This document shows, piece after piece, positions 1 to 36,732 of a stretch of DNA of 36,732 nucleotides. This DNA comes from Promethearchaeota archaeon (lineage in GTDB: Archaea; Asgardarchaeota; Lokiarchaeia; Sigyniarchaeales; SOKP01). Each line of letters starts with the position of its first letter. The stretch's first letter is position 1. The notes beneath the pieces are model-generated. The model saw only the letters and a program-made list of their open reading frames with translations, was not told the DNA's origin and searched no databases. The stretch covers positions 1 to 36,732 of the forward strand of contig SDNY01000028.1 in NCBI GenBank assembly GCA_004524535.1, read 5' to 3'. A program made the translations under genes and the position numbers.

Positions 1-45
1 ATTATGATAGTGTCCTCCAAAATCAATAATTAAAATAATATCTAT
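1..45 (-). CDS. Possible 5' end of GMP synthase glutaminase subunit (partial)
   Basis: The first 45 bases, read on the minus strand, give MDIILIIDFGGHYHN if the first codon (ATA at 45-43) is read as Met. This resembles the N-terminus of class I glutamine amidotransferases of the archaeal GuaA-A type, where a hydrophobic strand is followed by D-F/N-G-G-Q-Y. The frame has a stop five codons upstream and no ATG, GTG or TTG, so either ATA is the start or the sequence has an error here. Only 15 residues lie in the window, so the family call rests on one short motif and is tentative. Confidence 0.3.
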   Translation of the reverse strand, partial: MDIILIIDFGGHYHN

Positions 46-269
46 GGTTAAATAATTAAGTTAATTTTTAATCAAACAAATTAGGATCTATAATTACCTT
101 TAACTTAATAATCGCAAGTTTAAAATTTATACAAACTTTTAAGATTTTAAAGGAGCTTTAAATTGATTTTCAAATTGAAACCGAAAATTGTTTATTGGGG
201 TTTAACGAATATAATATTGATTCCAATTAAATTTGAGCGAATTCATAGAAATTTTATAGGTGATATGAT
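46..269. other. Divergent intergenic region, no gene seen
   Basis: About 220 bases of very AT-rich sequence lie between the leftward partial frame and the rightward nfnA-like gene. No convincing protein or structural RNA is visible. An AGGTGA Shine-Dalgarno-like element at 258-263 lies 6 bases before a CTG codon at 270, which bears on the start of the next gene. Confidence 0.4.
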
Positions 270-1154
270 CTGCCATATAAGATATTAAAAAAAATTGAAT
301 TAGTAAAGGACCTGCTTTATGAAATGGATTTGGAAACCCCTCAAATAGCAAAGAAAGCCCATGCAGGTAATTTCATCATAATTCGAATTAATGAGACAGG
401 AGAGAGAATTCCTCTTACAATAGCTGATTATGATAGGATACTAGGTACGATTACAATCGTTTTTCAAGTTGTTGGAAAAACAACTACATTATTATCTTAT
501 CTTAATGAAGGAGACGATATTTTAGACGTGGCTGGCCCTTTAGGAAATGCAATTCATATTAAAAAATATGAGAATCCTGTTGTAGTCATCGGAGGAGGTG
601 TTGGTATTGCTCCAGCTTATCCACAAGCCAAAGAATTGAAAGACGCCGGGAACAAAATACTTACAATCATCGGAGCTAGAACAAAGAATTTACTTTTTTG
701 GAAAGACAAAATGGCTTCTGTAAGCGATGAATTAATTATTTGTACTGACGATGGCTCAGAAGGAATTAAAGGAGTTGTAACAGAACCTTTAAAAAAAATA
801 ATAACAGAGAAAAAAGTAAGTTTAGTTATTGCGATTGGCCCATTAATTATGATGAAATATGTGGTCTTGACTACAAATGGAAGCTCAGGACTTCCAAAAA
901 TCGATACTATGGTGTCATTAAATCCTATTATGGTTGATGGTACTGGAATGTGTGGTGGATGTAGATACTTGACAAATACCGGTGAAGTTTATTTTGCATG
1001 TGTAGACGGTCCAGATGTGGATGGGCATACAGTAGATTTTGATAATCTCATTAAACGTTCAATGAGGTATAAAGAACAAGAAATGAAATCGATTGAACAT
1101 TATGATCATGAATGTAAGGCAATAAAAAAATTAAATAAAGATAAGAATGAGTAG
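270..1154 (+). CDS. Ferredoxin:NADP oxidoreductase, small flavoprotein subunit (NfnA/SudB-like)
   Basis: This is the FAD/[2Fe-2S] subunit of the NfnAB/SudAB complex, which moves electrons between NADH, NADPH and ferredoxin. The flavin-domain motif R-I-P-L-T-I-A-D-Y-D, the nucleotide-binding GGGVGIAPAYP segment and the C-terminal cluster motif DGTGMCGGCR followed by FACVDGPDVDGH are all present. The first ATG (324) would start inside the first beta-strand. The frame is open upstream to 264 and encodes PYKILKKIELVKDLLYEM, which matches the usual family N-terminus. I therefore prefer a CTG start at 270, six bases after AGGTGA (258-263). An ATG start at 324 with a truncated N-terminus is the alternative. 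It is followed after 15 bases by its large-subunit partner. Confidence 0.88.
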   Translation: MPYKILKKIELVKDLLYEMDLETPQIAKKAHAGNFIIIRINETGERIPLTIADYDRILGTITIVFQVVGKTTTLLSYLNEGDDILDVAGPLGNAIHIKKYENPVVVIGGGVGIAPAYPQAKELKDAGNKILTIIGARTKNLLFWKDKMASVSDELIICTDDGSEGIKGVVTEPLKKIITEKKVSLVIAIGPLIMMKYVVLTTNGSSGLPKIDTMVSLNPIMVDGTGMCGGCRYLTNTGEVYFACVDGPDVDGHTVDFDNLIKRSMRYKEQEMKSIEHYDHECKAIKKLNKDKNE

Positions 1155-1169
1155 AGATATTTTTATTCG

Positions 1170-2567
1170 ATGAGTAATAATAAAAGAATTTCTCGGCAAA
1201 AAATGGAGGAACAAAAGCCTAATGATAGGATTCATAATTTTAAGGAAGTACCTCTCGGTTTTACAGAAGAAAAAGCAATTATAGAAGCGAATAGATGTTT
1301 ACAGTGTGCGAAACCTTTATGTGTTGAAGGTTGTCCTGTTAACATAAATATCCCTGAATTTATTAAGCATATTAAAGAAAAAAATTTTAGAGAGGCAATC
1401 GAGTCTATAAAAAACTTCAATATTTTACCCGCAATTTGTGGAAGAGTTTGTCCTCAGGAAGTTCAATGTGAAGAAAAGTGTGTATTGGGGAAAAGATGGG
1501 AACCCGTTGCAATTGGCGCTTTAGAACGATTTGTGGCAGATTGGGAGAGAAATAATATGTTGAAATCCTGCCCCGAATGTATGCCTCCCAATGGTATTAA
1601 AGTCGCAATTATTGGATGTGGGCCAGCAAGCATAACCTGTGCGGCAGATCTTGCGAAATATGGATACGATGTGACTATTTTTGAAGCGTTTCATACAGGA
1701 GGAGGTGTATTAGTCTATGGTATCCCGGAATTTCGTTTACCCAAAGCCATCGTAGCAGATGAGATTGATACACTTACGGAAATGGGAGTTAAAATTTATT
1801 ATAATGCAATCATAGGAAAACTTTATTCTATTCAAGATCTAAGAGAGATGGGATTTAAAGCTTTTTTCATTGGTGTGGGGGCAGGACTTCCGATGATGTT
1901 AAGGATCCCCGGATTAAAGCTGATTGGTGTTCTCACTGCAAATGAATTTCTTACACGAGCTAATTTAATGAAAGCATATTCATTTCCAGATTATGATACA
2001 CCGATCAACATTGGTAAAGTTGTAATTGTAATTGGTGGAGGTAATGTTGCATTGGATTCTGCCAGAACAGCGTTAAGGTTAGGTGCTGAAAAAGTTATCA
2101 TCGTTTATAGAAGATCTGAACAAGAAATGCCAGCAAGGAGAGAAGAATATCATCACGCTAAAGAAGAAGGCATTGAATTCCAATTTTTAACGAATCCAAT
2201 TCGATTTATTGGAGATGAAAATGATAATGTATTTCAAATGGAATGTATCCGAATGAAACTCGGTGAACCAGATGAATCTGGAAGGCGTCGACCAATTCCC
2301 ATCGAAAATTCTGAATTTATAATAGATACAAATACAATAATCGTAGCAGTAGGAACGAATGCAAATCCTGTTCTCACTAAATCCACACCCGAACTTAAAT
2401 TAAATAAATGGGGCTACATAGAAACAGACGAAGATGGCAGGACTAATATTGAAGATATTTTTGCTGGAGGAGATATTGTTACTGGTTCTGCGACCGTTAT
2501 ATCTGCAATGGGAGCGGGAAGAAAAGCCGCTATTACGATAAATAAGTATCTATTAAAGAATAAATAA
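1170..2567 (+). CDS. Ferredoxin:NADP oxidoreductase, large subunit (NfnB/SudA/GltD-like)
   Basis: The 465-residue product is the large FAD, two-[4Fe-4S] subunit that partners with the gene just upstream. Residues 43-55 (CLQC...C...CP) and 90-104 (CGRVC...C...C) form the N-terminal iron-sulfur domain shared with the glutamate synthase small subunit. A first dinucleotide fold starts at GCGPAS (149-154) and a second at GGGNVALDSARTA (near 290). The C-terminal IFAGGDIVTGSATV motif closes the FAD site. With NfnA it is expected to act as an electron-bifurcating NADH-dependent ferredoxin:NADP oxidoreductase or as sulfide dehydrogenase; sequence alone cannot separate these. The two glutamate dehydrogenases downstream suggest NADPH supply for ammonia assimilation. 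GltD-type glutamate synthase small subunit is less likely because of the NfnA partner. Confidence 0.9.
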   Translation: MSNNKRISRQKMEEQKPNDRIHNFKEVPLGFTEEKAIIEANRCLQCAKPLCVEGCPVNINIPEFIKHIKEKNFREAIESIKNFNILPAICGRVCPQEVQCEEKCVLGKRWEPVAIGALERFVADWERNNMLKSCPECMPPNGIKVAIIGCGPASITCAADLAKYGYDVTIFEAFHTGGGVLVYGIPEFRLPKAIVADEIDTLTEMGVKIYYNAIIGKLYSIQDLREMGFKAFFIGVGAGLPMMLRIPGLKLIGVLTANEFLTRANLMKAYSFPDYDTPINIGKVVIVIGGGNVALDSARTALRLGAEKVIIVYRRSEQEMPARREEYHHAKEEGIEFQFLTNPIRFIGDENDNVFQMECIRMKLGEPDESGRRRPIPIENSEFIIDTNTIIVAVGTNANPVLTKSTPELKLNKWGYIETDEDGRTNIEDIFAGGDIVTGSATVISAMGAGRKAAITINKYLLKNK

Positions 2568-2777
2568 ACATCCATCTAAATTCTCATATTCTATTTTCTA
2601 AAAATTATTTGATTGTTTAAATAAAACAAGAAATTTTGAAAGACGTTCATATTTCCTCTAATTATATATGAGTTATATCAGATATATCTGTTTAATATGA
2701 ACAAATATATATTAATTATACAAATTAAAATATATAATAATCTCAATAAAGAATTACAACAAAGACAAAATGTGAAA

Positions 2778-4118
2778 ATGTCAGAATATGTAAGAAGAGT
2801 CTATGAAAATATAGTTGATAAAAATCCCTGTCAAGCGGAATTTCATCAAGCAGTAAAAGAAGTTCTTGAATCTTTAACGCCTGCTCTTGAGGCACATCCA
2901 ATATTTGAAAAAAACAAAGTTTTAGAAAGACTTGTTGAGCCCGAACGTCAAATTATTTTTCGAGTACCTTGGGTTAATGACAATAACGAGATTCAAATTA
3001 ATAGAGGTTTTCGAGTTCAATTCAATTCAGCAATAGGTCCTTATAAAGGTGGACTAAGATTTCATCCCTCAGTTTATTTAGGGATCATTAAATTTCTGGG
3101 ATTTGAACAGATTTTTAAAAATTCCCTTACAGGATTGCCAATGGGAGGCGGTAAAGGGGGTTCAGATTTCGATCCTAAGGGTAAATCTGATATGGAAGTT
3201 ATGAAATTTTGTCAATCTTTTATGACAGAGCTTTTTAGACATGTCGGACCAGATAGCGATGTTCCAGCGGGAGATATAGGTGTAGGTGCAAGAGAAATCG
3301 GATATTTATATGGTCAATATAAAAAAATTGTCAATGTCTCTGATGGGGTTCTTACAGGTAAAGGTTTAGAATATGGAGGATCTCTTATAAGACCAGAAGC
3401 AACTGGGTACGGTGCGGTCTATTTTGCTCAAGAAATGCTAAAAGTTAGAAGAGAGGAAATAAAAGGAAAAATATGTACAATTTCTGGTTCTGGAAATGTA
3501 GCACAGTATACATTAGAGAAATTAAATCAACTGGGCGCAAAAGTAATTTCGTTATCTGATTCCAATGGTTCAATTTATGATCCAGATGGTATTGGTAATA
3601 GTAAATTTGATTATGTCTTGCAGCTGAAGAATATAAGAAGGGGAAGAATTAAGGAGTATGCGGAAGAATTTAATGTCGAATATCGTCCAGATAAAACACC
3701 TTGGGATATAGAATGTGATCTTGCATTTCCAAGCGCTACACAGAATGAAATTGAGAAAAATGATGCGCAAAATTTAGTAGATAATGATGTAATTGCGGTT
3801 ACTGAAGGTGCTAATATGCCCACGACAATCGAAGCAACAGAAATATTTTTGGATTCTGGAGTTGCTTTTGGTCCAGGTAAAGCTGCTAATGCTGGAGGAG
3901 TAGCTACTTCGGGATTGGAAATGTCGCAAAATGCACTTAAATTATCATGGTCTCGTGAAGAAGTAGATCAGAGATTGCATGATATCATGATTAATATTCA
4001 TAATGCTGCCTATCAAGCGTCAAAGAAATATGCTAATGCTGGAAACTATGTTGTTGGAGCAAACATAGCAGGATTTATGAAAGTTGCGAATGCGATGATT
4101 GCTTTAGGTCATTGGTAA
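2778..4118 (+). CDS. gdhA: NADP-type glutamate dehydrogenase, bacterial GdhA-like subfamily
   Basis: The enzyme catalyses reversible reductive amination of 2-oxoglutarate to glutamate. It is very close in layout to the hexameric approximately 447-residue bacterial GdhA. It carries LERLVEPERQIIFRVPW, the substrate loop SSAIGPYKGG-like segment (SAIGPYKGGLRFHPS), LPMGGGKGGSDFDPKGKSD, SGSGNVAQY in the coenzyme domain and APGKAANAGGVA-like FGPGKAANAGGVATSG. The frame extends upstream to ATG 2697, but the family starts at the equivalent of MSEYVRRVYENIV, so I place the start at ATG 2778 (446 residues). The extra 27 residues upstream are rich in Ile, Asn and Lys and look non-coding. This subfamily is typical of bacteria and some eukaryotes, so transfer into the archaeal lineage is plausible. 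Confidence 0.93.
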   Translation: MSEYVRRVYENIVDKNPCQAEFHQAVKEVLESLTPALEAHPIFEKNKVLERLVEPERQIIFRVPWVNDNNEIQINRGFRVQFNSAIGPYKGGLRFHPSVYLGIIKFLGFEQIFKNSLTGLPMGGGKGGSDFDPKGKSDMEVMKFCQSFMTELFRHVGPDSDVPAGDIGVGAREIGYLYGQYKKIVNVSDGVLTGKGLEYGGSLIRPEATGYGAVYFAQEMLKVRREEIKGKICTISGSGNVAQYTLEKLNQLGAKVISLSDSNGSIYDPDGIGNSKFDYVLQLKNIRRGRIKEYAEEFNVEYRPDKTPWDIECDLAFPSATQNEIEKNDAQNLVDNDVIAVTEGANMPTTIEATEIFLDSGVAFGPGKAANAGGVATSGLEMSQNALKLSWSREEVDQRLHDIMINIHNAAYQASKKYANAGNYVVGANIAGFMKVANAMIALGHW

Positions 4119-4247
4119 ATAATCTTTAAGAATAGCCTATTTATTTTTTTATTTCTTTTATTAATCTACTCTTTTTTTAACTAACTTTAATTTATTCTAT
4201 TATACTAAACAAATATTTTTAAAAATTTTCGATTTTGGTAACTAATT

Positions 4248-5507
4248 ATGGAAATAAATCCTTATGAAATAGCGAAGAAACAACTTGATATTGTTGCAAA
4301 AGAAATTCACTTGGAGCCCAATATCCATGAAAGATTAAAATATTGTCAGCGAATTCTAACAGTTTCGATTCCAATTATAATGGATGATGGTTCACTTAGG
4401 ATTTTTGAGGGCCATCGAGTCCATCACTCAACTATTAGAGGTCCAGGGAAGGGAGGTTTAAGATATAGTCCTGATGTTAACATTAATGAGATTAAAGCTT
4501 TAGCTATGTGGATGACATGGAAGACGAGTTTATTAAAGTTACCTTTAGGGGGAGCAAAAGGTGGTATAAAAGTTGAGACTAAAAACCTATCGAGAGGAGA
4601 ACTTGAAAGACTTACAAGGAGATTTACCGTTGAGATTTTAAATTTTATAGGGCCTGATAGAGATGTTCCTGCTCCAGATATGAATACAGATTCTCAGACT
4701 ATGGCGTGGATTATGGATGTATATTCCATGCATAGAGGGGTAACCACACCAGGAGTAGTAACTGGGAAGCCTGTAGAAATTGGAGGCTCACTTGGAAGAA
4801 CAAGAGCTACTGGGACGGGTTTGTTTTATATTGCAGAAGCAATTTGTAAGAAATCTAACATAAATCTATCTGATTTGACAATAGTTATTCAAGGTTTTGG
4901 AAAAGTAGGTAGTGTTATAGCTGAGGAATTATATAATATTGGCTGTAAAATCATTGCTATTGCTGATACCTCAATTTGTATACATTCTACTAATGGAATA
5001 AATGTTAAAGAATTAATAGAATGGAAAAATGAAACAAATGATTATAGAGAATTAAAAAAATATCAAAAAGATAATCTTGAGAAAATACCAAATACTGAAA
5101 TTTTCAAAATAAAATGTGATATTTTGATTCCCGCTGCAACAGAAAATCAAATCACTAAAGAAAATGCGGATAATATTAATTGTAAAATTATATTAGAAGG
5201 AGCAAATGGTCCAACGACTCCTGATGCAGATGAGATCTTAAATAAAAAAGGAATTATAGTCGTTCCTGACATACTCGCCAATAGTGGTGGTGTTTTAGTC
5301 TCATATTTTGAATATATTCAAGATATTAACGCCTATTTTTGGGATTTAGAGAGGATTAACAAAGAACTTAAAGGAGTTCTATTAAAGACATTTGAGGAAG
5401 TATATAACCTCTCTCAAGAAAGAAAGGTCACACTAAGAATGGCGGCTTACATTCTTGCAGTTTCAGGCGTTGCTGAAGCAATAAAATTAAGAGGTCATTA
5501 TCCGTAA
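4248..5507 (+). CDS. Glutamate dehydrogenase, archaeal/RocG-like subfamily
   Basis: A second glutamate dehydrogenase of 419 residues, only distantly related to its upstream neighbour. It has the short-form motifs GPGKGGLRYSPDVN, LPLGGAKGGI, GPDRDVPAPDMNTD, GGSLGRTRATGTG and the coenzyme loop QGFGKVGS. The C-terminal domain has EGANGPTTPDADEIL and PDILANSGGV. This subfamily includes the archaeal hexameric enzymes and Bacillus RocG/GudB and is often NAD- or dual-cofactor dependent and catabolic. Coenzyme choice cannot be fixed from sequence by eye. It follows the first GDH by 129 bases with a T-rich spacer, so it may be separately transcribed. Confidence 0.93.
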   Translation: MEINPYEIAKKQLDIVAKEIHLEPNIHERLKYCQRILTVSIPIIMDDGSLRIFEGHRVHHSTIRGPGKGGLRYSPDVNINEIKALAMWMTWKTSLLKLPLGGAKGGIKVETKNLSRGELERLTRRFTVEILNFIGPDRDVPAPDMNTDSQTMAWIMDVYSMHRGVTTPGVVTGKPVEIGGSLGRTRATGTGLFYIAEAICKKSNINLSDLTIVIQGFGKVGSVIAEELYNIGCKIIAIADTSICIHSTNGINVKELIEWKNETNDYRELKKYQKDNLEKIPNTEIFKIKCDILIPAATENQITKENADNINCKIILEGANGPTTPDADEILNKKGIIVVPDILANSGGVLVSYFEYIQDINAYFWDLERINKELKGVLLKTFEEVYNLSQERKVTLRMAAYILAVSGVAEAIKLRGHYP

Positions 5508-5530
5508 AAAAGAATTATTAATTAAAATTA

Positions 5531-6886
5531 CTATAAATTTACTCGTCCCATAGCTCTGAAATTCAAAGCTTTATTAAATTCATCATAGTCATAAATTCTT
5601 CTGCCATCAATTAAATTAGGAGTCTTCATATGCTTTTTAAAAATATCTGGTGTCAAGCCCTTAAATTCATCCCAATCAGTTATCAAAAGTGCGCATTCCG
5701 AATCTTTCAATGCTTCTTCAATTGACTCAGCATATTTAATTTTATCTCCAATGGCTTCTTTTGCAGATTTTTTAGATTTAGGATCATATCCCACTATATC
5801 AGTGACATTTCTTCTTAATAATTCATCTATTACCCTTATGCTCGGAGCTTCCCTCATATCGTCAGTACCCGGTTTAAAGGAAAGACCAAGTAAAGTGATT
5901 TTTTTACCTTCTAATTTACCGATTAACCCTTCTGCAATATCTAAAATACGGATAGCTCTGAGATCATTTATTTCTAAAACTGCTTCTAATAATTTGGAAA
6001 CATAACCTTTCGATCTCGACCACTTCGTAATGGCATTAACATCTTTGTGGAAACAAGCCCCTCCAAAACCTACTCCCGCACCTAAGAATCTATGATTAAG
6101 TCTATAATCTAAACCCACACCTTCCATTACCTGAACAACATCAACATTTGGAACAAGTTCAGCCAAGTTAGCAAATTCATTAGCATATGATATTTTTGTG
6201 GATAACAAGCAATTATTTCCATATTTTACTAGTTCGGCACTTTCTAAATTCATTCTCTTGATTGGGCAATTTTTGAGATGATCTCCATAGAAGTATTCAT
6301 AAAATTCTTGAAGCATCGCTCCACTTTTCTCATCTATTGAACCAATAATTATACGGTCAGGTCTAAGAGTATCTTCAATGGATCGTCCCTCTGCTAAGAA
6401 CTCAGGTTGCATACATAGCCCAAAATCTTTTCCTGGTTCTTTTCCTGAAACTTCTGTTATAGTTTTACCTACTAGATTCCTAGTTGTTCCCGGTACTACA
6501 GTCGATCTCACAACAATTAAACGGTATTTATCACTTTTTTTCAAAGCTTCACCAATCTCTTTAGCAGTACTTTCGATAAAACCTAAATTGATCGATGTAT
6601 CCGGTCGCATCGGTGTTCCCTGTGTAATCATCATTATGTCTGTGTCTAAAACAGCTTGGACAGGATCAGTCAAACATTTAAGAAGTTCTGGTTTTTGTTC
6701 CTTTACTTCAGACAGCATTTCAGCTAAACCTTCTTCATAAAAAGGAGATCTATAATCGTTTATTATAGCAGCTTTCTTTTCATTATGAGTAGAAGCTATA
6801 ACTTTAATATCTTTTAGGGCAAAACATGCTGCGGAACATAGCCCAATAAAACCAGTTCCTAAAATTGAAACGCTATATTTATACAT
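5531..6886 (-). CDS. UDP-glucose 6-dehydrogenase family protein
   Basis: A 451-residue member of the UDP-glucose/GDP-mannose dehydrogenase family, which oxidises a UDP-hexose twice to a uronic acid. It has the N-terminal Rossmann loop GTGFIG (10-15), STVVPGTT near 128-135, PEFLAEGRSIEDTLRPDRI with the conserved Glu, a conserved Lys at 231 and the catalytic Cys278 in GFGGACFHKDV. The C-terminal domain begins near KKITLLGLSFKPGTDD. UDP-glucose is the likeliest substrate by family, but the exact sugar is an inference. It is convergent with the glutamate dehydrogenase (24 bases between stops). The product could feed surface glycans, in line with other sugar genes in the window. Confidence 0.9.
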   Translation of the reverse strand: MYKYSVSILGTGFIGLCSAACFALKDIKVIASTHNEKKAAIINDYRSPFYEEGLAEMLSEVKEQKPELLKCLTDPVQAVLDTDIMMITQGTPMRPDTSINLGFIESTAKEIGEALKKSDKYRLIVVRSTVVPGTTRNLVGKTITEVSGKEPGKDFGLCMQPEFLAEGRSIEDTLRPDRIIIGSIDEKSGAMLQEFYEYFYGDHLKNCPIKRMNLESAELVKYGNNCLLSTKISYANEFANLAELVPNVDVVQVMEGVGLDYRLNHRFLGAGVGFGGACFHKDVNAITKWSRSKGYVSKLLEAVLEINDLRAIRILDIAEGLIGKLEGKKITLLGLSFKPGTDDMREAPSIRVIDELLRRNVTDIVGYDPKSKKSAKEAIGDKIKYAESIEEALKDSECALLITDWDEFKGLTPDIFKKHMKTPNLIDGRRIYDYDEFNKALNFRAMGRVNL

Positions 6887-7077
6887 ATATTATATCCAAT
6901 TTTTCTTTTTACATATTGAAATGATAAATTCTAATTAAAAATTTTTAAATGGATAATTTTTTATTTTTAACATGGTTTTCAATAAAGTATAATATTTATT
7001 TGACTCATTCTTAATAAAATTACACTTTAAAGAAATAATATTAAAAAGCTGTTTTTAAGAGATATAGTGATGAATGA

Positions 7078-7731
7078 ATGAAATTAAAAAAAAAAAAGGA
7101 AGATATTAGCCAAATTAATATAGAATTTCAAGAAGAAATACGAAAAGGCGCCGAAAAGCTATTCAATTACATGAGCGATTTTATCGAAAATAGGTTAGAT
7201 AAAGTAGATGAAAGATTTCAAGAAATAATAATATGCGAAAAGCGTTGCGATAGGATTAAAGAGAAATATATAGAAGTTTTATTTAAGGATAAAAGAGCGC
7301 TTCCTTTTTTGATTGAAGATAGATATAAAATAATAACTTCTTTAGATAATATTATGGATATGTCTGAGGTCATAGCCAGATATATACAAATTTTACCAGA
7401 TGACTTCGAGATTTATGAGGATATTAGAGATGAGATGAATCAATTAAACAAATTATATTTGGAGACTGTTAATCAACTTCTAAATTGCACATTACTTATG
7501 GAAACCAGTTTTAGCGGAGCTTATGAGATAACTTTTGAAGTTGAAAAATGGAAAAGACAGGCATTTGATTTGAAATTTAAAATTCTTGATATGGTTTTCC
7601 AGAAAAAGAAGGAACCCCTTAAAGTTAATCTTACATGGAAAATAGTTGCATTAGTTTTCGATGTAATCTCTTGGGCTGAAGAGATTTCAGATTTTTTAAG
7701 AGGACTAATAATTAAATATCCAGGTAAATAA
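7078..7731 (+). CDS. DUF47/PhoU-like phosphate transport regulator
   Basis: An all-helical 217-residue protein of the DUF47 (PhoU-like) family, which commonly sits beside PiT phosphate transporters and is thought to control them. The length and the spread of acidic and basic residues over long helices fit the family; there is no catalytic motif. The stop is 14 bases before the TTG start of the PiT gene, so the pair is an operon. Codons 3-7 lie in a run of twelve A residues (7086-7097), a possible slippage site close to the start. The upstream 190 bases form a divergent promoter region shared with the UDP-glucose dehydrogenase. Confidence 0.85.
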   Translation: MKLKKKKEDISQINIEFQEEIRKGAEKLFNYMSDFIENRLDKVDERFQEIIICEKRCDRIKEKYIEVLFKDKRALPFLIEDRYKIITSLDNIMDMSEVIARYIQILPDDFEIYEDIRDEMNQLNKLYLETVNQLLNCTLLMETSFSGAYEITFEVEKWKRQAFDLKFKILDMVFQKKKEPLKVNLTWKIVALVFDVISWAEEISDFLRGLIIKYPGK

Positions 7732-7745
7732 TTCAGGTGAGTTAA

Positions 7746-8717
7746 TTGGAGTTTACAATCATTATCATCATCTTCCTCATCATATCAGTGATAATTGCTG
7801 TAGGAATTGGTGGGAATGATGAAACTTTTTCTGTGATATACGGTTCCAAGATTCTAACGATGAAACAAGTCCTTTTATTTGCCATAATACTTGCGTTTGC
7901 GGGGGCTTTATTATTAGGCGAAGGAGTTGCAAAAACGGTTGGGAATAGTATTCTTGGGAGTAACATTGAGGTTACTCAAGTAATTGTTATGACTGTCTTG
8001 ATTTCAACAGCCATCTGGTTGATTCTTGCATCTGCTTTTGGGCTTCCGATCTCAACAACTCATGCTACAATCGGAAGTATCATAGGAATTGGAATTTTTC
8101 TATGGGGAATTACCGGATTAAATTGGGGAATGATTCTCTACTTGGCAATGTGGTGGATTTTATCGCCTGTTGTTGGATTTTTCGGGACCTACATAACATA
8201 CAAGATTCTTTATAAATACAAACAAAAGCGCCTAAAAGGTTTTCAAGACTATGAAGGATATGAGAAAAAATTTGCTATCGTAATCTTAATTGCAATTTGT
8301 ATTACCGCTTTTTCAAGAGCGGGAAATGATTGTTCCAATGCGGTCGGAATCGTGGTGGGTGTAGGTGAAATTGATATTGGTTTTCTACTAATTATTACTG
8401 GTTTGAGTTTAGCCACAGGACTTGTTGTTTTAGGGAGGATCGTTATTAAGAATTTAGGAGAAATGACAGAACTTAGACCTTCCACAGCATTTGCGACACA
8501 GCTACCAACAGCAGCGATAATGCTAATTGGAACCATTCAAAAGATACCATTATCAGGATCTCACATGCTCGTAGCATCCTTGGTGGGATTAGCAAAAGCA
8601 AGCAGAACCCCAATGAAAAAAGGTTTATGGAAAATCATACTTGTCTGGTTTTTAACATTTCCCGTATCAGCAATTCTTTCAATTATTATTTATTTTCCCG
8701 TTAGGTCTTTTTTCTAA
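7746..8717 (+). CDS. PiT family inorganic phosphate transporter
   Basis: A polytopic membrane protein of 323 residues with about nine to ten hydrophobic segments. The two family repeats are visible: GIGGNDETFSVIYGSKI near the N-terminus and SRAGNDCSNAVGIVVG in the middle, corresponding to the G-A-N-D-x-A-N-A signature. GLPISTTHATIGSIIG and the second-half version IPLSGSHMLVASLVGLA are also present. It should import inorganic phosphate by cation or proton symport. The start is TTG, supported by AGGTGA ending five bases earlier. It is co-transcribed with the upstream DUF47 regulator, a standard partner. A sulfate-type substrate is possible but less likely given that partner. Confidence 0.9.
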   Translation: MEFTIIIIIFLIISVIIAVGIGGNDETFSVIYGSKILTMKQVLLFAIILAFAGALLLGEGVAKTVGNSILGSNIEVTQVIVMTVLISTAIWLILASAFGLPISTTHATIGSIIGIGIFLWGITGLNWGMILYLAMWWILSPVVGFFGTYITYKILYKYKQKRLKGFQDYEGYEKKFAIVILIAICITAFSRAGNDCSNAVGIVVGVGEIDIGFLLIITGLSLATGLVVLGRIVIKNLGEMTELRPSTAFATQLPTAAIMLIGTIQKIPLSGSHMLVASLVGLAKASRTPMKKGLWKIILVWFLTFPVSAILSIIIYFPVRSFF

Positions 8718-8828
8718 TTTTTTTTTCCAATTTAAGAAAAAATGTGATAAATAAATAATTGGAATTGATTAATTTATATTTCTAAATAAGAATACTGAAA
8801 TTCTGGATAATATTTTCATTGATATATT

Positions 8829-10694
8829 ATGGATAATAGTAAAAAAAACCCCCAGATATCAAAAAAAAACAGGACCTCTATTAACCAAACTGTTGAATTT
8901 TCTCCGGAAATAGATCGTTTTATAAAAGCTCGCCAGCAAGGCACTCGACAGTGGATTTTAGCACATTTATTTCATAAATCTAACAAGTATTTTATTTTTA
9001 TCGTTTTAATGACTACAATCCTTTCTGCAAATTTAAGTTCAGCTTCATTAGTTGTCTTAGGTATGACGATTTCTGAATTAATGGAGGGTAATGATTCAAA
9101 TTTAATATTTTACGTTATTATAATTTTAATATTGGGTGTAAGTGCTCCTATTTTAAGACTGTTTAATTTTCTGGTAAGAGAGACTTTGGCTCAAAGATTA
9201 GAAAGAGATGTTCGTAAGGAATTTTTTACCAATCTTCTAGGAAAAAGCCAATCTTTTCACGATAAGCAAAAAATTGGAGAAGTGATGGCACGTGCTACAG
9301 ATGATGTCCGCATGCTTAATTTCATGGTAAGTCCGGCATTATCGCTCATAATAGAATCTTTTACTTCATTAATTATTCCTTTAATATACATCGCATTGTT
9401 TTTCCCACCCCAATTGCTTTTAGCTCCTTTGATTTTTATAATACTCTTCTTATTTGCGTTAAGATCTTATATTCGTAAAATAACACCAGTAACTGGGATA
9501 TTGCGCTTTTCATTTGGACGAATGAATGCAACTCTAACTGAAACTCTAAATGGGATAGAAGTTGTGAAAAGTAGCACTCAAGAACTTGCTGAGATGAAAA
9601 AATATGTTGATAAAGCAATGAATTATAGGAATGCTTATATTAAGCAAGGTCATATTCAAGCAAAATACCTACCACTCTTATTTTTTGCATTATCTGTTAC
9701 TTTGGGTTTGACTCATGCAATCTATTTATATTATCAAGGTGTTTTAAATATAGGACAAATCATCGCATACGTAGGATTAGTATCCTTATTACGTTTTCCC
9801 ACATTTATTTCTATATTTGTATTTGCTATTATTCGATTGGCAGTTACAGGGGCTCAAAGATTGCTAGATTTTATGAATCAAGAAACTGAAATTGACGAAA
9901 ATCTAGAAGGTATTGAAAAGATAATTGAGGGTAATATCAAATTTGAAAATGTTTCTTTTTCTTACTCAAAACGATCTAAACCAATTTTAAAAAATTTATC
10001 TTTTGAAGTGAAAGCTGGACAGACAATTGCAATTGTAGGCACAACTGGGTCAGGGAAAACCACTTTAACTAAATTAATTTCCCGCTTATATGATGTAGAT
10101 GAGGGTAAAATTCTTGTAGATAATTTAGACATACGCAACTATGCGTTAGAATCTCTAAGAAGCCAAATCTCATATATTGAACAGGATGTATTTTTATTTT
10201 CTACAAGTGTTTTCGAAAATATTACATTTGGAAGAACGAGTTCAATGGATGATGTTGAAATGGTTGCTAAGGAAGCTCAGGCACATGGATTTATCTCTAA
10301 ATTACCAAATGGATATTATTCAGAAGTTGGAGAACGAGGTGTTCAGCTTAGTGGTGGTGAAAGACAGAGAATTGCGATAGCCCGTGCATTTCTTAGTGAT
10401 CCTCGAATTCTAATATTGGATGATTCCACATCTGCAATTGATTCAGCAACAGAGGATAAAATTCAAAAAGCTATTCGAAACATACTAAAAAATAGAACAA
10501 CTATATTAATTACTCACCGTTTAAGTCAAATTAGATGGGCTGATTTAATTATAGTATTAAAACGAGGAGAAATAGTTGCTAAAGGTACTCACGAAGAATT
10601 GCTTAAAACATCAGAAGAATATAGGAAAATTTTCGTTAAAAAATTCGATGTGGATTTAGATTATTTATTAAAAAAATGTGAGGAGGAACTATAA
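8829..10694 (+). CDS. ABC exporter half-transporter, degenerate catalytic site subunit
   Basis: A 621-residue type IV ABC exporter half with an N-terminal extension of about 50 polar residues, six membrane helices and a C-terminal nucleotide-binding domain. Walker A is GTTGSGKT (404-411), the signature is canonical LSGGE (507-511) and the H-loop His is 563. After Walker B Asp531 the catalytic Glu is replaced by Asp532 (ILILDDSTS), as in the TM287 subunit of the Thermotoga TM287/288 exporter. The next gene starts in its stop codon (TAATG), so the two make a heterodimer. Substrate is unknown; lipid or drug export is typical for the family. Confidence 0.9.
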   Translation: MDNSKKNPQISKKNRTSINQTVEFSPEIDRFIKARQQGTRQWILAHLFHKSNKYFIFIVLMTTILSANLSSASLVVLGMTISELMEGNDSNLIFYVIIILILGVSAPILRLFNFLVRETLAQRLERDVRKEFFTNLLGKSQSFHDKQKIGEVMARATDDVRMLNFMVSPALSLIIESFTSLIIPLIYIALFFPPQLLLAPLIFIILFLFALRSYIRKITPVTGILRFSFGRMNATLTETLNGIEVVKSSTQELAEMKKYVDKAMNYRNAYIKQGHIQAKYLPLLFFALSVTLGLTHAIYLYYQGVLNIGQIIAYVGLVSLLRFPTFISIFVFAIIRLAVTGAQRLLDFMNQETEIDENLEGIEKIIEGNIKFENVSFSYSKRSKPILKNLSFEVKAGQTIAIVGTTGSGKTTLTKLISRLYDVDEGKILVDNLDIRNYALESLRSQISYIEQDVFLFSTSVFENITFGRTSSMDDVEMVAKEAQAHGFISKLPNGYYSEVGERGVQLSGGERQRIAIARAFLSDPRILILDDSTSAIDSATEDKIQKAIRNILKNRTTILITHRLSQIRWADLIIVLKRGEIVAKGTHEELLKTSEEYRKIFVKKFDVDLDYLLKKCEEEL

Positions 10695-12502
10695 TGTGGG
10701 CAGGTCTTGAAGCAGAAGAATATGACCGAAAGTATAAAGATAAATACTTGGTAAATCGGATAGTTTCATATTTTCGTCCATATAGACGAGAAATGAGCAT
10801 AGTCATATTCTTTTTGACGTTGAGCGCATTTACCTATGCTGCCATTCCAATTATAATTTCAATTGCGGTTACTAATTTAGCAATTAATAGAGAGCCTATA
10901 TTTTTAGTATTAATAATAATTTCAATTTTTTCTTTAAATTTTTTAGCTTGGATTTTCAATTATTTTCGGCAGAGGTTTACTGCTATGGTTGTGGGGGACA
11001 TCGTCCTGGATCTGCGGCGGGACGCAAATAAGGCGGTCTTAAATCACGATCTATCGTTTTTCGATAGGAATCCAATTGGAAAAATTGTCAGCCGAATGAA
11101 CACAGACAGTCGAGATTTTGGTCAAACTGTTGATCTAACTATGCAGGTTATCTCATCTTTCTTCATTATGGCAATATTGTTAATAGTTATGTGCTTTATT
11201 AATTTGTTTTTAGCTATGATTTTTATGATCTCAATTCCACTGTTTTTCATCGTAGCATTATTATTTAGGAAGATAGCCAGACATAAGACTCTTTTAGGGC
11301 AAAGAGCATTAGCATCTGTTAATGCTTATGTCAAAGAAAGTTTTAGCGGGATTCAAATAGCAAAAACTTTTCGACAGGAAAGTAAACTTTATGAAAAGTT
11401 TAACGAGGTCAATAATCAATCTTACAATGTTAACTTAAGGAAAGGATATGTTTTATTTACAATTTTTCCTGTCCTTAGTGTTATAATGGGAGTTCTTTTA
11501 ACTTTAATCGTTTATTTTGGCGGGATTTATGTAAGTGGAGGGCAAATAAGTGTGGGAGAGCTATACCTCTTTCTACAAAGTCTTCAGATGTTATTCTTTC
11601 CTCTTTTGGTGATTGCCGCATTTTGGCCCCAACTTCAAGCAGGTTTAGCAGCTTCAGAAAGAATTTTTGCTTTAATTGATACTCCTCCTGCGGTTATTCA
11701 AAATAATGATATAAAACCAGAAAAATTCAAAGGTAAAATTGAGTTTAGGAATTTAACATTTCAATACGAAGATCAAAAAGGCGTTTTCGATAATTTTTCT
11801 CTAACTATACAACCAGGTGAATCTCTGGCTATTGTTGGTCACACAGGGGCAGGTAAATCTTCTTTAGCTAAATTATTGGCTCGTTTTTATGAATTTCAAG
11901 GTGGCGACATCTTAATTGATGGAAAATCCATTAGAGATTTTGATCTTAGCGAATACCGAAAACAAATAGGAATTATACCTCAAATACCATTTTTATGGTC
12001 TGGTACGATTAAAAGTAATATTAGTTATGGTTTTAATAACGCAACAAGAGATGATATTAATGAGGCATTGAATCAAACAGGTGGTTATGGTTGGGTTGAG
12101 GAGTTATCAAAGGGATTAATTACGAAGGTGGGTGAAAGAGGTAATCTACTTTCAATGGGACAACGCCAATTAGTCGTTTTTGCCCGAACTTTACTCGAAA
12201 ATCCTTCAATCCTCATTTTAGACGAAGCTACGGCTAGTGTAGATCCTTTTACTGAGACGCGAATACAAGACGCCCTTGAAAAGACAATTAAGGGGCGAAC
12301 ATCTATTATTATTGCACATCGTCTTTGGACTGTTCGCCACGTTGATAGAATTATTGTTTTAGATCATGGAAAAATTGTTGAACAAGGAAATCATGATGAG
12401 CTTATGGCAAAAGGCGGAAAATATGCTGAACTTTATAATACCTACTTTAGACACCAATCTTTAGAATATATAGAAAAAATGAAGGAAAAAAAGCTTGCCT
12501 GA
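10694..12502 (+). CDS. ABC exporter half-transporter, catalytic subunit
   Basis: The 602-residue second half of the ABC exporter, starting one base inside the previous stop codon. It has six predicted membrane helices, Walker A GHTGAGKS (382-389), Walker B ending in Asp510 with catalytic Glu511, and His542. Its signature is LSMGQ (486-490) instead of LSGGQ. The altered signature pairs across the dimer with the Asp532 site of the partner, giving one weak and one fully active ATP site. This complementary pattern is what is known from heterodimeric exporters. It overlaps the following small gene by eight bases. Confidence 0.92.
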   Translation: MWAGLEAEEYDRKYKDKYLVNRIVSYFRPYRREMSIVIFFLTLSAFTYAAIPIIISIAVTNLAINREPIFLVLIIISIFSLNFLAWIFNYFRQRFTAMVVGDIVLDLRRDANKAVLNHDLSFFDRNPIGKIVSRMNTDSRDFGQTVDLTMQVISSFFIMAILLIVMCFINLFLAMIFMISIPLFFIVALLFRKIARHKTLLGQRALASVNAYVKESFSGIQIAKTFRQESKLYEKFNEVNNQSYNVNLRKGYVLFTIFPVLSVIMGVLLTLIVYFGGIYVSGGQISVGELYLFLQSLQMLFFPLLVIAAFWPQLQAGLAASERIFALIDTPPAVIQNNDIKPEKFKGKIEFRNLTFQYEDQKGVFDNFSLTIQPGESLAIVGHTGAGKSSLAKLLARFYEFQGGDILIDGKSIRDFDLSEYRKQIGIIPQIPFLWSGTIKSNISYGFNNATRDDINEALNQTGGYGWVEELSKGLITKVGERGNLLSMGQRQLVVFARTLLENPSILILDEATASVDPFTETRIQDALEKTIKGRTSIIIAHRLWTVRHVDRIIVLDHGKIVEQGNHDELMAKGGKYAELYNTYFRHQSLEYIEKMKEKKLA

Positions 12503-12944
12503 TGAAGAAGAAATTCAGGATATTATTATAGACCCAGATATAACTGTCGAATATATCTTTATTGAGAAAGCAGAAGAACAAATTAAACCTATTAATGACG
12601 AGCAAGGATATCAAATGGGTTTTTTTAATCTATTTGTATCAGGATCATTCAAAAATGATAATCTTACTGAATTTAAGCAACTTGTCTTATTTGAATTAGA
12701 TTTTAGTGTGAAGGAGTATGATCATTTCAAATCTGAGAAATTAGATCTAAATGACTACAAATTTGCTCTTGTTGATAATGATAAACACATAACTGAGTTT
12801 CATATAATGGATGAAGCTTTTTTTACTTCTCTATTAGCTTCCCTTAGAAATTTAATGATTGTAGGGAAAAATTTCGATATTGAAAAGTTCAAACGGCATG
12901 AAATATTCAATGAATGGTTTGATAAATATACCAACAGAGTATAA
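12495..12944 (+). CDS. Acidic protein of unknown function, in ABC exporter operon
   Basis: A 149-residue acidic soluble protein with no family that I recognise. The only start that keeps the frame near its 5' end is TTG at 12495, which lies inside the last codons of the ABC gene and gives an eight-base overlap, so translation is probably coupled. It has no signal peptide or membrane segment. The N-terminal 40 residues are rich in Asp, Glu and Ile, and the rest looks like a mixed alpha/beta fold. Position suggests a cytoplasmic accessory of the exporter; that is inference only. Confidence 0.7.
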   Translation: MPDEEEIQDIIIDPDITVEYIFIEKAEEQIKPINDEQGYQMGFFNLFVSGSFKNDNLTEFKQLVLFELDFSVKEYDHFKSEKLDLNDYKFALVDNDKHITEFHIMDEAFFTSLLASLRNLMIVGKNFDIEKFKRHEIFNEWFDKYTNRV

Positions 12945-12975
12945 TTCCAAACTAATTATGTTTTCAATATGATTG

Positions 12976-13075
12976 TTCCCATATTAATGGGAAGATTTGC
13001 CCAGTTCTTCCAAATCATTTATATATGATATTTTTATTCTTTAATATAACAAAATCGGTTTTTTTCTCACCGATT
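12976..13075. other. Cluster of three inverted repeats (possible structured RNA or terminators)
   Basis: Three perfect inverted repeats lie in the gap between convergent genes: 12976-12993 (TTCCCAT/ATGGGAA, 4-base loop), 12994-13016 (GATTTG/CAAATC, 11-base loop) and 13053-13075 (AATCGGT/ACCGATT, 9-base T-rich loop). The first two abut exactly. They start 31 bases after the stop of the ABC operon. They might form 3' hairpins of that transcript or a small RNA; no long T run follows directly. No protein was seen in the 213-base gap. Confidence 0.4.
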
Positions 13076-13157
13076 ATCATGAAAGAAGCGAATTTAAAAA
13101 AAAGAAAAATAAATGGAGATCAAGAAATTTCAATAAAAAAATATATAAGACTGATGA

Positions 13158-13568
13158 TTAAGCTAAATTTGTTGTGATTAGCCCTTTAAAATGTTTATCA
13201 AAGGTTGCTAAAAACTGGCAATTTAATCGCTCACATTGAACTAAAATGCTACAATCTGTAAAGGATAATCTTTTTTCTATATTTTTTTGAAAAAGAACCC
13301 AGGTACTATTAAAATCTTCGTTAGTAAATCCTATAATATTAATTCTTGGACTTTTTAAAACATAATTTCCAATATTTATTGCAAAATCAGGTCGTTTTAT
13401 TCTGACTAATGCAACAGTTACAAGCTCATCAAAAACAAATGAGGAAGTATAAATCTGTCCAAATTCATTTTTCAAAAATCTCTTCATCCAAGATTGTGCC
13501 ATTGCAAAATTTTTATCATCTTTATTTTTCAATGCTAATATAAAGCCAGTATCTAGGAAAACAGCCAT
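13158..13568 (-). CDS. PIN-domain ribonuclease toxin (VapC-like)
   Basis: A 136-residue PIN-domain protein, expected to be a metal-dependent RNase toxin. The conserved acidic residues are Asp6 (VFLDTGF), Glu48 (VFDELV), Asp105 (SFTDCS) and Asp124 (ATFDKHF). The reading frame extends ten codons further upstream, but ATG at 13568-13566 gives the normal PIN N-terminus MAVFLDTGF and lies one base after the antitoxin stop. Tight spacing implies translation coupling with the ribbon-helix-helix-like partner. tRNA or mRNA target cannot be told from sequence. Confidence 0.85.
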   Translation of the reverse strand: MAVFLDTGFILALKNKDDKNFAMAQSWMKRFLKNEFGQIYTSSFVFDELVTVALVRIKRPDFAINIGNYVLKSPRINIIGFTNEDFNSTWVLFQKNIEKRLSFTDCSILVQCERLNCQFLATFDKHFKGLITTNLA

Positions 13569-13569
13569 A

Positions 13570-13845
13570 CTATTCTTCTCCATATAATAAGTCATCAACT
13601 TTTTCTGATAAATCAGAAATACCTAATTTAAAGACATCTTTTAATCCTGTCCACGCAAGATCATTTTCTAATGAATTTAACTCGTTAGAATTTTTGAGTC
13701 CTTCAGCTATAAGTGCTTCGTTAATTAATTTTTCAATTAATTCTTTCTTAGTGATTTTTTTTCCTCGCAATATTAAGTGAGAGATTAATTCATCTAAATA
13801 TTTAACATTCTCTTTATCTATTCGAATAGTACTAATAATAAACAC
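13570..13845 (-). CDS. Ribbon-helix-helix-like antitoxin (VapB-type)
   Basis: A 91-residue protein whose first 50 residues (a short strand STIRID, then two basic helices containing TKKELIEKLINEAL) look like a ribbon-helix-helix DNA-binding domain. The acidic C-terminal tail would wrap the PIN toxin. It starts at GTG (13845-13843) and ends one base before the toxin start. A near-perfect palindrome lies just upstream at 13854-13871 and is a probable autoregulatory operator. The exact antitoxin family is not certain. Confidence 0.75.
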   Translation of the reverse strand: MFIISTIRIDKENVKYLDELISHLILRGKKITKKELIEKLINEALIAEGLKNSNELNSLENDLAWTGLKDVFKLGISDLSEKVDDLLYGEE

Positions 13846-13853
13846 CTTTTATA

Positions 13854-13871
13854 TTGTATATATGTATACAA
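13854..13871. promoter_or_regulatory. Candidate operator palindrome of the vapBC-like operon
   Basis: TTGTATA-TATG-TATACAA is a perfect 7-base inverted repeat with a 4-base spacer, 9 bases upstream of the antitoxin GTG. It overlaps TATA-like sequence. RHH antitoxins commonly repress their own operon through such palindromes, so this is a likely operator. Confidence 0.6.
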
Positions 13872-13951
13872 GTATAAAAATATATTATTTTAATATATTC
13901 AATTTAAAAAAAAAGAAAAATTTTTACTTCACTATAAAGTGCCATAATTAA

Positions 13952-14132
13952 TTAATACATACTCATATAAGCAATTTCATCCATATCTTCTTCTAAAAAT
14001 CCGCAACTAGGACAAGCCTTTTGTCGAGGTTTTTGTGAACCGAGAAAATTCACATTTATTAATCTTCGCAACCTTTAAAAATAAAAAGGTACTTCCCACA
14101 AAAATGGGATTGTGATAAGGACAAACAGCCAT
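13952..14132 (-). pseudogene. Decayed or frameshifted small zinc-ribbon gene
   Basis: Three minus-strand frames carry consecutive pieces of what looks like one small zinc-binding protein. Frame one starts at ATG 14132 and reads MAVCPYHNP. An overlapping frame reads HFCGKYLFIFKGCED before two stops. The third reads GSQKPRQKACPSCGFLEED and ends at TAA 13952. Together these give CPYH, CG, GC and CPSC knuckles. No single frame is longer than about 41 residues. Either it is a pseudogene with two small indels, the sequence has errors, or only the last piece is translated from a GTG or TTG. No other gene was seen in the roughly 350-base gap 13846-14199. Confidence 0.4.
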
Positions 14133-14199
14133 TTAATTTAAAATGTTATAAAAGAAGGGGCAAATTTAGCTGAATCAATGAAAAATGATAGTATTAAAT

Positions 14200-15000
14200 C
14201 TAAATACCTGAATTAATTGTGAATCCCCCATCAACAACGACTTTTGCGCCTGAAATATAACTACTTGCCTCTGATGCTAGAAAAACAATCGTTCCTTTAA
14301 TATCATCTCCTTTCCCAAATCTTCGTATTGGGGTTAAATCTAGAAAAGGAACTCCAACCGTTTTATACATTGAACTATCTTTATCTTGAAGGAACTCCAT
14401 CATACCTTCTTCCATGTTACCTGGGAGGATGGCATTAACTCTAATGTTATATTTACCCCATTCAACTGCTAATGATCTCGTTAGACCAACAATACCTATT
14501 TTGGTTGTAGCATAGGCAGTCATACCAATTGAAAATCCCACTTGTCCATTTTCACTAGAAAAGTTGATAATATTTCCGTTTTTTTGCCTTATCATCATTT
14601 TTCCTATCTCTCGACAACATAAGAAGGTCCCTGTTATATTAGTATTAATCATTTTGTTCCAACGGTTTAAACTATAATTTTTAGAGGGTGCTATTTCGCC
14701 AAGTCCGGCATTATTTACGAGAATGTCGCATTTACCATAGTAATCTTTCATTTTTTTTGCCATCTGCTTTACTTCATCCTCTTTTGTTATATCACACTTA
14801 ATTGATATGCAATCACGTCCAGTTTTTTTTAATTTTCCAACAGCATTATCCAACTTCCCGTGGATATCTCTGCCACAAATAGCCACATCCGCCCCTGCTT
14901 CGGCCATTCCTTCAGCGGAAAAATATCCCAATCCTTTCCCGCCACCAGTAACAAGGGCAACTTTTCCATCTAATTTAAATAACTCTGATACATGAGTCAT
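14200..15000 (-). CDS. Short-chain dehydrogenase/reductase
   Basis: A classical SDR of 266 residues. It has the cofactor loop TGGGKGLG (18-25), NNAG (96-99), a catalytic Ser at 148 or 149 (INFSSENG), and Tyr163-x3-Lys167 (YATTK). The C-terminal DGGFTINSGI ending is typical of FabG/gluconate 5-dehydrogenase-like members. An Arg in CGRD after the second strand hints at NADP preference. The substrate is probably a sugar acid, polyol or acyl ketone; it cannot be fixed here. It stands alone, divergent from the small membrane protein downstream. Confidence 0.9.
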   Translation of the reverse strand: MTHVSELFKLDGKVALVTGGGKGLGYFSAEGMAEAGADVAICGRDIHGKLDNAVGKLKKTGRDCISIKCDITKEDEVKQMAKKMKDYYGKCDILVNNAGLGEIAPSKNYSLNRWNKMINTNITGTFLCCREIGKMMIRQKNGNIINFSSENGQVGFSIGMTAYATTKIGIVGLTRSLAVEWGKYNIRVNAILPGNMEEGMMEFLQDKDSSMYKTVGVPFLDLTPIRRFGKGDDIKGTIVFLASEASSYISGAKVVVDGGFTINSGI

Positions 15001-15155
15001 ATAATCACCTTGAGTAAAAATTTAATTATTATATTTCAATAAAATTTTGAAAAAAAAAGAAATTTCTTATTTTTATAAAATTAATAGAATACAACAAAAA
15101 TTGAATATTCAAAAAAACTTACTTTTTTTTTATTGTTAAACCAAATTTGGGAAAA

Positions 15156-15167
15156 TATTTATATAAT
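15156..15167 (+). promoter_or_regulatory. TATA-box-like element
   Basis: ATTTATATAATT lies about 60 bases upstream of the ATG of the small membrane protein at 15228. It fits an archaeal TATA box by composition, in a region that is AT-rich throughout, so support is modest. Confidence 0.35.
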
Positions 15168-15227
15168 TACCAATCAAATGTTTAATAGAAATCTATTTTT
15201 TATAATCAAATTACAAATGATGGAAAA

Positions 15228-15557
15228 ATGGAAACTCAGGAAAAAATAAATTTATTATCGGTAATTTTGTTATTATTAACTGGGATTTTACATTTAATTG
15301 CGCCATTAATTTATGGAATGACTTTTGAAGGTATGGGGATGCTCGTTTTCGGCATTATTTATACATGCTTAGGGATTTTAGTTCAATTGAAAAGTGAGAT
15401 TAAAATTATTGGAATTTTAAGTATCATATTTCCCCTTATCGGAGCGATTATAGGTACTATTTTGCTAATACTTAGCTTTAATGCGTTTTTGTTATTTTTA
15501 CTTATATTGGATCCAATTATCATTTTATTGCGGATCTACATTTGTAAACAAGAATAA
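15228..15557 (+). CDS. Small four-helix membrane protein of unknown function
   Basis: A 109-residue very hydrophobic protein with about four membrane segments joined by short polar turns (near QLKSEIK after the second). No motif or family is recognised. Its ATG is preceded by a purine-rich stretch but no clear Shine-Dalgarno. It is convergent with the ArsB-like transporter gene across a T-tract. The function is unknown. Confidence 0.6.
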   Translation: METQEKINLLSVILLLLTGILHLIAPLIYGMTFEGMGMLVFGIIYTCLGILVQLKSEIKIIGILSIIFPLIGAIIGTILLILSFNAFLLFLLILDPIIILLRIYICKQE

Positions 15558-15590
15558 CTGTGAAAAATGAGAATATTAAAATTTTAAAAA

Positions 15591-15602
15591 TTTTTTTTTT
15601 TT
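15591..15602. terminator. T-tract between convergent genes
   Basis: Twelve consecutive T residues on the plus strand follow the stop of the small membrane protein by 33 bases. The plus-strand T-run fits an archaeal intrinsic terminator for that gene. The transporter's stop is just past it on the other strand. Confidence 0.5.
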
Positions 15603-15616
15603 AATCCTTCCATTCT

Positions 15617-16912
15617 TTATCCAAATATAAGAACGAGGATAAATAAATATAAAATTGCGACCGCAAGATGTATGAATGCGAAGGTGCCTCCTGTTTTTAG
15701 CAAGCGTTTAAAGCTAAAGTTCTCTACGCCTGAATCTTGGGCGATTTTTAGAGTCATCATGTCGCACGCTGCTCCTTGAGGCAGGAAATTGCCTCCAAGG
15801 TTTACTCCGATTATTAGAGCGAATAAAAGTGGTATGGGTGGAAAACCTAATAAGATTAATGTATCTACAATTGGAATAAAGACTAATACTGTTGGGGTGT
15901 TTGCAACTACTCCAGACAATGCACTAACCGCTATAAGGATGAGCAAACAAAGTAAAAAGACATCAAACTTTTTAAATGGAAACATCATTATCAAATCTCT
16001 AAAACCCGCTTCAATTAAACATCCAATAACTATATAAAGAGAAATGAAAAAGAAAATAATTTCCCATTCAAGATCTTTAAGCATATCCGCCATTTTCGTT
16101 TTAGTGAATTTTTTATTAATAAGAACAAGTATTAAAGCAGAAATAGCTGCGGTTAAATATAGTAAAGGCAACACAGCAAATAATACAATAGTAATTATTA
16201 TTGCTATTGAATTAATGTAAAACATTCTCTTATTTTTAATCATAACATCTGTATTAATTAATTCAAGCACAAATTTTTTTTGCATGGCTTCAATTTTTGG
16301 TTCCTTACTTAAGATAAGTCTATCCATGAGAAAGATTGTTAGAAATAATAAACCAAAAGAAAAAATCCAATAATACTGTATAAAATAAAGTGTATTTAAC
16401 CCAAAAGCTGTAGAAATAATAATATTTTCTCCGGATGAGAAAGGTGTAATTATCGAGCCAATATTTATACATATCGTCATACCCATTAAATAAGTCCCTG
16501 CTCTTATTTTCAAGAATCTACATAGTCGAATTACTATCGGAGCTAAAATTAGAACAACAACAACATCGCTAATGATAGCCGCCAGAAGGGTTGTAATGAT
16601 ACATAGAAGCCAAAAAAAAGTCCTTTGATTACCTTTCGAAATTTTGAAGAGTTTAACAGCAACATACTCTAAAATGTTAGAGTCTTGCGCGATTTTAGTT
16701 ATTATACTCATGCTTAATATGATAATTATTGCCTCCCATTCAACAAACATAATAAAGCCTTCTATTCCAATACCTCTTATAATTCCTGTAACAGCCGCGC
16801 AGAGAAACATAAGAAATAATGAAATCGCAACAAAATCAAGATCTTTTAAGGAATAGCTAATAATCATTAAAATAAAAATTATGAATACGAATAATAGAAG
16901 AGAAGGGTTCAT
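15617..16912 (-). CDS. ArsB/SLC13-type ion transporter (IT superfamily)
   Basis: A 431-residue polytopic membrane protein with about eleven or twelve hydrophobic helices. Layout and motifs such as EWEAIIIILSMSII, the first-half SDVVVVLILAPIVIRLC and the second-half VANTPTVLVFIPI (N/S-D/T-N/V-T re-entrant hairpins) fit the CitM/ArsB/NhaD/P-protein group. The usual GDPPN in the first half is replaced by SSGENIIIS. Substrate may be an oxyanion, a dicarboxylate or Na+/H+; it is not resolved. It begins six bases after the longin-like gene stops, so both are probably co-transcribed, which suggests coordinated action at the membrane. Confidence 0.8.
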   Translation of the reverse strand: MNPSLLLFVFIIFILMIISYSLKDLDFVAISLFLMFLCAAVTGIIRGIGIEGFIMFVEWEAIIIILSMSIITKIAQDSNILEYVAVKLFKISKGNQRTFFWLLCIITTLLAAIISDVVVVLILAPIVIRLCRFLKIRAGTYLMGMTICINIGSIITPFSSGENIIISTAFGLNTLYFIQYYWIFSFGLLFLTIFLMDRLILSKEPKIEAMQKKFVLELINTDVMIKNKRMFYINSIAIIITIVLFAVLPLLYLTAAISALILVLINKKFTKTKMADMLKDLEWEIIFFFISLYIVIGCLIEAGFRDLIMMFPFKKFDVFLLCLLILIAVSALSGVVANTPTVLVFIPIVDTLILLGFPPIPLLFALIIGVNLGGNFLPQGAACDMMTLKIAQDSGVENFSFKRLLKTGGTFAFIHLAVAILYLFILVLIFG

Positions 16913-16918
16913 TTTTAA

Positions 16919-17764
16919 TTACTCTTGCAGAAACAGTTTTAATAAGAATGTGTCTAAATTAAGCTGATTTAATAGGGATATGTTATTTAAAATATAATCA
17001 AACAGGCCTTCTTGGACAAAATAATTTAGACTTTCTTGAAAACCTACCTCTTCTCTAATTGTTTTTACAATTCTTCTCATTAAATTTATAATCTGTTTTT
17101 CTAAAACAAGCATATCACAGTTATTGGGATTAATAGTAATAATATTAATCCCTGCTTCTCTGGAAAAAGAAATTTTGCTTAATTCAGGATTATTTTTTAC
17201 ATACTCATTAGCAACATAATTTTCGAACATGAGTTCAATTTTTGCTAAAATATTTTCTCGTGAAAGTTCATTTATTTGATTTTGCACTATTGCTAAGAGA
17301 TCAAAAAGTAATTGCTGAAAAATTCCTAAAATATCGTAAAATTCTGCAATTGTCGTAACGCTTTCAGCTGCAAGCCAGTTTTGATAATATTCGTCAATTA
17401 TATCTTTAAACGGTTTAAACATAGTAATATTTCCAGTCCAAATTTTCTCCCAATGATCTTTATCTTTTACATATTCTTGAATAAAAGCTTGTCTTATAAT
17501 GTTCAATCGAGCTCTAAGCATTTCCGCTTTTTCATTTTTATTTGCCGCAGCAATAAATAGTAAATCAACTTCTCTATCTTCAACATAAACCCAAATATAT
17601 CCTGACATAAGGATTGCTTCGATACCTTGCTTGAACTCAAATGCTGCTAGAGAATTCAAAGCGGTTAATAATCCAGCAACAAGATCTTCATCAATATGCA
17701 AATTAATAAAAGCTTTATAAAGAAGAGTTGTTCCACTTGAAGCTGCAATTATCCAGACATTCAT
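16919..17764 (-). CDS. Longin/roadblock-fold-like protein, probable Asgard-type regulator
   Basis: A 281-residue protein. The first approximately 95 residues (MNVWIIAASSGTTLLYKAF..., then IDEDLVAGLLTALNSLAAF, then hydrophobic strands YIWVYVEDREVDLLFIAA) follow the beta-alpha-beta pattern of longin or roadblock-type domains, in which the N-terminal strand reads W-I-I-x-x-S-G. The rest is mostly helical with no catalytic motif. Such proteins abound in Asgard archaea, where they pair with small GTPases and membrane trafficking-like factors. The assignment is by pattern, not by search. It lies between an SRPBCC gene and a transporter gene on one strand. Confidence 0.6.
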   Translation of the reverse strand: MNVWIIAASSGTTLLYKAFINLHIDEDLVAGLLTALNSLAAFEFKQGIEAILMSGYIWVYVEDREVDLLFIAAANKNEKAEMLRARLNIIRQAFIQEYVKDKDHWEKIWTGNITMFKPFKDIIDEYYQNWLAAESVTTIAEFYDILGIFQQLLFDLLAIVQNQINELSRENILAKIELMFENYVANEYVKNNPELSKISFSREAGINIITINPNNCDMLVLEKQIINLMRRIVKTIREEVGFQESLNYFVQEGLFDYILNNISLLNQLNLDTFLLKLFLQE

Positions 17765-17884
17765 TAATTATATTAAGACATTTTAATAATATTAATTTTT
17801 TTAAACCCTTTAGGTCCAATATAGGTCTTGGAAATTCAACCGTTGATTTCCAAACAACTATCTTGAAATCCTTTTGGATAATCT

Positions 17885-18373
17885 TTACAAAAAATTTTTC
17901 AAATCTTTTGTTTTACAATATTTTTCAATATTCCTTAAAATACCAGTTATCTTGGTTCTTAAAATTAATTCAGTAGCGCTCCCGAAAAGACTAAGAAAAT
18001 TACTACTTAATTTAAAATCATGTATGAAAACGCCTATTTTACTACTACTAGGTGAAAGTGCCTTAACCCTTATATTACCCTCTAAATCCGTTACATCTTT
18101 GTTGTTTCGAACATTAAATTCGATTAATTGTCCTTTTCCTTCTTCTTCTCCCTTATCGACTAAGACTAATTCTCCTTCCATTTCTATGGCAATATTAACA
18201 ACTTTTATCATATCCACAATGGAAGTATGCAAAACATTTGGAGAAGTGAAGCTTGCTTCAATCTTATCAACGGGGCTAATTTCTTCCCAAAACTTTGGAT
18301 TATAAATAGCCTTTAAAACAATATCTTTATTACAATTCTCTATTTCTAAAACTTTTGAAATGACTTTAGTCAA
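17885..18373 (-). CDS. SRPBCC/START-like lipid- or ligand-binding protein
   Basis: A 162-residue protein with the helix-grip pattern of the SRPBCC superfamily: an N-terminal strand, two short helices (NKDIVLKAIYNPKFWEEIS), a long run of beta-strands and a C-terminal helix (FLSLFGSATELILRTKITGILRNIEKYCK). It would have a hydrophobic cavity for a lipid or small ligand. It is upstream of the longin-like gene by 120 bases on the same strand. The specific family is unassigned, and the ligand is unknown. Confidence 0.6.
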   Translation of the reverse strand: MTKVISKVLEIENCNKDIVLKAIYNPKFWEEISPVDKIEASFTSPNVLHTSIVDMIKVVNIAIEMEGELVLVDKGEEEGKGQLIEFNVRNNKDVTDLEGNIRVKALSPSSSKIGVFIHDFKLSSNFLSLFGSATELILRTKITGILRNIEKYCKTKDLKNFL

Positions 18374-18476
18374 AATTAATACTTGAACTTGTTTTCAGAT
18401 TGAATTATATAATTTAATTGAATATAAAAAAATTTACTTCACAGAAGATATTCAAATAGCCAAAAATGTCGAAATT

Positions 18477-18487
18477 GTTTATATATC
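18477..18487 (+). promoter_or_regulatory. TATA-box-like element upstream of the surface protein
   Basis: GTTTATATATC about 60 bases before the ATG at 18547, in an otherwise gene-free stretch, fits an archaeal TATA box. A second TATATAAATATT lies about 15 bases further on, so the precise position is uncertain. Confidence 0.35.
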
Positions 18488-18546
18488 TTTGTATATAAAT
18501 ATTATTTACTTATTCAATTCGAATAAAATTTTATCTGTGAAAAAAA

Positions 18547-20169
<1,623 letters not shown>

Positions 20170-20189
20170 TAAAAATTTCTCAAATCCAA

Positions 20190-20202
20190 TTTTTTTTTTT
20201 TT
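20190..20202 (+). terminator. T-tract after the surface protein gene
   Basis: Thirteen T residues begin 21 bases after the stop at 20169, between this gene and the convergent LRR gene. It fits an archaeal intrinsic terminator. Confidence 0.5.
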
Positions 20203-20265
20203 AATAATTAATTATAGAATATTTTTCTGCTCATCAGCTTAGGATTTTAAAATTACAACCAATAG

Positions 20266-21804
20266 TTATTTCTTTTTAACTTTCGGTTTCTTATTCTCAA
20301 TTCCTTCTTTTATATCTTTACTAATTTTAATTTCTTCTTGTTCTGGTTCTTCTTTTTTTACTGGTTTAGATTGATCTAGTGGTGATTCACATACCCAACA
20401 TAAATTTTCCAAATCACTTAATGCTCTTGCACATTTATCGCAATATATAGAGTCACATTCGGGGCAAATAAAAACGTTAAATCCAGATGGTTCTCCCTTA
20501 CACACCAAACATACCTTTTTATCTCGAAAAACAGAAACGTCTTCTTCAAGGGCATCGATAAATTCACCTACTTTTTCTTCATTTACTATTAACATATCCG
20601 CATCAATCCTAAAATCAAATTTATCGGCCCATTCGAAGATTTTCTCGCTAAATACTTCTTTGTCCATTTTTAACGCCGTTCTCATCATGTCAAGATTAAT
20701 CCGGTCAGATACTTTAACCATTCGCTTTACTTTTTCAATTGACCCTTCATCAAATGAGTCCCGTTCTTTCACGGGGTAATCTGGAAAATCCTTAATAATT
20801 CTCTCTTCAATTAAATACTGCCCTAATTTTATTGCTTTTTCATAATTTAAATTGAAAGATATTATTAAATCGTATAATGTTGGTGAAGGAAATTGTTTTA
20901 TAACTTGCTCTGCGTATTTTTCTAATTCTTCTATTTCTTCCTTCTTATAACTTATACGTTGATCAATGATTTTAAAATAATTCCTGATTTCGTCGATTTT
21001 AAAATCTAATTCATGGAGCATGTCAACCTTATTAGCTTTCCTCTGATTATCATATTCAAATTTTAATACTCTTTTAACTAACTTGCAATCTTCATAATCA
21101 TCTTTAATAGGAAAATTTGGAAAATCATTAATCCAGCCTTCTTTTATTAAATAGTTCCCAAGTTTTACGGCCTTTTCAAAATTTAAATTTAAAGATATTA
21201 TGAAGTCATATAAGGATGGCGTAGAAAATAATTTAATAACTTGATCTACAGAATTTTTTAAGTCTAATTCATCTCCCTTATTGTAACTTATATTTTGATT
21301 AATTATTCTAACGTATGTTGCTATTTCAGATATGGAGAAGTGTAATTCATCTGCCATCTCAGCTTTTGTAATTGGTCTCTGATTAGCAAATTCAAACTTT
21401 AAAACTTTTCTTACTAACTCATAATCTTCCTTGGTTATTACCTTATCTTGATTTATATAACAATATTCTACAAGAAGTTGAGCATTATTTCTATATTTTT
21501 TCCCAAATTTATTTACAACCCAATCGAAAACTGGATTCTCAGAGAGATAAATATTTTTAAGGTTTATTAAGTTCTCTAAACCCTGAATTTCTTTTATATT
21601 ATTATTTTGTAATGATAAAGTCTCTAAATTCTTCAAATTATCGAGTCCGGTAATTTCATTGATTAAATTACCATCAAGATATAATTTTTTCAATGAAGAT
21701 AATTCATCTAATCCCTTTATTTCCTTAATACTTTTAATTTCTAGGAATTCTAATTTTAATGATTCTTTAGCTACGTAGTTTTTTCCGTTATACTTTACCG
21801 ACAT
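20266..21804 (-). CDS. LRR protein with duplicated module, winged-helix-like domain and RING-like zinc finger
   Basis: A 512-residue multidomain protein. Residues 20-95 hold about three leucine-rich repeats (LKKLYLDGNLI, LETLSLQNNNI, LKNIYLSENPV). Residues 125-234 and 239-346 are a tandem duplication: both contain an LVxxVLKFE...NQR segment, then SPTLYDxIISxNLNxEKAxKLGxYLI, then DFPxxPxK. Residues 356-420 look like a winged helix of the PCI type (LDMMRTALKM...EKIFEWADKFDFRIDADMLIV). Cys432, 435, 447, 450, 455, 458, 469 and 472 give a CX2C-X11-CX2C-X4-CX2C-X10-CX2C cross-brace like a RING. The tail is rich in Lys and Glu. The combination is reminiscent of Asgard ubiquitin-type or scaffold proteins, but the function is not proven. 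Confidence 0.75.
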   Translation of the reverse strand: MSVKYNGKNYVAKESLKLEFLEIKSIKEIKGLDELSSLKKLYLDGNLINEITGLDNLKNLETLSLQNNNIKEIQGLENLINLKNIYLSENPVFDWVVNKFGKKYRNNAQLLVEYCYINQDKVITKEDYELVRKVLKFEFANQRPITKAEMADELHFSISEIATYVRIINQNISYNKGDELDLKNSVDQVIKLFSTPSLYDFIISLNLNFEKAVKLGNYLIKEGWINDFPNFPIKDDYEDCKLVKRVLKFEYDNQRKANKVDMLHELDFKIDEIRNYFKIIDQRISYKKEEIEELEKYAEQVIKQFPSPTLYDLIISFNLNYEKAIKLGQYLIEERIIKDFPDYPVKERDSFDEGSIEKVKRMVKVSDRINLDMMRTALKMDKEVFSEKIFEWADKFDFRIDADMLIVNEEKVGEFIDALEEDVSVFRDKKVCLVCKGEPSGFNVFICPECDSIYCDKCARALSDLENLCWVCESPLDQSKPVKKEEPEQEEIKISKDIKEGIENKKPKVKKK

Positions 21805-21881
21805 AGAATTTAACTTATTTAAGATTTTTTGGTTTTTGTGTGTATATTATGTTATAGTTTCTATAATATTAATTTTTATCA

Positions 21882-22004
21882 TTGCAAGATGATAATGATG
21901 ATGTTGAATTAAATGAAATTTTTAATAATGAGGTTAAATCAATTGTAAACGCTGGCGTTAATTTGCCTCAGTCTTCCTCTGATTTTCTCATAATGAAATC
22001 ATAA
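21882..22004 (+). CDS. Possible small acidic protein, 40 residues
   Basis: An open frame from TTG 21882 to TAA 22002-22004, directly followed by a T-tract, encodes an acidic peptide (QDDNDDVELNEIFNNEVKS...). A TATA-like run (CTATAATATTAAT) lies just upstream. The acidic composition and T-tract favour a real gene, but there is no family hit and the start is weak. It fills the 263-base gap upstream of the LRR gene. Confidence 0.25.
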   Translation: MQDDNDDVELNEIFNNEVKSIVNAGVNLPQSSSDFLIMKS

Positions 22005-22067
22005 TTTTTTTTTCTTCTTTGGCAAATATATTTTTTACTAGTATAAGATAAAAGGAATATAAAATAA

Positions 22068-22277
22068 TTATGTTGTTCTGAATAACATACTTTTTTCTAC
22101 ATCATTTTCTGTATTGCATTTTGGACAAATCCAGAAATTTTCGCTCTTCTTGACTGAATTTATACATTTACTACATATGGCAATATCGCATATGCAATAA
22201 TGTAATTCATTAAGAGTTGCTTCAAAATTCTCATTACAGACGTAACAATTTGGGGGTAATGAATCTTCTTTTGACAT
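22068..22277 (-). CDS. Small RING-like zinc finger protein
   Basis: A 69-residue protein with eight Cys (11, 14, 28, 30, 35, 38, 51, 54) in the order CX2C-X13-CXC-X4-CX2C-X12-CX2C, as in a RING-type cross-brace; His26 might substitute for a Cys. There is no other domain. The neighbour on the same strand (LRR gene, 263 bases downstream) also ends in a RING-like finger. A TATA-like GTATATAAAAAC lies about 35 bases upstream. A role in a ubiquitin-like pathway or as a zinc-binding adaptor is an inference. Confidence 0.7.
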   Translation of the reverse strand: MSKEDSLPPNCYVCNENFEATLNELHYCICDIAICSKCINSVKKSENFWICPKCNTENDVEKSMLFRTT

Positions 22278-22558
22278 CTTCTCAATTTAATATTATTGTT
22301 TAATGTTTTTATATACTTTTCATTTTAAATAATATATTATAATAATTTAAAAAAAAACTTCAGAATTTTCTATAAAAATCCTTTTTTTGAATAAAAAAAG
22401 AGTGATAGAATTTACAATTAATATTTGATAATTCTTATCCCCTAAGCTCTTTTAATTTATAATATTGCTATAAGACAGTTAATAATTTATAATCCAAAAA
22501 TTAATAGTTAATAATATTTGTATTATTATCAAGAAAATATTTCATAAATTTGTTAATA
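22278..22558. other. AT-rich gap, no gene seen apart from promoter
   Basis: About 280 bases with very few GC pairs. There is a T-rich and A-rich run (22350-22400) but no open frame that looks coding. Confidence 0.35.
22305..22320 (-). promoter_or_regulatory. TATA-box-like element for the small RING gene
   Basis: On the minus strand, AAAAGTATATAAAAAC lies 28 to 43 bases upstream of the ATG at 22277. Distance and composition suit an archaeal promoter with a short leader. Confidence 0.45.
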
Positions 22559-22702
22559 ATGACGTTAGTAAAAGTTAAAAGCCATTCTCATAGAGATGAC
22601 CTTTATGGTGATGAAATAGTCGCATCTCAAGATGAAATCGAAGAAAGCGATAAAGTAATGGTTAATAGCGTTCTTTTAATAGAAGTTGCTTTAAATGCTT
22701 AG
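22559..22702 (+). CDS. Possible small protein, 47 residues
   Basis: ATG 22559 to TAG 22702 encodes 47 residues with a charged, low-complexity-free N-terminal half (MTLVKVKSHSHRDDLYGDEI...) and a short hydrophobic C-terminus (VLLIEVALNA). Codon use looks more gene-like than the flanks. There is no family or neighbour to support it, so it is only a candidate. Confidence 0.25.
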   Translation: MTLVKVKSHSHRDDLYGDEIVASQDEIEESDKVMVNSVLLIEVALNA

Positions 22703-22810
22703 TTATTATTATCCTCTCTAATTTAGTTTTAAATATTTCTTAACGAAAATAATTTAAAAAAGCTTACTTTATACCTTTCGTACTGTTTAAAAAAAAATTC
22801 TTTGAATACT

Positions 22811-23005
22811 ATGGATAAATTAACCCAAAGAATGCAATTATTGTGGCTCTTAAGTATATATTTTATATATAGAATTATTAGAGCTTTTATAGAAAGTAAA
22901 AGCGATGAAATGATTTTATGGACATTATTTCTAATGATATATGTCATTTCACTCATAGTTATGCTAATTGTGGTTAATAATTGGAAAAAAAGAGAAGAGT
23001 TTTAA
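22811..23005 (+). CDS. Small two-helix membrane protein of unknown function
   Basis: A 64-residue protein with two hydrophobic helices (LLWLLSIYFIYRIIRAFI and LWTLFLMIYVISLIVMLIVV) and a basic C-terminus (NNWKKREEF). I use ATG 22811, as the upstream TTG adds only three residues. It ends 19 bases before the ornithine carbamoyltransferase start and may be co-transcribed with it. Function is unknown. Confidence 0.5.
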   Translation: MDKLTQRMQLLWLLSIYFIYRIIRAFIESKSDEMILWTLFLMIYVISLIVMLIVVNNWKKREEF

Positions 23006-23024
23006 TAAAAATTTCACCAATTCT

Positions 23025-23933
23025 ATGATCGACTTATTAACAATTAAAGACTTAACCGATGAAGAGATATTAGATTTACTAGATTTAGCTGATGATGTGA
23101 AAAAAAGTCCAAATAAATATTGTTCCAAGCTAAATGGAAAAAGCATAGCTTTATTATTCCAGAAGACATCAACACGAACAAGAATCTCGTTTGAGAGTGG
23201 CATGTATCAACTGGGAGGAAACGCTCTTTATATAGACTGGCGAACAACAAATCTCCATTTAGGGTCATTAAAAGATGAGATAAAAAGTATTAGTTGCTAT
23301 GTAGATTTAATTATGGCTCGGGTTAACGAACATAAAACCCTTGAAGTTATGAGAGATGCTTCAAATGTTCCAGTCGTGAATGGTTTATCTGATATGTGCC
23401 ATCCCTGTCAAATTTTATCAGATTTGATGACAATTCGTGAAAAATTTGGCAGTTTTGAGAATATTAAAGTATCATGGGTGGGGGATGGAAACAACGTGTG
23501 CAGCTCCTTAATCATCGGATGTGTAAAGTTAAATATCCCTATTTTAGTCGCAACTCCGGAAAAATATAGACCTCATCAAGAGCTGATTGATTGGGTTGAA
23601 AAAGAAAAAAAATCTAAATTGGTCCATATTTATAACGATCCAAAAGAAGCTATAAAGGAAGCTAACGTTGTATATACTGATACGTTCGTATCTATGGGCC
23701 AAGAAGAAGAGACTGAGAAAAGATTAAAAATTTTTTTACCAAAATTCCAAATAAATAAAGAATTACTAAACTATGCTATTAAAAACCCATTAATAATGCA
23801 TTGTTTACCTGCTCATAGAGGAATTGAGATCACGGATGATGTGTTAGATTCAAATAATTCAATCGTATTTCAACAAGCAGAAAATAGAATTCATTTACAA
23901 AAAGCGTTATTGCTTAAATTGTTAAAAAAATAA
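23025..23933 (+). CDS. argF: Ornithine carbamoyltransferase
   Basis: This enzyme makes citrulline from ornithine and carbamoyl phosphate. It has the carbamoyl-phosphate motif KTSTRTR (47-53), CHPCQIL (125-131), the ornithine-side SMG loop (DTFVSMGQE) and HCLPAHRG near the C-terminus. I choose ATG 23025 giving 302 residues, the family length; the frame continues 19 codons upstream but there overlaps the preceding gene. No other arginine genes lie nearby, so it may serve biosynthesis or an arginine deiminase-type route. Aspartate carbamoyltransferase is excluded by the SMG loop. Confidence 0.92.
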   Translation: MIDLLTIKDLTDEEILDLLDLADDVKKSPNKYCSKLNGKSIALLFQKTSTRTRISFESGMYQLGGNALYIDWRTTNLHLGSLKDEIKSISCYVDLIMARVNEHKTLEVMRDASNVPVVNGLSDMCHPCQILSDLMTIREKFGSFENIKVSWVGDGNNVCSSLIIGCVKLNIPILVATPEKYRPHQELIDWVEKEKKSKLVHIYNDPKEAIKEANVVYTDTFVSMGQEEETEKRLKIFLPKFQINKELLNYAIKNPLIMHCLPAHRGIEITDDVLDSNNSIVFQQAENRIHLQKALLLKLLKK

Positions 23934-23972
23934 AAATAATAGATTGAAAATTAATTAAGTCTTATTAATGAT

Positions 23973-26768
23973 TCAAATTGATTTTAAGTCGAATTTTATT
24001 TTGATTGTAGCAATCACATGCGGTTTTAAGCTTAGTTCTATGTTATTTTCATCGAGTAAATCTAAGTTTGCCTTAATTTCATTAATAGGCTTTTCTTCTA
24101 ACAAATTTACGAGTGTTGCGCTTTTAATCATGAGTCCTTGATAAAACTTTAGAGTAGTTTTCTCAGCACTAGACGATAAATTATAACATCTAATAATTAA
24201 TGAATTACCTACTTCTGATTTTTTCAGAGCGCTCAGCTGGATATTTTTATTATCAATTTCAAGAAAGCTTAATTCAGGGGGTAAATAAGATTCTACTTTT
24301 TTAACATATGGTTGTTGGAAATATGTTAAGAGTCCATTATTTAAAATATGAATGTCAGAGAATCGAAGTGGTGTTTGTTTTATAAGCGAAAGGAATATCG
24401 GCTGTAATGGATTATTGAATTCTTTTCCTTTGACATGGATCTCTGAATTTAAAAAGCTTAAACCTTTTTCTTTAATGATAAGGGAAAATTCAAATTCATG
24501 TTTTCCAAGGCATTGGGCATCAGGCGTCTTTATATCTGGTCCCGCAATAGTCTTTCTCGTGGCAAATCTCACTCGCGAGAGCCATTCCACGCAGCGTAAT
24601 AAGGTTATTGCGAGAGTTATAGTTCCGTCATTTTCTCTAATTGCTTCATATTCTGGTAAACCCTTATTAAGTACCGCAAAGCAAGTTTTTTCATCACATA
24701 CACTCACAAAATCTTTCTGATGATTTGTAGGTAAAGCTTTTTGGACCCATCCCTCACTATTAGGTAATTCCACATTTCGAGGAACGATATAGAATTGTCC
24801 ATCAGCATAGACTTTAGTTGATTTAATATTTGAAGGGAATAGCACCCGAATACGATGATCTTTACTATTATTTTCTAATTCTATCTTGAAATCAATGCGA
24901 TCAATTCCCTTATATAACGATATATAAATTACGATATTGTTATCAACTTGAACCTCCTCTCTTTTATCTTTATTTCTTGATAAAGAGACAGGTAATTTTA
25001 AGTTCATGTTAATTTTAATTGTTTTATGTGTCGGACCGTTTAAAAAATGAGAAATTTCAGTAATGTTAGCATCTTTAGTTGTAAATTTTGAATCAATTTG
25101 AGTTTCTTCTGGTCCTGAATAGTCATATTCGTCTCCCCAATCTCCTACATCCTCAATTTGACAGATATTCTCGTAATTAAATCCATTTAATTTATTATAT
25201 ACGTCAATTTTACCTTTTTTATTGATTGTAATCTTGTAAAATTCATTTTCTATAGAATTATCGCCTAATTTAAAGTTCTCTGAATCTGCATTATATATTT
25301 TTTCATCTTCTTGAGGAATTACATAATAAACCTTGTACCCACAAGCCGGGACTTTAGCTAAAAAGCTTAAACGATATCTAGTATCATGTTTACGATTAAA
25401 TCTTGGTCGCTCTTCTAAAGGGTAATATTGAAATTCAATTTCTTTCCCGTCATTATCTAATATCTTTAAATTAAATGAGGTAATTTGGGTTCTTGATGTT
25501 CCTAAGCCAACAATGTCAAATTTTACAATATCTTCGCGTTGCCACGGAAGAGGGTTGTAGATAAATAACTCGTTTTGATCTTTATGTTCTACTTTAAATT
25601 TAATTAAATCATTTAAAAAGATGAAAGAGTTCTTAAATACTTCATTTCCTATTTGCTCTGCCCAATCAAATCTCGTTTTCATCTCATTATGAACCTGATC
25701 AATGCTACACCCACATATAGAGTCATGCGGATGGTTTTTAATCAACCATTTTAAACCAGTAAGGATATATGTTTTCGGATACTCGAATTTTTTAGATCTG
25801 TCAAGAGCCCAAGTAATAGAAGATAATGGTTCAGTATATTTTTCGTATAAGTTTTCAATCGCAGTGTTTCTTTGTTTAATCCAAATCCGAGTCGAGAGAA
25901 CTCCTGAAAGTAAAGGACTATATTTACCTCCCCTAAGTTCTCCTTGAAACGAGTTGAATTCTTGTTTTGACTCCAAGACCTTATTAATATAATATTCAAA
26001 ATCGTTTTGCTCCATGAATTTATCAGATTGTTCATTCCATTGCTTTATAATGTTAGGAAGGTCCGGAATTGCATCGTGATGGTCAGATCCGTTATTTAAC
26101 AGCACATATGGAGTTCCTGTGTACTGTTCCAGCTTCGAAACAACTCTATTGATCTTTTTAAGAGCCATTTTATATTGCCCTTCTCTTCTTTTCAAATTTA
26201 ATTCTGCCACGGATCCATAGGATGCAATTAAATGAATACCTAAAATTGATGCTGCATTTCCAGGAGCATTCCAAATAAATTCCATATTTAGATTATTCTC
26301 TTTAAATTCGTTTCCAAAACCTCTCATAAAAAGACATGAAGGTATTTCGAATCCACTTAAGACTTGGGGTAATTGAGCGATATGCCCAAAAGGATCTGGA
26401 ATGTATCCCGCCTTCATAACAGAGCCATATTTCCTTGCGATCTGATGCCCAATCATTAAATTTCTTATCAATGATTCACCACTAATTAGAAACTCGTCCG
26501 GTAATACATACATCGGGCCTATTGAAAGTCGCTTTTCCTTTATATATTTCTCAATTTCTCCTTCCTTTTCTGGCTTTACCTCCAAATAATCTTCTAATGG
26601 AATTACTTGACCGTCCAAAGTGAAGTTTTTATAATTAGGGTCCGTTTTCAGAATATTTAATAATTTATCCATCATAAGAACGAGTCGAGCTCTAAATTCT
26701 TGAAAAGTTAGATACCATTCGCGATCCCAATGAGTTTCTGGGACAATTATTATGTTATTCGCTTTCAT
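23973..26768 (-). CDS. Glycoside hydrolase family 38 alpha-mannosidase
   Basis: A 931-residue GH38 enzyme that hydrolyses alpha-mannosides from glycans. The zinc and catalytic motifs are near the N-terminus: H13 and D15 in ETHWDREW, and the nucleophile Asp125 in GYIPDPFGH. Further His and Asp residues in NHPHDSICGC-like and QVHNE segments complete the site. It has no signal peptide, so it is probably cytoplasmic, as in many archaeal and bacterial GH38 enzymes. The middle and C-terminal beta domains are complete. It follows a HAD phosphatase gene by 49 bases on the same strand. Confidence 0.9.
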   Translation of the reverse strand: MKANNIIIVPETHWDREWYLTFQEFRARLVLMMDKLLNILKTDPNYKNFTLDGQVIPLEDYLEVKPEKEGEIEKYIKEKRLSIGPMYVLPDEFLISGESLIRNLMIGHQIARKYGSVMKAGYIPDPFGHIAQLPQVLSGFEIPSCLFMRGFGNEFKENNLNMEFIWNAPGNAASILGIHLIASYGSVAELNLKRREGQYKMALKKINRVVSKLEQYTGTPYVLLNNGSDHHDAIPDLPNIIKQWNEQSDKFMEQNDFEYYINKVLESKQEFNSFQGELRGGKYSPLLSGVLSTRIWIKQRNTAIENLYEKYTEPLSSITWALDRSKKFEYPKTYILTGLKWLIKNHPHDSICGCSIDQVHNEMKTRFDWAEQIGNEVFKNSFIFLNDLIKFKVEHKDQNELFIYNPLPWQREDIVKFDIVGLGTSRTQITSFNLKILDNDGKEIEFQYYPLEERPRFNRKHDTRYRLSFLAKVPACGYKVYYVIPQEDEKIYNADSENFKLGDNSIENEFYKITINKKGKIDVYNKLNGFNYENICQIEDVGDWGDEYDYSGPEETQIDSKFTTKDANITEISHFLNGPTHKTIKINMNLKLPVSLSRNKDKREEVQVDNNIVIYISLYKGIDRIDFKIELENNSKDHRIRVLFPSNIKSTKVYADGQFYIVPRNVELPNSEGWVQKALPTNHQKDFVSVCDEKTCFAVLNKGLPEYEAIRENDGTITLAITLLRCVEWLSRVRFATRKTIAGPDIKTPDAQCLGKHEFEFSLIIKEKGLSFLNSEIHVKGKEFNNPLQPIFLSLIKQTPLRFSDIHILNNGLLTYFQQPYVKKVESYLPPELSFLEIDNKNIQLSALKKSEVGNSLIIRCYNLSSSAEKTTLKFYQGLMIKSATLVNLLEEKPINEIKANLDLLDENNIELSLKPHVIATIKIKFDLKSI

Positions 26769-26817
26769 TTTAATAACCTCATATTTATTTCCTAAAAAAT
26801 TAACAGTATATTTAAAT

Positions 26818-27450
26818 TTAAAGATCTATTTGTATTTCATATTTTTTTAACTCATTTATTAAATGATCAGTATAAAAATAGATAATTGAATTAAGTCCGA
26901 CTGACTGTCCGTATATTACACTCTTTCTTTCGTCGTCAATAAGGATTGCTTCTGATGGGTCGCAGTCAATGTGATTTAAGAGTTCTCTATAGAATTCTAT
27001 ATCATTTTTGTTTTTTTGATAATCGAAACTGTAAACAAAGTCATCAAATTTTTCTGTGAAATTATATCTCTTCTCAAGAAATTCGATTCTTTCTCTAATA
27101 TTGCCACTAAATACAACTAATCTATATTTTTTACCTAATTCATTAATAAGCGCTTCCATTTTATAATTTGGGATATATGAACCAAACCATAAATTACGTA
27201 TATGATTACCATCTGCTATATTAAATTTTGAAATAAGTTTTTCTTCGAACTCATCCATTGTAATTAATCCCAACCTTACTAGATTTCCTTCATTTTTATC
27301 CCCGTCTCGGAAAAATGTTCTTAATAAATGACGGTTTTTATTTTTAATCTCGTACATATCTATTATCTTCTCAATAGCTAGAATGGTTCCTTTAGTGAAG
27401 TAAACTCCACCCAAATCAAAAACTAGAGTTTTAATATTGTATTTTTTCAT
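26818..27450 (-). CDS. HAD-superfamily hydrolase
   Basis: A 210-residue HAD phosphatase-like protein. Motif I is FDLGGVYF with nucleophile Asp12; note a Gly in place of the usual second Asp. Motif II is the Ser in FSGN, motif III a Lys in QKNKND, and motif IV IDDE. This matches the group with the DLGGV motif, often sugar- or nucleotide-phosphatases or epoxide hydrolase-like. The loss of the general acid Asp may lower activity toward phosphoesters. It is probably co-transcribed with GH38. Confidence 0.8.
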   Translation of the reverse strand: MKKYNIKTLVFDLGGVYFTKGTILAIEKIIDMYEIKNKNRHLLRTFFRDGDKNEGNLVRLGLITMDEFEEKLISKFNIADGNHIRNLWFGSYIPNYKMEALINELGKKYRLVVFSGNIRERIEFLEKRYNFTEKFDDFVYSFDYQKNKNDIEFYRELLNHIDCDPSEAILIDDERKSVIYGQSVGLNSIIYFYTDHLINELKKYEIQIDL

Positions 27451-27797
27451 GTAAATAAGAAGTAGTTCTTATTATTTATAATAATCATTTTTATATTATC
27501 TTGTCCTATTAATATAATAAATTAGCCATAAACTGATTTAAGATGTCAGAGTGGAAAAATAGTTTAGATTCAGATAAGGTAGAAGAAAAGGATTACTGTA
27601 CTGGTTGAGGAATAATTGATGGAATAATCCATTGCGCTCGGAGTATAAAAAAATACTTTCACAATCGAAAAATATCGAAAAATAATAAATATATTCTCAA
27701 AGATTAAATCGGAAAATGTTGGGATTTAATTTTAAGGTTCCGCAAGAACCCGAGATTACCATTGTTAATTTTTAAATATAATTAATATAGATTTAGA
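27451..27797. other. Gap with an in-frame TGA reading frame
   Basis: Between the HAD gene and the sugar dehydrogenase there are 347 bases. They contain the TGA-interrupted frame described separately (27543-27707) and a GGTTC/GAACC hairpin (27736-27750). Apart from those I see nothing. Confidence 0.4.
27543..27707 (+). pseudogene. Reading frame interrupted by TGA at CTG-stop-G (possible selenoprotein or decayed gene)
   Basis: ATG 27543 begins a frame of 54 codons ending at TAA 27705-27707 with one in-frame TGA at 27606-27608. It reads MSEWKNSLDSDKVEEKDYCTG, TGA, GIIDGIIHCARSIKKYFHN and so on. The C-T-G-x-G context is typical of the second Cys in a ferredoxin-type CxxC. The TGA could be a nonsense mutation of TGT/TGC, or selenocysteine, which some Asgard archaea use. 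The continuing frame after TGA is only 32 codons and no clear downstream SECIS structure was identified, so decay is at least as likely. Confidence 0.3.
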
Positions 27798-29111
27798 TTA
27801 TCTAAAATTTTTTGGACCTTCTCCAAGCTTCCTGTAGATAAACCCCCGATCTTCGACAGATTTTTTATTAAATATATTACGACCATCAATTATGATTGGT
27901 TTTTCTTTTTTTACTTTATTTCTTATATCGTCCAAATCGAGATTATAATACTGTTTATGATTGGTCGCAAAGATTAAAACATCTGCATTTGAAACCGCTT
28001 CGTTAAGATCCCTTGTCAAATCGGTCTCTTTATAATCTCGTTCTTTGACATATGGATCGTGCGCAATATATTGAATATTATGAGAATGATAACGATTCTT
28101 TAAAGTCCATACTATTCTTTCAGTAGGTGTGTTTCTCGTATCATCTGTGTCAGCTTTATAGGCAACCCCCATAAGAGCAATTTTAAAATTATCATGTTTA
28201 TTTGCTTCCTTTAGAGCATCTTCCATTAACTCTATCATATGATCTGGCATGAAATCGTTTAATTCTCTTGCTTTTAATAGAATATCTGAATTATGCATAT
28301 GTTTAGTATAGTTTCGATGTCCATACACCAATAAATGAGGATCTTTAGTTAAGCAATGACCCCCTACTCCTGAACCAGGATAATGCATCATTCTATCATG
28401 CCTATGGTTAATTAATTCTATAATTTCAAAGATATTTCGATTGAAATCTTCAGCAACTAAGGCCATCTCGTTAGAAAACGCAATATTCACATCTCTATAG
28501 GTGTTTTCAATGCATTTTGTCAATTCTGCGGTAAGCGTGTCAGTAACTTGTAGCTCCTTTTTAACAACTTTCCCATATAAAAATTTTCCTTTCTCGTTTG
28601 CCTCTGGACATCCCCCTCCAATAACTCTGGGAAAATCTGTAATATATTCTATCAATTTTCCAGGCATAACACGTTCAAAAGAAAAAACTAAATAGAAATC
28701 TTCTCCTCTCTTCATTCCACTTCCCTTCTCTAAAATAGGTTGAACTATATTGTTAGTGGTTCCAGGAGCGACTGTTGATTCGATAATTACAGTAGCACCC
28801 TTTTTTAAACGAGGAGCAACTAATTTTGAAACATCCTTTAAAGAATCATAACGTGGAATTCTTAAATCATCAACTGGGGTCTGTACATCAATCAAAATAA
28901 AGTCAGCGCTATTAACGTCGTCGTATTTATCTGTAACCTTAAATTTTCCATTTTTTACAACTCGTTCAATTAACTCATCTAATCCTGGTTCCTCTCCTTC
29001 AAAAGGATTTTTTCCAGCATTAAGCCAGTCGATCTTCCAGCCAGATCTTTTTGATCTTCTTTGAATTCCAGTGACATAAAAGTTTGGTACATCTGCTAAT
29101 AAGGCAGCCAT
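27798..29111 (-). CDS. UDP-sugar dehydrogenase (WecC-like), N-terminus interrupted
   Basis: A nucleotide-sugar dehydrogenase that converts a UDP-hexose, often UDP-N-acetylmannosamine, to a uronate. It has STVAPGTTNN, the Glu region FERVMPGK, and the catalytic Cys in GSGVGGHCLTKDP. The open part starts at MAALLADVPNFY, which in the family comes after the GxGYVG loop. That loop, VVIGMGY, is found upstream in another frame beginning at ATG 29200 (MISQERTNIVVIGMGY), cut off by a short insertion (29121-29151). As read, the protein would lack the NAD-binding loop and be inactive. If the insertion is a sequence error or is removed, the intact gene spans 27798-29200. Confidence 0.85.
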   Translation of the reverse strand: MAALLADVPNFYVTGIQRRSKRSGWKIDWLNAGKNPFEGEEPGLDELIERVVKNGKFKVTDKYDDVNSADFILIDVQTPVDDLRIPRYDSLKDVSKLVAPRLKKGATVIIESTVAPGTTNNIVQPILEKGSGMKRGEDFYLVFSFERVMPGKLIEYITDFPRVIGGGCPEANEKGKFLYGKVVKKELQVTDTLTAELTKCIENTYRDVNIAFSNEMALVAEDFNRNIFEIIELINHRHDRMMHYPGSGVGGHCLTKDPHLLVYGHRNYTKHMHNSDILLKARELNDFMPDHMIELMEDALKEANKHDNFKIALMGVAYKADTDDTRNTPTERIVWTLKNRYHSHNIQYIAHDPYVKERDYKETDLTRDLNEAVSNADVLIFATNHKQYYNLDLDDIRNKVKKEKPIIIDGRNIFNKKSVEDRGFIYRKLGEGPKNFR

Positions 29112-29120
29112 AGGGATTCC

Positions 29121-29151
29121 GATTAGTAGTTTGAAAGAAATTTTCTAGACT
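29121..29151 (-). other. 29-base insertion splitting the GxGYVG codons of the dehydrogenase
   Basis: The minus strand reads ...GGG ATG GGG TAT G, then 31 bases, then GGA ATC CCT ATG GCT, i.e. G-M-G-Y then G-I-P-M-A. Two bases would restore Val and the frame, so 29 bases (about 29123-29151) are extra. They contain stop codons and an AGAAA/TTTCT inverted repeat. Confidence 0.6.
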
Positions 29152-29343
29152 CATACCCCATCCCAATGACAACAATATTGGTTCTTTCTTGCGATATCAT
29201 AATCTTTTACTCTTTAATCTAATTGATCTATTAAATTAAATTTGGTTTATCTATTTTGCTTTTTTTCTCAATGCTAAATAAATATAAATAATATAACTAG
29301 TACTTAGTTATTTAATTATTAAATAATAAAAGTGAATTAAATC

Positions 29344-29733
29344 TTGTCATCTTATAAACGATCAAAAATTTGGATATCAATCACAATTCCATTATTAATA
29401 GTCTCAATATTGCTTACCGCGATTTTTAGAGGCGCCCGATGGAACTCTATTCCATTATTCGCTTCACTTATTATGTTAATATTATTCTTCCCCATACTTA
29501 TCATTGATATAAAAAAGGCTTCAGGGGATAAGAAAGTTAAAAAAGATGAAGCTAAAAAAATGGAGCTTAAACGTGCTGAGATAGAAATGGAGAAGGAAAG
29601 GTTAGAAGTGGAAAAATTGAAATTACAGCAAGGTATTCGAGATGAAGCTAGTAATACTTGCAGATTTTGTGGTGAAGCCATTGTGGGATCTCCTAAAATA
29701 TGCCCCAACTGTGGAACTTCTTTAGAAGAATAA
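29344..29733 (+). CDS. Membrane protein with coiled coil and C-terminal zinc ribbon
   Basis: A 129-residue protein with two membrane helices at about 10-27 and 36-54, a charged coiled-coil of Lys/Glu (about 60-100), and a C-terminal CRFCG...CPNCG zinc ribbon. Start is TTG 29344; no in-frame ATG lies upstream near enough. Topology puts the ribbon in the cytoplasm, where it may bind partners or nucleic acid. Function is unknown. It is divergent from the sugar dehydrogenase. Confidence 0.65.
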   Translation: MSSYKRSKIWISITIPLLIVSILLTAIFRGARWNSIPLFASLIMLILFFPILIIDIKKASGDKKVKKDEAKKMELKRAEIEMEKERLEVEKLKLQQGIRDEASNTCRFCGEAIVGSPKICPNCGTSLEE

Positions 29734-29766
29734 AAAGATAAAAAAAAATTTAATTTAAAACAAACA

Positions 29767-30402
29767 TCAATCTCGTTTTACAATCTTAAATATACCAGCG
29801 CATATAAATCCAACAATCATTCCTCCTACGTGGGCAAAGTGTGCTGTTCCTGTAAGAATTAACATGGAGGTTAATCCATAAATTAGCTCTGTGGCGAATG
29901 TGATGAGTATAAACATTCTTGCACTGATAGTAGTCCCAACAGCTCCTAAATATTTGAGCTTATTCTTTGGAAAAAGAGTGCCATAGACCGCTATAATCCC
30001 CATTATTGCTCCAGATGCTCCTAATGAGGGAATATCTCCCCAACCCACAAATATAGCAAAAAGACCATGTAAGAGAGAACCAACCAAGCCTGATAAAAGG
30101 TACGTAATAAGAAAGAAAATATGACCCATCTCTTTCTCACAGTTATCTGCAACCACAATAAAAAAGAGTAGATTCATTGAAATATGAAACCAATCAGCAT
30201 GCATGAATGTTGATGTAAAGATCGTCCACATTCTCTCGCCTGCAAAGAATTCTGATGGATAAAATGCCCCCGCAGGAATTAACATGTTTCCTGTCGGATC
30301 TAATACCTGAACGATAAATACTATTATATTTATTATTATTATTAAAACCGAGATATATTGTGTGTAAAGCGGAACTTTATCATCCTCTGCTTCAACAACC
30401 AA
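29767..30402 (-). CDS. Rhomboid-family intramembrane serine protease
   Basis: A 211-residue polytopic protein with about six membrane segments. The catalytic dyad is Ser130 in GASG and His191 in HFAHVGG; the HxxxN pair (His73, Asn77) stabilising the oxyanion is in WFHISMNLLF. It should cleave membrane-spanning substrates near the outer face. The only start candidate is TTG 30402, right after an in-frame stop. Being convergent with the zinc-ribbon membrane protein, no operon is apparent. Confidence 0.9.
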   Translation of the reverse strand: MVVEAEDDKVPLYTQYISVLIIIINIIVFIVQVLDPTGNMLIPAGAFYPSEFFAGERMWTIFTSTFMHADWFHISMNLLFFIVVADNCEKEMGHIFFLITYLLSGLVGSLLHGLFAIFVGWGDIPSLGASGAIMGIIAVYGTLFPKNKLKYLGAVGTTISARMFILITFATELIYGLTSMLILTGTAHFAHVGGMIVGFICAGIFKIVKRD

Positions 30403-30478
30403 TTTTTATACACCATTTAATTTTTAAATTTAGATTAATGAATAATAATTTCATTTTATTCTATTAAAAGGTTTAAGT

Positions 30479-31162
30479 TTAAAAATTATAATATTTTCCA
30501 ATATCCGAAAAACTGTATTTGCCAAAAAATTCGGCAGGTTTTTTCTTTATGGTGTTATAGAAAGCGCGCACAAGTGATATAACTAATTGTGATTTATATT
30601 TTGATAAAGCCTCAAAAATTTTGTCCCTATATTCTCTGATATTTATTTTTACTAGTTTTTCTTTTGGGACCTTTTGAGCAACATATATACAATATCCATA
30701 GAATTCTGTATTTTTTAAATCCAGCTCTTTTGCTGCTCCTACTGCTATATCATATGTGGCTTGATGATCTACATGAGGATTATTATTACTTGGTAAGACT
30801 ATTCTATCCGCATCTTTAATAATAGGCTTACTTAATTCAATTCCTTTTTTAATGTGATTTTTAGCTTCTTGGTCTGGAATTTTAAATTTATAAATATTTT
30901 CCTTAGGGATTCCTAAAAACTCTGTTACTTCGTCAATTTCTTTCATCCTAATTTCTGCTAATTCCTCATCGGTTATGTTTATATTCCCTTTGGATTCATC
31001 CAATCTACCTCTCGCTCTCTCATAACTATAGGCGGCACGTCCATCAGTAATATAAATAATATGAACATCATGTCCTTCATCTTTCCACTTAAGTATACTC
31101 CCGGCGCCAATCAATTCATCATCTGGATGGGGCGCAAACACAACAATTCTTAATCTCCTCAA
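30479..31162 (-). CDS. PIG-L/LmbE-family deacetylase
   Basis: A 227-residue zinc-dependent deacetylase of the PIG-L (GlcNAc-PI deacetylase, LmbE, BshB) family. Zinc ligands are in APHPDDE (His12, Asp14, Asp15) and NPHVDH (His130, Asp132, His133). Substrate is likely an N-acetylglucosaminyl compound, for example in a glycolipid or thiol pathway. The first in-frame start is TTG 31162, but the clear Shine-Dalgarno GAGGAG is inside codons 1-3. This suggests that an ATT (codon 6) or GTG (codon 8) is used instead. The resulting MVVFAPHPDDE start would still be normal in length. Confidence 0.88.
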   Translation of the reverse strand: MRRLRIVVFAPHPDDELIGAGSILKWKDEGHDVHIIYITDGRAAYSYERARGRLDESKGNINITDEELAEIRMKEIDEVTEFLGIPKENIYKFKIPDQEAKNHIKKGIELSKPIIKDADRIVLPSNNNPHVDHQATYDIAVGAAKELDLKNTEFYGYCIYVAQKVPKEKLVKINIREYRDKIFEALSKYKSQLVISLVRAFYNTIKKKPAEFFGKYSFSDIGKYYNF

Positions 31163-31504
31163 TAATATAACCTATTAGGAAGGTCTAAATCTTTTTTAAA
31201 TAAGCAATTAAATTAATGTAAAATTTAAATTCATTTTAGATTATTTCTAATCTATTAAATTCTTTATCTTCAAAAGAAAAATGTTATTTTTAATGTCGGA
31301 TTTATAGCGTTTCATTTCTATGTTTTTTGAATTAGAGTTGAATGAACTTGGTCAAATTACACAGAACGCAGTTGGCTACTGCTTTGCTAAAACCTTTTCG
31401 AAATCTCAGATATATAACTTAATTATATTGATAGTAATTTATTTATCAAATTTTTTTTAATATACTCGAAAATCTTTTATATTTCGAATGATTCATTTTT
31501 TATA
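31163..31504. other. AT-rich gap upstream of the second vapBC
   Basis: About 340 bases. A 46-residue frame (31320-31460, plus) is present, with a hydrophobic tail but no support. The 3' end holds the promoter of the toxin-antitoxin pair. Confidence 0.3.
31474..31485 (+). promoter_or_regulatory. TATA-box-like element for a leaderless antitoxin mRNA
   Basis: CTTTTATATTTC lies 20-31 bases ahead of ATG 31505. An archaeal start site about 25 bases from the box would place transcription at or next to the ATG, i.e. a leaderless message. Confidence 0.5.
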
Positions 31505-31753
31505 ATGTCAACTCATATTGATAAAATGATTTTGAAAATTGGATCTAAAGGAGAAATTTTTCCACCTAAGGAAATTCGTGAGAGACTTGGTCTTGAACCT
31601 AATCAACCCATTTTATTATTTATACATCAAGACCAATTGATTGTTAGAAAAATACATTCTATAGAAGAAATATTAAAATCCCCACCAAAAATTAAAATTA
31701 GTTATCATGCATGGAAACAGTTTAAAGATCAATTATCAGAGGAATATGAGTAA
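31505..31753 (+). CDS. AbrB-fold antitoxin (VapB-like)
   Basis: An 82-residue protein with a SpoVT/AbrB swapped-hairpin domain: KMILKIGSKGEIFPPKEIRERLGLEPNQPILLF is the standard strand-turn-strand pattern. The C-terminal tail (about 50-82) would bind the toxin. Its stop overlaps the toxin start (TAATG), so the pair is translation-coupled. Confidence 0.85.
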   Translation: MSTHIDKMILKIGSKGEIFPPKEIRERLGLEPNQPILLFIHQDQLIVRKIHSIEEILKSPPKIKISYHAWKQFKDQLSEEYE

Positions 31754-32274
31754 TGAAAATTTTAATTGATACTTCCTATTTTTTACCGCTTATTAAAATA
31801 GGTATCGAAAATATTCCCCAAACTTTATTAGCTAATCTATTATCTAAAAACACTCACCAATATTTTTATTCGAATCTCACACTTTTTGAACTTACAGCGA
31901 AGGGATTAAAAATTTCAAGCAAAAAAAAAAAAAAAATAACGCCACAGGACATAAGAATTGGAATTGATGCAATTCAAAATGATCCACGCCTCAGATTGAT
32001 AAATTTTACTGATAATCCAATAATTATCGAATTAGCATCCCAATTAAGGGGTTTTCATAACGACGCAATTGATTGTTTGATTTTTGCAACTGCTATTTGT
32101 ATATGTGATTGTATCATTACGATGGATGTTTCATTTTACGAACAAATCAATAATAATCCCCCTTTAATTAAAGAGTTCCTAAAAATCAATGAAGGTTTTC
32201 AATTTTGGTTTAACGATCTCTCAGGAGATTTGAAATCATTAAAATCTGTAGATCGTATAAATAAAACCGCTTAG
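31753..32274 (+). CDS. PIN-domain toxin (VapC-like) with 16-A tract
   Basis: A 173-residue PIN RNase. Conserved residues are Asp6 (LIDTSYF), Glu46 (LFELTA), Asp104/Asp107 (HNDAID) and Asp125 (TMDVSF). At codons 57-61 the gene has 16 consecutive A residues (31921-31936) encoding Lys5, an unusual slippage-prone run in the middle of the domain. Loss or gain of a base would inactivate the toxin; transcript slippage could tune its level. The C-terminal extension after residue 130 is longer than in a typical VapC. Confidence 0.85.
   Translation: MKILIDTSYFLPLIKIGIENIPQTLLANLLSKNTHQYFYSNLTLFELTAKGLKISSKKKKKITPQDIRIGIDAIQNDPRLRLINFTDNPIIIELASQLRGFHNDAIDCLIFATAICICDCIITMDVSFYEQINNNPPLIKEFLKINEGFQFWFNDLSGDLKSLKSVDRINKTA
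31921..31936 (+). repeat. Homopolymer of 16 A inside the vapC-like toxin
   Basis: Sixteen A residues between AGC and ATA keep the frame (Ser, five Lys, Ile). It is the longest such run seen in a coding region of the window and a candidate contingency or slippage site. Confidence 0.85.
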
Positions 32275-32528
32275 AAATCTCGATCCTCAAGATTGGATAA
32301 AAATATATATGTATAATAATTTAGAAAGAAAAAGTTTTGTTTCTGTAAGCGATATAATAGAACAATTGAAAATCGATGTTAAAATTATAATAAAGGGTTA
32401 GCAAAGTCTAAATATTATCTTAATTTTATAATGTTTCTTTTTTTTCCATGATAATCTTATACTAATTCTACTAGACTTATAATAATTTTAACTGAATTCT
32501 TTAATAGTTTAATGATGTAATTATAATT
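32275..32528. other. AT-rich gap after the toxin gene
   Basis: About 250 bases. A 30-residue frame from ATG 32310 is visible but has no other support. Otherwise nothing is seen. Confidence 0.3.
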
Positions 32529-33734
32529 ATGAAATTAGGAAAATCGAGTTTGAATGACATTGCTAAAATTAGACCAGATTCCGTAAAAAGAAAAAGATTT
32601 TCAAGCCACGACAAGGAAGGGGGCAATAAAGATTGGATTATAATTAAATCGGGTGAAAATGCTGTATTAGGAAAAATAGAGGGAGCTGGCTGTATAAAAC
32701 ATATTTGGTGCACATATGCTTGTTTATCAAGGCATTCTCTACGTAATGCGATTCTAAGAATATATTGGGATGGAGAATCTGAAGGGAACCCAAGCGTAGA
32801 AGTTCCAATTGGTGACTTTTTTGGTTTGGGGCACGCAAAACATAAAAATTTTGTTTCATTGCCACTTCAAATGAGCCCAAATAGAGGGAAAAGCTTTAAT
32901 TGTTGGTGGCCAATGCCGTTTTCATCAGGATTCAAAATCACCCTTGAAAATGATAATCCTATAAAGTTTAAGCTTTATTACTACATTGATTACGATTTAT
33001 ACGAAAATGGTTTTGAAAATGAAAAAGATTATGGCAGATTTCACGCACAGTGGCGTCGAGAAAATCCACCCCGAGTTAAAAAGCGAGATAGTGAGACAGG
33101 GAAAAGATTTACTACTTTAAGACCAATTAAATTTATGGCTTCTGGAAAGAATACAGAACCATTGAAGTACAACTATAAAATTCTCGAAGCAAAAGGCAAG
33201 GGACATTATGTGGGGTGCCATTTAGATATTGATAATAAAACCTTTATGCCATGGTTTGTAAACTGGCCAGGCGAGGGGGATGATATGATATTCATTGACG
33301 AAGATATTGACAAGGGAGTACCAACGCTTCATGGAACTGGGACGGAAGATTACGTCAATCAAGCATGGTCTCAGAAAAAGAGATATTCTGCCCCTTATCA
33401 TGGCACAATTAAACCCGGCGGGATCAATTGGTGGGGAAAAATATCTTATTATAGATACCATATTGAAGATCCAGTATATTTTAACAAGCAAATCATAGTA
33501 ACTATTGAACATGGGCATGATAATCATCGAAAAGATGATTGGTCATCAACAGCTTACTGGTACCAAAAAGAACCTCACGATCACGATCTATTTCCTAAAT
33601 TATTACCCCGAAAAGGGAGAAAACCTAAAACTTTTCACTTGGCACATATGATAAGAAAAACGCTGATTATATTGGTAATTGGATTTTTGATTTACTGGTA
33701 TCTCTTGAAAGATCTTTTTAGCCCTTTTTTTTAA
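32529..33734 (+). CDS. DUF2961/GH172-family protein
   Basis: A 401-residue member of DUF2961, now glycoside hydrolase family 172, in which some members act on D-fructofuranosides or D-arabinofuranosides. Matching features are GKIEGAGCIKHIWCTY, the VPIGDFFGLGH strand-loop, the SFNCWWPMPF segment and HGTGTEDYVNQAW with the putative catalytic Glu273. It starts without a signal peptide. The last 40 residues include a hydrophobic helix (LIILVIGFLIYWYLL), unusual for the family and suggesting a membrane anchor at the C-terminus. Substrate is unknown. Confidence 0.85.
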   Translation: MKLGKSSLNDIAKIRPDSVKRKRFSSHDKEGGNKDWIIIKSGENAVLGKIEGAGCIKHIWCTYACLSRHSLRNAILRIYWDGESEGNPSVEVPIGDFFGLGHAKHKNFVSLPLQMSPNRGKSFNCWWPMPFSSGFKITLENDNPIKFKLYYYIDYDLYENGFENEKDYGRFHAQWRRENPPRVKKRDSETGKRFTTLRPIKFMASGKNTEPLKYNYKILEAKGKGHYVGCHLDIDNKTFMPWFVNWPGEGDDMIFIDEDIDKGVPTLHGTGTEDYVNQAWSQKKRYSAPYHGTIKPGGINWWGKISYYRYHIEDPVYFNKQIIVTIEHGHDNHRKDDWSSTAYWYQKEPHDHDLFPKLLPRKGRKPKTFHLAHMIRKTLIILVIGFLIYWYLLKDLFSPFF

Positions 33735-33738
33735 AAAT

Positions 33739-34125
33739 TTACCTTGCCAATTTATCTTGTACATATTTTAGTAGTTCTTTTCCAGAAAAGGGTTTAGTTA
33801 AATAACCATCTGCTCCCAATTTTTTTCCTTTTTGAATATCTTCATTAAAGCTCTTAACGGTAAACAGTATAACTAAAATATGTTTATATTTCTCATTTTC
33901 CTTAATCTTCTGAAGGACAGAGTATCCTGAGGTCCCAGGCATCATTATGTCTAATAAAACCAGGGCAATTTCATTATGTTTTTCTTCAATTATTTCCAAA
34001 GCATCGCGTCCATTGGCACATGTAAGTGTTTCAAAATCCCCCAATTTAAGAAACTTTTCTGTTAAGTTTACAATGTCTGGCTCATCGTCTACGATCAAGA
34101 TTGAACGACGCTCTTTAGAGGACAT
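33739..34125 (-). CDS. Stand-alone response regulator receiver domain
   Basis: A 128-residue CheY-like domain. The acidic pocket is Asp13/Asp14, the phospho-acceptor is Asp59 in LLDIMMPG, and Thr89 and Lys111 (LTKPF) complete the site. There is no output domain and no kinase gene adjacent. It is convergent with GH172 by four bases. It probably acts by protein-protein contact with an unknown partner. Confidence 0.93.
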   Translation of the reverse strand: MSSKERRSILIVDDEPDIVNLTEKFLKLGDFETLTCANGRDALEIIEEKHNEIALVLLDIMMPGTSGYSVLQKIKENEKYKHILVILFTVKSFNEDIQKGKKLGADGYLTKPFSGKELLKYVQDKLAR

Positions 34126-34313
34126 ATTTATTTCTAGCTTAATACTTTTAATGATTTTGTAATTAATTTTTGTGTTATACTAAAATTTTTATCATTTTTA
34201 TAATAGTAAAACTTACTTTTAAATAGTGAGTTTTTCTATTTTAATAATTCTCTTGTTTATAAATGAGAGTGATCATATAACAAACTAAAATATTTCTACT
34301 CAATCTAATAGTC

Positions 34314-34952
34314 ATGAAAATTCCACAATTTCCATATGATTATATTGGTTCGAAAGCTGAAGAATATGATAATCAAAAATGGATGGAACGAAATCAAAAA
34401 AGGACCACATTGAAATGCATTCAATATCTTTTCGATAAGGAATTAGGAAAAGATAATAATAATATTCTTAAAAATTTTCCATATTTAATTTTAGACTTAG
34501 GGTGTGGAACCGGATTTTCATCGGAGATGATAATTTCAAGTGGTTTTAGAGTAGTAGGAGTGGATATATTGAGCGATATGCTTATGAAAGCAAATGTAAA
34601 GAGAAAGAACCTCAAGATTAATAATTTGGATTTAATTCTCGCAGATATTAATCATTTACCTATAAAATCCAATTCAATTGATCATATCCTTTCAATATCC
34701 TCTTATAACTTTATCACCTATGAGAAATATGGCAAGGAAAAAAAGAAAGATGTTAACAACACAGCAAAATATTTGAATAAAATTTTGAAAAAAAATGGCC
34801 GAGTAATAATAGAATTTTATCCTGAAAATGATGAAGAGTTGGAACTGTTCACTGATTCGTTTAAACATAACGGTTTTGATGGTTATATGACAAAAAATAA
34901 TCCCAAACAAAAATCAGGTCAAACTTATTTACTTCTAAAGAAAAAAATTTAA
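34314..34952 (+). CDS. Bud23-like class I SAM methyltransferase (candidate rRNA guanine-N7)
   Basis: A 212-residue class I methyltransferase. Motif I is LDLGCGTGF (60-68), with Asp84 after beta-2 (VGVDILSDML) and NHLPIKSNSIDHILSIS after beta-4. It has ILSISSYNF, and then IIEFYPEN near 168-172 and a GFDGYMT...NPKQK...TYLLL C-terminus. These match eukaryotic Bud23/WBSCR22, which methylates a guanine in small-subunit rRNA; the FYPEN and GF.G. segments are distinctive. The archaeal counterpart may modify 16S rRNA. The call is by motif memory, not by search. A generic SAM methyltransferase is the fallback. Confidence 0.65.
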   Translation: MKIPQFPYDYIGSKAEEYDNQKWMERNQKRTTLKCIQYLFDKELGKDNNNILKNFPYLILDLGCGTGFSSEMIISSGFRVVGVDILSDMLMKANVKRKNLKINNLDLILADINHLPIKSNSIDHILSISSYNFITYEKYGKEKKKDVNNTAKYLNKILKKNGRVIIEFYPENDEELELFTDSFKHNGFDGYMTKNNPKQKSGQTYLLLKKKI

Positions 34953-34994
34953 TAAAAATAGGAATTAGAAAAGGTTTTAAATGATACTAAAAAG

Positions 34995-35300
34995 TTAAAA
35001 TCTTAATTGTCGTCGAGAATGGAAGATTGTTAAGATTCGAATGATATGATCCTTTTCAAGTAATTCATAAATAATACGATAATTATTGTATATAAAATGG
35101 CGGATATTTGGATCTTCCAAATCAGGTAATTTAGCATACATTCTTGGAAAATCTTTTAAATCTTCTAAGATATCATAAAATCCTCTTAGAAAAGATTGTG
35201 CTTGTTGTCAAGAAATAGTTTGAGAAATATATAGTAGAATTTGATCAATGTTGTCTTCTGCTCTTTTTGACAATTCTAGAGTCCATTCTATTTTAACCAT
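34995..35300 (-). pseudogene. RelE/ParE-like toxin with in-frame TGA
   Basis: From ATG 35300 the frame reads MVKIEWTLELSKRAEDN... to codon 30, then TGA at 35210-35208, then continues open to TAA 34995, giving 101 codons in all. The second part (SFLRGFYDILEDLKDFPRM... and NNYRIIYELL, with RILTIFHSRRQ at the end) is standard ParE/RelE sequence. The TGA replaces probably Trp or Ser-flanking Trp (SxQQAQ), a single-base change. It overlaps the antitoxin end by 13 bases. The toxin is most likely inactivated, unless TGA is read through. Confidence 0.75.
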
Positions 35301-35488
35301 TTTTCATCCATTTTCTTCTTGAAATCATCGAAGCTAATAATATTACCTTTTCTACTGTCTTCCAATCCTTTAAGTATTTCTTTTTTTGTGTAAAGACGAT
35401 ACATTACTTCTTCCATATCGTCTGCATTGGTAGTTTCGGGGAGTTTTTTTATCAGAGTTAATATTTTTTCGATCATAGCTCTACTCAT
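35288..35488 (-). CDS. RelB/Phd-like antitoxin
   Basis: A 66-residue protein with a helical N-terminus and a C-terminal ILKGLEDSRKGNIISFDDFKKKM segment, the usual toxin-binding tail of small RelB-type antitoxins. It overlaps the start of the ParE-like toxin frame by 13 bases, which confirms the pairing. It remains intact although the toxin carries a stop. Confidence 0.75.
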   Translation of the reverse strand: MSRAMIEKILTLIKKLPETTNADDMEEVMYRLYTKKEILKGLEDSRKGNIISFDDFKKKMDEKWLK

Positions 35489-35650
35489 AATTCACCACTA
35501 TTATACTATTTATTACTAATAATATAAACTCTAATCATTCTCTTAAATTTTTTCATTGGTTCTCATTTTCATTCAAATATGAAATTAAAATTGTTTGTTC
35601 TGGCAAAATTCCTTTATTAAATTAATTATTCTATATTATTACGATAAGAA

Positions 35651-36732
35651 ATGGGAACATGCAAATTTTGTGGAAAGAAAAATAAACAAATATCTCAAGT
35701 GCTCCGAGTTTGTAGAGATTGTATTATTAATGGAGATTGGGATTTAATTAAACCTCACTTACACTCAGTTCATAGCGAAGTTCGAAAACTTGTGAATCTA
35801 CCGTCAGATCCTCCAAAAGCAGAAAGAAATGTCAAGCTAAAGTGTAACTTTTGTATTAATGAATGTCGTCTTTCTTCGGATGATGTAAGTTATTGTGGTC
35901 TTAGAAATATCCAAAAAAAACAGACAGGAGAATTACCTTACCCCTCTAAGTCAAAAGGCTATATTCACGGATATATAGATGCAAATCCAACAAACTGCTG
36001 TAATTCATGGTTTTGTCCTGCGGGGACTTCAAGCGTCTATCCTGAATATTCAAATTATAAAGATCCTGAATATGGAACATACAGCTATGCTGCTTTTTTG
36101 TACGGCTGCACTTTTGACTGTTTGTTCTGTCAAAACTCATCCCATAAAAATTTTACAAAAAAGCACTTATTTGAAGCCGAGTTTTTAGCAAATCAAATTA
36201 TAAAAAACGATAAAATTACTTGTTTATGCTATTTTGGTGGCACCCCCGAGTCGCAGTTGCCTTTTTCAATAAATTTAGCAGAATTAATACTAGAAAAAAT
36301 AGAAAAAGATAGAATTATGCGTATATGTTGGGAATGGAATGGAAGCGGAAGAAGGGATTTAATTAAGAAATGTATGGAAATTGCTATAAAAACTGGTGGA
36401 AACATCAAATTTGACTTAAAGAGTTTTAACGAAAAATTAAACCTAGCTTTATGCGGAGTGAGCAATAAAAGAACTTTAAATAATTTTAAGTATTTGGCAG
36501 AGAATTATTTTGGCACAAGAAAGGATGATATGCCGGAGATGAGCGGTTGTACTTTATTGGTACCAGGTTACACTAATCACGAAGAAGTAGAGCACATAGC
36601 AAAATTTATTAGTGAAATTAATCCTAAAATTCCCTACAGTCTATTGATATTTCATGGGGATTATCAAATGAGAGATTTACCGGTCACTCCAAGAAAACAA
36701 GCGATGAAATGTTTAGAGGTTGCTCAGAAATA
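35651..36732 (+). CDS. Radical SAM protein with N-terminal zinc-ribbon motifs (partial, runs off the end)
   Basis: A frame from ATG 35651 that stays open to the window end (360 residues visible). The 4Fe-4S cluster motif is CTFDCLFC (Cys153, 157, 160), CX3CX2C, in YGCTFDCLFCQN. Ahead of it are a CKFC...CRDC zinc ribbon (Cys4, 7, 21, 24) and a second CNFC...C...YCGLR cluster (65-82), like those in PflA-type and AmmeMemoRadiSam-system radical SAM proteins. The later YFGGTPE and SGCTLLVPGYTN motifs fit SAM binding and barrel strands. It is expected to activate or modify a partner by radical chemistry; the target is unknown. Confidence 0.85.
   Translation, partial: MGTCKFCGKKNKQISQVLRVCRDCIINGDWDLIKPHLHSVHSEVRKLVNLPSDPPKAERNVKLKCNFCINECRLSSDDVSYCGLRNIQKKQTGELPYPSKSKGYIHGYIDANPTNCCNSWFCPAGTSSVYPEYSNYKDPEYGTYSYAAFLYGCTFDCLFCQNSSHKNFTKKHLFEAEFLANQIIKNDKITCLCYFGGTPESQLPFSINLAELILEKIEKDRIMRICWEWNGSGRRDLIKKCMEIAIKTGGNIKFDLKSFNEKLNLALCGVSNKRTLNNFKYLAENYFGTRKDDMPEMSGCTLLVPGYTNHEEVEHIAKFISEINPKIPYSLLIFHGDYQMRDLPVTPRKQAMKCLEVAQK

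Follow-up and report, generated by a model that had tools for sequence, protein, structure and literature searches.

What does an archaeal protein do that joins leucine-rich repeats (LRR), a duplicated module, a winged-helix-like region and an eight-cysteine, RING-like finger in a single chain? Such a protein is encoded on the minus strand at positions 20266..21804 of the window analysed here, a stretch of 36,732 nucleotides which makes up the entire contig C81 (SDNY01000028.1) in the genome of a Promethearchaeota archaeon (3.66 Mb, 99% complete). A preliminary description had reported this combination of parts and suggested a role in a ubiquitin-like or scaffold system. The open reading frame encodes 512 amino acids with coordinates exactly as first given, and its parts follow in the order LRR, module A, module B, winged-helix-like domain, C4C4 RING finger and charged tail; all features of this gene given below lie on the minus strand. 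A full-length model obtained by AF2 from the single sequence had a mean pLDDT of 37 and was unusable.

The LRR domain (residues ~15–94, 21523..21762) is of the short internalin/PP1R7-like type. It matched Pfam LRR_4 (PF12799) with an E-value of 1.2e-10 and 41.7 bits, above the cut-off of 27, and LRR proteins of the PDB with an E-value of 1e-24. In a search of NCBIfam internalin LRR matches alone were obtained, far under their cut-offs, and the sole match in a plasmid collection was again an internalin LRR.

The LRR is followed by two copies of one module, module A at residues 124–235 (21100..21435) and module B at residues 236–347 (20764..21099). The two copies share 60 of 112 residues (BLAST E 8e-40), so that the internal duplication proposed for residues 125–234 and 239–346 is real, whereas its description as near-identical was too strong for an identity of 54%. 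The nucleotide identity is 69%, with 29, 26 and 48 changes at the first, second and third codon positions, respectively, and this excess at the third position argues for a coding sequence under constraint. A third-position excess was also seen between the finger and its paralogue. A weak match of module B to Pfam DEP (residues 320–339, E 0.0045) was under the cut-off and spanned just 20 residues, and a DEP identity was rejected. PDB profile searches with the module and with the winged-helix region gave no convincing match. Homologues of the module occur in other Lokiarchaeia as a single domain between WD40 or TPR repeats and a TIR domain, a single copy is also found after LRR (L172) and after TPRs (L170), and in L181 and L182, membrane proteins from a different family of the order, the module stands directly ahead of a RING-like finger. 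The Lokiarchaeial WD40-module-TIR and TPR-module-TIR proteins (L106–L109, L171, L179) resemble the 512-aa protein in that the module (33–36% identity) follows a repeat sensor and precedes a C-terminal effector; they differ in having a TIR and not a RING as effector and one copy of the module as compared to two. The sensor-linker-TIR layout of such proteins (L106, L107, L108, L171, L179) has in itself an immune-like look.

An alignment of 14 sequences (A7) revealed that the region at residues ~353–424 (20533..20748) is a real conserved domain, which is C-terminal in at least 13 other open reading frames of relatives, among them LRR, VTT-membrane, PPC and other proteins. No solved structure was matched by this region. 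We call it winged-helix-like on account of the pattern HHH-EE-H in a low-confidence model.

The finger (residues 432–472, 20389..20511) has its eight putative zinc-ligand cysteines at residues 432, 435, 447, 450, 455, 458, 469 and 472. Their arrangement, C-x2-C-x11-C-x2-C-x4-C-x2-C-x10-C-x2-C, corresponds to the spacing of the four ligand pairs of a RING. In an alignment of 46 sequences (A8) seven of the ligand positions are Cys in 45 to 46 sequences, and the second is Cys in 42 and His in three. Directly downstream lies a conserved motif P-x-D-x-S-K-P-V (residues 473–482, 20359..20388) with an invariant Asp477 and a Lys/Arg at 480. The AF2 model calculated with the 46-sequence alignment had a pLDDT of 86–89 in the core, and its best Foldseek matches in the PDB were RING/E3 domains, namely TRIM37 (3lrq, probability 1.00), Bmi1/Ring1b (0.99) and Rad18 (0.98), with further RING matches to MDM2, RNF4 and Lassa Z (rmsd 1.6 Å over 48 columns). 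Given the small size of the domain, the corresponding E-values reach only ~0.01. Fold matches in a viral library were likewise mostly RING proteins. At the sequence level, the profile of the finger matched RNF4 (E 5.8e-7) and, over the full length, the C4C4 RING of TFIIH p44/Ssl1 with its eight cysteines (E 6.5e-5); the latter protein differs in that it belongs to a transcription/repair complex, lacks LRR and has no ubiquitin gene context. Comparison by hhalign with a few RINGs of the same genome and of a ubiquitin cluster of another Asgard class yielded a probability of 96.5 (E 1e-9). No Pfam RING model passed its cut-off for the finger, zf-RING_5 reaching 11.6 bits against 27.9 and the others also staying below. 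We conclude that the finger is a RING with a predicted cross-brace fold, as had been supposed from its eight cysteines.

This finger type is present on about nine proteins of the genome. Seven further open reading frames share the C-terminal ~80 residues at 49–58% identity and carry a multi-span membrane region in their N-terminal part, and a more distant copy is found on a long surface-protein reading frame. In many other Lokiarchaeia the finger is likewise mostly the tail of proteins with multiple membrane spans; in relatives it is also found at the end of TPR proteins (L105, L117), of a membrane protein with a predicted beta-propeller (L118) and of others. Named relatives come almost all from Candidatus Lokiarchaeota/Lokiarchaeia MAGs, plus Sigynarchaeum, in agreement with the Asgard origin that had been thought probable. 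Strong matches (E<1e-15) were obtained in 14 of 31 sampled genomes of the family. Stand-alone fingers of ~70 aa with C-x2-H as first pair were also seen (L143:2391-2609, with equivalents in L140, L147, L148 and L149), in a neighbourhood conserved across the family. One finger lies on a contig labelled Bathyarchaeota (L098, WJJB01000455.1), possibly a misbinned Lokiarchaeial contig.

Genes for ubiquitin-like proteins, E1 and E2 were sought in the same genome and all were present, together with JAMM proteases. They form two ubiquitin-like/E1/E2/JAMM clusters on contigs C123 and C181, and a third E2 is encoded on C24. The C123 cluster consists of a ubiquitin-like protein, E1, E2 and JAMM; the reading frame of its E2 is broken in this assembly (split gene at L033:3740-4311, G000:C123) and is uninterrupted in a close relative (L152). 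The C181 cluster encodes a ubiquitin-like protein ending in GGF, E2b, E1b and JAMMb. In E2b (L034:1226-1786 and orthologues, alignment A11) the catalytic Cys region is kept, and loop 7 reads WS(R/L)LSD in all eight orthologues as compared to WSPA.

The 512-aa gene itself is not beside ubiquitin-like, E1, E2 or JAMM genes, those for E1 and E2 being on contigs other than C81, and the linkage described here is a property of the finger family. Comparison of homologues in Asgard genomes showed relatives of the finger encoded next to ubiquitin, E1 and E2 genes. Among 11 family genomes with an E1b orthologue (65–100% identity) a finger gene lies within 5 kb of E1b in eight, where 0.2 would be expected (P ~3e-13); one of the three loci that have no nearby finger is close to a contig end. 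The finger gene is often directly upstream of, and co-oriented with, the gene of the Gly-Gly ubiquitin-like protein (L060, L082, L091, L093, L094, L130). Across the family (f1), E1b is present in 11 of the 14 genomes with strong fingers and in none of the 17 others (P 4e-6, uncorrected for phylogeny). The gene of the closest paralogue in the same genome (58%, C123) and a proteasome beta gene lie next to each other in divergent orientation, ~4.5 kb from the ubiquitin cluster; this pairing is also found in a congener (L046/L152), and fingers are near other proteasome genes in L085 and L145. Between this ubiquitin cluster and the proteasome beta gene lies the gene of a 690-aa protein (L033:7857-9929, G000:C123) with a C-terminal RING near the Pfam cut-off. 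The spacing of this RING is almost that of the finger, with His as ligand 5, and it is among those matched by hhalign. In another Asgard class (G139) a membrane-RING reading frame follows Ub-Ub-E1-E2-JAMM and starts one base past the JAMM stop. Tandem-finger proteins were also noted ~4 kb from E1b/JAMMb in Lokiarchaeota Zod_Metabat.1055 and in Sigynarchaeum (L103, L104).

The ubiquitin-like, E1, E2 and JAMM genes of the same genome and the linkage in relatives thus bear out the suggestion that the protein is part of a ubiquitin-like or scaffold system. We consider it likely, if by no means certain, that an expanded family of RING proteins serves Lokiarchaeia as E3 ligases of an Asgard ubiquitin-like system, and that the 512-aa protein belongs to it as a soluble member guided by its LRR. 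Direct support comes from its domain content, from the RING fold of the model and from the co-occurrence and adjacency of the finger family with ubiquitin, E1, E2 and JAMM genes. E2 binding, ligase activity and the choice of target by the LRR we infer. The LRR, the two adaptor modules and the winged-helix domain would select or position a target, and the C-terminal C4C4 RING would hold an E2 charged with the Gly-Gly ubiquitin-like protein for transfer to that target. In most members the RING would be carried by a protein with several membrane spans, at its cytosolic end; in the 512-aa protein the LRR sensor would take the place of the membrane part.

The main alternative, which we regard as unlikely yet worth weighing, is that the finger is a RING-fold docking or dimerisation module devoid of catalytic function, comparable to the C4C4 RING of p44 in TFIIH or to Bmi1 as one partner of a RING heterodimer, and that the LRR protein is a scaffold through which membrane or sensor proteins reach the machinery of ubiquitin or proteasome, and which passes no ubiquitin itself. 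In ligase RINGs a Pro is usual at the position after the seventh ligand. In the finger the CPxC Pro is absent and this position, between ligands 7 and 8, is occupied by Trp in all 46 sequences. The residue after the eighth ligand (position 473) is variable, being N, E, G, D, S or others and K in two of 46 sequences, and the linchpin Arg/Lys is therefore missing; a conserved Lys/Arg is found seven residues further on. The Trp in place of Pro and the missing linchpin Arg together make a non-catalytic RING possible. The best fold matches include Bmi1, which by itself is hardly active, and the best sequence matches include p44, whose C4C4 RING is structural; both point in the same direction, as do the canonical RING candidates elsewhere in the genome, which could be the real ligases. 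On the other hand, the position between Cys1 and Cys2 that contacts the E2 is strictly hydrophobic (Val in 42 and Ile in four of the 46 sequences), finger genes lie directly beside those for ubiquitin, E2 and E1, and the changed loop 7 of the linked E2b could mean a matched non-standard pair. The loop in question faces the RING (WSRLSD for WSPA), and we speculate that finger and E2b may have diverged together as such a pair.

The known archaeal case bears on this point. For srfp, the small RING E3 of the ubiquitin operon of Caldiarchaeum subterraneum, the linchpin Arg is essential for activity (PMC5654768). Like the finger, srfp is an archaeal RING encoded with ubiquitin, E1, E2 and JAMM/Rpn11 and has a hydrophobic residue between the first two ligands (PMC5654768). 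In contrast, srfp is small and has a helix Trp and a linchpin Arg needed for its activity, both of which the finger lacks at those positions, whereas the finger is C4C4, multi-copy and fused to LRR, TPR, beta-propeller or membrane domains.

The module, the winged-helix-like domain and the finger occur in other combinations, so that the 512-aa protein is a shuffle of pieces each of which is used elsewhere as sensor, linker or effector. One might accordingly suppose that widespread modules were fused here recently and by chance, and that the gene has no fixed function, since all four parts are known in other combinations and a search with the module in 83 genomes of the class found the exact architecture in this genome alone. 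We think this improbable: the eight cysteines and the conserved positions of the finger are all kept, the third-position excess seen in both comparisons, of the two module copies and of the finger with its paralogue, indicates selection on the protein, and a fusion of module and RING arose also in L181 and L182, which belong to a different family of the order. Least probable of all is that the finger is of FYVE, B-box or C1 type, binding lipid or protein at membranes with an incidental ubiquitin linkage: most paralogues are indeed membrane proteins and there are weak Pfam matches to C1_2, the ANCHR B-box and FYVE, all under their cut-offs, but the best 50 PDB fold matches are overwhelmingly RINGs with no such fold among them, the FYVE basic signature R-x-x-H-H-C-R is not in the sequence, and the E1b linkage and the co-occurrence across genomes argue against coincidence.

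Returning to the ligase reading, its layout has counterparts in eukaryotes, where LRR-RING ligases such as LRSAM1 carry a recognition LRR at one end and a RING at the C-terminal end. The likeness of LRSAM1 to the 512-aa protein is one of layout and extends to these two ends; the linker modules and the winged helix of the 512-aa protein are Lokiarchaeial. With LRR and RING in one protein and relatives of the finger beside ubiquitin, E1, E2 and protease genes, Lokiarchaeia probably have a family of many substrate-choosing ubiquitin ligases, as eukaryotes do. It is conceivable, although we hold this with some doubt, that a eukaryote-like E3 repertoire arose here by domain shuffling, in which one C4C4 RING, paired with a specialised E2 whose RING-facing loop changed along with it, was placed on membrane receptors, TPR, beta-propeller and LRR sensors. 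In the 512-aa protein the RING would then take the place of the TIR of WD40-module-TIR proteins and turn recognition into ubiquitin-like tagging.

RING ligases in archaeal ubiquitin operons are already known (PMC5654768, PMC6043591). The archaeal ubiquitin systems known so far have been described with one or two small RING proteins, and attention has been drawn to the contrast between only two in Caldiarchaeum and hundreds of eukaryotic E3s (PMC6043591). Against the one or two known, about nine proteins of a single Lokiarchaeial genome carry one RING type on differing recognition or membrane parts. If these are ligases, domain shuffling would have begun to diversify E3s in the archaea most closely related to eukaryotes, or would have done so there in parallel. 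In the open-access literature searched, which misses many journals and supplements, we found neither the LRR-RING protein nor the expanded finger family of Lokiarchaeia described.

Finally, the gene adjacent to that of the 512-aa protein had been described as encoding a second, tiny RING-like protein. This 69-aa protein (22068..22277, minus strand) is real, single-copy and conserved, being present in 52 of 65 family genomes (40–85% identity). It is a separate C4C4 RING protein with CNOT4-type spacing and no paralogue of the finger. CNOT4/NOT4, a C4C4 RING E3, shares with the finger the eight-Cys RING, and some finger paralogues have, as CNOT4, C-x-C instead of C-x2-C at ligands 3/4; the finger of the window differs in having C-x2-C there and shows no specific relation to CNOT4. 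The neighbours of the 69-aa gene are other genes in the relatives examined, the conserved ones including those of a small membrane protein and of two proteins of ~162 and ~245 aa, and a link to the 512-aa gene was rejected. The nearest relative examined (L183), with an 85%-identical copy of the 69-aa protein, has other genes after it, so that the adjacency is probably incidental. On the plus strand at 18547-20169 the window encodes a secreted 540-aa protein with repeats of the DGxGGxIIxWxDxR type and a long Asp run ahead of its C-terminal membrane span.
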